In this document: positions 1-43,604 of the stretch, one piece after another
How the letters are laid out: every line of letters begins with the position of its first letter
How positions within the stretch are numbered: the first letter of the stretch is position 1
Assembly (NCBI GenBank): GCA_016182525.1
Contig: JACPGL010000008.1
Coordinates: forward strand, 1-43,604
Direction: 5' to 3'
DNA length: 43,604 nucleotides
Origin: Candidatus Kerfeldbacteria bacterium
Lineage (GTDB): Bacteria > Patescibacteriota > Patescibacteriia > JACPL01
Notes under the pieces: model-generated
The model's input: the letters and a program-made list of their open reading frames with translations, nothing else
The model's database searches: none
What the model was told of the DNA's origin: nothing
Program-made: the position numbers and the translations under genes

Positions 1-194
<194 letters not shown>

Positions 195-608
195 TTACTC
201 CTTCTTTTTGATTTCCACAGGGATGGATTTTCGTTTGGCGTGTTCGGATTTGGGAACTGTGACCTTGAGCACGCCGTCGGCAAACTCGGCTTTGGCGGCG
301 CCAGCTTCAACCGAAACGGGAAGCGACACTGCGCGGTGAAAGCTGCCCATGCGCACCTCTTGACGATAATAATTCTTGTCGTCCACTTCGGACTTTTTGG
401 TTGTCTCGCCTTCAATCGTCAACACATCATTTTCAATCGAGATTTTGACGTCGTTCGGGTCAATGCCGGCAAGAGGCGCTTCGACCACAACCGTCTCGCC
501 TTGCTCGTACACGTCCACGGCTGGAACAAATCCGCCGCGGCTTGGCCACATGTCGGCCATGAGTGAGTCCATTCCTTGGAATGGATCCCATCGGATGAGT
601 TTTGTCAT
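195..608 (-). CDS. Small heat-shock protein, Hsp20/alpha-crystallin family
   Basis: A 137-residue protein starting MTKLIRWDPFQGMDSLM. An ATP-independent holdase that binds unfolding proteins. The alpha-crystallin domain spans about residues 35-130: it has the PLAGIDPNDVKI strand region, the conserved GVLKVTVPK motif and a C-terminal IxI-type motif (SIPVEI) used for oligomer assembly. A longer in-frame start at 695 exists, but the extra residues would be encoded by the palindromic repeat at 623-693, so I prefer the ATG at 606-608. No good SD sequence is seen. Its place between grpE and dnaK puts it under HrcA/CIRCE control; hsp20 inside the hrcA operon is less common than dnaJ, which is not present here. 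Confidence 0.93.
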   Translation of the reverse strand: MTKLIRWDPFQGMDSLMADMWPSRGGFVPAVDVYEQGETVVVEAPLAGIDPNDVKISIENDVLTIEGETTKKSEVDDKNYYRQEVRMGSFHRAVSLPVSVEAGAAKAEFADGVLKVTVPKSEHAKRKSIPVEIKKKE

Positions 609-622
609 AGGTTTGGAGTTAT

Positions 623-693
623 GGTCATTCGCGAGGCGCAGCCGAAGCAATCTCAAGATTGCTTCGTTGGCTACGCGCTCCTCGCGAGTGACC
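623..693. repeat. Palindromic repeat, GATTGCTTCG family, head-to-head pair
   Basis: Two inverted copies of the dispersed unit (outer GTCAYTCGCGAG, inner GAAGCAATCT) meet at 652-655 and form a long imperfect palindrome between grpE and hsp20. Related single units lie at 2957-2993, 12274-12307, 23586-23619 and 34505-34542. Confidence 0.8.
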
Positions 694-694
694 A

Positions 695-1216
695 CTATTT
701 AGATATCTTCACCTTAGCCACTTGAATCACTTTGCCGTTCAAGCGGAATCCGGACGCGACTTCTTCGACAATCGTTCCGGGCTTTGTATCGCTTTTGACT
801 TCTTCAACAGATTGATGCATCGCCGGGTCAAATTTTTCGCCGACTGTTTTCAACTCTTCAACGCCGTGATCTTTCAAGACTGACATGAACTGATTATAGA
901 TGTGCGTCATGCCTTGCATCCATGCGGAATTTTTCTCGGCTTCGGGCACGGCCTTCAATCCGTATTTAAAGTAATCAACGAGCGGTAACAATTCGTGGAG
1001 CAGATTTTCTGTGGCGAACTTTACGGTTTCCAGACGCTCACGCGCCGAGTCTTTCAAGAGGTTCTGGTAGTCGGCTTTGGCGCGTTTCCATCCATCGAGA
1101 TTCGTTTGCGCTTCGGTACGTGCAGCCTCCAACTCGCGCGCACATTTTTCAAGATCAGTTTCTTTTGCAGGCGTCTCCTTCTCCTGCTTTGCATCTTTCG
1201 GTGGTTTGTTAGACAT
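695..1216 (-). CDS. grpE: GrpE, nucleotide exchange factor of DnaK
   Basis: A 173-residue protein beginning MSNKPPKDAKQEKETPAKET. It has the typical charged N-terminal tail, a long helical coiled-coil (about residues 15-80), the DPAMHQSVEEV segment and the C-terminal beta domain with the GrpE ending (GFRLNGKVIQVAKVKISK). It opens the nucleotide cleft of DnaK, encoded by the last gene of the same operon. I chose the ATG at 1214-1216, which overlaps the hrcA stop by 8 bases (translational coupling); a GTG at 1231 would add five residues. The stop is TAG. Confidence 0.95.
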   Translation of the reverse strand: MSNKPPKDAKQEKETPAKETDLEKCARELEAARTEAQTNLDGWKRAKADYQNLLKDSARERLETVKFATENLLHELLPLVDYFKYGLKAVPEAEKNSAWMQGMTHIYNQFMSVLKDHGVEELKTVGEKFDPAMHQSVEEVKSDTKPGTIVEEVASGFRLNGKVIQVAKVKISK

Positions 1217-1895
1217 GTTCGAGAAGCTCACAGCTTATGGTTAAGGCTCGGTAATTTTTGCTGTAGTCCATTCGCATCGGCCCTAAAATTCCCAAAATGC
1301 CGCGCGTGGTGCGAAAGGTATAGGGCGCGACAACAACTGAACACTCGCCACCAAATGGATTGTTGTGCCCGATCAACACTTCAAGGCCTTGCAAGCGAAG
1401 GAACAAATCGGCCACAACGGTATCAAGATGATCAATCGTCTCGCTCATGTTAATGACAAGATTCACATCGCCAAATTCCGGTTTTCGGAACAAGTTCGAG
1501 AGGCCGGTGTAATAAAAATCGCTCGCGCCAAAACCCACGAAGACGGCTTCATCAGTGACATCGGCAACCGATTTTGCAACTTGTTTGACTGGTGCGTCGC
1601 TTGTTGCCGAGAGGGCGTGCTTCATGGTTTCTTCTTGCGTTTTCGTGAGCGTGCCTTCTTGGATAAAATGCGCGGTGTAAAACTCGTAGCCCTTTTCGGT
1701 TGGCACGCGACCGGCGGACGTGTGCGGGTGCATGATGTAGCCTTCGTCTTCGAGCGCCATCATTTCGTTGCGCGCGGTTGCCGGCGAATAATCGAGATGG
1801 TATTTCGAGACGAGCAACTTGGACCCCACGGGTGCGGCTTCACGGACGTATTCTTCGATAATGGATTTGAGGAGTTGTTTTTTGCGGTCGTCCAT
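1209..1895 (-). CDS. hrcA: HrcA, heat-inducible transcription repressor
   Basis: A 228-residue protein, short against the usual 320-350. The N-terminal winged helix is complete: a KSIIEEYV helix and the HrcA signature region SPATARNEMMALEDEGYI followed by TSAGRVPTEKGYEFY. The middle resembles the GAF-like ligand domain but is trimmed. HrcA binds CIRCE operators and represses chaperone operons. A perfect CIRCE lies 18 bases upstream of its own start codon, so autoregulation is very likely. It is the first gene of the hrcA-grpE-hsp20-dnaK operon. Confidence 0.95.
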   Translation of the reverse strand: MDDRKKQLLKSIIEEYVREAAPVGSKLLVSKYHLDYSPATARNEMMALEDEGYIMHPHTSAGRVPTEKGYEFYTAHFIQEGTLTKTQEETMKHALSATSDAPVKQVAKSVADVTDEAVFVGFGASDFYYTGLSNLFRKPEFGDVNLVINMSETIDHLDTVVADLFLRLQGLEVLIGHNNPFGGECSVVVAPYTFRTTRGILGILGPMRMDYSKNYRALTISCELLEHV

Positions 1896-1913
1896 AGTTT
1901 TGGTCGTTTCGCG

Positions 1914-1940
1914 TTAGCACTCTTACGTGCCGAGTGCTAA
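1914..1940 (-). promoter_or_regulatory. CIRCE operator (HrcA binding site)
   Basis: Perfect inverted repeat TTAGCACTC-N9-GAGTGCTAA with the consensus 9-base spacer. It lies between the -10 box at 1945-1950 and the hrcA start, so bound HrcA would block the promoter. Confidence 0.97.
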
Positions 1941-1944
1941 ACCA

Positions 1945-1972
1945 AGAATATCATATTGCGCAAAGATGTCAA
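1945..1972 (-). promoter_or_regulatory. Sigma70-type promoter of the hrcA operon
   Basis: On the minus strand a perfect -35 TTGACA (1967-1972) is followed after 16 bases by TATTCT (1945-1950). The CIRCE operator starts 4 bases downstream of the -10 box. Confidence 0.8.
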
Positions 1973-2019
1973 GTTCGTCCATTTTTGGCTAATATAAGAG
2001 CAGGATGTAACTCTTCCCC

Positions 2020-2048
2020 TTGATCAAACGTCTATTCCGACGTACACT
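2020..2048 (+). promoter_or_regulatory. Promoter of the gene at 2106
   Basis: TTGATC (2020-2025), 17-base spacer, TACACT (2043-2048). The predicted transcript starts near 2055 and has a roughly 50-base leader with an SD site. Confidence 0.7.
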
Positions 2049-2105
2049 GCCAACACGTTGCCCGTCCGGGTGGCGGTTGCAGAGTCACATGACTGGAGGT
2101 TTGAG

Positions 2106-2696
2106 ATGAGTCAGCAGCGACCAGTTCCGAATCGCGACGAGCTCACCCGATACGGGAACGAGCTCGCAACCGTAATCAAGAGCTCACTCGAGCGCCTCGC
2201 TCGGTACTCTAGCCTGGTATACTTCCACGAAGCTCTCGCCCAAGTTGGTGAAGAGAACGCTCGCGAGAGGTTCGCGATGACTGCGTTCGCAGACGCGAAC
2301 CGCGGGGTTCCGGATGCGGAGATTCTTCACACCTCGTTAAATGTGCTAGGGGACATCTCGCGAATTCCCATGGCCAGCGAGGATAACCTCCTCGTCCTCT
2401 GGAGGTGGATCGCAGAAGGGTCGCTCTTCGTGCTCTCCTACCTCTTTTCGACCTACGTTCGAACCCAGCCCATGCAGACCGCTGACATCGCTGAGGCATG
2501 CGTGCGCCTCGGGGTTCCGCAGCTAGCGGTCGTGGAGGGCGAACGCCCGATCGTCTCCCTGCTCTACCCGCCCTCGGTGAGTAGGCAGCAAATGAATCTC
2601 TCCAGAGAAGGGGTGAGTAGGCTTGCCTTGGCTCGTCGATCCGAGGGAAAGCTTGCATTGCTCCCCCTCGACACACCGCACCCAAGCTTCGACTAG
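2106..2696 (+). CDS. Unknown protein, SD-led cassette gene 1
   Basis: A 196-residue protein (MSQQRPVPNRDELTRYGNEL...) that I do not recognise. It is mostly helical by eye, has a hydrophobic stretch around residues 105-125 (EGSLFVLSYLFSTYV) and no signal peptide or clear catalytic motif. The start is set by a strong SD (GGAGG, 2095-2099) seven bases before the ATG; an in-frame ATG at 2058 lacks one. The gene has its own promoter (2020-2048) and a very strong terminator (2762-2800), so it is a self-contained transcription unit. Its GC-rich codons and SD use differ from the hrcA and rodA genes around it, which suggests acquisition from elsewhere (inference). Confidence 0.75.
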   Translation: MSQQRPVPNRDELTRYGNELATVIKSSLERLARYSSLVYFHEALAQVGEENARERFAMTAFADANRGVPDAEILHTSLNVLGDISRIPMASEDNLLVLWRWIAEGSLFVLSYLFSTYVRTQPMQTADIAEACVRLGVPQLAVVEGERPIVSLLYPPSVSRQQMNLSREGVSRLALARRSEGKLALLPLDTPHPSFD

Positions 2697-2761
2697 AAAG
2701 GAACGCCACCAATCAAGGGTGGCAGCGCGCGAGATTCGATCTCGCGTGTGGAGGGCAACAT

Positions 2762-2800
2762 GGGGTAGGCTGCGTTCGCGCACCTACCCCTGCCTTTTTT
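2762..2800 (+). terminator. Intrinsic terminator with TTCG tetraloop
   Basis: Stem GGGGTAGG (2762-2769) / CCTACCCC (2783-2790), capped by an inner TGCG-TTCG-CGCA hairpin and followed by TGCCTTTTTT. It ends the cassette gene at 2106-2696. Two smaller hairpins (2710-2723 and 2729-2746) precede it. Confidence 0.85.
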
Positions 2801-2812
2801 GTATGTGGATAC

Positions 2813-2931
2813 ACATTCGTTTTGAGATCCGTTCTCATTCCAAATGTGGATAACTGGATCCACTCTCATCCAAACTGTGGATAACGAGAACGGATCTCAT
2901 TTTCCTAGAAAAAGGTCAATTTGCGTTCGCG
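2813..2931. repeat. 119-bp direct repeat, copy 1 (carries a rodA 3'-end fragment)
   Basis: Identical to 3961-4079 except for one base (g/a at repeat position 7). It contains a 13-bp inverted repeat (2824-2836 / 2886-2898) around two perfect DnaA boxes TGTGGATAA (2845-2853, 2876-2884). Its right end (about 2903-2931) is a copy of the last codons and stop of rodA, which are functional only in copy 2. Confidence 0.95.
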
Positions 2932-2956
2932 CACATCCCCTTGTTTTTTTGTATAG

Positions 2957-2993
2957 GATTGCTTCGGTCGCCATAGCCGACCTCGCGAATGAC
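2957..2993 (+). repeat. GATTGCTTCG-family palindromic repeat
   Basis: Unit GATTGCTTCGGTCGC ... CTCGCGAATGAC with an internal GGTCG/CGACC stem. Very similar to 34505-34542. It lies upstream of the promoter of the gene at 3089. Confidence 0.75.
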
Positions 2994-3003
2994 AAAGATC
3001 TGC

Positions 3004-3031
3004 TCGACAAATGCATCCATTCGTATATACT
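3004..3031 (+). promoter_or_regulatory. Promoter of the gene at 3089
   Basis: TCGACA (3004-3009, five of six to consensus), 16-base spacer, TATACT (3026-3031). A TTGCCG/CGGCAA hairpin (3041-3057) lies in the leader. Confidence 0.65.
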
Positions 3032-3088
3032 AGCTCCATGTTGCCGATCGACGGCAACCGTCGTCAGCCCCCAGCACGGAGGTTGGGA

Positions 3089-3781
3089 ATGGAAACGCAG
3101 ACTCGAACGATTCTCGACGCCTGGCCGCTCATTCGCCGGGCTCTGCTCGAGCTCCTCGATCGCGCCAACGCTCGGATGGGAGAGGCCACCTTCTCCCGGA
3201 TGGAGGATCTCCAAGCGGTCATCAGGCTTCCGCAGAAGCTCGATGCAACGATGCTCGGGCATGCCGTGCGAGCTAGCGCCATCAGGCGAACCGTAGGTCA
3301 AGAAGCCGGACTCCAAAGGTTGTATCATAGCTTCCTCGAAGAGCTTCTCGGGGTCGTTCAGCACCTCTATGTGATCCGATACCGAGCCCTCAATGGATGC
3401 GAGCCTGATCAGCCCTTCATCGGGTCCTGCGGGGAGGGATTTGCCTTGGGATTCATGTCTCGGCGAGAGGGGCCGAGTATTGATGATCGCTTCCGTACCG
3501 GCATCCTCTACGCCCGCCTGAACGCTTCGCTTCTCGCTATCCAGACCGGAGGGGAAGCTGAATCTCAGCGCGAGCGGGAGCTGCAACACCAGACCTTCAG
3601 CCCACTTGAGGATGTCCTCGAGCAGAATCGCATCCAGACAGAGGTTGTAGAAAGGATCGAGCGCGTCCTTCGCGACTGCGGGTCTGCCAACCGGGAGCTT
3701 GCAGACCAAGCTCTCGCGGAACTCAGCCGCCTGACGAACGACCCAAAGGCGACGGAACTCTGCCTCATCCCTCCAGCATAG
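3089..3781 (+). CDS. Unknown protein, SD-led cassette gene 2
   Basis: A 230-residue protein (METQTRTILDAWPLIRRALL...) that I cannot assign. It looks all-helical and soluble, rich in Arg, Glu and Leu, with amphipathic segments (residues 10-30, 170-225) and no membrane span. The ATG at 3089 is chosen over the one at 3011 because of the SD GGAGG (3078-3082). The whole unit lies between two copies of a 119-bp direct repeat (2813-2931 and 3961-4079) that include the end of rodA, so it entered the rodA 3' side as a discrete event. Codon use, SD and promoter style match the gene at 2106; the two proteins show no similarity I can see. Confidence 0.75.
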   Translation: METQTRTILDAWPLIRRALLELLDRANARMGEATFSRMEDLQAVIRLPQKLDATMLGHAVRASAIRRTVGQEAGLQRLYHSFLEELLGVVQHLYVIRYRALNGCEPDQPFIGSCGEGFALGFMSRREGPSIDDRFRTGILYARLNASLLAIQTGGEAESQRERELQHQTFSPLEDVLEQNRIQTEVVERIERVLRDCGSANRELADQALAELSRLTNDPKATELCLIPPA

Positions 3782-3793
3782 TCTGGAGGCACA

Positions 3794-3857
3794 CTGACGA
3801 CCGGGCGCGGGCAGGATGAGATCCATCACACCGGATCTCGCCTGCCCCGCCCGTCAG
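3794..3857 (+). terminator. Long hairpin after the gene at 3089, probable terminator
   Basis: Nested stems CTGAC/GTCAG, GGGCG/CGCCC, GGGCAGG/CCTGCCC and GAGATCC/GGATCTC form one hairpin of about 64 bases. There is no U-tract directly behind it, so termination is plausible but not certain. I see nothing else definite in 3858-3960. Confidence 0.5.
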
Positions 3858-3960
3858 CCCATCCCCCCTAGCTTCATTCTTGAGTTTTTCTATATCTGGT
3901 GTGCCCCTCGCCGCGTGTCCCTGGTATAGAATCATAGAATCGCCAAGGGGCGGGCGGGGT

Positions 3961-4079
3961 ACATTCATTTTGAGATCCGTTCTCATTCCAAATGTGGATA
4001 ACTGGATCCACTCTCATCCAAACTGTGGATAACGAGAACGGATCTCATTTTCCTAGAAAAAGGTCAATTTGCGTTCGCG
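3961..4079. repeat. 119-bp direct repeat, copy 2 (at the native rodA end)
   Basis: Second copy of 2813-2931. The 13-bp inverted repeat is at 3972-3984 / 4034-4046, with DnaA boxes at 3993-4001 and 4024-4032. Bases 4053-4079 are the real rodA C-terminal codons. The palindrome thus sits directly behind the rodA stop codon, where it may act as a 3' hairpin. Confidence 0.95.
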
Positions 4080-5174
4080 GGCGATGATACTCTCGAGAAG
4101 CCCCAAAGACGCCATATTGGCAAGCAACGCGCTTCCTCCTGCACTCAAAAACGGCAGCGGGATCCCGGTCACCGGCGCCAAACCAACATTCATCCCAATG
4201 TTAATCACAACTTGCACAGCAAACATCGCCCAAATCCCCCACGCCACAAACAGCCCAAAGTCGTCTTGCGCGCGTTTGGCAATGCGAACCATCCGAAGCT
4301 GCAAAATCAAAAAAAGTCCGAGCACGACCATCGCCCCAACAAATCCCAATTCCTCCGCAATGACAGCAAAAATAAAATCATTCTCTTGCTCGGGCAAAAA
4401 GTTCAAGTGACTCTGCGGCCCTAAGCCCAACCCTCGGCCAGTCCATTGACCCGACCCCACCGCAACAATCGACTGAATAATGTTGTACCCTTCTTCAAGC
4501 GCGTACTTCGGATTATCCCGATCCACAAACACTAAAATCCGATCGCGCTGATACGGTTTTAAAAAAAACAAAAATCCGAGCACGGCAACTCCAACGAGCG
4601 CGACAAGAATGACAACTATTTGTGACCGTCGAATGCGCGTTGCAAAAAGCATGCCGAGCCAAATCGCGAGCAAGACAAGCGACGACCCAAGATCCGGCTG
4701 CAACAACACGAACGTAACGGTAGAAAGAGCCATGGCCGCACTCCCGGCAATCGTACGCCACGAATCGTGGGTGTTCATGTGATTCGTAAAATACGCCGCG
4801 AGTGCCAAGATCATCATGGGCTTGACCAGCTCCACCGGCTGGAACTGAACCGGCCCAATAAAAAACCATCCTGTCGTCCCGCGAATGGTTGTTCCAAACA
4901 CAAGCACGGCACCGAGCAGCACAAGGCCGGCAACATACAACACCACGCCGTAATTTCGGAACAGCCGATAATCGAGCAGCGTGAGAATCACTACTATGAT
5001 GCACCCAAGCCCGACCGCAATCATCTGCGTGGTGAACCGGCTCAGATCAACCGTCTCCCCGCTTGTGCCAATGCTATACAAAACCGCGCCGCCAAACGCG
5101 ACGAGGAGGAACACAGCGAGCAAGAGAATACTGTCAAGCCGCCGAAAAATGGACAAGCGGTCCAAGATGCGCAT
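4053..5174 (-). CDS. rodA: RodA, SEDS peptidoglycan glycosyltransferase
   Basis: A 373-residue integral membrane protein with about ten hydrophobic segments, the normal RodA length. It polymerises lipid II glycan strands for side-wall growth, usually with a class B PBP (not in this window). Family features seen: PVELVKPMMILALAAYF, the loop YNIIQSIVAVGSGQWTGRGLG, the LPEQENDFIFAVIAEELGF motif, and GIPLPFLSAGGSALLANMAS near the C-terminus. The start is the ATG before RILDRLSIFRR; the longer frame to 5222 would translate the palindrome at 5192-5211. The last nine codons lie inside direct repeat copy 2. The stop is TAG. Confidence 0.95.
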   Translation of the reverse strand: MRILDRLSIFRRLDSILLLAVFLLVAFGGAVLYSIGTSGETVDLSRFTTQMIAVGLGCIIVVILTLLDYRLFRNYGVVLYVAGLVLLGAVLVFGTTIRGTTGWFFIGPVQFQPVELVKPMMILALAAYFTNHMNTHDSWRTIAGSAAMALSTVTFVLLQPDLGSSLVLLAIWLGMLFATRIRRSQIVVILVALVGVAVLGFLFFLKPYQRDRILVFVDRDNPKYALEEGYNIIQSIVAVGSGQWTGRGLGLGPQSHLNFLPEQENDFIFAVIAEELGFVGAMVVLGLFLILQLRMVRIAKRAQDDFGLFVAWGIWAMFAVQVVINIGMNVGLAPVTGIPLPFLSAGGSALLANMASLGLLESIIARERKLTFF

Positions 5175-5191
5175 AGGAGATGTGGGGAATG

Positions 5192-5211
5192 CCTGCCTGC
5201 CGACAGACAGG
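5192..5211. repeat. Degenerate copy of the CCTGCC palindrome, rodA leader
   Basis: CCTGCCTGCC followed by GACAGACAGG, an imperfect palindrome flanked by GGGGA (5184-5188) and TCCCC, so a hairpin can form between the stop of the gene at 5222 and the rodA start. It is related to the perfect palindrome at 37148-37167. Confidence 0.6.
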
Positions 5212-5221
5212 AGTCCCCTCA

Positions 5222-6130
5222 TTAAAACTCTCCGGGGATGTCGGTATCCAAGGGGCGCAACACATTCTCTTCGTCAAACACATCCACGCTCGGATACAGC
5301 ACAGCACGCGAGACCCCACTATACACGCTTGGCCAAATGATTTCAACTGCCCGCTCCTCCCCTGATTTCAGCGTGGCAAGAGTCGTGGTTTTTGCCGCGA
5401 CCGGTTGATCGCCGCGAAACAGCACGCCGGTCACCTGAACATTTTGAAACCCGACAACCGATGCGTTGGAGATGGTTGCGGTCACGCGATGGAATTGTCG
5501 CGTTCCGCTGCTTTTCTTTTTGCCAGGTTCCGGCGCAAGTGATGCGTCGACGATTTCAATGGTTGGCGTGCTTGTGGTGAAGCGAGGCGCAGGAAACGTA
5601 TCACGATTTGCCACTCGCTGCCAGCTCCACTGCACTTTTTCAACAGTTGTTGCGCCCGCTGTAAACTCTTTATTGGCCACGTCGGCCGCAAGATATTTCT
5701 CTTCGTTCGGCAAGATGTATCCGGAAATCATCCCAAGAGATTCCTCTCCACTCTTGACTTCAAGAATCACCGGCGATACGCCCCAGTAGATATTCGGGTT
5801 TGTGAGCTTGACCATGAGTTGAACGGTGTTTTGATCCACGCGCACCACACTTGCCTCGGAGATGGTAACCTTCTTTGCTCCGAACTCTGCGCGATAGCTG
5901 TCAAAATTGACTCCGCTTGCCAAAATTTGCGCTTGGATCCGCGCCACCTCTTGTCGCCCGATCATGAGTTGAATGAACATGTACAAGATGAACAGCAAAA
6001 ATCCCGCATCGACGATCAGGAGGAGTAGCGTGCGCGTTTGCTTGAGTTGGTATTTATGCGTCACCCACCAGTACGCAAGACTCAATCGCTTGCGACCCAG
6101 TGGGGGGAGGAGCCCGGGTTCGTTTGACAT
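5222..6130 (-). CDS. Membrane-anchored protein of unknown function upstream of rodA
   Basis: A 302-residue protein beginning MSNEPGLLPPLGRKRLSLAY. A cytoplasmic basic N-terminus is followed by one membrane span (about residues 35-57, LLLLIVDAGFLLFILYMFI), then about 245 residues outside that look beta-rich, with two similar segments (LMVKLTNPNIYWGVSPVILEV; ATISNASVVGFQNVQVTGV) resembling Ig-like or LEA-type strands. I do not recognise a named family. It ends 47 bases before rodA and is probably co-transcribed, which suggests a cell-envelope role (inference). The ATG at 6128-6130 is chosen as the first that does not extend through the divergent promoter region. Confidence 0.75.
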   Translation of the reverse strand: MSNEPGLLPPLGRKRLSLAYWWVTHKYQLKQTRTLLLLIVDAGFLLFILYMFIQLMIGRQEVARIQAQILASGVNFDSYRAEFGAKKVTISEASVVRVDQNTVQLMVKLTNPNIYWGVSPVILEVKSGEESLGMISGYILPNEEKYLAADVANKEFTAGATTVEKVQWSWQRVANRDTFPAPRFTTSTPTIEIVDASLAPEPGKKKSSGTRQFHRVTATISNASVVGFQNVQVTGVLFRGDQPVAAKTTTLATLKSGEERAVEIIWPSVYSGVSRAVLYPSVDVFDEENVLRPLDTDIPGEF

Positions 6131-6159
6131 GGAGATATGATACCACACAACAGCGAGCA

Positions 6160-6189
6160 TTGGAATAATCTGGCGAAATGTGGTATAAA
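6160..6189 (+). promoter_or_regulatory. Probable promoter of the gene at 6262
   Basis: TTGGAA (6160-6165), 18-base spacer, TATAAA (6184-6189), about 70 bases before the start codon. Confidence 0.45.
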
Positions 6190-6261
6190 AAAGGGTGCTG
6201 CCGGTCTGTGCACATGTCCAAAGCTTAGCTTTGGACAGCTTATTCTTAAAACGTCCACTCT

Positions 6262-6573
6262 ATGTTCGATACGAGTAAAGACCTTTTGAATGTGGTCATT
6301 GCGTTTAGTGTGCTTTTGTTCACGGTGTTTCTTGTCTGGATCATGTATTACATCGTGCAGATTTTGAAGCAGGCCAACACGACGCTCGCTGAACTGCACT
6401 CGACCATGCACAAGATGGGCGAAACGCTCGACCTCATTCGCGACAAAGCCACATCCATGGTTGCCACGATTTCCACAATGGGCGCAGGCATGAAAGAGGT
6501 GCTGTCATTCATCGAACGACGGCGCGCGTCTTCCAAGCGTAAAGAGGAGAATGTGACCGAAGAAGAAGTATGA
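6262..6573 (+). CDS. Small single-span membrane protein with coiled-coil tail
   Basis: A 103-residue protein beginning MFDTSKDLLNVVIAFSVLLF. One N-terminal membrane helix (about residues 9-33) is followed by a helical, heptad-like region (KQANTTLAELHSTMHKMGETLDLIRDK, split here by family resemblance only) and a charged tail of Arg, Lys and Glu. The layout resembles DUF948/YtxH-type small envelope proteins, but I cannot assign it. It precedes dnaE by 131 bases, which contain the structured element at 6594-6686. Confidence 0.75.
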   Translation: MFDTSKDLLNVVIAFSVLLFTVFLVWIMYYIVQILKQANTTLAELHSTMHKMGETLDLIRDKATSMVATISTMGAGMKEVLSFIERRRASSKRKEENVTEEEV

Positions 6574-6593
6574 AGTATAGAGTGAAATAACGA

Positions 6594-6686
6594 CGGGTGG
6601 CAGCGGGAAAGCGGTCACACCGAGCGTAGTCGCGAGCGAAGCGAGCATGGAGCGAGGTGTGACAGGGCGCCCGCTGACAGGACCCG
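6594..6686 (+). ncRNA. Structured dispersed element S1, copy 1 (upstream of dnaE)
   Basis: Conserved 5' arm GGGTGGCAGCGGGAAAGC and 3' arm GACAGGGCGCCCGCTGACAG, then GACCCG. Stems: GGGT/ACCC, CAGCGGG/CCCGCTG and GTCACACC/GGTGTGAC, with a variable apical part rich in GAGCG. Almost identical to 22118-22209; diverged copy at 35591-35665 with compensatory changes. It ends 18 bases before the dnaE start codon. The family is not one I recognise. Confidence 0.7.
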
Positions 6687-6704
6687 TGGGGATTTCCCTT
6701 ACTT

Positions 6705-9700
6705 ATGGCATTTGTTCACCTTCATAACCATAGTCATTACAGTCTCCTCGACGGATTGACCAAGATTCCGGAGATGATTTCGCGTATCAAAGAACTGGGC
6801 ATGAACGCCGTCGCGCTCACTGACCACGGCTCGATGTACGGCGCGATTGAGTTCTACCAGCTCGCGAACAAAAACAATATCAAACCCATCATTGGCGTGG
6901 AGGCGTACATTGCCCCGAACCGCCTCACGGATAAGCGACCGCGCGTTGATGACCGGCCGAGCCACCTGACGCTCCTTGCCAAAACAACCGAGGGCTACCA
7001 TAACCTCATCAAGCTCGTTTCCATCGCGCACACGCAAGGGTATTACTATAAGCCGCGGATGGATATGGATGTGCTGGCGCAGTATCACAACGGCATCATT
7101 GCGTTATCTGGATGCTTAAACGGGCTCATCCCTCGTGCGATTTTATCGAATCAACCCGAAGCGATCAAGCGCGGCATTCAGCGGTTCGTCACCATTTTCG
7201 GCGACGATTTTTATTTTGAACTGCAACCGAATTTTGCCGAAGGCAAACAGCCCGTGGTCAACAACGCGCTCGCTGAACTTTCGAAAACCAAGGGCGTGCG
7301 GTTGGTGGCGACAAACGACTGCCACTACGCTCGGCCTGAAGACGCCGAATCGCAAGATATTCTGCTCTGCATTCAAACGAAAAAGAAAAAAGCTGATACG
7401 GATCGCATGTCATTTGGCGATTCAAACTGTTCCATCACGTCTGAACACGATATTCGTGCGCAGTTCCCTGATCACCAAGAAGCGATTGACGAAACAGCGC
7501 GCATTGCCGATGCGTGCCAAGTCGAGATTGAATTTGGCAAGTCCATACTCCCCCACTTCGACACACCGCATCCGAAAACCGCTGAAGAATATTTACGAGA
7601 CTTATGCGAGCAAGGACTTGTCACTCGCTATGGGAGAGGAGGAGCGACGCCGACGGTGCGCGCGCGACTTGAATACGAGCTTTCAATTATTACGCAGGCC
7701 GGCTTCTCCTCCTACTTTTTGATTGTGCAAGATTTTGTGAACTGGGCAAAGAAGAATGGAATTGTCGTGGGGCCCGGTCGTGGCAGCGCTGCTGGCAGTC
7801 TCGTCTCGTATCTCTTGAATATTACCAACCTTGACCCGCTGACATATAACTTGCTGTTCGAACGATTTTTGAATCCGGAACGTATTTCCATGCCGGATAT
7901 TGACTTGGATTTTGCCGATGCGCGACGTAGTGAAGTGCTCGCGTATGTTGAAGAGCGGTATGGCAAAGATCATGTGGCGCAAATCATTACGTTTGGAACC
8001 ATGGCTGCGCGGGCGGCGGTGCGAGATGTCGGCCGTGTGCTTGGACTTTCGTATGGCTTTTGCGATCGGATCGCAAAAATGATCCCCATGTTTACATCGC
8101 TCTCCGAAGCGCTCACGAGCAACGCGGAGTTGAAAAGCGTGTACGACAGCGACCCGGACGCAAAAACGCTTCTTGACGGAGCACGAAAACTCGAAGGGTC
8201 TGCGCGCCACACCTCCACGCATGCGTGCGGAGTCGTCATCACCAAAGAAACACTCACTGAATACATGCCGATTCAGTATGCCGCGCCAGACGACCCAACC
8301 ATCATCACGCAATACTCATTGCACCCGATTGAAGATTTAGGGTTCTTGAAGATTGATTTTCTTGGGCTGAAAAATCTTACGATCATTGAAAACGCGATTG
8401 CGATTATCGAAAAAACGGCGGGCGAGAAAATCGACATGGATCACATCCCGCTCGACGACGCCAAAACATTTCGTTTGTTCAAGCGCGGGGATACGACGGG
8501 CGTGTTCCAGTTAGAAAGTTCGGGCATGAAGCGGTATTTGCGCGAGCTCAAACCTACTGAACTCGAAGATATTATTGCCATGGTGTCGCTCTATCGGCCC
8601 GGACCCATGGAACTTATTCCGGATTATATCGCCGGCAAGCACGGAACAAAAAAAACCACGTACCTCCACCCCAAGTTGGAACCCATCTTGGGGAAAACGC
8701 ATGGCATTGCGGTGTATCAAGAGCAAGTGCTGCAAATTGCGCGAGACATTGCCGGTTTTACCCTTGGCGAAGCCGACCTCTTGCGTAAAGCGATCGGAAA
8801 AAAGATTAAAGAGTTGTTGTTGGAGCAGCGAGAAAAATTTATTCGCGGCGCGATTGCAAACAACGTGCCACATGTGATTGCTGAAAAGCTGTGGGATTTT
8901 ACTGAACCGTTCGCGCGCTACGGATTTAACCGCAGTCACGCCGCGTGCTATGCCATGATTGCCTACCAAACCGGATACCTGAAAGCCAACTACCCAGCAC
9001 AATTCATGGCCGCGCTTCTCACCTCTGATCAAGACAACACGGACCGCATTGCCATTGAAGTTGAAGAATGTCGTGCCATGGGAATTGACGTGCTGCCACC
9101 GGATATCAACGAAAGCTATTCCACCTTTACGGTTGTGAAAGAGAGCGTTGAAGCCGGCAAACCGCGCATCCGTTTTGGGATGAAAGCCATTAAAAATGTG
9201 GGCAGTAATATTGTGGATGTGATTATTCAAGAGCGCAAAAAAAATGGCAAATATGCGAATCTTGAAGATTTCTTGCGCCGCGTTCACTCGAAAGACCTAA
9301 ATAAAAAATCACTCGAGAGCTTAGCAAAATCCGGCGCGCTGTCCCCTCTGGCCGAACCGAACGAAATTTTGTACAATATGGATACGTTGCTGCGTTTTGC
9401 GAAAGACGTGCACGCTGCCGTCTCGAGCGGCCAAGCGAATCTGTTTCAAGGAGTTGCGGTTGGGTCTGCGCCTCGGCTCACGCTCAAGCAAGTCGCCCTT
9501 GTCCACATCGCCCAAAAACTTTCGTGGGAAAAAGAGCTTCTCGGCTTGTACATCTCTGGCCATCCGTTAACCGAGTTTGAAGAAATCTTTAAACCCTTCC
9601 CCAAGATTCGTGATCTTCGCGAGGCGCCAAAAAAATCTGACACGTCGATTGTGGGAATCATTCATGCTGTCAAGCGCGTCACGACAAAAAACGGCGAGCT

Positions 9701-10169
9701 CATGATTTTCGCAACAGTCGAAGATGCAACGTCATCCATTGAAGTGATCATTTTCCCGAAAGTGTATCTGGATGAACCGGCGGTGTGGGCTGAGGGCAAT
9801 GTTGTACAAGTCGACGGTCGTGTCTCAACGCGCGATAACGAAATCAAATTCATTGCATCCAAAGGCACGGTGATCGATCTGGAAAAAGCAAAGCAGAATC
9901 CTCCGACTCCGGTCGTGAACAATCGAACAAAATTATTCCAAGGCACGTCCTCGGGTGAGCATGCATTGCGTGTCGTCATTCCAAATGATGCCTCAAAAAA
10001 CATCATTCAGGAGCTTCAGCAAATCTTTACTACCCATCCGGGCCACCACGCTGTACAGTTGGTGATCCGCGGAAAAATACTCGCGACCAAAACGCGCACC
10101 AATGCCAACCCCGAAGTCGTGAAGCAACTTGAATCCGTGGTCGGCAAAAACGCCTTTCAGATCTATTAA
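6705..10169 (+). CDS. dnaE: DNA polymerase III alpha subunit
   Basis: A 1154-residue replicative DNA polymerase (C family), normal length. The N-terminal PHP domain begins HLHNHSHYSLLDG with the metal-binding His residues intact and continues ALTDHGSMYG, so proofreading or pyrophosphatase-type activity of PHP is possible. Polymerase core: GPGRGSAAGSLVSYLL, catalytic PDIDLDF at about residues 396-402, and the third region GVFQLESSGMKRYL. The tandem helix-hairpin-helix and OB-fold (SIVGIIHAVKRVTTKNGELMIF) lie in the last third. The ATG is preceded by structured element S1 and no obvious SD. The stop abuts the next start with no gap. Confidence 0.98.
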   Translation: MAFVHLHNHSHYSLLDGLTKIPEMISRIKELGMNAVALTDHGSMYGAIEFYQLANKNNIKPIIGVEAYIAPNRLTDKRPRVDDRPSHLTLLAKTTEGYHNLIKLVSIAHTQGYYYKPRMDMDVLAQYHNGIIALSGCLNGLIPRAILSNQPEAIKRGIQRFVTIFGDDFYFELQPNFAEGKQPVVNNALAELSKTKGVRLVATNDCHYARPEDAESQDILLCIQTKKKKADTDRMSFGDSNCSITSEHDIRAQFPDHQEAIDETARIADACQVEIEFGKSILPHFDTPHPKTAEEYLRDLCEQGLVTRYGRGGATPTVRARLEYELSIITQAGFSSYFLIVQDFVNWAKKNGIVVGPGRGSAAGSLVSYLLNITNLDPLTYNLLFERFLNPERISMPDIDLDFADARRSEVLAYVEERYGKDHVAQIITFGTMAARAAVRDVGRVLGLSYGFCDRIAKMIPMFTSLSEALTSNAELKSVYDSDPDAKTLLDGARKLEGSARHTSTHACGVVITKETLTEYMPIQYAAPDDPTIITQYSLHPIEDLGFLKIDFLGLKNLTIIENAIAIIEKTAGEKIDMDHIPLDDAKTFRLFKRGDTTGVFQLESSGMKRYLRELKPTELEDIIAMVSLYRPGPMELIPDYIAGKHGTKKTTYLHPKLEPILGKTHGIAVYQEQVLQIARDIAGFTLGEADLLRKAIGKKIKELLLEQREKFIRGAIANNVPHVIAEKLWDFTEPFARYGFNRSHAACYAMIAYQTGYLKANYPAQFMAALLTSDQDNTDRIAIEVEECRAMGIDVLPPDINESYSTFTVVKESVEAGKPRIRFGMKAIKNVGSNIVDVIIQERKKNGKYANLEDFLRRVHSKDLNKKSLESLAKSGALSPLAEPNEILYNMDTLLRFAKDVHAAVSSGQANLFQGVAVGSAPRLTLKQVALVHIAQKLSWEKELLGLYISGHPLTEFEEIFKPFPKIRDLREAPKKSDTSIVGIIHAVKRVTTKNGELMIFATVEDATSSIEVIIFPKVYLDEPAVWAEGNVVQVDGRVSTRDNEIKFIASKGTVIDLEKAKQNPPTPVVNNRTKLFQGTSSGEHALRVVIPNDASKNIIQELQQIFTTHPGHHAVQLVIRGKILATKTRTNANPEVVKQLESVVGKNAFQIY

Positions 10170-11369
10170 ATGCCCAAAACAAGACGTAAAACGCGAGAAG
10201 CGAAAAAACCGTCGACAAAAAAACCACTTTCTTCCGTGGAGCGGACATATCGGAATATCTTTTTTGGATTCGCCGCAATTACGGTTCTTGTGGTGTTGTT
10301 CGTCCTGTATTTTTCTTTGTCAAAAACAACGATCACGATCACGCCGAAAGATGTGCCGGTCTCCACAACGTTTCACGTTTCCGTTCGCACCGGACCGAAT
10401 GAGAGCGATGTGCTCCCGACGCTTCGCGGAGAATTTTTGGAAAAAACGCTGACGCGCACCGAGGCATACACCGATCTTACCTCGACCGAAAAACGCGAAG
10501 TCAAAGCCACCGGCAAAGTCACGATCATCAACAATTACTCGAAGGCGCAACCTCTTGCCCCGACAACGCGCTTGCTCTCCAACACTTCCAACGTGCTGTT
10601 TCGGACACAAGATCTTGTCACGGTACCGGCTGGGGGGTCGGTGACCGTCGATGTGGAAGCGGATCAGCCGGGTGAGGCCGGCGGGATTGGCCCGGAAAAA
10701 TTTACTATTGTCGCATTGTGGCCGGGCTTGCAAAGCCAAATCTATGGCGAAAGTTCAGAGCCCATGTCTCTTGGCGTCAAGGATGTGATGATTGCAACGG
10801 AAGACGATATTCTTGCCGCAAAAGTGAAAAACCGCGAGGCCATTTCCGAAGAGGCGTTTGCTGCGCTCGAAGCTCAAGCAATCGAAGAAGCGCGCGCCTA
10901 TCCGGTCTCGGAAAAAGCAATCAACCGCGTCATTCTTTCAGAAGACGTGGATGTCAAACCGGATGCGGAGACAGACAGTATTCCTGTCACCACCGAAGCG
11001 CGTTTTACAGCTGTGCTGTTTGATCCGGTTGAGCTGGCGGAAGTCGCGCGCTCGCATCTTGAAGAGAAAATCGAAGACCACGTCGAGCTCGAGACCTTCA
11101 CTCCCGATATGGTGTCATTCGAGCTTGTAAACATTGATGTGGCAGGCGGAGTTGCCGAACTCAAAGTCACCGCCGATGCAACAACGCATCTCAAGCTTTC
11201 TCATCCCGTGTTCGCGCGTGTGCAATTCACTGGCCGCGATGCGCAAGATATTCGCACGTATCTTCTCGACTTTGAAGAAATCGAAAAGGTTGACGTAGAG
11301 TTTTTCCCCTTCTGGGTCACCAACGCTCCATCGCTTGTTGATCATATCGAAATCAACATCATCGAATAG
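10170..11369 (+). CDS. Membrane-anchored conserved protein of unknown function, coupled to dnaE
   Basis: A 399-residue protein with a very basic N-terminus (MPKTRRKTREAKKPSTKK), one membrane helix (about residues 31-51) and a large outside part made of beta-rich segments. The layout is reminiscent of baseplate J-like or YabE/G5-type wall proteins, but no motif secures this. The start codon directly follows the dnaE stop, so it is translationally coupled despite an unrelated cell location. The 3' end overlaps the convergent GreA-C-like gene by 11 bases. Confidence 0.8.
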   Translation: MPKTRRKTREAKKPSTKKPLSSVERTYRNIFFGFAAITVLVVLFVLYFSLSKTTITITPKDVPVSTTFHVSVRTGPNESDVLPTLRGEFLEKTLTRTEAYTDLTSTEKREVKATGKVTIINNYSKAQPLAPTTRLLSNTSNVLFRTQDLVTVPAGGSVTVDVEADQPGEAGGIGPEKFTIVALWPGLQSQIYGESSEPMSLGVKDVMIATEDDILAAKVKNREAISEEAFAALEAQAIEEARAYPVSEKAINRVILSEDVDVKPDAETDSIPVTTEARFTAVLFDPVELAEVARSHLEEKIEDHVELETFTPDMVSFELVNIDVAGGVAELKVTADATTHLKLSHPVFARVQFTGRDAQDIRTYLLDFEEIEKVDVEFFPFWVTNAPSLVDHIEINIIE

Positions 11370-11616
11370 CGCTCTCGTGATGCGAGCGGTTCTGGATTTC
11401 TTGAATCACCACCGTGACTCGGTGCTCGGATGGCATTTCCAGAACAAGCCGTTCACCCGTGCGCCTTCCCATCAATGCATACGCGAGATGCGATGATGGA
11501 CTGATTTTGCCGAGCACAGGATTTTCTTGCCCTTCGTGAACAATCTCGTAGGTGTAGAGAATCCCATGCCCGCCAATGTCGAGGGTCACGATGGACCCAA
11601 CGTCAACGTGTTTCAT
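11359..11616 (-). CDS. Stand-alone GreA/GreB C-terminal-domain protein
   Basis: An 85-residue protein (MKHVDVGSIVTLDIGGHGIL...) matching only the FKBP-like C-terminal domain of Gre factors: YTYEIVHEGQENPVLGKISPSS, split here, and then AYALMGRRTGERLVLEMPSE and a final VIQEI. The coiled-coil that enters the RNA polymerase secondary channel is missing. Such Rnk-like proteins bind RNA polymerase without cleavage stimulation, so a regulatory or competitor role is possible (inference). The start at 11614-11616 matches the domain edge; an upstream in-frame ATG at 11691 would add 25 residues unlike the family. Confidence 0.75.
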   Translation of the reverse strand: MKHVDVGSIVTLDIGGHGILYTYEIVHEGQENPVLGKISPSSHLAYALMGRRTGERLVLEMPSEHRVTVVIQEIQNRSHHESAIR

Positions 11617-11862
11617 AGGTGTGCCGTTTCCCGCGCCCAGATCACTCGAACGAATCCATGTGGAGTGGTGGGCGTCCCCATCATGAATCAAATGTCAAGC
11701 CGACTCATCTGGACGCGGGCTGGCGTTTTTGTGGAGAGGTTCTCCACGCGATAGCCAAGCAGTTGGACGGAGCAATCGGCCGTGATTCCTCTGTCTGGTG
11801 TGCTTAGCTATCGTGTAAAGGATCTTTTCCTGATTTTGTCCGGAAGTTATCCGGAGCCTACA

Positions 11863-11981
11863 GCGACGGCTCTCGAGCGCGACGGCGCTGTTTTTACATT
11901 GTTTACCTAGGAATTTCGAGGGATAGCGTTTTTGCTCTTCGAGATGCGACGGCGCTAGGGTATAGCGACGGCGCTGTTTTT
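11863..11981 (+). repeat. Four GCGACGGC units, two extended to 17 bases
   Basis: GCGACGGC occurs at 11863, 11879, 11946 and 11965. The 17-mer GCGACGGCGCTGTTTTT is exact at 11879-11895 and 11965-11981. Spacing is irregular (16, 67 and 19 bases). Function unknown. Confidence 0.7.
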
Positions 11982-12273
11982 CTCCTTTCATTGTATCATT
12001 TCAGGAGGCGCAGTCAAGAGATCCGCTTCAGTCACCGCGAGAGGCGCTGCTTCGGGCCGCGTCGACCGACCCCACCGGGTCGGTCGCGCTTTGCCTCGCG
12101 CTCGCTCGTCCCGCACTGTCATCCGTCGACTGACGTGTGTCATCCTGAGTCCGCCAACGGCGGACGAAGGATCTCGTGCGGGACACCGTGGCCGCTCGCT
12201 GCTCTCGGGATCCCTTCGCAGCATCCTCTTCTGGTGACCTTGCCGATACACGCGTCATAACCTGAACATTTTA

Positions 12274-12307
12274 GTCACTCGCGAGAAGCGAAACGACGAA
12301 GCAATCT
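12274..12307 (-). repeat. GATTGCTTCG-family repeat
   Basis: On the minus strand AGATTGCTTCGTCG ... CTTCTCGCGAGTGAC, matching one half of the palindrome at 623-693. Confidence 0.7.
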
Positions 12308-12340
12308 CTACATCCTCCGCTCGCGTTCAGAAAAAAACCA

Positions 12341-12395
12341 AAAAAAGAGGGGGGAGCCGGGCTGAGCGCGTCACGCGCACGAACCCGAGCTCCCC
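12341..12395 (-). terminator. Intrinsic terminator of the aminotransferase gene
   Basis: Minus-strand stem GGGGAGCTCGGG (12384-12395) / CCCGGCTCCCC (12351-12361) with an inner GCGCG-TGA-CGCGC hairpin, then CCTC and a T-run (12341-12346). Same strong nested design as 2762-2800. Confidence 0.85.
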
Positions 12396-12464
12396 TTCTC
12401 CCCTACCCGAGTGGCGAGCCCCGTATCGCCACCGGGCGATCCCGTACCGGTCGCATCACACGAC

Positions 12465-13550
12465 TCATGGGATTCGCGTGTACAACCTCTCCTCGCTGAT
12501 CGGGAAGCGGGGCACGAGCTGCCGAACCCTGGCCAGATCGTGCACCTTCAGCGCATCGTAGAACTCGATGAGCTGGCTTGTCACCGGTCCGGGCGCATTG
12601 CCCACGAACGGAGCGTTGACGAACGTGGGGCTGTACTGACCGACCCTGACCTGGTCGACCGGCGTTACCCCTGCCCAGGTTCCCGCGAGGAAGACCTCTT
12701 TTGCCTTGAGGAGTTCCCCCATGCAGAACTTCCCACTGATCACCCTCCGACCGAGTGCCTCCGCGGCTTCCCAAACAATCCGCCCGGTGATGCCAGGCAG
12801 GACATCGCACTCCTCGTCGGGAGTACAGAGAGCCCCATCCTCGCGGACGAACCAGAGATTACTCCCGGTTGTTTCCGCCAGATGCCCCGCATGAGAGAGG
12901 AGGAGCGTCTCCTGCGCCTCATAGATCAGGGCTCCCATAGACTTGCGTGACGCGTAGGGGCCGTAATTGAAGGCCCCCTTGAGGTGAGGCGCGCCGACCT
13001 CGCGACCTGGCCGACGGCTCCGATCCCCTTCGAGCGGGATCCACATCGTGGCGCCACGACCACTGTGCGAGAGGTACTTCCTCCGCATCCAGGTGAGGAT
13101 CAAAAGCACCCAGTGCTGCAGCGTGAAGTTGACCCCACCGCGGGTCGAGGCCGGGAGCATGTAGGGCCGAATGTAGAGCGGCTCTCCGTCCCCAAGCTCA
13201 CCGAGGTTGTGAGATGCCAACTGAACGATCCAGTCGAGCAGATCCGCGGGCGTGAGATCGCCGGAAGCGATCAGCCTCAGCTCCTCAGCACTCCTCACCA
13301 GTCGCTCCGCGTGTGCCGAACCTTCGAGAATGTAATACTCCCCATCCTCCACGGAGCGGTCGGCGCCGATGCCCTCGAAGAGCATCGTGCCGTAGACCCC
13401 GTGCATGGAGGGAGGAAGGCCGGAGAGATGCTTCGGAACGATCCGCGGCGGCAGACCCTTGCCTGCCACGAGACGCAAGCAATGTACGCCTTCCCATTCG
13501 GGATAGGCGAACGGGCCGCCTGTTTCCACCACCGGAATTCGCGTAGACAT
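12465..13550 (-). CDS. Class IV PLP aminotransferase (branched-chain aminotransferase-like)
   Basis: A 361-residue protein starting MSTRIPVVETGGPFAYPEWE. Fold-type IV features: YGTMLFEGI near residue 57, Arg-containing IRPYMLPAS, the PLP Schiff-base lysine in HLKGAFNYGPYASRKS (KG after APHL), the glutamate-containing AETTGSNLWFV and the phosphate-binding GITGRIVWEAA. Closest by eye to IlvE (Val/Leu/Ile transamination), but length and termini differ, so substrate is open. The ATG at 13548-13550 has an SD (AAAGGGG) upstream. It has its own TTGACG promoter (13631-13659) and strong terminator, and GC-rich codons, like the cassettes at 2106 and 3089. Probably horizontally acquired (inference). Confidence 0.88.
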   Translation of the reverse strand: MSTRIPVVETGGPFAYPEWEGVHCLRLVAGKGLPPRIVPKHLSGLPPSMHGVYGTMLFEGIGADRSVEDGEYYILEGSAHAERLVRSAEELRLIASGDLTPADLLDWIVQLASHNLGELGDGEPLYIRPYMLPASTRGGVNFTLQHWVLLILTWMRRKYLSHSGRGATMWIPLEGDRSRRPGREVGAPHLKGAFNYGPYASRKSMGALIYEAQETLLLSHAGHLAETTGSNLWFVREDGALCTPDEECDVLPGITGRIVWEAAEALGRRVISGKFCMGELLKAKEVFLAGTWAGVTPVDQVRVGQYSPTFVNAPFVGNAPGPVTSQLIEFYDALKVHDLARVRQLVPRFPISEERLYTRIP

Positions 13551-13630
13551 CCGTTTCCCCTTTCGTTCGCCTTGTTCAAGGCAAACAGAATAGTGGACCA
13601 GCGCCTGGCGATCCGCCAGAAGCCGCCTCA

Positions 13631-13659
13631 AATGTACTGATTTTTTCGGTTTTCGTCAA
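13631..13659 (-). promoter_or_regulatory. Promoter of the aminotransferase gene
   Basis: Minus strand TTGACG (13654-13659), 17-base spacer, TACATT (13631-13636). The leader of about 75 bases holds CTGGCG/CGCCAG and GCCTTG/CAAGGC hairpins before the SD. Confidence 0.8.
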
Positions 13660-13663
13660 TAAC

Positions 13664-13710
13664 ATAAAACAAGATCCGTTCTCGCGAGTCAAGAACGGAT
13701 CTTGTTTTAT
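13664..13710. terminator. 19-bp perfect hairpin behind the gene at 13716
   Basis: Arms 13664-13682 and 13692-13710 with a 9-base loop; A/T-rich ends make it a possible bidirectional terminator. The stem core AGATCCGTTCT is the same as in the DnaA-box palindromes at 2824-2898, 3972-4046 and 32155-32228. Confidence 0.85.
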
Positions 13711-13715
13711 CCTGT

Positions 13716-14909
13716 TTACATCATCCGTTTCAGCTTGCGGCGGAAGCGCCACTCATTGATATAGTCAGCAGAAATTACCGTGATGCCGGCCACAATAGAC
13801 TCGGTGGAGCCGATCGCGGCAAGCACCCATCCATTGTGCATCACGCCAAGCAGCGCGCCCGCAATACCGGCAAACGGGGCAAGAGAAGCGCCGAGCAACA
13901 ACCCGAGCCGAGCCGGATTGGTAAAGTCTTGAATGAGCGCGAGCTTCCAACCTGCTTTTGTTGAAAGAGAAGTGAGTTTATTCTCTTCTATGAGTCGGCG
14001 AACGTTTCGATGATACATGAAAATGGATTGGATCGCGGTGGTGAGCGATAACGCAACAGCCGATAACCCGAATACCACGCCGGCCGTGATCAGTCGATCT
14101 TCTTCAATAAAATGCTCTACCTGAAACGCACCATATGTTGCAACGGCAAAGACGGGCACAAGAACGCGGCCGCGTTTGGCAAGCTCTCTCCAGCTAAATC
14201 CTGATCCGCGCAGCGCCATGATCTCGGCTGATTCACCTAACAGATCATCAGCCGACGCGGCAAAAATCTTGCCTATGCCGCTTGCGAATTTTTCAAGGAC
14301 ATGTGCGATCGGCCCGACAATCAACAACGCCTTCACGATGGTTTGCGCAATCTGCGTCCGCTCGCGCGCGTTATCTGCAACGACACGAAACACCGAGTAA
14401 TCAATGGAGATCGGGTACAGCCGCTCCGAAAGCTCTGTCATGAACGTTTGCTCTTCAAACGAAATCCCTTTGTTCTCCTCGTCAATCAACACGAGTTTTT
14501 TGAATCGCAATCGATCGCGTACAATCATCTCCACAGCGTTATTCAAATCTCGGTCGTGTGCTTTTGCACGCGCGTGATCCTGGTCAGTAAAAATCGGGTG
14601 ATGCTTTTCGCGTAACAGTTTTGGCAGCCACGTGACAATGTAGTTCTGTTGGCTGTAGACACTAATCGTATGAATGGCATCCAACACATTCTTGGGCGTT
14701 TTCAACACCGTGCGCACACCGATCGCTTTGCCCGATTCCAAAATCTTTCGGACGCGCGGTGTATACTCCGGATACTTTGTGAAAAGATACCGAATCTCGG
14801 CAGGCAAAAATTTCTCCCAGTCGCATTCTTCAGGGAGCGAAATGACATCGAGCTTGTAGGTGCCGATGGGCGATTCTTTCGGTTGGTGAGTGAAGCGTTC
14901 GACAAACAT
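13716..14909 (-). CDS. Multi-span membrane protein of unknown function
   Basis: A 397-residue protein from the ATG at 14907-14909 (MFVERFTHQPKESPIGTYKL). The first 200 residues are soluble, with a segment PIFTDQDHARAKAHDRDLNN and no recognised motif. The second half has about four to five hydrophobic spans (AIQSIFM, LGLLLGASLAPFAGIAGALLG, VLAAIGSTESIVAGITVIS) and a basic tail. Starts at ATG 14969 or TTG 14981 are open, but 14981 touches the thrS -35 box on the other strand. It is transcribed divergently from thrS and ends in a perfect hairpin. Confidence 0.7.
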   Translation of the reverse strand: MFVERFTHQPKESPIGTYKLDVISLPEECDWEKFLPAEIRYLFTKYPEYTPRVRKILESGKAIGVRTVLKTPKNVLDAIHTISVYSQQNYIVTWLPKLLREKHHPIFTDQDHARAKAHDRDLNNAVEMIVRDRLRFKKLVLIDEENKGISFEEQTFMTELSERLYPISIDYSVFRVVADNARERTQIAQTIVKALLIVGPIAHVLEKFASGIGKIFAASADDLLGESAEIMALRGSGFSWRELAKRGRVLVPVFAVATYGAFQVEHFIEEDRLITAGVVFGLSAVALSLTTAIQSIFMYHRNVRRLIEENKLTSLSTKAGWKLALIQDFTNPARLGLLLGASLAPFAGIAGALLGVMHNGWVLAAIGSTESIVAGITVISADYINEWRFRRKLKRMM

Positions 14910-14974
14910 AACGGGCGTAGCATAGCCGATTTTTGGCGTTTTGTAAAGGCTCGCCCTGGGCGCCGCCATCCAAG

Positions 14975-15003
14975 TTGACAAATCTCAGCGTTCGGCCTAG
15001 AAT
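14975..15003 (+). promoter_or_regulatory. Promoter of thrS
   Basis: Perfect TTGACA (14975-14980), 17-base spacer, TAGAAT (14998-15003). The transcript would start near 15010, just before the T-box Stem I hairpin. Confidence 0.85.
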
Positions 15004-15009
15004 ACATCC

Positions 15010-15187
15010 ACTGTGGTGAATGGCAGAGTTACCACCTCTGCTCCGGCGACGGATCCTACATGGACCAATCTGCAGGCAAATTCAACAAAGCGTCTCGCGT
15101 TTTTAGAACGCGAGGAAGATGGGTGGAACCGCTCTTGCCACTTGGCCGGAGTCCCAGGATGACATTAATTGTTCATGCTGGTTTTTT
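15010..15187 (+). promoter_or_regulatory. T-box riboswitch of thrS with very short Stem I
   Basis: The T-box core GGGTGGAACCGC (15121-15132) matches the antiterminator consensus; UGGA would pair with a tRNA-Thr acceptor end UCCA. The hairpin GCAGAG (15023-15028) / CTCTGC (15036-15041) has a 7-base loop UUACCAC that shows ACC, a Thr codon, as specifier. A Stem III candidate CTCGCGTT/AACGCGAG lies at 15094-15114, and AAGA (15116-15119) / TCTT (15133-15136) flanks the T-box bulge. Long Stem I with AG-bulge and distal loop is absent. It should sense uncharged tRNA-Thr. Confidence 0.82.
15154..15187 (+). terminator. Attenuator terminator of the thrS leader
   Basis: Hairpin CCAG-ATGA-CA / TG-TCAT-CTGG with small mismatches, followed by six T (15182-15187). 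The U-run ends two bases before the thrS ATG. An alternative pairing of the T-box GGG/CCG region with CGGAGTCCC (15147-15155) could link both states. Confidence 0.7.
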
Positions 15188-15189
15188 GT

Positions 15190-16935
15190 ATGGAAAACGC
15201 ACAACACGTCGAAAACATTCGCCACACATGCGCTCATGTGCTGGCACGCAGTATGCTCAAACTATTCCCGGGCACAAAACTTGCCATTGGCCCGGCCATC
15301 GAGCATGGTTTTTACCAAGACTTTGAACCACCGCGGCCGATTACGGATAAAGACCTTGCTGCGATTGAAAAAGAAATGCGAAAGTTTTTAGCGCATGGCC
15401 ACGGGATGACAGGAGAGAAGGTGTCTGTGAAAGAAGCGCGCGAGTCGCAAAAGCCTCATCCGTACAAACTTGAAATCATTGACGAGTTAGAGCAAGAAGG
15501 CAAGGACATTACCTTGTATACGATGGGAGACTTTGTCGATTTATGCCGCGGCGGACATGTTGAAAATACCAAAGAGATTAACCCCAAAGCCGTAAAGCTC
15601 ACAAAAGTTGCTGGTGCGTATTGGCGTGGAGATGAAAAAAAGCCCATGCTCACTCGCATTTACGGTTTAGCGTTTGAAACACCGGAAGAGCTGAAAGCGC
15701 ATATGACCATGTTGGCCGAAGCGGAAAAGCGCGATCACCGAAAGATTGGCAAAGAGCTCGATTTGTTTGTTTTCTCGGAACTCGTCGGGTCAGGCTTGCC
15801 GCTCTTTACTCCTCGCGGAACAGTGATTTTGTCGGAGTTCACCAAACTCATCTACGAACTGCAAGAGCCGCATGGATATTTGCGCGTGGATATTCCGCAT
15901 TTGGCAAAACCCGAGCTGTATAAACGATCGGGACACTGGGACAAATTTAAAGATGACATTTTCCATGTTCGCGGCAAACACGATTCGGAGTTTGTGTTGA
16001 AGCCGATGAACTGTCCGCATCATGCGCAGATTTATGCATCACGGCCGCGGAGCTATCGTGACCTCCCCTTGCGATACGCCGAAATTACCAAAATGTACCG
16101 CGACGAAAATCCCGGGCAGTTGCAAGGGTTGTCGCGCGTGCGTTCGATTACCATTGACGATGCGCACGTCTTTTGCCGACCCGACCAAATCCACAACGAA
16201 GTCATGAACATGATCGACATTGCCGAGGCTGTGTACAAACTGTACAACATAAAACTCACTCCAATACTCTCCGTTCGTGATCCAAAAACTCCAGAAAAAT
16301 ATCTTGGGACAGATGAAGGATGGGCTTCTGCCGAAGCCACACTCAAGAAGGTGTTGAAAGATCGCGGCATAAAGACATTCGATCTTGACACTGGCGGCGC
16401 GGCGTTTTACGGGCCAAAGATCGATCTGTCAGGCATTGATGCGATTGGCCGCAAGTGGCAGCTTGCGACATTCCAAATCGACTTCAATCAGCCCGAAGGG
16501 TTAGATTTGACCTATGTTGACGAGCGCGGTAAAGAGGTGCGGCCGGTCATGATTCACCGCGCGCTGCTCGGATCGATGGAACGGCATCTCATGGTGCTGC
16601 TCGAACATTTTGCCGGAGCATTTCCCGTGTGGCTTTCCCCTGTCCAGATTGCGCTTTTACCCCTTTCCGAAAAACACATTGACTTTGCGCGTACCCTTTC
16701 GCAAGAGTTCAAATCTCATGGAGTCCGAGTTGACGTTGATGAGAATAACGAAACCGTGGGCAACAAAATCCGTAAAGCCGTCAAGCAAAAAGTGCCATAT
16801 CTCATCGTCCTTGGAGACAAAGAAGTAAAAAGCGGGTCACTTCCTATCCGTTCTCGCGGCTCAAAAGAATCTCACGAGATGGTTAAGAACGATTTTATAA
16901 AAAAAGTTTTGGAAGAAATTAAAGAGAGAAAATGA
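15190..16935 (+). CDS. thrS: Threonyl-tRNA synthetase without TGS domain
   Basis: A 581-residue class II synthetase that charges tRNA-Thr. The family usually has about 640 residues; here the N-terminal TGS domain is missing and the protein begins at the editing domain (HTCAHVLARSMLK with the HxxxH site, then LCRGGH). Catalytic core: MNCPHH with a zinc Cys, motif 2 YRDENPGQLQGLSRVR, zinc His in DDAHVF, and motif 3 IHRALLGSMERHLMVLLEH. The C-terminal anticodon-binding domain starts near residue 480 (WLSPVQIALLPLSEKH). The ATG at 15190 directly follows the T-box attenuator, which fixes the start and indicates control by tRNA-Thr charging. Confidence 0.97.
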   Translation: MENAQHVENIRHTCAHVLARSMLKLFPGTKLAIGPAIEHGFYQDFEPPRPITDKDLAAIEKEMRKFLAHGHGMTGEKVSVKEARESQKPHPYKLEIIDELEQEGKDITLYTMGDFVDLCRGGHVENTKEINPKAVKLTKVAGAYWRGDEKKPMLTRIYGLAFETPEELKAHMTMLAEAEKRDHRKIGKELDLFVFSELVGSGLPLFTPRGTVILSEFTKLIYELQEPHGYLRVDIPHLAKPELYKRSGHWDKFKDDIFHVRGKHDSEFVLKPMNCPHHAQIYASRPRSYRDLPLRYAEITKMYRDENPGQLQGLSRVRSITIDDAHVFCRPDQIHNEVMNMIDIAEAVYKLYNIKLTPILSVRDPKTPEKYLGTDEGWASAEATLKKVLKDRGIKTFDLDTGGAAFYGPKIDLSGIDAIGRKWQLATFQIDFNQPEGLDLTYVDERGKEVRPVMIHRALLGSMERHLMVLLEHFAGAFPVWLSPVQIALLPLSEKHIDFARTLSQEFKSHGVRVDVDENNETVGNKIRKAVKQKVPYLIVLGDKEVKSGSLPIRSRGSKESHEMVKNDFIKKVLEEIKERK

Positions 16936-16941
16936 TGAGAA

Positions 16942-17106
16942 GTGGGAAGGATGGACACATGTTTCTAAGCGGCATATCCCGCAGGCAATTTCGGCTTGGT
17001 CCGAAGCTCGAAGAGCTGAGGCGAAATTGCCGAGGGAAAAGAACGATCGGCTGCTGGAGCCGATCGATTCTGGTGCCGCGTGAAACATGTGTCCAGCCGC
17101 TCCCAC
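16942..17106 (+). ncRNA. Structured dispersed element S2, copy A (thrS-miaB intergenic)
   Basis: Outer stem GTGGGA (16942-16947) and TGGACACATGTTTC (16952-16965) pair with GAAACATGTGTCCA (17082-17095) and TCCCAC (17101-17106). The 112-base core (16969-17080) has GCGGCA/TGCCGC, TCCC/GGGA, GGCAATTTC/GAAATTGCC, AGCTC/GAGCT and ATCGGCT/AGCCGAT helices, with fixed loops CTTGGTCCGA, GAGG, AAGAACG and CGATTCTGGTG. A core of the same length at 34583-34694 covaries in every inner helix. I do not recognise the family. Confidence 0.75.
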
Positions 17107-17136
17107 ATGCATTTCAAACTATGATTATCCTGTGAC

Positions 17137-18450
17137 ATGAGATCACTAAAGCAAAAAACGTACTATCCCTTCGTCCTTGGTTGCGCGATGAATTACGCCG
17201 ATGCAGAACGGGTAAAATCAGTTCTCGAAACATTAGGATATGTTGAAGGCCAGCAAGAAGAGAAAGCTGATCTCATCCTTGTGATGTCGTGTTCCGTTCG
17301 GCAAAAAGCGATGGATCGGATTTATGGCAAGGGCAAGATTTGGAATCAGTGGAAAAAAGAACGGCCGCTGTTTACGGTGCTGTCAGGATGTGTGCTTCCA
17401 GAAGATCGACCAAAGATGAAATCGATCTTTGACGTGATCTTTCAAATTAAGGAAGTGGACAAGCTCGGCGAGATGATTTCGAAACGCGTGAATGAGTATG
17501 AAGATATCATCCCGGGAAGTGCGTATTTTAAGATTCCACCGAAATACTCATCCAGCTTTCAAGCGTTTTTGCCCATTCAAGCCGGCTGCAACAAGTTTTG
17601 CACCTACTGTGCTGTTCCCTACACGCGCGGGCCGGAGGCGTATCATCCAGCGTCACAAATCATGGAGGAAGTTGAAGATCTTGCCCGCCGCGGATTCAAG
17701 GAGATTACCCTTCTTGGCCAAACAGTGAACTCATACAAAAATACCGAGGAGCCAGACGCGCACATCCAAACATTTGCTGATCTCTTGCGATTCGTTGCTG
17801 AAGCGGCTCCGCGTACATGGATTCGGTTTATCTCTCCCTACCCGACCGATTTTACCGAGGAATTGGTCGAAGTGATTGCAACGCACGACAACATTTGTAA
17901 AACGATTCACATGCCCGTGCAGTCGGGAAACAACGAGGTCTTGCGGCGGATGGCGCGTAAATATACACGCGAGCAGTATCTTGAAAAAGTTCGGATGATT
18001 CGCGCCGCGTTGCCCGATACATCTTTGACCACCGACTGCATCGTAGGATTTTGCGGAGAGACCGAAGAGCAGTTTCAAGATTCGCTTGCATTATTTGATG
18101 AAGTCAAATTCGATATGGCATTTACCGCGCAATACTCCCCTCGCCCTGGTACGACAAGTGGACGGTTTTTCAAAGATGACGTTCCGCGCGAAGTCAAAAA
18201 AGACCGCGAGGAGCGATTAACGAAAGTTCTTGCCAAGCATTCTGCCGCGTTCAACGCGCGATTGGTTGGCAAAAATCTCCCTGTGCTCATCGAAAAAGAA
18301 AAGGTTGGATTCTACCACGGCCGAACCGAGCACAACAAACCTGTTCGGGTTCCTGCCATCTCCGATGGTGAGCAGCGCGTCGGTGCATTTGCTGATGTGC
18401 GCATCACCTCTTCAACCACGTGGAATCTTACAGGGGAACTCATGCAATGA
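17137..18450 (+). CDS. miaB: tRNA-2-methylthio-N6-dimethylallyladenosine synthase MiaB
   Basis: A 437-residue radical-SAM methylthiotransferase. The N-terminal UPF0004 domain has the three cluster cysteines (LGCAMNYADAERV, MSCSVRQ, LSGCV). The radical-SAM triad is CNKFCTYC at residues 151-158. The C-terminal TRAM domain (about 375-437) binds tRNA. It adds the 2-methylthio group to i6A37 made by MiaA, whose gene follows with an ATGA overlap, which favours MiaB over RimO or MtaB. Structured element S2 copy A fills the 201 bases between thrS and this gene. Confidence 0.95.
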   Translation: MRSLKQKTYYPFVLGCAMNYADAERVKSVLETLGYVEGQQEEKADLILVMSCSVRQKAMDRIYGKGKIWNQWKKERPLFTVLSGCVLPEDRPKMKSIFDVIFQIKEVDKLGEMISKRVNEYEDIIPGSAYFKIPPKYSSSFQAFLPIQAGCNKFCTYCAVPYTRGPEAYHPASQIMEEVEDLARRGFKEITLLGQTVNSYKNTEEPDAHIQTFADLLRFVAEAAPRTWIRFISPYPTDFTEELVEVIATHDNICKTIHMPVQSGNNEVLRRMARKYTREQYLEKVRMIRAALPDTSLTTDCIVGFCGETEEQFQDSLALFDEVKFDMAFTAQYSPRPGTTSGRFFKDDVPREVKKDREERLTKVLAKHSAAFNARLVGKNLPVLIEKEKVGFYHGRTEHNKPVRVPAISDGEQRVGAFADVRITSSTTWNLTGELMQ

Positions 18451-19400
18451 ACACCAATCGCCCGAAATTGATTGTGATTCTTGGTCCGACTGCATCGGGC
18501 AAATCCACTCTTGCCATTCAGCTTGCCAAAAAGTTCAACGGATACATTCTTTCGGCTGATTCGCGCCAAGTGTATCGCGGAATGGATATTGGAACAGCAA
18601 AAGTCACAGGCCGAAAAACGCGTGTGGCAGGATTTCCTGCGATCGTGTCACAGGGAGTACACCATTTTTTGATTGACATCAAAAACCCTGACCAAACATG
18701 GACACTTGCCGACTTTCAAAAGGCCGTCAAGCGCATAACGACTCGCCTGCGAAAACATCCTTCATTCTCGAAAAAAATCCCGTTTCTTGTTGGTGGGACA
18801 GGTCTGTACATTTCTTCGATTGTTGAAAACTGGGATTTGCCAAAAGGCGCTCCGGATTTGGCTCGACGGAAACGACTTGAAAAACGAACGCTTGACTCGC
18901 TTGTCAAAGAACTCAAACGAAAAGATCCGGCCTCTGCAGCGCTTCTCGATCTTCAAAATAAACGTCGCGTTGTGCGCGCCCTGGAGTATGTGCTTTCTAC
19001 AGGCCATTCATTTTTGAAGAATCAGCAAAAACGGCGACCGGAATTCGACATCCTTCAACTTGGACTCGCCGTGCCGGATGCCGAACTCACTCGCGCCATG
19101 ACTCGACGCGTGCGGTCAATGATACGTCTCGGCCTTGTACGTGAAGCGAAAAGACTTCCCAAAAAATATGGATGGGACTCACCAGCGATGAGTGGAATCG
19201 GGTATACAGAAATTCGGTCATACCTTAAAGGCACGCTTTCGCTCGATGACGCGGCACAACAGATTGTCACCCACACACGCCAATACGCAAAACGCCAGAT
19301 GACGTGGTTCAAACGCGACACATCAATCCAATGGTTTCAACGCACAGGAGAAGCAAAAACGATCGTACAAAAATTTTTTTCAACACAGAAGACACAATGA
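18447..19400 (+). CDS. miaA: tRNA dimethylallyltransferase MiaA
   Basis: A 317-residue P-loop enzyme that transfers dimethylallyl to A37 of tRNAs reading UNN codons. Motifs: Walker A GPTASGKST (residues 10-18), the SADSRQVYRGMDIGTAK region that holds the catalytic Asp and Thr-binding residues, LVGGTGLYI, and the C-terminal GIGYTEI...YAKRQMTWFKRD. Start overlaps the miaB stop (ATGA, 18447-18450). Its own stop overlaps the next start in the same way, so miaB, miaA and the membrane gene are translationally coupled. Confidence 0.96.
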   Translation: MNTNRPKLIVILGPTASGKSTLAIQLAKKFNGYILSADSRQVYRGMDIGTAKVTGRKTRVAGFPAIVSQGVHHFLIDIKNPDQTWTLADFQKAVKRITTRLRKHPSFSKKIPFLVGGTGLYISSIVENWDLPKGAPDLARRKRLEKRTLDSLVKELKRKDPASAALLDLQNKRRVVRALEYVLSTGHSFLKNQQKRRPEFDILQLGLAVPDAELTRAMTRRVRSMIRLGLVREAKRLPKKYGWDSPAMSGIGYTEIRSYLKGTLSLDDAAQQIVTHTRQYAKRQMTWFKRDTSIQWFQRTGEAKTIVQKFFSTQKTQ

Positions 19401-21184
19401 AAAGAACAAAAATATTTCTTCGAGAGCATAGCACAGAATGTGCCCTCATTGCGGTCACGGTCGTTCTCTTTTTTCTCCTCACCTACCCCCTTGTGTTTTC
19501 CTTTCACAAGGCGCTGATCGGGACACTTCTTTCGACAGCAGGCGATCAATTTCTTTTCTATTGGAATTACTGGTGGATCCGATTTGCGATCCTTGATCTC
19601 CATACAAATCCATTCCTGACCGACTGGGTATTTCTTCCGTACACGAATGTGCTCGTCATGCACACGCTGATGCCGCTTCAGGGCATTCTCTCTCTGCCGT
19701 TTCAGCTTCTTCACCTCCCGATCCCTCTCATCATGAACACGTTTTTGCTTCTTTCATTTGTCATTGGGGCGCTTGGAATGTACAAAACGGTTTTTCTCCT
19801 CTCGCGCGATCGAGCAGCGTCGTTCGCCGCTGCGCTTCTCTTTACATTTTCTCCAATCATCCTGAATCGTCTTCCCGGACATTATGCGTTTACGATTATT
19901 TGGTATGTTCCATGGGTGTTGTATCATACGATCGCGCTTTTCTCGAATCCCTAGCAATGGAAAAAGCGTGGCGTGTGGATCGGCGCGCTTCTTGCTGCTG
20001 CGCTGTATCACGATCCGAGCATCACACTTTATCTCCTTCTCTTCATATTCGTGTTGCTGATCTTTGTTACTGCACAAGGCCGCTTACGAGAATTGATAAA
20101 GCCGTTCATTCTTGCGGGCGCGATATCTCTCGTTGCGGCACTTCCTATGCTCATCACCGTACGGGGGCGGGCATTGGAAATGCGGCCACCGTCAGTCAGC
20201 GAATACCTTGCCTTTTCTCCATCGCTCGTAAGTTACATTCTGCCAGCTTCCGATCACCGTCTTTTCGGCACCGAACTAAAGAATGAAATCACCGATCGTT
20301 CGCGCGAGAATGATACGTTTCTCGGATATGCGTTCCTTCTCCTTATCGCTCTTGCCGCTGCTTCGTGGCGCTTCACGCAAACCGATCGCCCACCTCTTGT
20401 GAGGCTTTTGTGGATCGTCTTTTTTCTGACGATTGTGCTCTCGTTTGGCGCAGCTCTTCGAGGGAGGACGGAATACTATGCTTTAGGAATGGGTTCGAAT
20501 ATTGAAAATATTTTTGCACCGTACGTGCTCTTTCGATACATCCCATATTATTCTCAACTGCATGTCCCTTCGAGAATACTTCTCCTTGCTGTTCCTATTG
20601 GCGCGATTCTGGCGGGATGGGGATTTGTGCGTTTCACCGAGCGCTTTCGCATTTCTCGAAAACAGTCGTGGGGTATTGTTGTCGGGATGAGCGTGCTGCT
20701 TTTTGTTGATAACTTTCGAATGCCGCTCGATCTTGTCCAACCACCGCAGGCATCTCCATGGCTTACGGAACTCCAAAAGATGGATGGAGATTTTGCTGTT
20801 TTTGAACTACCTGTGTATGTGCACGAACGCGACCTCTCGACGTTTGATACATTTGATCTCAACACCTTTCAAACGATTCACGAAAAACGCACGATGAACG
20901 GATATCTTTCACGCGCGCCGCGGAAAATATTTATGGATTTGAACGCTCCCGGCATTCGCTACTTAGCGATTCGTGATGAGACCACAGAGGACGATCGGAA
21001 CCGCGATCTTGTCATGCCGTTTTTTTGGGAACGAAATATGCGATACGCGTTGATGTACAAAACGTATTTTTCGAAAGATGAACAAGAGCAACTTGATTCG
21101 TATCTTCGTTCTGTTCTCGAGTTCCCTGTGGAGTTTGAGGATGAGTTGCTCCGTGTGTATACTATTCCATCAGTGTCGCCATGA
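19397..21184 (+). pseudogene. GT-C-like polytopic membrane protein interrupted by an in-frame amber codon
   Basis: One open frame of 596 codons apart from a TAG at 19952-19954 (codon 186). Before it the frame reads ...VLYHTIALFSNP, after it QWKKRGVWIGALLAAAL..., with membrane character continuing, so the stop splits one protein. N-terminal half: about six spans with the acidic loop AGDQFLFYWNYWW, as expected for GT-C glycosyltransferases using lipid-phosphate sugars or related YfhO-type proteins. The C-terminal about 150 residues (after FVDNFRMPL) are a soluble domain. Either a pseudogene, an assembly error, or readthrough. Downstream frame could restart at 19973. Start overlaps the miaA stop; the end overlaps argF by 23 bases. 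Confidence 0.75.
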
Positions 21185-22088
21185 TGGCTTTTTGGACGTG
21201 GAGGCGGTTTTCGGCTTCATCAAAGACGATGGAGTTGGCGCTGTCGAGAACGTCGTCGGTGATCTCGTCGCCGCGGTGAGCAGGGAGACAGTGCATGATG
21301 AGCGTATCAGGTTTGCATTTGCTCATAAATTCGCTGTTGAGCTGGAATGGTTGCATCTTGGCTTTGCGCGCGGCGGCTTCGGCCTCTGGCCCCATACTTG
21401 CCCAAACGTCGGTATACACGACATTGGCGTCTTTCAACATGTCCGAGCTCGTTGAATCCGCAAAGGTATAGGTGCCACCACTGCTCTCGCGCGCGCTTTC
21501 GGTTGCTTGGAGAATCTTCGAATCTGGTTCGTGGCCCTCTGGCGCCATAATCACAAGATGCATACCGCCGAGCGCTGCACCTTCAACCCAGGAATTGGCC
21601 ATGTTGTTCGCGCCGTCTCCGACAAAGACAATCTTCTTTCCGCGATAGTCGCCGAGCTTTTCTTGAATCGTAAACATATCGGCCAAGACTTGGCAGGGAT
21701 GCAAGAGATCGGTGAGGCCGTTGATCACTGGAATCGTTCCGTTTGTTGCAAGATCAACAACGTCTTGATGATTGAATGTACGGATCATGATGCCGTCAAG
21801 ATAGCGCGAGAGAACTTTTGCTGTGTCCGCTATCGTTTCCCCTCTTCCAAGCTGAAGATCGTTTCCGGAAAGATAGAGCCCAACTCCACCTAGCTGATAG
21901 ATGCCGACTTGAAACGACACGCGCGTGCGAGTGGATGGCTTGGCAAAAATCATGCCAAGCGTTTTGCCAGCGAGTATGGCATGAGGTTCACGTCGCTTCT
22001 GCTTTGCTTTGAGATCAGCCGTGAGATCGAAGAGTTGCTTCATCTCTTCGGCCGACAGATCCATGATGGAGAGAAGATCTTTTGTCAT
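21162..22088 (-). CDS. argF: Ornithine carbamoyltransferase
   Basis: A 308-residue transcarbamylase: carbamoyl phosphate plus ornithine gives citrulline. Motifs: carbamoyl-phosphate loop PSTRTRVSF, HPCQVLADMFTI, and the OTC-specific HCLPAHRGDEI near the C-terminus, which separates it from PyrB. The start is ATG at 22086-22088 (MTKDLLSIMDL); a longer frame would translate structured element S1. It lies downstream of pyrF in the same direction. No other arginine gene is present in the window, so it may serve arginine or citrulline catabolism or synthesis. Stop TAG. Confidence 0.95.
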   Translation of the reverse strand: MTKDLLSIMDLSAEEMKQLFDLTADLKAKQKRREPHAILAGKTLGMIFAKPSTRTRVSFQVGIYQLGGVGLYLSGNDLQLGRGETIADTAKVLSRYLDGIMIRTFNHQDVVDLATNGTIPVINGLTDLLHPCQVLADMFTIQEKLGDYRGKKIVFVGDGANNMANSWVEGAALGGMHLVIMAPEGHEPDSKILQATESARESSGGTYTFADSTSSDMLKDANVVYTDVWASMGPEAEAAARKAKMQPFQLNSEFMSKCKPDTLIMHCLPAHRGDEITDDVLDSANSIVFDEAENRLHVQKAIMATLME

Positions 22089-22117
22089 GTGAGAGAAAAT
22101 AATTATCTTATTGAACG

Positions 22118-22209
22118 CGGGTCCTGTCAGCGGGCGCCCTGTCACACCTCGCTCCAGGCTCGCTTCGCTCCCGCTACGCTCGGTGTGACCGCTTTCCCGC
22201 TGCCACCCG
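22118..22209 (-). ncRNA. Structured dispersed element S1, copy 2 (upstream of argF)
   Basis: On the minus strand nearly identical to 6594-6686, including both conserved arms; the only visible changes are in the apical GAGCG part. It has the same orientation relative to argF as copy 1 has to dnaE, ending 29 bases before the start codon. Confidence 0.7.
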
Positions 22210-22226
22210 CTTTCCTAAAAAAATAC

Positions 22227-22961
22227 TTAAACTTGACAATATTTCTCTGTCTCCGTAACTGGGTCTTTTGCTTCTGTAATGCCCCTTCCAACAATGATCA
22301 CGTCTGCACCCGCAGCAATCACATCTTTTGGAGTGGTGTAGCGCTGGCCACGGGCATCGCCTCCGCCGCCGAGTTTCACGCCCGGCGCGCAGATCAGAAA
22401 ATCAGACCCGCACATCTCGCGAAGTTTCTTGAGCTCGGACACGTCTCCCCCGTTTCCAATAAAGCCGATCACAAAATCAGGAAACTGCTTGGCGTACTCT
22501 ACAGATTTGGCTGTGTACTCCTCTGTGATTAAATTGCCTTCGGGGGTCATTTGCGCAAGAAGCAACAACCCGCGTGGTTCGTTAACGCGCGCCGCACCAT
22601 CCGCCAGTGCCTGAATCGTCCCCGGCCCGGAAACCGTATGCGCGTTCACGATATCCGCCCACTCGGACATGTGATACACCCCTTTTTCATACTGCAACTC
22701 AACGGTCTTGCCAATATCCGCGAATTTTCGATCTTCAAAAATAAGAAAGCTGTGTTTGTGTGCCAACTCTTGCAACTGTTCGGTCACTCTCGGCGAAAAA
22801 TCTTCAACAATGTCAATATGCGTTTTCAACATGCAGACTTTCGGTGCAAGCAGCTCCGCCATGCGCAACAACTCATCAGCCGAGGTATAATCTAATGCAA
22901 CACACAGTCGAGTTTTCTTTGACTCAATAATTTCTCGAGTTTTTTGAAGAAGTGAATTCAT
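22227..22961 (-). CDS. pyrF: Orotidine-5'-phosphate decarboxylase, eukaryote-like type
   Basis: A 244-residue TIM-barrel enzyme making UMP from OMP. The catalytic array is FEDRKFADIGKT (Asp-x-Lys-x-x-Asp-Ile-Gly), followed by QYEKGVYHMSEWADIVNAH, which looks like the fungal URA3/UMPS type rather than the short enterobacterial PyrF. The C-terminal GRGITEAKDPV phosphate-binding part is present. One base separates it from pyrE, so OPRT and OMPDC appear in the same order as in fused eukaryotic UMP synthase. Confidence 0.95.
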   Translation of the reverse strand: MNSLLQKTREIIESKKTRLCVALDYTSADELLRMAELLAPKVCMLKTHIDIVEDFSPRVTEQLQELAHKHSFLIFEDRKFADIGKTVELQYEKGVYHMSEWADIVNAHTVSGPGTIQALADGAARVNEPRGLLLLAQMTPEGNLITEEYTAKSVEYAKQFPDFVIGFIGNGGDVSELKKLREMCGSDFLICAPGVKLGGGGDARGQRYTTPKDVIAAGADVIIVGRGITEAKDPVTETEKYCQV

Positions 22962-22962
22962 A

Positions 22963-23562
22963 TTAGACTTGATTGGCTTCTAAGAATGCGAAGACTTCTT
23001 GCTTCTTTTCGGGAGTGATCTTCCCGAGCTCTTCTAAAACATTCACAACGCTTTTCAATCCGTAGAGTGCGTGGAGTGCATATCCTTTCTCTTCGACCTG
23101 CTTTTTGCCGCCTTGTTCGCGATCGACAAGCAAGATCACATCCTCTACCGCTAATCCTTCTTTTTCAAAAATGGCGATGGTATCAAGAATGCTTCCGCCG
23201 GTGGTGATCATGTCTTCGATAATCAAACACGTTTGGCCTTTTTCGTACTTGCCTTCGATGAGTTTGTCGGTGCCATATCCTTTGCGCTCTTTGCGCGTGA
23301 AAATCATCGGCTTTTCGAGATCAACCGAAACAACCGTGGCGATCGGAAGCGCGGTGTACGGAATGCCAGCGATCACGTCATACGAAAGATCTTTTGCAAC
23401 ATTTTCCATTTTTTCAGCGACGGCTTTGAGCACTTTGGGATGCGAAACGAGAACGCGAAGATCAATGTAGATCGGCGACTGCATTCCGCTTTTGAGTGTG
23501 AATGAGCCGAATTTGATTGCTTCGATGTTGAAGAGGTTTTCGATAAACTCTTTGTCAGTCAT
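22963..23562 (-). CDS. pyrE: Orotate phosphoribosyltransferase
   Basis: A 199-residue type I PRTase: orotate plus PRPP gives OMP. The PRPP-binding motif [13 protein letters not shown] is clear, and the flexible-loop segment [15 protein letters not shown] carries the catalytic Lys. Start ATG at 23560-23562. It sits between pyrC and pyrF on the pyrimidine strand; 34 bases separate it from the pyrC stop. Confidence 0.96.
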
Positions 23563-23585
23563 AGATTTTGGATACGTAAATTAAA

Positions 23586-23619
23586 GATTGCTTCATTCAC
23601 TTCGTTTGCCCGTAATGAC
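23586..23619 (+). repeat. GATTGCTTCG-family repeat overlapping the pyrC 3' end
   Basis: GATTGCTTCATTCACTTCG ... CGTAATGAC. On the minus strand it supplies the last codons (HYGQTK) and the TGA stop of pyrC, so repeat insertion appears to have reshaped the protein end. Confidence 0.6.
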
Positions 23620-24856
23620 GGGAATCATACTCGATTCTTCCGCCGATGATCGTCATCACTGGCCAGCCGGTGAGGCGCATGCCTTCAAATGGGCTCCAGC
23701 CGCATTTGGTGACGAGATCCTCACGGCGCACCTCTTGTATTTTTTCAAGATCAACGAGCACGAGATCAGCATCCCATCCTTCTTCAATCTTCCCTTTGCG
23801 TCCGAGTCGAAAAATTTCTGCGGGTCGAGTTGACATGAGTTCAATCAAACTGTCCAAAGCTAAGCTTTTGCCACTCACAGCGTTGAGCATGAGCGGGAGG
23901 CTGGTTTCGACTCCGGGGATGCCCGATGGCGCTTCGCGATACGGTTTTTGCTTTTCGCTCAAGAGATGTGGAGCGTGATCAGTCGCAATACAGTCAATCG
24001 TCCCGTCGCGCAAGCCGCTCCATAACGCCTCTTGATCAGCTATCTCTCGAAGTGGTGGATTCACGCGCGCGAGCGTGCCGAGCCGCTCGTAATCATCCGT
24101 GGTCAAAAAAAGATGGTGCGGCGTGACATCACAAGTGACCGGAATACCTTTGCGTTTTGCTGTACGAATAAGTTCAACTTCTTCGGCTGTGGAAATATGC
24201 GTCAGATGCGCCGGATGTTGTGTCTTTTCAGCAAGATCAATCGCAGTTCGTACGGCAAGAGTTGCCGTTTCGGCATCGCGAATCTCACTGTGAACGTTTA
24301 CATCCTGACGATCCGCAAACTGCTTTTCACGCGTCTGCAACCGCGCTTCGTTTTCCGCATGAAGAACTAGCGGCAAATCCGTTTCGCGAAACACACGTTC
24401 AAGCGCAGCAATGTCATGGAGCAGAAGGCCGCCCGTTGTGGAGCCCATAGTGATTTTAATTCCCACCGCTCCGCAGGATTTCTGAAGTTCTGCGAGGTTG
24501 TCTGCAGTCGCTCCAAGATACAACCCAACATTCACAACCGATTTTTTTGCAAGTTTGCGTTTTGCTTCGAGCGCATCAACACTCGTTGTCGGCGGGTTGG
24601 TGTTCGGCATGTCCAACACAGTTGTCACCCCGCCCTTGGCCGCTGCTCGCCCGCCGCTTTCAAAATCTTCTTTCTCTCTGTTGCCCGGCTCACGAAAATG
24701 AACATGGCTATCAATAACGCCGGGCAGAAGCGTGCCGCCTTTGCAATCAATCTTCTCTCCCGCTGCCGCTCCGCCAATCTGACGAATCACACCATCTTCA
24801 AGCGCAACACTCGTCTCTCTGCCATTGACAACACAATTCACGAAAGTACGAATCAT
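23597..24856 (-). CDS. pyrC: Dihydroorotase
   Basis: A 419-residue amidohydrolase-fold enzyme (type I, long form) that cyclises carbamoyl aspartate to dihydroorotate. Metal site: DSHVHFREPG (HxH), the Lys in GIKITMGS, His in LHAENEA and HLTHIS, and Asp in ATDHAPH. The C-terminus ends in residues encoded by a dispersed repeat. The start overlaps the pyrK stop (ATGA). Fifth gene of the pyrB-I-D-K-C run. Confidence 0.96.
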   Translation of the reverse strand: MIRTFVNCVVNGRETSVALEDGVIRQIGGAAAGEKIDCKGGTLLPGVIDSHVHFREPGNREKEDFESGGRAAAKGGVTTVLDMPNTNPPTTSVDALEAKRKLAKKSVVNVGLYLGATADNLAELQKSCGAVGIKITMGSTTGGLLLHDIAALERVFRETDLPLVLHAENEARLQTREKQFADRQDVNVHSEIRDAETATLAVRTAIDLAEKTQHPAHLTHISTAEEVELIRTAKRKGIPVTCDVTPHHLFLTTDDYERLGTLARVNPPLREIADQEALWSGLRDGTIDCIATDHAPHLLSEKQKPYREAPSGIPGVETSLPLMLNAVSGKSLALDSLIELMSTRPAEIFRLGRKGKIEEGWDADLVLVDLEKIQEVRREDLVTKCGWSPFEGMRLTGWPVMTIIGGRIEYDSRHYGQTK

Positions 24857-25671
24857 GCAAACATCTCCTTTCGTCCCGATCCTTTACGGTGATGCACCCC
24901 AAATTCTCGAATCGTGCGTGCCTGTTCATTCGTCACAACAGGTCCATCACAACACACCGGCTGGCCTGTGCCATCCACTGAACATGCTCCGCAAATCCCG
25001 TATCCGCATTTCATATAGCGTTCAATGCTGATTTGCGAAGGGACATTATACTTCTCTGCAAGATCAAACACCGCTTTCTCCATCATTTCTGGGCCGCAGG
25101 TATAGACAAAATCCACAGAGCCGGTTTTGAGGATGCGTTCAAGCGGTGCCGTGACTCTTCCCTTTTCACCAAATGATCCGTCGTCTGTTGTATAGTATGT
25201 TTCTGCATCCAGCTTCGCAAGACGGTCACGAAAAAGAAGTTTATGTTCTGAACGCGCACCGTTGATGAAATGGATTTTACTGCTTTTCGTGCGGAGCTGT
25301 TCTGCGAATGTGGCAAGAGGCGCAACGCCGTATCCTCCACCAACCATCACGACATGCTTTGCATTGTCAACGATCGTAAAGGGCTTTCCATATGGGCCGC
25401 GGATTCCAACGCGATCACCAACCTTCATCGCCGCAAGCCTTTGGGTGAATGGCCCAATCGCCGCAATCGCAAGGCCGAATTCCTCACCGGTGTCATACGC
25501 AATGCTAAACGGTTTTTCGTTCAAGCGGGGAATCCACATCATCACAAACTGCCCAGGTCGCGAATTCAGGCGATGCGAAAAGTAGTACGTTTTGACTCCT
25601 TCGGCTTCATCTTCGATTCGCTGAATCGGGAGCATGAGCGGCTGATCATTTTTACAAAGCCAGTCTTTCAT
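24853..25671 (-). CDS. pyrK: Dihydroorotate dehydrogenase electron-transfer subunit
   Basis: A 272-residue ferredoxin-reductase-like protein. FAD site: SRPGQFVMMWIP...KPFSI; NAD site: VMVGGGYGVAPL; 2Fe-2S site near the C-terminus: CGYGICGACSVDG...VCCDG. It passes electrons from dihydroorotate oxidation in PyrD to NAD. The start ATG at 25669-25671 overlaps the pyrD stop by 4 bases, which matches the PyrD-PyrK complex; a longer frame to 25728 would lie inside pyrD. Confidence 0.94.
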   Translation of the reverse strand: MKDWLCKNDQPLMLPIQRIEDEAEGVKTYYFSHRLNSRPGQFVMMWIPRLNEKPFSIAYDTGEEFGLAIAAIGPFTQRLAAMKVGDRVGIRGPYGKPFTIVDNAKHVVMVGGGYGVAPLATFAEQLRTKSSKIHFINGARSEHKLLFRDRLAKLDAETYYTTDDGSFGEKGRVTAPLERILKTGSVDFVYTCGPEMMEKAVFDLAEKYNVPSQISIERYMKCGYGICGACSVDGTGQPVCCDGPVVTNEQARTIREFGVHHRKGSGRKEMFA

Positions 25672-26582
25672 ACATGAGCAATACCAATAAGCTCTTTGAC
25701 TGACGAAAAACCTTCCCGCTCCATCCATTCACTCATCTCATCAGTGATGTGCCGAAACACATCAAGACCGCGGTAGTAGATCGCTGTCCCAATTTGCACG
25801 GCTGACGCGCCAAGCATCATGAATTCAATCGCATCGTGGCCAGTTGTGACACCACCAACGCCCATAATCGGAATCTTCACCGATTGATAGATATCTGAAA
25901 TGCACCGCGCGGCAATTGGCCGAAGCGCCGGGCCAGATACTCCGCCGCGACCAAAGTGTAAGACGGGCGCGCGCGCCTCAATATTAAGCTGAATCCCCGG
26001 GCCCATGGTATTCACGGCTGTAATCCCATCAGCACCTTCGGCTTCGGCTGCTTTCACAATCTCGCCAATCGGTTGACTGTCAGGAGAAACTTTAATAAAA
26101 AGGGGTAGTTTCGTGCGCTTGCGGATCTCGCGCGTGATCTCTGCCGTTGATTCTGGCGTGCCTTGGCCGGCAAGTGTTCCGTAACCCGGAGTGTGCGGAC
26201 ACGATAACACAGCCTCAACCGCGGCAAACTCATCTGATAAAAAATGCTCGGCCATAAATGCAAACTCTTGCGCATCTTTGCCGATGATGCTTGCAATGAC
26301 CGGCGCGCCAACCTCTTTCAAACCCGAAAACTCCTCTTTCGACGCTTTCCATCCCGCATTCGAATACCCAACCGCATTCATGAATCCACCTTCAATCCCG
26401 TGCATATTCGGCGCGTCGTGGCCTTTCCGTTCTTCTTTGCTGATGGACTTGATGACGCACGCTCCTGCGCCTTGGTGAACAACATACTTCAATGAGTCAC
26501 GCGTCACACCGAGAATTCCTGATGCGAGCACGGTGGGATTCGCAAGCTTCAATCCTGCGAATTCGGTCGAAAGATCAATCAT
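25668..26582 (-). CDS. pyrD: Dihydroorotate dehydrogenase, class 1B catalytic subunit
   Basis: A 304-residue FMN TIM barrel that oxidises dihydroorotate to orotate. The class 1 catalytic cysteine is in LSCPHTPGYG; the FMN-binding parts IKVSPDSQPIGEI, AVNTMGPG and GVGGVTTGHDAIEFMMLGA are present. The neighbour PyrK makes this a 1B (NAD-linked) enzyme. Both ends are ATGA overlaps (pyrI upstream, pyrK downstream). Confidence 0.95.
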   Translation of the reverse strand: MIDLSTEFAGLKLANPTVLASGILGVTRDSLKYVVHQGAGACVIKSISKEERKGHDAPNMHGIEGGFMNAVGYSNAGWKASKEEFSGLKEVGAPVIASIIGKDAQEFAFMAEHFLSDEFAAVEAVLSCPHTPGYGTLAGQGTPESTAEITREIRKRTKLPLFIKVSPDSQPIGEIVKAAEAEGADGITAVNTMGPGIQLNIEARAPVLHFGRGGVSGPALRPIAARCISDIYQSVKIPIMGVGGVTTGHDAIEFMMLGASAVQIGTAIYYRGLDVFRHITDEMSEWMEREGFSSVKELIGIAHV

Positions 26583-27034
26583 ACAAACGAGAGTTCAGAT
26601 CGGATGAACACATGCTGACAGTAAACGCACTTGAATGTGTACGGCCGATCTTTTCCATTCACCCGCAGAAATCGAGACTCCACCGACTCATGATTCGTAA
26701 CGCACGATGGGTTTGGGCACCGAAGAATGCTTTTCAGGACCTTTGGAATGCGGATTTTGATCTTTTTCTTCAGTTTATAATTCCGAATGATGTTCAACGT
26801 TGCTTCTGGTGCGATCATCGCAACCTGATTGACCTCGTTCGACGTTAATTCTTTGTCTTCGATCTTCACAACGTCTTTTGAGCCCATACGTTTTGAGGAA
26901 AATCCGATCCCGAGCGTCACGATATTCTCGTGGTCTAAGAGTTTTAACCGTTCAATGATCTGAATCCCTTTCCGTGCCGGAACATGATCAATCACGGTTC
27001 CATTTTTGATCGCGTAAACTTTGAATGCTTTCAT
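26579..27034 (-). CDS. pyrI: Aspartate carbamoyltransferase regulatory subunit
   Basis: A 151-residue protein with the N-terminal nucleotide-binding domain (IERLKLLDHENIVTLGIG...) and a C-terminal zinc domain with four cysteines (CPNPSC and CVYC). It binds CTP/UTP/ATP and gives allosteric control of PyrB. Overlaps pyrB and pyrD by ATGA. PyrI is typical of enterobacteria and archaea; with the attenuator upstream it makes this a pyrBI-type control unit. Confidence 0.95.
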   Translation of the reverse strand: MKAFKVYAIKNGTVIDHVPARKGIQIIERLKLLDHENIVTLGIGFSSKRMGSKDVVKIEDKELTSNEVNQVAMIAPEATLNIIRNYKLKKKIKIRIPKVLKSILRCPNPSCVTNHESVESRFLRVNGKDRPYTFKCVYCQHVFIRSELSFV

Positions 27035-27954
27035 AGTTTTCCCAAAATGAGTCCGAGAAGCGCTTGGCGCACAAAGACGCCATTCCCGGCTTGTTGAAAG
27101 TAGTAGGCATGCGATGTCTCATCCACATCGCACGCAATCTCACTCACGCGCGGTAATGGATGGAGGATTTTCATGTTCCTCTTTACGCCTCGGAGATGTT
27201 CGCGCGATAAGACATACACATTCTTGACCCTCTCATACTCGAGTGGATCACCGAATCGCTCTTTTTGAATCCTCGTCATGTATAAAACATCCACATCTTT
27301 GATCACATCCTCAATTTGCTCATGCTCGCTGTATGGAATTCCGCGCTCGGTGAGATACGTAAGATATTTTTTTGGAATAGCTAACACTTTTGGAGCGACG
27401 AATGAAAGATGCGGCGAAAAATCTGCAAGCGCTGTCGTGAGAGAGTGAACCGCACGTCCGTATTTCAAATCACCGACCACGGCGACATGCAGCTTTTCGA
27501 GTTTCCCTTGCGTTTTTTTGATGCTGTACAGATCAAGAAGTGTTTGCGTCGGATGCTGATTCGCCCCATCGCCGGCGTTGATCACGGGTTTTGCAGAGGC
27601 TTCGGCAGCGACGCGAGCAGCCCCTTGATGCGGATGGCGAATCACAATGATATCTGCATACTGTTCGGCCATCTTCGCCGTATCATACACCGTTTCCCCT
27701 TTGGCGCGAGAGCTGGATTCGGAATTTGCTACGCCGAGGACACTCCCCCCAAGCCGCATCATTGCGGAAGCGAACGAAAGTTGGGTGCGCGTTGAGGGTT
27801 CAAAAAAGAGGCTCGCAAGGATATGGCCGGTCAAGAGCGTTGGCCGCGGCGTTTTCTCGAGCGCCGCCGCGTTTTCGAGTACGTACTCAATTTCATGGCG
27901 ATTCAGCTCGTCAATCGAGATGATATCTCGTCCCTTGAAGGCGAGTTTTGTCAT
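27031..27954 (-). CDS. pyrB: Aspartate carbamoyltransferase catalytic subunit
   Basis: A 307-residue transcarbamylase making carbamoyl aspartate. Motifs: FFEPSTRTQLSFASAM, the mobile-loop Lys (SRAKGETVYDTA), HPTQTLLDLY and the C-terminal HPLPRVSEIACDVD. First structural gene of the pyrimidine operon. The start codon overlaps the stop of a 36-codon leader ORF (ATGA at 27951-27954) and lies only five bases behind the attenuator U-run. Confidence 0.97.
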   Translation of the reverse strand: MTKLAFKGRDIISIDELNRHEIEYVLENAAALEKTPRPTLLTGHILASLFFEPSTRTQLSFASAMMRLGGSVLGVANSESSSRAKGETVYDTAKMAEQYADIIVIRHPHQGAARVAAEASAKPVINAGDGANQHPTQTLLDLYSIKKTQGKLEKLHVAVVGDLKYGRAVHSLTTALADFSPHLSFVAPKVLAIPKKYLTYLTERGIPYSEHEQIEDVIKDVDVLYMTRIQKERFGDPLEYERVKNVYVLSREHLRGVKRNMKILHPLPRVSEIACDVDETSHAYYFQQAGNGVFVRQALLGLILGKL

Positions 27955-28061
27955 AGTATAAAAAAAGACCGCTTACGCGGGTGTATGAGAGAGAAAACGC
28001 TCTCGCTGCAGCCACGGGCTGCCATGCCAAGATCGCTCATGTTGTGGACGGGCGTTTTCAT
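27951..28061 (-). CDS. pyrB leader peptide, apparently leaderless
   Basis: A 36-residue ORF beginning MKTPVHNMSDLG and ending KRSFFIL. Its ATG lies 7 bases behind the -10 box, so it would start at or within a base or two of +1, with no SD possible. It is translated through a GAGAG-CGTTTT-CTCTC hairpin, the pyrimidine-rich stretch and the terminator, and its TGA overlaps the pyrB ATG. This matches the logic of the E. coli pyrBI leader: when UTP is low, a paused polymerase lets the ribosome catch up and melt the terminator. Confidence 0.75.
   Translation of the reverse strand: MKTPVHNMSDLGMAARGCSESVFSLIHPRKRSFFIL
27960..27980 (-). terminator. Attenuator terminator in the pyrB leader
   Basis: Minus strand CCGC-GTAA-GCGG (27969-27980), a GNRA-capped stem, then TC and seven T (27960-27966). 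A pause hairpin GAGAG/CTCTC with a following UC-rich tract lies just upstream (about 27989-28004). Confidence 0.8.
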
Positions 28062-28068
28062 CTCCGAC

Positions 28069-28097
28069 AGTGTAGCACTGGTTTACGAACCCGTCAA
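28069..28097 (-). promoter_or_regulatory. Promoter of the pyrB operon
   Basis: Minus strand TTGACG (28092-28097), 17-base spacer, TACACT (28069-28074). A perfect DnaA box (TTATCCACA on the minus strand, 28119-28127) lies 21 bases upstream of the -35 box. Confidence 0.85.
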
Positions 28098-28134
28098 GGC
28101 GCCGAAATGGCCACGTGGTGTGGATAATTTCCTT

Positions 28135-29235
28135 TCATTTTGGTAAACCACTTTTTTGACCAGTGTGCTGGGTTGGTGAATCCTTTTTAAGGATTTTTAC
28201 CATACCCGTGTTGGCATTCACTTCCACTGTGTCGCCGTTCCGAAGTACCCGAGTCGCAATTTTTGTTCCCACGATGCAAGGCTTGTTCAATTCACGCGCA
28301 ATAATCGCCGCGTGGCATGTTAGCCCTCCCTCGTCCGTAATAATCGCGCGTGCGCGGTGGCAAATGGCCATAATTTCTGGTCGGGTCATTTCGGTAACCA
28401 GAATATTGCCCTTGCCGAAATGATGTATTTGCGAACGCATATCCGCGCTATTATGCACAATGCGTTGTACAGAACCGCGCACTAACCCTCTATGAGCGCT
28501 CTTGCCCTTGAATTCTTTGACCCCGCGGGTTGGGTATTTTGCTTCCACCCATTTTTTTATTTTTACAAAATCTTGCCCGACAACAAGCCTGGCTACGCCG
28601 TTTATTCTCCAGAAGGCAAATCCACGACTTCGTAAACCGATGATTTTACGGTCAACTTTTTCTTTACTGTGAAGAAGATGCTCAAGCTCCGTGAATGTAT
28701 ATTGGAAAAGGTCGCCAGCTTTGAGATTGTGTGCCGCGGCGATCGTTGCTACTGCGCGCTCATGATAGGGGAATAAGGTTTTTTCCGCTAGTTCTCTCAT
28801 GGTGAGTCGCAGTTTTGCTATTTTGCGAAAATCAGAAACGCTTTTTTCATCTTTCGCGCCCTCGAACTTTTCTAATCGTACGGCTTCGGTAACAAAGTAT
28901 ACGTTATTCCACGCGCGGAACATTTTGGTGAGCGCAATGAAATCCGAACGCTTTTTTGGGTCTAAACGTATTTGCTGAAATCTTTTAACAATCGCCTGGA
29001 CTTTTTTGGAATAGCCCAAAAGACGATGGTTTTGTTCGAAGTATTTTTTACCAGCTCGCGCTTCTTGTTCCCATCGATGATGAATAAAATACAAGCGCGA
29101 CGTATTGCTTTGTTGAAGGCAGAGAAAATTGTCCCTGAAAGGACGCTGTTGGTTGTCGCTTATGACATACAATGGTATAGCAAGCTCTTCTGCCCAATAA
29201 TCTAATGTCTTAAATGTGTTGTCCAAATAGGGCAT
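28135..29235 (-). CDS. Orphan PEP-utilising enzyme swivel-domain protein
   Basis: A 366-residue protein. The C-terminal 90 residues are the phosphohistidine swivel domain of PEP synthase and PPDK: ITDEGGLTCHAAIIARELNKP (split motif; the His is residue 308) and CIVGT. The first 270 residues are charged and mostly helical, without the ATP-grasp or PEP-binding barrel needed for catalysis. It might accept phosphate from another protein, or be a substrate- or antibiotic-phosphotransferase relative (rifampicin phosphotransferase uses the same swivel), but function is unknown. It starts 6 bases after gatB and ends just upstream of the pyrB promoter. Confidence 0.75.
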   Translation of the reverse strand: MPYLDNTFKTLDYWAEELAIPLYVISDNQQRPFRDNFLCLQQSNTSRLYFIHHRWEQEARAGKKYFEQNHRLLGYSKKVQAIVKRFQQIRLDPKKRSDFIALTKMFRAWNNVYFVTEAVRLEKFEGAKDEKSVSDFRKIAKLRLTMRELAEKTLFPYHERAVATIAAAHNLKAGDLFQYTFTELEHLLHSKEKVDRKIIGLRSRGFAFWRINGVARLVVGQDFVKIKKWVEAKYPTRGVKEFKGKSAHRGLVRGSVQRIVHNSADMRSQIHHFGKGNILVTEMTRPEIMAICHRARAIITDEGGLTCHAAIIARELNKPCIVGTKIATRVLRNGDTVEVNANTGMVKILKKDSPTQHTGQKSGLPK

Positions 29236-29241
29236 GCGAAT

Positions 29242-30750
29242 TTACTCTCGCCTCAAATTCCTTTTAAGAAGTTCGGCAACGACTTGGGGATTAGCTTTGC
29301 CTTTTGTTTCTTTCATCACCATGCCCACCAAAAACTGGAGCGCGGCGTCTTTGCCGTTGCGGTAGTCGCTCGCCGGGCCGGCATGTTTTTTAATCACCGC
29401 GGCCACGATCATCTCCATCTCGCCAACATCCGCCATCTGGCGCAGATCCAGCTTGTCAATGAGCATCGAAGGGTCGCCGCCGTTTTGCACCATATATGCG
29501 AGCAGCTCTTGCGCTGCGCTTGAGTTCACGTGTTTGCGATAGACAAGATGGAGAAGCTCGGCAAAATTTTCCGCGGTGACGTTCATGGTCTCAATCGAAA
29601 GGTCATACGCTTTGAAGAGTTTAAACAGCTCTGTTGTGATCCAGCCCACGGCGAGCTTGGTGAGCAGCTTACAATCTTCATCGGTCGGTTTTGTATTCGC
29701 ATCTTCGGCTTCAACATCTGCGATACTTTCCGTCACCACGCGCTCAAAAAAATCTGCGATCTGTACATCACTTATTAACACCACCGAATCCGAAAGCGCG
29801 ATTCCATATTCTTCCACGAACCGTTTGCGTTTAGTGTCAGGAAGTTCAGGCAACGCCACGCGCTGATCCTGGATGCGTTCTTTGGTAAAAACAAGAGGCG
29901 GCAAATCCGGTTCCGGGAAATAGCGATAGTCGTGTGCTTCTTCTTTGGTACGCATCTCCACGGTTTCGCCTTTCACATCATCCCATCGACGCGTCGTAAG
30001 CACGGACGGCGGCGTGCCGGCATCCCACATCGCTGTCTGCCGTTTCACTTCATACTGCAATGCGCGCTCAATGTTTCGGAACGAGTTCATGTTCTTGATT
30101 TCCGTTTTGGGATAATATTTTGCTTCACCGACCGGCCGCAGCGAGATATTGGCATCACAGCGGAGCTGGCCCTTTTCCATATCGGCATCCGACACTCCTA
30201 AATACTGCATGATGAGTTTAAGCTCGGTGAGATACATTTTGGCTTCTTCGGGCGATCGCACATCCGGCTTGGTCACAATTTCCATGAGTGGAGCGCCGGC
30301 GCGGTTAAAATCCACACCGCTTCCACCTCGCGACGTGTGGAGGAGCTTGGCCGCATCTTCTTCTAAGTGCAAGCGCTCAATGCCGACGCGTTTGCGCTTC
30401 TCCCCCACCGCAATAATCAATTTACCCTCTTTACCAATCGGTTCATCGTACTGCGAAATCTGATACCCTTTTGGCAAGTCGGGATAAAAATAATTTTTGC
30501 GGTCAAACTTGGATTCGTTCGGTACGGCGCAATCCAACGCGAGCGCGGCGCGGATCCCCCAATTCACCGCTTGGTTGTTCAACACCGGCAGTGTTCCCGG
30601 ATGACCCATGCACACCGGACACACATTCACATTCGGCCGTTTTTCTTCTGAATGGGTCGTAGAGTTTTTGCATCCGCAAAACATTTTCGTCTTGGTCTTC
30701 ATCTGAACATGCGTCTCCAGACCAATGATGATTTCGTACTGCTGTGCCAT
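29242..30750 (-). CDS. gatB: Asp-tRNA(Asn)/Glu-tRNA(Gln) amidotransferase subunit B
   Basis: A 502-residue protein of normal length. It has the GatB kinase-like domain (LETHVQMKTKTKMFCGC, CPVCMGHPGTLP with paired zinc cysteines, FDRKNYFYPDLPKGYQISQ) and the C-terminal YqeY-like tail domain that holds tRNA. With GatA and GatC (outside this window) it converts mischarged Glu-tRNA-Gln or Asp-tRNA-Asn. Lies 11 bases behind the kinase gene. Confidence 0.97.
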   Translation of the reverse strand: MAQQYEIIIGLETHVQMKTKTKMFCGCKNSTTHSEEKRPNVNVCPVCMGHPGTLPVLNNQAVNWGIRAALALDCAVPNESKFDRKNYFYPDLPKGYQISQYDEPIGKEGKLIIAVGEKRKRVGIERLHLEEDAAKLLHTSRGGSGVDFNRAGAPLMEIVTKPDVRSPEEAKMYLTELKLIMQYLGVSDADMEKGQLRCDANISLRPVGEAKYYPKTEIKNMNSFRNIERALQYEVKRQTAMWDAGTPPSVLTTRRWDDVKGETVEMRTKEEAHDYRYFPEPDLPPLVFTKERIQDQRVALPELPDTKRKRFVEEYGIALSDSVVLISDVQIADFFERVVTESIADVEAEDANTKPTDEDCKLLTKLAVGWITTELFKLFKAYDLSIETMNVTAENFAELLHLVYRKHVNSSAAQELLAYMVQNGGDPSMLIDKLDLRQMADVGEMEMIVAAVIKKHAGPASDYRNGKDAALQFLVGMVMKETKGKANPQVVAELLKRNLRRE

Positions 30751-30761
30751 AGAGGTGAAAA

Positions 30762-31478
30762 TTAACGAGCGGCGAGAATATCGTTTGCAAGACTCTTGGC
30801 GAATGTGCGGGTTTCGGAAATGTCTCCGCCCGTATCAAAGGTGAACACTTTTGTCCCGCGCTCTTCGAACATGGTGCGGAGCTCCGGGGCAAGATAGGCT
30901 TGGCGGACGAGCCGTTGGAATTCCTCGCGTTCAAAGAGTGCGTGATCGGATTTTTCGCGCAAGACGGAGCGCTCGACTGCGCGTTTGGGATCGACTGTCA
31001 CGATGACGAGAACGTCCGGCGGGTTCAAGAGCGCGAATGCGTTGCCCGGGAGCGCGGCGATATCGGCGAGCGGAAGTGATCCATAAATCGCTTGAAACAC
31101 CAAGGAGGATACCACTCCTCGCTCTTCAATGCAATGGATGCCGCGAAGGCGCGCCGGCACCAACAACTCTCGGTACAAAATCTCTCGGTCAACGGCATAG
31201 GCGTGCGCAATCGAGAGTGGAACGTAGTCTGTTTCGCTGCGAATAAGATGCTCGCGAATGTCTTGGCCAATTCCGCTCAATGTCGGCTCGGCTGCTACGC
31301 AAATGGCTGACGATTCGACATCTGTAAACGACGGACGATGATGATGTTCTTTTTCAAACTTTCGAATGTCGAAGACGCTTTTTCCGCGCGCCTCAAGTTC
31401 TTTGACCATCGTGTCAACGATCGTCCCCTTGCCCGCTCCGTCCATTCCTTCGATCATGGTTAAAAGTCCTTGCGTCAT
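30762..31478 (-). CDS. tmk: Thymidylate kinase
   Basis: A 238-residue P-loop kinase, a little longer than usual (about 210). The P-loop is EGMDGAGKGT near residues 10-19; the thymidylate-kinase DR region appears as IEERGVVSSLVFQA, and the lid segment RSVLREKSDHALFE follows. It phosphorylates dTMP to dTDP. Overlap with dcd (ATGA) and nearness to thyA and dfrA support dTMP as substrate. Confidence 0.88.
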   Translation of the reverse strand: MTQGLLTMIEGMDGAGKGTIVDTMVKELEARGKSVFDIRKFEKEHHHRPSFTDVESSAICVAAEPTLSGIGQDIREHLIRSETDYVPLSIAHAYAVDREILYRELLVPARLRGIHCIEERGVVSSLVFQAIYGSLPLADIAALPGNAFALLNPPDVLVIVTVDPKRAVERSVLREKSDHALFEREEFQRLVRQAYLAPELRTMFEERGTKVFTFDTGGDISETRTFAKSLANDILAAR

Positions 31479-32137
31479 ACAACAGGGTACGCGCGTTTCA
31501 GTTCGTCGATTTTACCTTCGCGCACGAGCCGCATCTCCACATCTTTATCCGGCTGCGCTGAATGTTTTTGTCCGTTCTCATATTCGTGATATTTCGATTG
31601 TGTCAGCCCGTGCATGAGCGCGTCTTCTTCGGAGATGGTGTTCGTGAGTGTTTGAAAAATAATTTGACACATGCGTTCGCCTGGATACAATCGAATGGTT
31701 TGCGTGTGCGTGTTATTCCGAACAGGGATGGTGAGATGGCCTTTGTACCGAACGTCGATAATGCCGGAAAGATCAACCGCCAAGCCGCGACGGTTAAACG
31801 ACGTGCGCGGATACAAGACGGACATGACATCATTCGAGAGCTGCACTTTTTCGAGCGTGGTGACGATCACGAACTCGCCGGGCAGCACTTCAAAGTATTG
31901 CCCTTGCGTGAGCGTGATCACTTCGAACAAGTCGCCGTTTAAGGGATTGAGGTAGTCGACGCTCAATGCCTCTCGGCCGCGCTCTGTGAGCGCCCACGTT
32001 TTGGGCAGCCGGAACTCATAGCCAAGCCGTAAATCCACGGCATGGGGCTGCATTTGAAATGCGTCAAGAGCCGGCTCAAACGCGAGTTTACCGCTCTGAA
32101 TATATGCCTTAATTTCGTCTCGTGTTAATACCGACAT
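31475..32137 (-). CDS. dcd: dCTP deaminase / dUTPase family protein
   Basis: A 220-residue trimeric beta-fold protein. Family motifs: MQPHAVDLRLGYEF, LSNDVMSVLYPRTSFNRRGL (RTS phosphate-binding), GIIDVRYKGHLTIPV and a C-terminal QSKYHEY. It should deaminate dCTP to dUTP, or dUMP if bifunctional; the first strand is a little longer than in E. coli Dcd. First gene of the dcd-tmk-gatB run, preceded by the palindrome at 32155-32228. Confidence 0.9.
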   Translation of the reverse strand: MSVLTRDEIKAYIQSGKLAFEPALDAFQMQPHAVDLRLGYEFRLPKTWALTERGREALSVDYLNPLNGDLFEVITLTQGQYFEVLPGEFVIVTTLEKVQLSNDVMSVLYPRTSFNRRGLAVDLSGIIDVRYKGHLTIPVRNNTHTQTIRLYPGERMCQIIFQTLTNTISEEDALMHGLTQSKYHEYENGQKHSAQPDKDVEMRLVREGKIDELKRAYPVV

Positions 32138-32143
32138 ACAGGC

Positions 32144-32228
32144 TGTGGATAACCAGATCCGTTCTCGTTATCCACAGTTCGAGTGAGAGTGGATCCAGTT
32201 ATCCACAGTTTTAATGAGAACGGATCTC
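32144..32228. repeat. DnaA-box palindrome, third copy (inverted relative to 2824-2898)
   Basis: Inverted repeat 32155-32166 / 32217-32228 (AGATCCGTTCTC / GAGAACGGATCT) around TTATCCACA boxes at 32168-32176 and 32199-32207; a third perfect box, TGTGGATAA, is at 32144-32152. It lies behind the stop of the amidohydrolase gene and before dcd. The interior is clearly homologous to the reverse complement of copies 1 and 2. Confidence 0.9.
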
Positions 32229-32241
32229 GTTTTCTTAAGGA

Positions 32242-33987
32242 TTATAGCACTTTTTGAAGCTTCTCTCCAATGCGCGCGATCGCCTCTTCTTCACTTTCGA
32301 ACTCGATGCGGTTGGCAGCCGGAACCGCACCGAGAACCATTCGCGAGATCGTGCGGCCTTTTTCGTAGACCAAAATCACCGGCTTCTGCTGCATTCGTGC
32401 GAGCATGATTTCCATCCCCACGCCATGACTCGGCTCGCTCATGTAGGCAACGATCGCATCCGCCTCACAGATAAGATCAACATCATACTCATAAATATCT
32501 TCATGCGAAACAGAAGTGACACGGGTCGGATCGGCCATTGAATACGGCAGTAAAGGCGTAAGCCCGTGTTCAGGAAGTGACGCAGCGATTTTTCTCATGA
32601 ATTCCATTATGGATTCTTTTTGTGCGTTCGTAAACGCACCAGCAAGATAAATCTTCTTCGTTTTCGGCAGTCGAGGGAGTGTTGTCGCGACCTGATGAAT
32701 TTTTTGTGCGCGCGTTCGCACTTCTTCAATAATTTTCGAGAGATCGGAGGTGACGAGTCTATAGTCTTTCACGACAAACTCGCCGTTCACGAGCGTGTGT
32801 CGCGGTCGAATATCCGGCGCGTTATACACAAGATTCGACACCGGATCATACGACGGCGTAAATCCAATCGTGCGAAGATCAAAGAGAGCAAGGTCGGCGC
32901 ACTTGCCTTTTTCTAAGGAGCCGATGCGCTTCTCGGCACCAATCACACGCGCTGCATCAATCGTTGCCATGCGCAACACATCGCGAGGTTTCAAAAAATC
33001 CGGCTGATTCGTACGCACATTATGGAGAAGCGCGGCAAAGTGCATTTCCGAAAGCATGTTATTCGTGTTGTTGTTGATCGAGGCATCGGTGCCGAGACCC
33101 ACCACAATCCCCCGCCGGCGAAGTTCACGTAGCGGCAGAATCCCATCGGCCAGTTTTGCATTGGCCACTGGGCAATGTGCGATCCGTGTACCGGATTCCG
33201 CAAGCGTGGCCAACACATCCTCGCGATCAATCTGCGTCATGTGAATGAGCGTGAGATGCGGACCCAACAACCCAATTTGGCGGTAATACAACACCGGATG
33301 CGTTCCGTGGCGCTCTCGAAACTCTCGAACACCCTGGCGATGTTCGGCCGTATGCACGCTCATCCGCACGTGATATTGTTCTGCTAATTTTTTGATGAGG
33401 AGAAATAATTCTGGCGACGCAACGTCCTCCAGCGCAATCCCGAGATGCACTTCAATCCGATCGCTCGTGTATCCCTCGCGCATCTTTACAAAGTCGTTCT
33501 CGATATCAAGAAGACTCGAAACGCGTGGACCAACACCCACACCACGCCACACATCCGAATAGGCTTTTGAAAGAGACGCGCGGATGCCGATCAGATCCGC
33601 CGCTCGCCGCTCTCCATCCAAAGAACCGGTGAGCACCGAAACAGTCGTCGTGCCGCTCGTCACCGCTTCGGCATACGCGAGCGCGCTTGCCCAAAATCGA
33701 TCCTCATCGCTCTTATGTTGATTCAATACATAAAGGTGTCGCCGCTCATCCGCCCACGTCATGCCATCGGTGATTCCTTTACTCAAGGTGTGCGATGGGT
33801 GGAGATGGGTATTCACGAAACCAGGAGTGATGAAAAAACGCGACGCGTCCATGATCTCATCGCCGTCACGCGGTTGAATCGTCGTGCCGATGTCCGCGAT
33901 CAACCCATCCTCGATGCGAAGATTACTCACCTCAATACGAAAATCTTCTCCACGTGCGAGAGTTGCATTCTTGAAAAAGATGTTCAT
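32242..33987 (-). CDS. Amidohydrolase fused to nucleoside 2-deoxyribosyltransferase-like domain
   Basis: A 581-residue two-domain protein. Residues 1-410: metal-dependent deaminase of the SsnA/TrzN/guanine-deaminase type, with TPGFVNTHLHPSH (HxH), SVHTAEHRQGV, LIHMTQ and GLGTDASINNN. Residues about 444-581: deoxyribosyltransferase-like fold with YLAGAF at its start and the signature ADAIVAYMSEPSHGVGMEI (Asp and Glu catalytic pattern). The pair suggests a base or nucleotide salvage step in which one domain deaminates and the other cleaves or swaps the glycosidic bond (inference). The start overlaps the dfrA stop (ATGA). Confidence 0.88.
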   Translation of the reverse strand: MNIFFKNATLARGEDFRIEVSNLRIEDGLIADIGTTIQPRDGDEIMDASRFFITPGFVNTHLHPSHTLSKGITDGMTWADERRHLYVLNQHKSDEDRFWASALAYAEAVTSGTTTVSVLTGSLDGERRAADLIGIRASLSKAYSDVWRGVGVGPRVSSLLDIENDFVKMREGYTSDRIEVHLGIALEDVASPELFLLIKKLAEQYHVRMSVHTAEHRQGVREFRERHGTHPVLYYRQIGLLGPHLTLIHMTQIDREDVLATLAESGTRIAHCPVANAKLADGILPLRELRRRGIVVGLGTDASINNNTNNMLSEMHFAALLHNVRTNQPDFLKPRDVLRMATIDAARVIGAEKRIGSLEKGKCADLALFDLRTIGFTPSYDPVSNLVYNAPDIRPRHTLVNGEFVVKDYRLVTSDLSKIIEEVRTRAQKIHQVATTLPRLPKTKKIYLAGAFTNAQKESIMEFMRKIAASLPEHGLTPLLPYSMADPTRVTSVSHEDIYEYDVDLICEADAIVAYMSEPSHGVGMEIMLARMQQKPVILVYEKGRTISRMVLGAVPAANRIEFESEEEAIARIGEKLQKVL

Positions 33988-34493
33988 GAAGCGAGAACCT
34001 TATAGACCAAAAGCAGTGCGCCGCTCGAATTGAGCTGTTCAGTCTTGACAAGTTCGAGATGCACATCCACGTCCACGCCTTCGATAATGTTCATGCCGGT
34101 GCCAAAGAGGATCGGTTCAACCGTGAGATGGATTTCGTTCACGAGTCCGCGTTCGATAAATTGACCGTTCACGTTTGCGCCGCCTGCAAGAACGGCGGAG
34201 GTGTACCCCTCGCGTTTGAGATACGCAATCACTTCTTGCGGCGTGCCGGCAATGTGGACAAGCGAGCCGGGGATGTCTTTGCGTTTTTCGCGCGTGAGCA
34301 CGATGTTGAGGCGGCTCGGGAGCGGTTTGCCGATCGTATCGTATGTTGTTTTGCCCATGATCAGGGCTCTGTGCTCTTTCGTCAGTTCGATGAAATACTT
34401 CTTGTCTTCGCGCGATGTCCAATTCACAAGCTCGTCGCGCGCTTTCGCGATCCGCCCGTCCGCTGTCATCGCCATGAGCATGATGATTTTCAT
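33984..34493 (-). CDS. Dihydrofolate reductase-like protein (DHFR/RibD_C fold)
   Basis: A 169-residue protein starting MKIIMLMAMTADGRIAKARD. DHFR-superfamily features: MTADGRIA, WTSREDKKYFIELT, IMGKTTYDTIGKPLP, NIVLTR, AVLAGGANVNGQFI and the late strand LVNEIHLTVEPILFGTG. The overall pattern is closer to the RibD_C branch than to FolA. With thyA next door, recycling dihydrofolate to THF is the likely role. The ATG at 34491-34493 lacks an SD; a longer frame to 34538 would run into a repeat. Confidence 0.85.
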   Translation of the reverse strand: MKIIMLMAMTADGRIAKARDELVNWTSREDKKYFIELTKEHRALIMGKTTYDTIGKPLPSRLNIVLTREKRKDIPGSLVHIAGTPQEVIAYLKREGYTSAVLAGGANVNGQFIERGLVNEIHLTVEPILFGTGMNIIEGVDVDVHLELVKTEQLNSSGALLLVYKVLAS

Positions 34494-34504
34494 ATGGTAT
34501 TTGG

Positions 34505-34542
34505 GATTGCTTCGGTCGCTCGGTGAGCGACCTCGCAATGAC
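34505..34542 (+). repeat. GATTGCTTCG-family palindromic repeat
   Basis: GATTGCTTCGGTCGCTCGG with the inverted half GAGCGACCTCGCAATGAC; hairpin stem GGTCGCTC/GAGCGACC. Upstream of dfrA. Confidence 0.8.
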
Positions 34543-34557
34543 GAATGAAAAGGTTAT

Positions 34558-34717
34558 AGGTGAGATTTAGATAGTTTCCGGAGCGGCACGTCCCGCAGGC
34601 GGTTTCAGCTTGGTCCGAGGCCCGGAGGGCCGAGGTGAAACCGCCGAGGGAGAAGAACGCTCGCCCGCTGGAGGCGAGCGATTCTGGTGACGCGAGGAAA
34701 CTATCTAAATCTCACCT
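34558..34717 (+). ncRNA. Structured dispersed element S2, copy B (between dfrA and thyA)
   Basis: A 22-bp perfect outer stem (34558-34579 / 34696-34717) encloses a 112-base core (34583-34694) homologous to 16969-17080. Inner helices GGCGGTTTCA/TGAAACCGCC, GGCCC/GGGCC and CTCGCC/GGCGAG differ from copy A by paired changes, while loops CTTGGTCCGA, GAGG, AAGAACG and CGATTCTGGTG are kept. The RNA-like strand is plus, antisense to dfrA and thyA. The outer stem overlaps the thyA stop codon. Confidence 0.75.
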
Positions 34718-35555
34718 AATACATATTCACCGTAATCTTCATGCCTTTGATGGCGGGGTCGGGGTAGTAGTGGGAGGTGATGCGCTCGGTAATCTCGCGG
34801 ACGAGTTCGACATCTCCTGCGACGGCGCGCTCATAACTATTTTCGGGTAGCACCAACTGAAGTTCGGGATGAGCATTTGTGCGAGTGATTAACTCCTCGG
34901 CTTGCGGAAGATGATTGTCGTACACATGCGCGTGGCTTATCGATTGCGTATACACGCCCGGCCGCACGCCAAGTTTTTGAGCAAAGATCATCGCAAGAAG
35001 TGCAAAGCCAGCGGTATCGTGCGGGCAGCCGAGCATCATGTCGTTGGAGCGAATAATGTTGTGCAAATTCAAACGCCCGCCGATGATATTCACGGTGAAC
35101 GTGTACGGACAGGGCAAATTCTTTTTCATGTCGGGGCCCAACCCATCGCCAGCCGGATCCCACGTGATAATCACTCCGTGCCGTGACATCGGGTTGGCCG
35201 CCAAGTCTTTGAGCATCAAATCAATTTGATCGCGGCCAAAGTGGTGACGCCAACGGTAACCATACGCCGCGGCGATGGTGCCATCCTCCTCGACAAACTC
35301 ATCCCAGATTGGCGTGAACTGCTGCAGCCAGCTCGGCTCATGCGCGCCCATCAAGAACCAAATCTGCTCGGCGACAAACAACTGAATCGGAATTTTGCGC
35401 AGTGTCAACACCGGGAACCCTTTTTCCAAATCCAAACGCAACGTCATGCCCGGCACCGACCGCACCGTGCGCCCAGACCACGGATTCGGTACATCAACTC
35501 CCTCTTCGACAATCGTTCGAATAGCTTGTTGGTACTGTGTATCAAAGTTAGTCAT
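34716..35555 (-). CDS. thyA: Thymidylate synthase homologue with Asp180 (possible dCMP specificity)
   Basis: A 279-residue ThyA-fold enzyme. Conserved: Arg region SGRTVRSVPG, Glu in FVAEQIWFL, AYGYRWR, catalytic Cys149 in LPCPYTF, dUMP-binding RSNDMMLG and the His-Tyr pair in SHAHVYDNH. The residue matching E. coli Asn177 (FNIA), which reads the uracil ring, is Asp180 here (HDTA). In T4 dCMP hydroxymethylase this position is Asp, and Asn-to-Asp in ThyA is known to shift preference to dCMP. The residue after the catalytic Cys is Pro, not His, and the C-terminus (KITVNMY) is not the usual PVAI/V. It may act on dCMP; neighbours Dcd, Tmk and DHFR keep a dTMP role possible. Confidence 0.88.
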   Translation of the reverse strand: MTNFDTQYQQAIRTIVEEGVDVPNPWSGRTVRSVPGMTLRLDLEKGFPVLTLRKIPIQLFVAEQIWFLMGAHEPSWLQQFTPIWDEFVEEDGTIAAAYGYRWRHHFGRDQIDLMLKDLAANPMSRHGVIITWDPAGDGLGPDMKKNLPCPYTFTVNIIGGRLNLHNIIRSNDMMLGCPHDTAGFALLAMIFAQKLGVRPGVYTQSISHAHVYDNHLPQAEELITRTNAHPELQLVLPENSYERAVAGDVELVREITERITSHYYPDPAIKGMKITVNMY

Positions 35556-35590
35556 GAATTTTGGTTGTGGACAAAGTGCATGGAATCCAG

Positions 35591-35665
35591 CGGGTGGCAG
35601 ATGGGAAAGCTTTCACTTTTCGACCACCGGGAGAAGAGTGACAGGGGCCCAGCTGACGGGCCCCG
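35591..35665 (+). ncRNA. Structured dispersed element S1, copy 3 (diverged)
   Basis: GGGTGGCAGATGGGAAAGC ... GTGACAGGGGCCCAGCTGAC then GGGCCCCG. Compared with copies 1 and 2, CAGCGGG/CCCGCTG became CAG-TGGG/CCCA-CTG and the inner stem became TCACT/AGTGA, so pairing is kept while sequence changes. It lies between thyA and the phosphodiesterase gene, on the strand opposite to both. Confidence 0.65.
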
Positions 35666-35679
35666 CTGGGAGCCAAGCA

Positions 35680-36375
35680 CTAAATTCTCTCAGGATAATC
35701 GCTCATGATGCCATCGATCCCCATGATTTTGAGTTTCTCGATGTCTTCAGGCTCATTCACGGTCCATGCGAACACGCGAACGCGGGCATCATGCGCGCGC
35801 TGGATCAATTCCGGCGAAATAATGTGGTAGTCGACGTGCACCTCGCGCGCGCCAAACACTTTCGCCTTTCCTACAATAAAGGGTACTCGAAAAAATGACC
35901 TTGTCAACCGGCTAAAAAGCAGGCCAATCTGCGCGTGGCGATTTTTAACGCGAATTGTCCACAGGTCTTGGTGCGCAAAACTTGAAAACACCGTGTCGCC
36001 AAGCATATCGGCTTGGGTCACCACACGGAGCACATCTCTTGTGATTCGCTTCTCTTTCAACTCCAAAATAATGCGCATACGGCCTTTTACGCACGCCAAC
36101 ACTTCGGCAAGCGTCGGGATATGCTGATCGCCGATTCGAAATGTGCGAAGATTCGCAAGAGTCATGCCGCGGATCTCTCCATTGCCGCCCGTTGCGCTAT
36201 TCACCGTCGCATCGTGAATCACCACCGGCACGCGGTCGCGCGTGAGCCGCACGTCGCATTCCGCAGCGTCACATCCCAGCGCAATCGCGTTTTCAAATGA
36301 CCGCAACGTATTTTCCGGCTCGTGGCCTGCCGAACCGCGATGACCCACTCGTTGAACATGAGTGGGAGTCGTCAT
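35680..36375 (-). CDS. Glycerophosphodiester phosphodiesterase
   Basis: A 231-residue TIM-barrel protein of the GlpQ/UgpQ family that hydrolyses glycerophosphodiesters to glycerol-3-phosphate and an alcohol. Motifs: VGHRGSAGHEPENTLRSF, AAECDVRLTRDRVPVVIHD, ELKEK and the C-terminal VNEPEDIEKLKIMGIDGIMSDYP. There is no signal peptide, so it is cytosolic (UgpQ-like). It follows the rplA stop by one base. It ends in TAG, and copy 3 of element S1 follows. Confidence 0.93.
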   Translation of the reverse strand: MTTPTHVQRVGHRGSAGHEPENTLRSFENAIALGCDAAECDVRLTRDRVPVVIHDATVNSATGGNGEIRGMTLANLRTFRIGDQHIPTLAEVLACVKGRMRIILELKEKRITRDVLRVVTQADMLGDTVFSSFAHQDLWTIRVKNRHAQIGLLFSRLTRSFFRVPFIVGKAKVFGAREVHVDYHIISPELIQRAHDARVRVFAWTVNEPEDIEKLKIMGIDGIMSDYPERI

Positions 36376-36376
36376 A

Positions 36377-37060
36377 TTAGAGCATTACGCCAAGACTTGG
36401 CCCCATGGTCGTGCACAGAACCACTTTTTTAAGATACACACCTTTCACGCCATCGGGTTTTGCGCGTTTCACCGCGTCAACATACGTGTCGATGTTCGCT
36501 TTGAGTTTGGCGTTGTCAAACGACACTTTGCCAACAATTTGGTGCAAGTTGCCGGTGTCGTCCGATTTGAATGTGATTTTGCCGGTTTTCAGCGCCGTGA
36601 TCATGGCTTTCACATTTGGGCCAACGGTTTCGGTGCGAGGGTTTGGCATCAACCCTTTTTGACCCAGGATTTTTGCAACGGGAGCAAGCGCTTTCATCAT
36701 TGGCGGAGTGGCGACCGCGACATCAAAATCGCATTTCTTGGTTGTTTGAATCGTCTTGATCATTTCTTGATCGCCAATAAGATCCGCGCCAGCATCGCGC
36801 GCATCTTTTTCTTGATCAGGCGAGACGAATGCAATCACGCGAAGAGACTTGCCTGTTCCGTGCGGGAGCATGACCGACCCGCGAACCATTTGATCGGATT
36901 TAGACGCATCAATGCCGAGACGAATATGAAGCTCGACCGATGAGTCGAATTTCGTCTTGGCGGTCTCTTTCACTTTTTGAATGGCTTCGTCCACGGGATA
37001 CGCGGGCTTGGCCGCAAATGCTTCTTTGGCAGCGCGATACGATTTTCCTCGTTTTGACAT
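36377..37060 (-). CDS. rplA: Ribosomal protein uL1
   Basis: A 227-residue protein of normal length, beginning MSKRGKSYRAAKEAFAAKPA. Signature regions FDSSVELHIRLGID, LPHGTGKSLRVIAF, the LMPNPRTETVGPNV motif and GKITFKSDDTGNLHQIVGK. It binds 23S rRNA at the L1 stalk. The start has an SD-like AAAGGA upstream; a longer frame to 37219 would be part of the hairpin-rich rplK-rplA spacer. L1 is missing in one Parcubacteria supergroup, so its presence argues against that group. Confidence 0.97.
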   Translation of the reverse strand: MSKRGKSYRAAKEAFAAKPAYPVDEAIQKVKETAKTKFDSSVELHIRLGIDASKSDQMVRGSVMLPHGTGKSLRVIAFVSPDQEKDARDAGADLIGDQEMIKTIQTTKKCDFDVAVATPPMMKALAPVAKILGQKGLMPNPRTETVGPNVKAMITALKTGKITFKSDDTGNLHQIVGKVSFDNAKLKANIDTYVDAVKRAKPDGVKGVYLKKVVLCTTMGPSLGVML

Positions 37061-37125
37061 ACTGATCCTTTCGTGGTCAAACGGCCGTTGACAGCGGCCT
37101 CCCACAATAATGTGAATGAATGTCA

Positions 37126-37222
37126 CGGGGACAGGTGGGCACCCTTCCCTGCCTGCCGGCAGGCAGGCACCCGCCTCACGCGTTCGCAGCTCGTCGGGTG
37201 GAACCTTCCCACCTGTCACCCG
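37126..37222 (-). other. Hairpin-rich rplK-rplA spacer, possible diverged S1 element
   Basis: On the minus strand GGGTGACAGGTGGGAAGG pairs at a distance with AGGGTGCCCACCTGTCCCCG, similar to the S1 arms. A perfect CCTGCC palindrome (37148-37167) sits inside the apical part. It might alternatively serve as an L1 control site, but no L1-binding motif is obvious. Confidence 0.4.
37148..37167. repeat. Perfect 20-bp palindrome CCTGCCTGCCGGCAGGCAGG
   Basis: Self-complementary over all 20 bases. A degenerate copy is at 5192-5211. I recall such palindromes as frequent between genes of CPR bacteria (memory, not checked). Confidence 0.85.
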
Positions 37223-37250
37223 CTCCGTACATAACTTTCAGCAATCCTCC

Positions 37251-37673
37251 TTATTTCACTTCAACGCCCATTTGGCGCGCGGTACCTTCGATGATTTTCA
37301 TGGCTGCATCAATGTCGTTGGCGTTCAAGTCCGGCATTTTGATCTCGGCGATTTCGCGGATTTGTTGCTTGGTGACCGATCCGACTTTTTCCGTGAGCGG
37401 ATTCGCTGCGCCTTTCGCAATCCCGGCCGCCTTTTTCAACAGCTCGGCAGCGGGCGGCGTCTTGACAATAAACGTGAACGTACGATCTTCAAAAATCGTA
37501 ATCTCAACTGGCACCACGTCGCCCATCTTGCCCTTGGTCTTCTCATTAAACTTCGCGCAAAAATCTTGGATGTTCACGCCGTGCTGACCAAGCGCCGGCC
37601 CGACTGGCGGCGCAGGATTGGCTTTGCCTCCGGGGATTTGAAGTTTGACAACGGTTTTGATTGCTTTTGCCAT
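37251..37673 (-). CDS. rplK: Ribosomal protein uL11
   Basis: A 140-residue protein, normal length: [20 protein letters not shown] (N-terminal proline-rich signature), then [19 protein letters not shown], and the RNA-binding C-terminal half ([20 protein letters not shown]) with the [10 protein letters not shown] ending. It forms the GTPase-associated centre with 23S rRNA. Starts two bases behind the nusG stop. Confidence 0.98.
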
Positions 37674-37675
37674 AG

Positions 37676-38221
37676 TTAGATCTTTTTAATCTGGAGTGAA
37701 TCGAGTTCGACAGGCGTTTCGCGGCCGAACATGGAGACGAGAACGCGAACTTTGCCGCGCGCGGAATCCACTTCCGACACTTTGCCTTCCATTTCTTTGA
37801 ATGGTCCATCGGTGATGCGGACGGCGTCGCCTGATGCCACGTCGATCGTGTAGGTCGGCTCTTCTACGCCCATGCGTTTCTTGAGCGACTTGACTTCGCC
37901 TTCCGAAATTGGCGTTGGGGTTGTGCCGGTTCCGACAAACCCGGTCACGTTCGGCGTGTTGCGAACCACATACCACGAATCATCGGTCACGACCATTTCC
38001 ACCAGAACGTATCCCGGGAAAATTTTCTCGGTCACGACTTTGCGTTTGCCGTTCTTGATCTTGATTTTTTTCTCGGTCGGGATGAGCACGCTGAAGATTT
38101 TATCTTGCATGTCCATGGATTCGATACGCTGACGCAAATTGCGTGCAACGTTTTCTTCGTAGCCGGAGTAGGTGTGGAGCACGTACCATCGACGACCGTA
38201 TTGAGCTGTCTGTTTAGGCAT
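37676..38221 (-). CDS. nusG: Transcription elongation/antitermination factor NusG
   Basis: A 181-residue protein with the NGN domain ([20 protein letters not shown], then [30 protein letters not shown], split across the domain) and a C-terminal KOW domain ([21 protein letters not shown]). It binds RNA polymerase and couples it to the ribosome or Rho. The start ATG at 38219-38221 ([12 protein letters not shown]) follows secE by 5 bases. Confidence 0.98.
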
Positions 38222-38226
38222 AGGGG

Positions 38227-38481
38227 TTAGAGGACTGTTTCCAAACCAAGGTTCAACAGGTAGTCGACAAGGCCTAAGAATGCGGCGATGATAATAGAGA
38301 CGCCGACGACCATGAGCGTATGGTTCACGGCTTGCTGGCGCGTTGGCCACACGACCTTCTGGAATTCGCGTCGCGCACCCTGAAAATACGCGATCACAGG
38401 GTTGTTCGAGAGTTTTTGCGCTCCGCTTTTGAGCTTATCAGCCGGGCTTTCGGCCGCGCTTTTTTCTGTATTTTCTTGCAT
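38227..38481 (-). CDS. secE: Protein translocase subunit SecE
   Basis: An 84-residue protein: a polar N-terminus, the SecE amphipathic signature (EFQKVVWPTRQQAVNHTLMV) and one membrane helix (about residues 57-78). It clamps SecY in the translocon. First gene of secE-nusG-rplK-rplA. Start chosen at ATG 38479-38481; an ATG five codons upstream is possible. Confidence 0.96.
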   Translation of the reverse strand: MQENTEKSAAESPADKLKSGAQKLSNNPVIAYFQGARREFQKVVWPTRQQAVNHTLMVVGVSIIIAAFLGLVDYLLNLGLETVL

Positions 38482-38519
38482 AGTATGGGATTTCAAAAAG
38501 CCCTCCGAGGGGCGATTAC

Positions 38520-38548
38520 ACTATACACGAAGCTCCAAAAAAATGCAA
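38520..38548 (-). promoter_or_regulatory. Probable promoter of the secE operon
   Basis: Minus strand TTGCAT (38543-38548), 17-base spacer, TATAGT (38520-38525). A GCCC/GGGC hairpin followed by five T lies directly downstream (38496-38513) and could act as a weak attenuator. Confidence 0.55.
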
Positions 38549-38557
38549 GGTGCTATC

Positions 38558-38782
38558 TTGTAAACCGTCTCTGGATTTGGTAGGGTGGAGGGAGTCCAGC
38601 CAAAAGTGACAGATCTCATGCACCAGCGCTAGCGAAATCCGCTAACGTTCGCACGAATCAGTCGCGACTCACGGGCGTTCCAGATACCGAGACGAGCTCT
38701 TCGGAGATTGTCGAAGTGTCCGGTGTGAATGGTGGCCTGCCATTCCTATGGCCGTGAAAGGTTGGAGAGGGAGAAAAAGGCC
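38558..38782 (+). promoter_or_regulatory. Possible promoter and long leader of the 41-residue peptide gene
   Basis: TTGTAA (38558-38563), 17-base spacer, TAGGGT (38581-38586) gives a leader of about 190 bases. It holds a GAATGG/CCATTC hairpin (38729-38746) and ends in GGAGAGGGAGAAAAAGG before the ATG. No tRNA or known riboswitch motif seen. Confidence 0.35.
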
Positions 38783-38908
38783 ATGTTCGAAGAATGGACC
38801 CGTCTCGACTGGGCAATAGCGTGGTTCACTTCGGTGGCGTTTGTCTTCGCCGCAACGCTTGTCCTCACGATCGTATTCCTGAAAGGGAATCACAGCTTGT
38901 CCGAATAG
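38783..38908 (+). CDS. 41-residue single-span membrane peptide
   Basis: A short ORF, MFEEWTRLDWAIAWFTSVAF... ending KGNHSLSE. It has one strongly hydrophobic helix (about residues 10-33), an acidic aromatic N-terminus and a short polar tail. A purine-rich SD (GGAGAGGGAG, 38764-38773) lies about 9 bases upstream. Its SD use and GC-rich codons match the cassette genes at 2106, 3089 and 12465. It stands alone between divergent secE and convergent hicA. Function unknown; small toxin-like or regulatory membrane peptide are both possible. It could also be chance. Confidence 0.5.
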   Translation: MFEEWTRLDWAIAWFTSVAFVFAATLVLTIVFLKGNHSLSE

Positions 38909-38935
38909 ACCACCAGCAACCTCTCTTGAAAATCC

Positions 38936-39169
38936 TTACGAAATGCGCTCTAGGATTTCTAAATAGTCCCCCACTTTTATCCCCAAAACCCTTAGGTTGT
39001 TTCGAATAATAAAAACAGGGAGCTGTGTATCGCGTGGAACAACAATTGGCCGCAAAAGTCCTGGCCGGGTGTAAACGCGATGATCTCCCTTTTCTCTGGA
39101 GAACTGACAACCAACAAAAAACAAAAACTTCTCAAATTTTCTCCAATGGATTGGTCGTAACCCGGGCAT
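38936..39169 (-). CDS. hicA: HicA family mRNA interferase toxin
   Basis: A 77-residue protein starting MPGLRPIHWRKFEKFLFFVG. Double-stranded-RNA-binding-like HicA fold with the catalytic His in the REKGDHRVYTRP segment and the closing LRVLGIKVGDYLEIL. It degrades mRNA when free of HicB. The ATG at 39167-39169 has an SD (AAGGGG) and lies 8 bases behind the hicB stop. Here antitoxin comes first, the reverse of the E. coli hicAB order but common in other genomes. Confidence 0.88.
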   Translation of the reverse strand: MPGLRPIHWRKFEKFLFFVGCQFSREKGDHRVYTRPGLLRPIVVPRDTQLPVFIIRNNLRVLGIKVGDYLEILERIS

Positions 39170-39177
39170 ATCCCCTT

Positions 39178-39465
39178 TTATGCGGGTATCTGAATCTGTT
39201 TGAGCTCTTGGGAAACAACGACAGGAGGACGCCACTCATTCTTTATTCTTTCCCATCCTAACTCATCCAATACCTGATCCACTGTCCCTGATTCAACAAT
39301 CTCCTCCACAAAAATATCAACGATTTCCCCAAATCGCTTTTTTGCCTCTTCAAACGTTTTTCCTGAAGTCGACAGATCAAGACTGGGCGCATAGGCAACA
39401 AAGCGCTTCCCTTCTTTGAGGATCATAACGTGGAGCTTCATTTCATGGATATGTTGTCTTGCCAT
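39178..39465 (-). CDS. hicB: HicB family antitoxin
   Basis: A 95-residue protein starting MARQHIHEMKLHVMILKEGK. The partly degraded RNase H-like HicB fold is seen as FVAYAPSLDLSTSGKTFEEAKK. The C-terminal tail (ELGWERIKNEWRPPVVV) lacks a clear helix-turn-helix, so DNA binding for autoregulation is uncertain. The ATG at 39463-39465 has an AGGGA SD; an inner ATG at 39441 is possible. First gene of the hicB-hicA pair, with its own promoter. Confidence 0.85.
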   Translation of the reverse strand: MARQHIHEMKLHVMILKEGKRFVAYAPSLDLSTSGKTFEEAKKRFGEIVDIFVEEIVESGTVDQVLDELGWERIKNEWRPPVVVSQELKQIQIPA

Positions 39466-39488
39466 ACTTTTCCCTATTAAGAAGAGAA

Positions 39489-39517
39489 ACTCTACCAAGA
39501 CTCTTGTCAGATGTCAA
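39489..39517 (-). promoter_or_regulatory. Promoter of hicBA
   Basis: Minus strand perfect TTGACA (39512-39517), 17-base spacer, TAGAGT (39489-39494). An AAGAG...CTCTT inverted repeat surrounds the -10 region and is a candidate operator. Confidence 0.7.
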
Positions 39518-39572
39518 TGGTACCAATAGTATACCACACCCTTCAGGGAATGAACATCTCCAAAAATGAAGC

Positions 39573-42164
<2,592 letters not shown>

Positions 42165-42572
42165 TTAGCTAGTCTTCTGAACACTCTTTTTCCTCCTTGA
42201 TTTTGCCGGTTTTGAAATGGTTTTGACGTCGTGAAGATCAATGTGTAACCGTATTCCGCCCATATGTCCAAGATAACTATTATAGACAAGAGCGGCCACC
42301 CACCCAAGCGCGAATCCTAAAAACCCGTTCAAGCCCACAAGCAGAATAACGAACACGACGCCAACGGTCAAGGTGACCAGGAACGCATAGAGGCCGTTTG
42401 CGCCCACTCCTGCGCCCACAAAAACCGTGAGCAATAAGAGCACAAAATACACGGCTGCCGCAAAACCCGAGAGCACACCGGAAATAATTGAGCACGTACG
42501 CGCGAGCGAAAACTCGTCGAGATGCCGCACAACGATCACCGATCCTTTTGACTCACTTTGTATTTTTGCCAT
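42165..42572 (-). CDS. Small membrane protein between pheT and gyrB
   Basis: A 135-residue protein starting MAKIQSESKGSVIVVRHLDE. Residues about 28-55 and 60-100 are strongly hydrophobic (three spans likely), followed by a cytosolic basic tail (KPAKSRRKKSVQKTS). The layout resembles DUF3566-type proteins found near gyrase genes in Actinobacteria, but I cannot confirm this. Nine bases separate it from both neighbours, so it is in the pheT-gyrB transcription unit. Confidence 0.75.
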   Translation of the reverse strand: MAKIQSESKGSVIVVRHLDEFSLARTCSIISGVLSGFAAAVYFVLLLLTVFVGAGVGANGLYAFLVTLTVGVVFVILLVGLNGFLGFALGWVAALVYNSYLGHMGGIRLHIDLHDVKTISKPAKSRRKKSVQKTS

Positions 42573-42581
42573 ACTCCTCCT

Positions 42582-43604
42582 TTATGAATTTTTATGTTCG
42601 CCACGACGTGTGACGTTGAATGTTTTTTGAAGAGCGTTGATCACCAGTTCATGCTGCGCCTGCGCTTCGTCAAGAGTCAGCGTGCGGTCTCGCGCTTGAT
42701 AGACAAGATGAAAGGCAAGACTGCGGTGATGCTCGGCGATTTGATCGCCTTCGTAAATGTCAAAGAGTTCAAGAGAAGCAAGAAGCGGCTCGCCGGATTT
42801 TCGGATTGTTCGCTCCAGATCTTCATACGCGACCGAATCATGCACTTCAAACGCAAGATCAAGAAAGACGCTCGGGAAATTCGGCAAAGGAATAAACGAC
42901 CGAGCATTCCCACGCGCCTTTGCAAGCGCAGGAACATTCAGTGTGAAAAACGCAACATCGGCTGGGATATGATGGGCTTTGCGAACAGGATCAGAAACGT
43001 GGCCAATCGTGCCCTCGCGCTTGCCGTGGATCAGCACATCAACACCATCGTGAGAAGCGGCAAATGCAGGAGCAATCGAGAGTATTTTCAGTATTCGCTC
43101 CACCACTCCTTTTGCCGCAAGGAATGTCTGCTTTCTCTCGCCGGTGAGCACCCCGGCCACTGCCGAATACTCGCTCGCAGGCGTAGGGAAGATGTGTCCT
43201 CCTTCAACAAACCGAAGTGCATTCTGCTGTTTCACATTTTTTTGGACGGACGCAAGAAGCCCGGGCAACAAACTCGCGCGAAGAAATTTCAGTTCTTCTG
43301 ATTGCGAATTTTCAAGCTCGACGTGTTTCTCGGTAAGCGAATTTTTTTGAATCTCGGCGTCTCCGTAAAACGAATTCGTGTACACTTCCGTAAACCCAAG
43401 ATCAATGCACGCGCGGACGGCATCGCGTTCGCACGCTTTTTCTCGATCCACCTCTTGCAGCTCTAAAATTCCAACAAGCGGCGTGAGCGGAATGTTGTTG
43501 TAGCCATAGACCCGCGCGACCTCTTCGACAAGATCTTCTTCAAACACAAGATCGTGCCGAGGAATCGGAGGCGTCACTTTCCACCCACCAGCCGCCGCAC
43601 GAAC
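42582..43604 (-). CDS. pheT: Phenylalanyl-tRNA synthetase beta subunit, C-terminal part
   Basis: The frame is open to the right edge; 340 residues of about 780 are present. It starts inside the B5 domain (PPIPRHDLVFEEDLVEEVARVYGYNNIP, split family signature), continues into the catalytic-like core (FLRASLLPGLLASVQKN, LRFVEGGHIF) and the C-terminal FDX-ACB anticodon domain (FPSVFLDLAFEV...LELFDIYEGD...HLVYQARDRTLT). With PheS, outside the window, it charges tRNA-Phe. Followed after 9 bases by the membrane-protein gene. Confidence 0.96.
   Translation of the reverse strand, partial: VRAAAGGWKVTPPIPRHDLVFEEDLVEEVARVYGYNNIPLTPLVGILELQEVDREKACERDAVRACIDLGFTEVYTNSFYGDAEIQKNSLTEKHVELENSQSEELKFLRASLLPGLLASVQKNVKQQNALRFVEGGHIFPTPASEYSAVAGVLTGERKQTFLAAKGVVERILKILSIAPAFAASHDGVDVLIHGKREGTIGHVSDPVRKAHHIPADVAFFTLNVPALAKARGNARSFIPLPNFPSVFLDLAFEVHDSVAYEDLERTIRKSGEPLLASLELFDIYEGDQIAEHHRSLAFHLVYQARDRTLTLDEAQAQHELVINALQKTFNVTRRGEHKNS

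What the first reader, a model, noticed from the sequence alone, without database searches (positions are those of the whole stretch)
6594..6686. Second structured family S1, with near-identical copies before dnaE and argF and a diverged copy near thyA
Copies at 6594-6686 and 22118-22209 (minus) differ by only a few bases in the apical part, so they spread recently or are under strong constraint. The copy at 35591-35665 keeps the arms GGGTGGCAG, GGGAAAGC, GTGACAGGG and GCTGAC but swaps paired bases in two helices. A possible fourth, more diverged copy lies between rplK and rplA. Copies 1 and 2 both end 18-29 bases upstream of a start codon in sense orientation; copy 3 is antisense. The internal loop GGGAAAGC / GTGACAGGG is strictly kept and could be a binding site.
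Basis: partly seen in the sequence, partly recalled or inferred. Interest (0 to 1): 0.75.

Follow-up and report, generated by a model that had tools for sequence, protein, structure and literature searches.

The report
Cross-phylum family of folded DNA repeats
The repeat seen before dnaE and argF belongs to an apparently undescribed family of 70-125 base hairpin-forming elements, scattered in several to dozens of copies between the genes of bacteria from many phyla; all carry the same two end motifs, and one strand is selected to fold, so they resemble small mobile hairpins rather than gene switches.

Summary
In detail: S1 is real, structured and repeated (16 close copies and 23 model hits in this 1.04 Mb draft genome). 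The window's third copy belongs to a 5-copy, 75-nt subfamily; the "fourth copy" is only a cousin.

The main result lies outside the window. S1's ends, CGGGTGGCR...YGACAGGACCCG, recur in over 117 stretches of GTDB contigs from many phyla. In 110 of 126 matches the unconstrained next helix pairs. All 30 genomes counted carry copies (1-57); the reversed-pattern control gave none. Rfam, phages and plasmids gave no match.

In that helix G.U far exceeds A.C (54:3), so one strand is selected to fold. Flanking arms are often complementary but differ between copies and show no such bias (31:38).

Copies face genes either way. One orthologous site carries the element inverted in place. No Y1 transposase stretch examined holds a copy. 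This argues against a leader RNA and for a REPIN-like mobile hairpin recognised by an unknown enzyme. Folding as ssDNA rather than RNA is inferred, not shown.

The constant part across phyla is the GG/ACAGG loop at the base.

The parts
6594..6686 (+). S1 copy 1, 18 nt before dnaE (6705). P1 6594-6598/6682-6686; terminal loop GG 6599-6600 / ACAGG 6677-6681; P2 6601-6607/6670-6676; second loop 6608-6613/6664-6669; P3 6614-6621/6656-6663; variable apex between
6569..6593 (+). left outer arm of copy 1 (pairs imperfectly with 6687-6711)
   Evidence: fold of copy with flanks and permutation test over copies
6687..6711 (+). right outer arm of copy 1, overlapping the dnaE start
22118..22209 (-). S1 copy 2, 29 nt before the argF start, between pyrF and argF; 97% identical to copy 1
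35591..35665 (+). S1b copy (75-nt subfamily, 5 copies in the genome), between thyA and a glycerophosphodiester phosphodiesterase-like gene, antisense to both
35577..35590 (+). left outer arm of the S1b copy (TGCATGGAATCCAG), complementary in part to 35666-35680; other S1b copies have AAGCCTGGATCCAG with matching right arms
35666..35680 (+). right outer arm of the S1b copy
37128..37220 (-). cousin hairpin between rplK and rplA: shares GGGAAGG/AGGGTGCCC inner loop, lacks the S1 ends, contains the 20-nt palindrome; not a member by the end motif

Best explanation
S1 is the local branch of a cross-phylum superfamily of short (about 70-125 nt) non-coding interspersed elements that work like REPINs: miniature non-autonomous mobile hairpins. 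Shown by sequence: dispersal, with mostly one or a few close-knit sequence families per genome; constant ends with a conserved asymmetric internal loop (GGGTGG-C...G-ACAGGACCC); a freely covarying P2 and a variable apex; strand-specific selection for folding; no fixed orientation to genes; flanks that often form locus-specific inverted repeats; presence and absence at orthologous sites, and inversion in place. Inferred: the folded single strand is bound at the terminal loop by a trans-acting protein that copies or moves the element. Folding as ssDNA exposed during replication or repair seems more likely than folding as RNA. The flanking arms are thought to come from insertion into, or formation of, small palindromes.
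For: Copy numbers and near-identity within genomes. Ends recur over many phyla with P2 pairing in 110 of 126 although the pattern does not demand it; reversed control 0. 338 two-sided pair changes against 127 in shuffles and 56-97 in slid controls. G.U 54 versus A.C 3 in P2 and 27 versus 3 on independent flanks. Outer arms: mean perfect length 3.3 against 1.18 permuted, wobble unbiased 31:38. One S1 copy lies inside a glgA reading frame. Filled and empty orthologous sites and inversion in place. No gene-orientation preference.
Against: No mobilising protein found: no Y1 transposase stretch examined holds a copy, and no recurrent neighbour family appeared. No replication-strand bias, which ssDNA models often predict. 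Direct target duplications were noticed only for a larger composite in G409. Conservation in place is more than a purely selfish element needs. G.U/A.C counts are not corrected for relatedness.
Confidence: 0.55

Rival explanations
1. A multicopy structured small RNA, possibly spread by retroposition (SINE-like): the transcript folds and conserved loops bind a protein.
For: G.U excess fits RNA as well as ssDNA; conserved internal loops with covarying helices; ends conserved in orthologs.
Against: No conserved promoter seen beside the copies; inversion in place and no orientation rule; no reverse transcriptase or other recurrent neighbour.
Confidence: 0.2
2. A plain REP-like palindrome that spreads and then decays neutrally; apparent covariation comes from quasi-palindrome correction by template switching during replication.
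For: Outer arms pair without strand bias, as such correction would give; many copies are near identical simply by recent spread.
Against: P2 has a strong strand bias (54:3) and the internal loops are never corrected away; ends are invariant over phyla; at one orthologous site the element is better conserved than spacers and coding sequence.
Confidence: 0.1
3. REPs in the strict sense, mobilised by RAYT (Y1) transposases.
For: Same general look as REPINs; Y1 genes occur in 12 of 19 carrier genomes and twice in the own genome.
Against: No element in any of 19 Y1 gene stretches; the two Y1 genes of the own genome are flanked by other repeats; no Y1 match in several many-copy drafts such as G390 with 40 copies; no GTAG tag at the stem base.
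Confidence: 0.06
4. A cis-regulatory leader (riboswitch or T-box-like switch) controlling dnaE, argF and other genes.
For: In the own genome several copies lie in sense 15-29 nt before start codons (dnaE, argF, ligA, an rmlD-like gene, fmt); GGGTGGCA resembles the T-box sequence (from memory).
Against: Mixed orientation over 110 elements; unrelated target genes; inversion in place at an orthologous site; no Rfam match to copy 1 even at E 10.
Confidence: 0.04

Closest known systems
REPINs / REP elements (GTAG- and CGTC-tagged; PMC3116915, PMC3733652, PMC8266576)
   Same: Short extragenic hairpins in many copies per genome, constant ends with a variable apex, one strand recognised when folded, irregularities (bulges) in the stem, non-autonomous
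   Different: Ends are GGGTGGC/GACAGGACCC with an asymmetric internal loop, not GTAG or CGTC; no linked RAYT found; P2 covaries freely while the ends stay the same over many phyla
ERIC / IRU repeats (from general knowledge)
   Same: About 70-130 nt imperfect palindromes in intergenic DNA, no known mobiliser
   Different: ERIC is known from enterobacteria and relatives with its own sequence; this family crosses phyla and shares only short ends. Not compared by alignment here
Integron attC sites (from general knowledge)
   Same: Architecture of paired base, unpaired spacer, inner stem and variable terminal structure; one folded strand is the substrate
   Different: No AAC/GTT core, no cassette arrays
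MITEs of insertion sequences
   Same: Non-coding and dispersed; in G409 a copy rides inside a larger repeat with apparent 9-bp target duplications
   Different: No direct target repeats noticed around the element itself; internal loops and P2 covariation are not expected of terminal inverted repeats

Membership tests
REP / REPIN | Many dispersed extragenic palindromic copies per genome | tested here: met
   16-23 copies in the own genome; 1-57 copies in 30 other genomes
REP / REPIN | GTAG or CGTC tag at one end of the hairpin | tested here: not met
   Base is GGGTGG/ACAGGACCC in the elements aligned; definition from PMC3733652
REP / REPIN | Association with a RAYT (Y1) gene flanked by the same repeat | tested here: not met
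   0 of 19 Y1 stretches hold the element; the own Y1 genes have other repeats. CGTC REPs also lack this
REP / REPIN | Strand-specific recognition of the folded single strand | not testable with these tools
   Only a proxy: G.U far above A.C in P2
Rfam families, T-box included | Match to a curated covariance model | tested here: not met
   No match at gathering level in the window or 18 foreign loci; none at E up to 10 for copy 1
Cis-regulatory leader RNA | Consistent sense orientation upstream of related genes | tested here: not met
   inversion in place
Integron attC | AAC/GTT core boxes | tested here: not met
   Invariant columns of A4
MITE | Direct target-site duplication next to the element | tested here: inconclusive
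   Flanks inspected by eye in several genomes: often inverted rather than direct repeats; only the G409 composite shows apparent 9-bp direct repeats

The most novel reading that the evidence does not exclude
A bacterial superfamily of miniature elements, spread over many phyla, that is neither REP, ERIC, attC nor MITE. It is recognised through a conserved asymmetric internal loop on one folded strand by an unknown widespread enzyme, arises in or creates palindromic sites, can flip in place, and is retained by selection, implying a host function in chromosome maintenance or recombination.
Probability: 0.3. Interest if true: 0.88.

Novelty: new variant of a known kind. Interest (0 to 1): 0.7.

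Why it matters
If true, a family of structured repeats shared by many bacterial phyla has gone unnamed, because only its short ends are conserved and similarity searches miss it. It gives a simple search pattern, a per-genome marker of an unknown mobilising or binding protein, and a test case for why bacteria keep mobile hairpins. It also warns that near-identical hairpins before start codons in compact genomes need not be riboswitches.

Tried and rejected
Rfam at gathering level (window and 18 foreign loci) and at E 10 (two single-copy stretches): no meaningful match. T-box idea from GGGTGGCA: rejected by orientation and Rfam. RAYT as mobiliser: not supported in the stretches held. Autonomous long versions (ends 0.13-6 kb apart): only tandem duplications or neighbouring copies found. 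Recurrent neighbouring protein family: none. Inverted pairs in G387 and G384 enclosing a gene: no shared gene between pairs. Replication-strand bias by GC skew: weak in 8-kb stretches (about 2 SE), none in up to 20-kb stretches. Apical loop types as an RNA/DNA discriminator: TTTA, GATA and GAA loops are commonest but too few to decide. Plasmid and phage collections: no match. Whole-S1 pattern in GTDB and IMG/VR: no match; only the relaxed end pattern worked. Alignment A2 held one row to which I had added bases; it was discarded and the model was built from A3.

Full report
OBSERVATION. Copy 1 finds 16 strong matches in the own draft genome (1.04 Mb, 79% complete), at E 2.6e-43 to 1e-18. A covariance model built from 11 rows finds 23, including five 75-nt copies like the window's third and a distinct one at C46:20079. 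The sense strand folds with z-scores of -3.2 to -5.0. In 11 distinct copies 96.6% of pair cells pair, with four two-sided changes. The supposed fourth copy (37128-37220) is a cousin: it shares an inner loop but lacks the S1 ends.

BEYOND THE GENOME. No other genome of the same genus, family or order is held. In 380 genomes of the class the model hit three more genomes. Their elements share with S1 mainly the ends, CGGGTGGC...GACAGGACCCG, with quite different inner helices. Record titles include Omnitrophota, Nitrospirae, Acidobacteria, Solirubrobacterales, Acidimicrobiia, Rokubacteria, Gamma- and Deltaproteobacteria, Gemmatimonadetes, Aminicenantes, Chloroflexi, Melainabacteria and several Patescibacteria. 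The pattern does not demand pairing of the next helix, yet 110 of 126 matches have at least five Watson-Crick pairs in eight. In 30 of these genomes the pattern occurs 1 to 57 times each, with no match for the reversed control. In Patescibacteria 16 of 379 genomes carry it, control 0. It was not found in phage or plasmid collections with the sequences tried, and Rfam has no such family.

ANATOMY. On 72 distinct elements reduced to ends, helices and outer arms, 86% of pair cells pair. There are 338 two-sided changes against 127 in shuffles and 56-97 in slid versions. Elements had been chosen for partial P2 pairing, so P2 is favoured by that choice; the outer arms were not part of it. The constant part is the base: GGGT/ACCC, then the asymmetric loop GG/ACAGG, then a C-G pair (the search pattern fixes these letters, so their constancy is partly by construction; S1b copies show CTGACGGGCCCCG variants). 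P2 varies freely. Further in, many families share strands like CCGCAGC...GCGAGGACGG or GCGCAGC...GCGAGCACG, and in G390 the two strands of this motif also occur in swapped order, as expected of a recognition module.

ONE STRAND FOLDS. In P2 (positions 0-6) wobble-type pairs are G.U 54 times and A.C 3 times; on 81 elements with independent flanks, 27 to 3. For a palindrome acting as double-stranded DNA the two should be about equal. So the strand reading GGGTGGC to GACAGGACCC is selected to fold, as RNA or as single-stranded DNA. Counts are not corrected for relatedness.

OUTER ARMS. Outside the base, near-identical copies have different flanks. In G384 these read ggaaat/atttcc, gggaac/gttccc, aatgac/gtcatt; in G380 a variable triplet is mostly complementary. 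Over 81 independent flanks the mean perfect arm is 3.3 pairs against 1.18 permuted (largest permutation mean 1.59), and wobble is unbiased, 31 to 38. In G000 no permutation of 10,000 paired the arms as well as their own partners. I read this as insertion into, or creation of, small palindromes, later sometimes carried along as part of the unit. That step is inference.

MOBILITY AND PERSISTENCE. In G409, 13 near-identical copies sit in a larger repeat with ends GGGTGTGTCAG.../...CAGACCC, most flanked by apparent 9-bp direct repeats (for example GTTAGAGAC, GGATGGGAT). I take this for an insertion-sequence MITE carrying the element as passenger; an IS256-like label would be from memory. Between related species one site is filled in G323 and G411 but gene-to-gene in G168. 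In another genus one site is filled in G607 and empty in G763, a second is filled in both, and at a third the element lies inverted in place in G763, outer arms included. At the second site the element is 91.6% identical, spacers 78-80% and coding sequence 82-87%, with a C-G to T-A exchange in P2. At the third the ends stayed identical while the apex changed, in part on both strands. Elements therefore come and go but are also conserved in place. Gene conversion is not excluded.

ORIENTATION. Among 110 elements tandem-sense is 16, tandem-antisense 21, convergent 12, divergent 11 (simple gene calling). Together with the inversion in place, this speaks against a general leader function.

MECHANISM. 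Best supported is a REPIN-like miniature element whose folded strand is recognised by a trans-acting protein at the terminal loop. Steps shown: dispersal, structure, strand bias, presence and absence at orthologous sites, inversion. Steps inferred: ssDNA rather than RNA, a protein partner, the route of insertion, and any host benefit. RAYT transposases are the obvious candidates, but no Y1 gene stretch examined carries the element and several many-copy drafts gave no Y1 match. The two Y1 genes of G000 are flanked by other repeats. By the published definitions (PMC3733652, PMC3116915, PMC8266576) S1 is not a REP: it lacks the tag and the linked transposase, though it may work like one.

NOVELTY. 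I found no description in the papers searched, but the library is partial. I file it as a new variant of the interspersed-hairpin kind, with unusual breadth.

Noticed in passing
window 2813-2931, 3961-4079, 32135-32228: A second repeat family (GTTATCCACAG...GGATCTC type) in this window matches the repeats that flank a RAYT/Y1 transposase gene on contig C61 (L033 1150-2080), so it is probably that enzyme's cognate REP.
   Followed up: partly
window 5181-5211, 37148-37178; also in S1 copies L007, L027, L029, L031 and in L046: A 20-nt palindrome CCTGCCTGCCGGYAGGCAGG occurs on its own and inserted at one fixed place in four S1 copies, between the loop and P1.
   Followed up: no
window 39573-42155: The gyrB reading frame appears to hold an intein of about 180-200 aa ([13 protein letters not shown]...[11 protein letters not shown]).
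   Followed up: no
window 37128-37220: The cousin element ends in GGGGACAG, which fits the GGGGWSAS motif reported for terminal repeats of RAYT-like (TIRYT) genes in PMC3733652; only a lead.
   Followed up: no
window 16968-17085 and 34582-34699: A 118-nt direct repeat (81% identical); the second copy lies between 34-nt inverted arms (34546-34579 / 34696-34729).
   Followed up: no
L026 1501-1596 (G000:C52:4246-4341): An S1 copy lies inside a glycogen-synthase-like reading frame, apparently in frame.
   Followed up: partly
L211-L223 (G409): Near-identical copies nested in a MITE-like repeat with apparent 9-bp target duplications in a Melainabacteria draft.
   Followed up: partly
L283 versus L321: The hairpin with its outer arms is inverted in place between two related genomes (G607, G763).
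   Followed up: partly
L153 5690-5990; L096 1540-1780; L124: Partial tandem duplications of the element, right halves repeated head to tail with a period of about 70-90 nt.
   Followed up: no

What the first reader, a model, noticed from the sequence alone, without database searches (positions are those of the whole stretch)
16942..17106. Unrecognised structured RNA family S2: two 112-base cores with covariation in every inner helix
Seen: the cores 16969-17080 and 34583-34694 have equal length and identical loops (CTTGGTCCGA, GAGG, AAGAACG, CGATTCTGGTG), while four helices change by paired substitutions (for example GGCAATTTC/GAAATTGCC to GGCGGTTTC/GAAACCGCC, and ATCGGCT/AGCCGAT to CTCGCC/GGCGAG). 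A U-G to C-G change at the basal stem favours the plus strand as the RNA. The outer stems (14 and 22 bp) are perfect but unrelated in sequence. Conserved loops plus compensated stems are what selection for an RNA fold produces. I know no riboswitch, ribozyme or OMEGA-type RNA with these loops. A ribozyme, a regulatory RNA or a mobile RNA element are all open (inference).
Basis: partly seen in the sequence, partly recalled or inferred. Interest (0 to 1): 0.85.

Follow-up and report, generated by a model that had tools for sequence, protein, structure and literature searches.

The report
Patescibacterial mobile three-way-junction hairpin repeats
The two look-alike hairpins in this window belong to a previously uncatalogued family of small gene-less repeats that has spread through the genomes of many tiny Patescibacteria, and whose folded single-stranded shape and loop letters are strictly conserved, which suggests that an unknown partner recognises them and helps them move.

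Summary
Both cores are where stated, share their loops and have compensated stems. They are two of 24 copies in this genome (13 close relatives, 11 in divergent subfamilies). A covariance model finds the family in 30 of 381 genomes of the class and 32 of 380 of the phylum, and essentially not in 12 other genomes. It has no Rfam match. In 110 copies 92% of pair cells are paired, all 45 pairs covary (0/500 shuffles), and the loops CG.AGGC, GCUUGGU, GCCGAG and CCGCNGGAG persist. G·U outnumbers A·C mismatches 96:24 in the core and 48:6 in the arms, so the plus strand is the one that folds. It is not a fixed RNA gene but a dispersed mobile repeat. Copies cluster by genome, sites differ between congeners, the outer arms belong to the insertion, and one subfamily was amplified with another repeat inside its P2 loop. 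There is no reading frame, linked gene, U-tract or visible target-site duplication. HUH-Y1, reverse transcriptase, IS110 and TnpB do not track it. Best reading: a non-autonomous, REP/MITE-like element recognised as a folded single strand (RNA or ssDNA) by an unidentified trans-acting machinery. The mover, and RNA versus ssDNA, remain unproven.

The parts
16942..16965 (+). copy W1: left outer arm
   Evidence: pairs with 17082-17106; sequence and folds
16969..17080 (+). copy W1: core (inner basal stem, P2 and P3 around a three-way junction)
   Evidence: R1/R2 model match 129-152 bits; fold
16977..17036 (+). copy W1: P2 arm with internal loop GCA/GA and variable apical hairpin
   Evidence: consensus structure and covariation
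16994..17000 (+). copy W1: conserved one-sided bulge GCTTGGT
   Evidence: columns 40-46 of A4, G/C/G/G/T at 92-100%
17041..17070 (+). copy W1: P3 hairpin, loop CTGCTGGAG (family CCGCNGGAG)
   Evidence: conservation in A4, covariation of the helix
17082..17106 (+). copy W1: right outer arm
   Evidence: pairs with the left arm
34557..34579 (+). copy W2: left outer arm, 23 bp perfect
   Evidence: sequence and fold
34583..34694 (+). copy W2: core
   Evidence: R1/R2 match 132-152 bits
34696..34718 (+). copy W2: right outer arm; its last three bases are the stop codon of the thymidylate synthase gene on the minus strand
   Evidence: sequence, ORF list, Pfam

Best explanation
A phylum-wide family of small (about 110-185 bases), gene-less mobile elements of Patescibacteria. 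Each copy is a three-way junction (long outer stem P1, P2 with a GCUUGGU bulge, P3 with a CCGCNGGAG loop). Shown: it is dispersed, gained or lost between congeners, amplified within lineages, carried as a unit with its own arms and in one case with an inserted repeat, and the plus strand is constrained to fold. Inferred: a trans-acting protein or RNP recognises the junction and loops on the folded plus strand (RNA or single-stranded DNA) and copies or moves the element, in the manner of REP and MITE elements. Insertions survive mainly right behind stop codons, where harm is least. The outer arms are free in sequence and need only pair.
For: 24 copies in G000. Found in 30/381 class and 32/380 phylum genomes, with only two weak 26-bit hits in 12 non-patescibacterial genomes. 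Covariation 92.1% paired, 45/45 pairs, 1856 double-changed cells, 0/500 shuffles. Loops conserved across the phylum. Nearest relative lies in the same genome for 50 of 68 copies, against 4 expected. Congeners G258/G363: four sites differ, none shared, and at the cleanest site (upstream of a tRNA-Leu gene) the arms are absent from the empty site. Subfamily-B composite with an S1 repeat in the P2 loop present at three sites. G-U to A-C ratio 96:24 and 48:6. 35 right arms against 13 left arms abut a gene 3' end.
Against: No mobilising enzyme identified: HUH-Y1, RT, IS110 and TnpB families do not track the element. No target-site duplication was seen by eye and no flanking motif was found. Conservation of loops over such distances could also reflect a host function. 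Empty-site evidence comes from one genus pair at about 75% DNA identity.
Confidence: 0.62

Rival explanations
1. Mobile RNA: the element is transcribed, the plus-strand RNA folds and is recognised by its loops, and it is spread by reverse transcription in trans (a bacterial SINE-like retroelement).
For: G-U over A-C asymmetry comparable in direction to RNase P in the same genomes (59:6); tandem G-A/A-G replacing Watson-Crick pairs in P2; loop conservation.
Against: No RT (PF00078) match in G000, G381, G411, G540, G661, which carry copies, though some of these assemblies are incomplete. No poly-A tract or target duplication seen. G-U share 3-4%, below the 11% of RNase P.
Confidence: 0.2
2. ssDNA hairpin element moved by an HUH or other ssDNA recombinase, like REP/RAYT or IS200/IS605 derivatives.
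For: Long, nearly perfect Watson-Crick arms, no target duplication seen, folded-strand preference, dispersal downstream of genes.
Against: Y1 transposase (PF01797) present in 14/25 element-positive and 14/25 negative genomes, and missing in copy-rich G258, G363, G097, G381. No REP-style tetranucleotide or flank consensus.
Confidence: 0.25
3. A cis-acting RNA element (3' UTR stabiliser, terminator or antisense RNA) of host genes that has multiplied by duplication.
For: Copies lie right behind stop codons; extremely stable RNA fold.
Against: Orientation to the adjacent gene is mixed and most often the conserved folding strand is antisense to it. No U-tract. No common neighbouring gene family. 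Sites not shared between congeners.
Confidence: 0.12
4. A plain DNA palindrome whose arms stay complementary because replication corrects quasi-palindromes, with no function.
For: Few G-U intermediates against many double changes; arms drift fast.
Against: Unpaired bulges and loops are the most conserved positions, and G-U far exceeds A-C; a strand-symmetric process predicts neither.
Confidence: 0.05

Closest known systems
REP / BIME palindromes and RAYT (Y1 transposase), e.g. PMC3733652
   Same: Intergenic, multi-copy, palindromic, species-specific subfamilies, frequent inverted pairs, no reading frame
   Different: REPs are 20-40 bp simple hairpins with GTAG/CGTC tags; here about 110-185 bases with a three-way junction and conserved internal loops across a phylum, and no co-occurrence with Y1
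Bacterial MITEs and ERIC/RU repeats (PMC10969869, PMC2759123)
   Same: Small non-autonomous repeats of 100-200 bp with inverted-repeat ends
   Different: No target-site duplication seen, arms not conserved in sequence, no parent transposon found, inner loops deeply conserved
Integron attC sites (own knowledge)
   Same: Structure rather than sequence conserved in the stems, location behind stop codons, one folding strand matters
   Different: attC is conserved at its outer R boxes and variable in the middle; this is the reverse
Retron msr-msd RNA (own knowledge)
   Same: Long variable outer stem around a branched inner fold
   Different: No RT beside the copies, and none found in several copy-bearing genomes

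Membership tests
Rfam 15 families | score above gathering threshold of any family | tested here: not met
   No match in the window at gathering, and none over the element with E up to 5; none over the element in 20 loci carrying divergent homologues
REP/RAYT system | Y1 (RAYT) transposase in the genome | tested here: not met
   14/25 positives and 14/25 negatives; absent in G258, G363, G097, G381
REP/RAYT system | 20-40 bp palindrome with GTAG/CGTC tag | tested here: not met
   unit over 110 bases, no flank consensus
MITE | short dispersed non-coding copies with inverted-repeat ends | tested here: met
MITE | target-site duplication and parent transposon sharing the ends | tested here: inconclusive
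   no duplication seen by eye in flanks, no flank consensus, no linked protein family; congeners only about 75% identical
Retron ncRNA | adjacent reverse transcriptase | tested here: not met
   no shared neighbouring gene family; PF00078 not found in G000, G381, G411, G540, G661
IS110 bridge RNA | IS110 recombinase in the genome / next to the RNA | tested here: not met
   PF02371 in 7 of 50 genomes, not tracking the element
OMEGA RNA (TnpB) | TnpB/OrfB gene | tested here: not met
   PF07282 over cut-off in 1 of 50 genomes
Intrinsic terminator | GC-rich stem followed by a U-tract | tested here: not met
   TTTT within 12 nt of the right arm in 7/78, AAAA before the left arm in 8/78
Integron attC | conserved outer R boxes with an integron integrase | not tested
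   only the lack of a conserved outer sequence was seen; no integrase search was made
Expressed ncRNA | discrete transcript | not testable with these tools
   no RNA-seq available

The most novel reading that the evidence does not exclude
A hitherto unknown class of mobile structured RNA: a gene-less, phylum-wide bacterial retroposon-like or RNP-moved element whose conserved three-way-junction core is the recognition or catalytic part, with a dedicated, still unidentified patescibacterial machinery acting in trans.
Probability: 0.2. Interest if true: 0.92.

Novelty: new variant of a known kind. Interest (0 to 1): 0.72.

Why it matters
Structured elements with this strength of covariation and phylum-wide loop conservation normally have a dedicated partner. 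None is known here, and Patescibacteria have small genomes that would not be expected to keep up to 24 useless copies. Identifying the partner could reveal a new mobility system or nucleic-acid-binding protein in one of the least tractable bacterial groups. The covariance model also gives an annotation tool for these genomes.

Tried and rejected
Rfam at gathering and permissive thresholds: nothing over the element. Viral contigs by pattern then model: 13 pattern hits, no model hits. Linked genes by all-against-all comparison of neighbouring ORFs: no shared family beyond housekeeping genes. HUH-Y1, RT, IS110 and TnpB association: none. Intrinsic terminator and target motif: none. Replication-strand bias through local GC skew: 35 against 22 loci, not convincing. 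Pseudoknots: no covariation signal outside the nested structure and its register neighbours. Literature: no description found in the open-access library. A partial P2-only hit (G019:C37, L256) turned out to end in masked sequence, so it is no evidence for a split element. A per-subset MAFFT/RNAalifold comparison against RNase P stopped after the first subset because one random subset gave no pairs, so the element figures are taken from the full model alignment instead.

Full report
OBSERVATION. The two cores are at the stated places and align over 112 bases without gaps, with identical loops. Each folds far better than shuffled sequence (z -10.4 and -12.9). A BLASTN search of the window's own assembly (G000, 1.04 Mb, 63 contigs, 79% complete) finds 13 complete copies and one fragment. 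None of 56 relatives, all known only as members of the same class, matched by BLASTN.

FAMILY. A covariance model R1 from the 13 copies found clear relatives in five other genomes of the class. An exact pattern scan of named genomes followed by R1 found more, in Colwellbacteria, Liptonbacteria, Azambacteria, Brennerbacteria, Yanofskybacteria, Yonathbacteria, Wildermuthbacteria, Gribaldobacteria and unnamed MAGs. A model R2 from 44 copies then matched 30 of 381 genomes of the class and 32 of 380 of the phylum, including other classes. Copy numbers run from 1 to 24 per genome. Counts are lower bounds because only a limited number of candidates per genome was scored in the large screens, and the E-values are rough. 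Twelve non-patescibacterial genomes (about 69 Mb), chosen because they carried the pattern by chance, gave only two weak matches of 26 bits.

STRUCTURE. In 110 aligned copies 92.1% of pair cells form standard pairs, against 55% in shuffles and 36-47% in slid controls. All 45 pairs show double changes (1856 cells), and no measure was reached in 500 shuffles. The alignment was fitted to the model. The RNAalifold prediction on the same alignment, made without the model's structure, recovers the same helices, and 42 of the 70 strongest covarying column pairs are the model's pairs, with no sign of a pseudoknot. The most conserved positions are unpaired or flank loops: CG.AGGC and GCCGAG at the base of P2, the one-sided bulge GCUUGGU, and CCGCNGGAG at the tip of P3. 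In part of the family two lower P2 pairs are replaced by G-A and A-G, as in tandem sheared pairs.

WHICH STRAND, RNA OR DNA. On the plus strand G-U outnumbers A-C mismatches 96:24 in well-paired core positions and 48:6 in the outer arms. The minus strand would see these the other way round, so a folded plus strand is what is kept; the binomial p values treat copies as independent, which they are not. G-U is nevertheless rarer (3-4%) than in RNase P RNA of the same genomes (11%), so part of the perfect pairing may come from DNA-level copying between arms (inference). RNA and single-stranded DNA are both possible.

MOBILE REPEAT. (a) The nearest relative of a copy lies in the same genome in 50 of 68 cases, against 4 expected. 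(b) In the congeners G258 and G363, about 75% identical in DNA, two syntenic blocks carry elements at different spots: four polymorphic sites and none shared. At the cleanest site, a spacer next to a tRNA-Leu gene, the arms are missing from the empty site too. (c) G000 holds at least two further subfamilies. In one, three copies carry the same kind of insert, a GATCCTTCG...CAGGATGAC-type repeat, in the P2 tip, and the composite sits at different places, so the unit was copied with its cargo; some of their surroundings share other short repeats. (d) A decayed fragment exists at C25:16967.

CONTEXT. The window copies lie between threonyl-tRNA synthetase and a MiaB-like radical SAM gene, and between thymidylate synthase and a dihydrofolate-reductase-like gene. 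Over 79 copies, with ORFs called by a simple rule, the right arm abuts a gene's 3' end within 30 nt in 35 cases and the left arm in 13. Thus the conserved strand is most often antisense to the neighbour, and a cis role in its mRNA is unlikely. No gene family is shared by the neighbourhoods beyond scattered housekeeping genes. There is no U-tract and no flank motif.

MACHINERY. Y1 HUH transposase occurs in 14/25 positive and 14/25 negative genomes, and reverse transcriptase in 15/30 and 8/20. IS110 and TnpB are rare in both. No candidate mover was found; incomplete assemblies weaken single absences.

JUDGEMENT. It works like a REP or MITE element with an unusually elaborate, deeply conserved recognition fold. 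It is not a member of the REP/RAYT, retron, IS110 or OMEGA families as tested, nor of any Rfam family. Mobility is well supported. Recognition of the folded strand by a trans-acting partner is inferred from the loop conservation. The route, RNA or ssDNA, is open. The open-access library held no description of it, but subscription papers and preprints were not searchable.

Noticed in passing
window 12139-12173 (minus); also in L248, L253, L255, L011: A second short palindromic repeat, GATCCTTCG...CAGGATGAC, occurs in this genome; it has inserted into the P2 tip of one subfamily of the element and beside or inside the decayed copy on contig C25.
   Followed up: partly
L246, L247, L248, L249, L250, L251, L252, L253, L254, L255: The same genome carries at least two divergent subfamilies of the element with altered bulge (GCCAUGGUG, GCAUGGAUG) and P3 loops.
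   Followed up: partly
L223 1501-1897; L236 5107-5477; L258 about 2362-2635: Copies often occur as inverted pairs about 40-150 bp apart, as in BIMEs.
   Followed up: no
window 34716-34718: The stop codon of the thymidylate synthase gene lies inside the end of the right outer arm of copy W2.
   Followed up: partly
L009, L019, L246, L249 left flanks: A further repeat of about 80 bp, 91-95% identical, lies near several copies in G000; this genome is rich in small repeats.
   Followed up: no
L029, L182: Copies sit directly behind dnaJ in two genomes of different families; probably coincidence.
   Followed up: no
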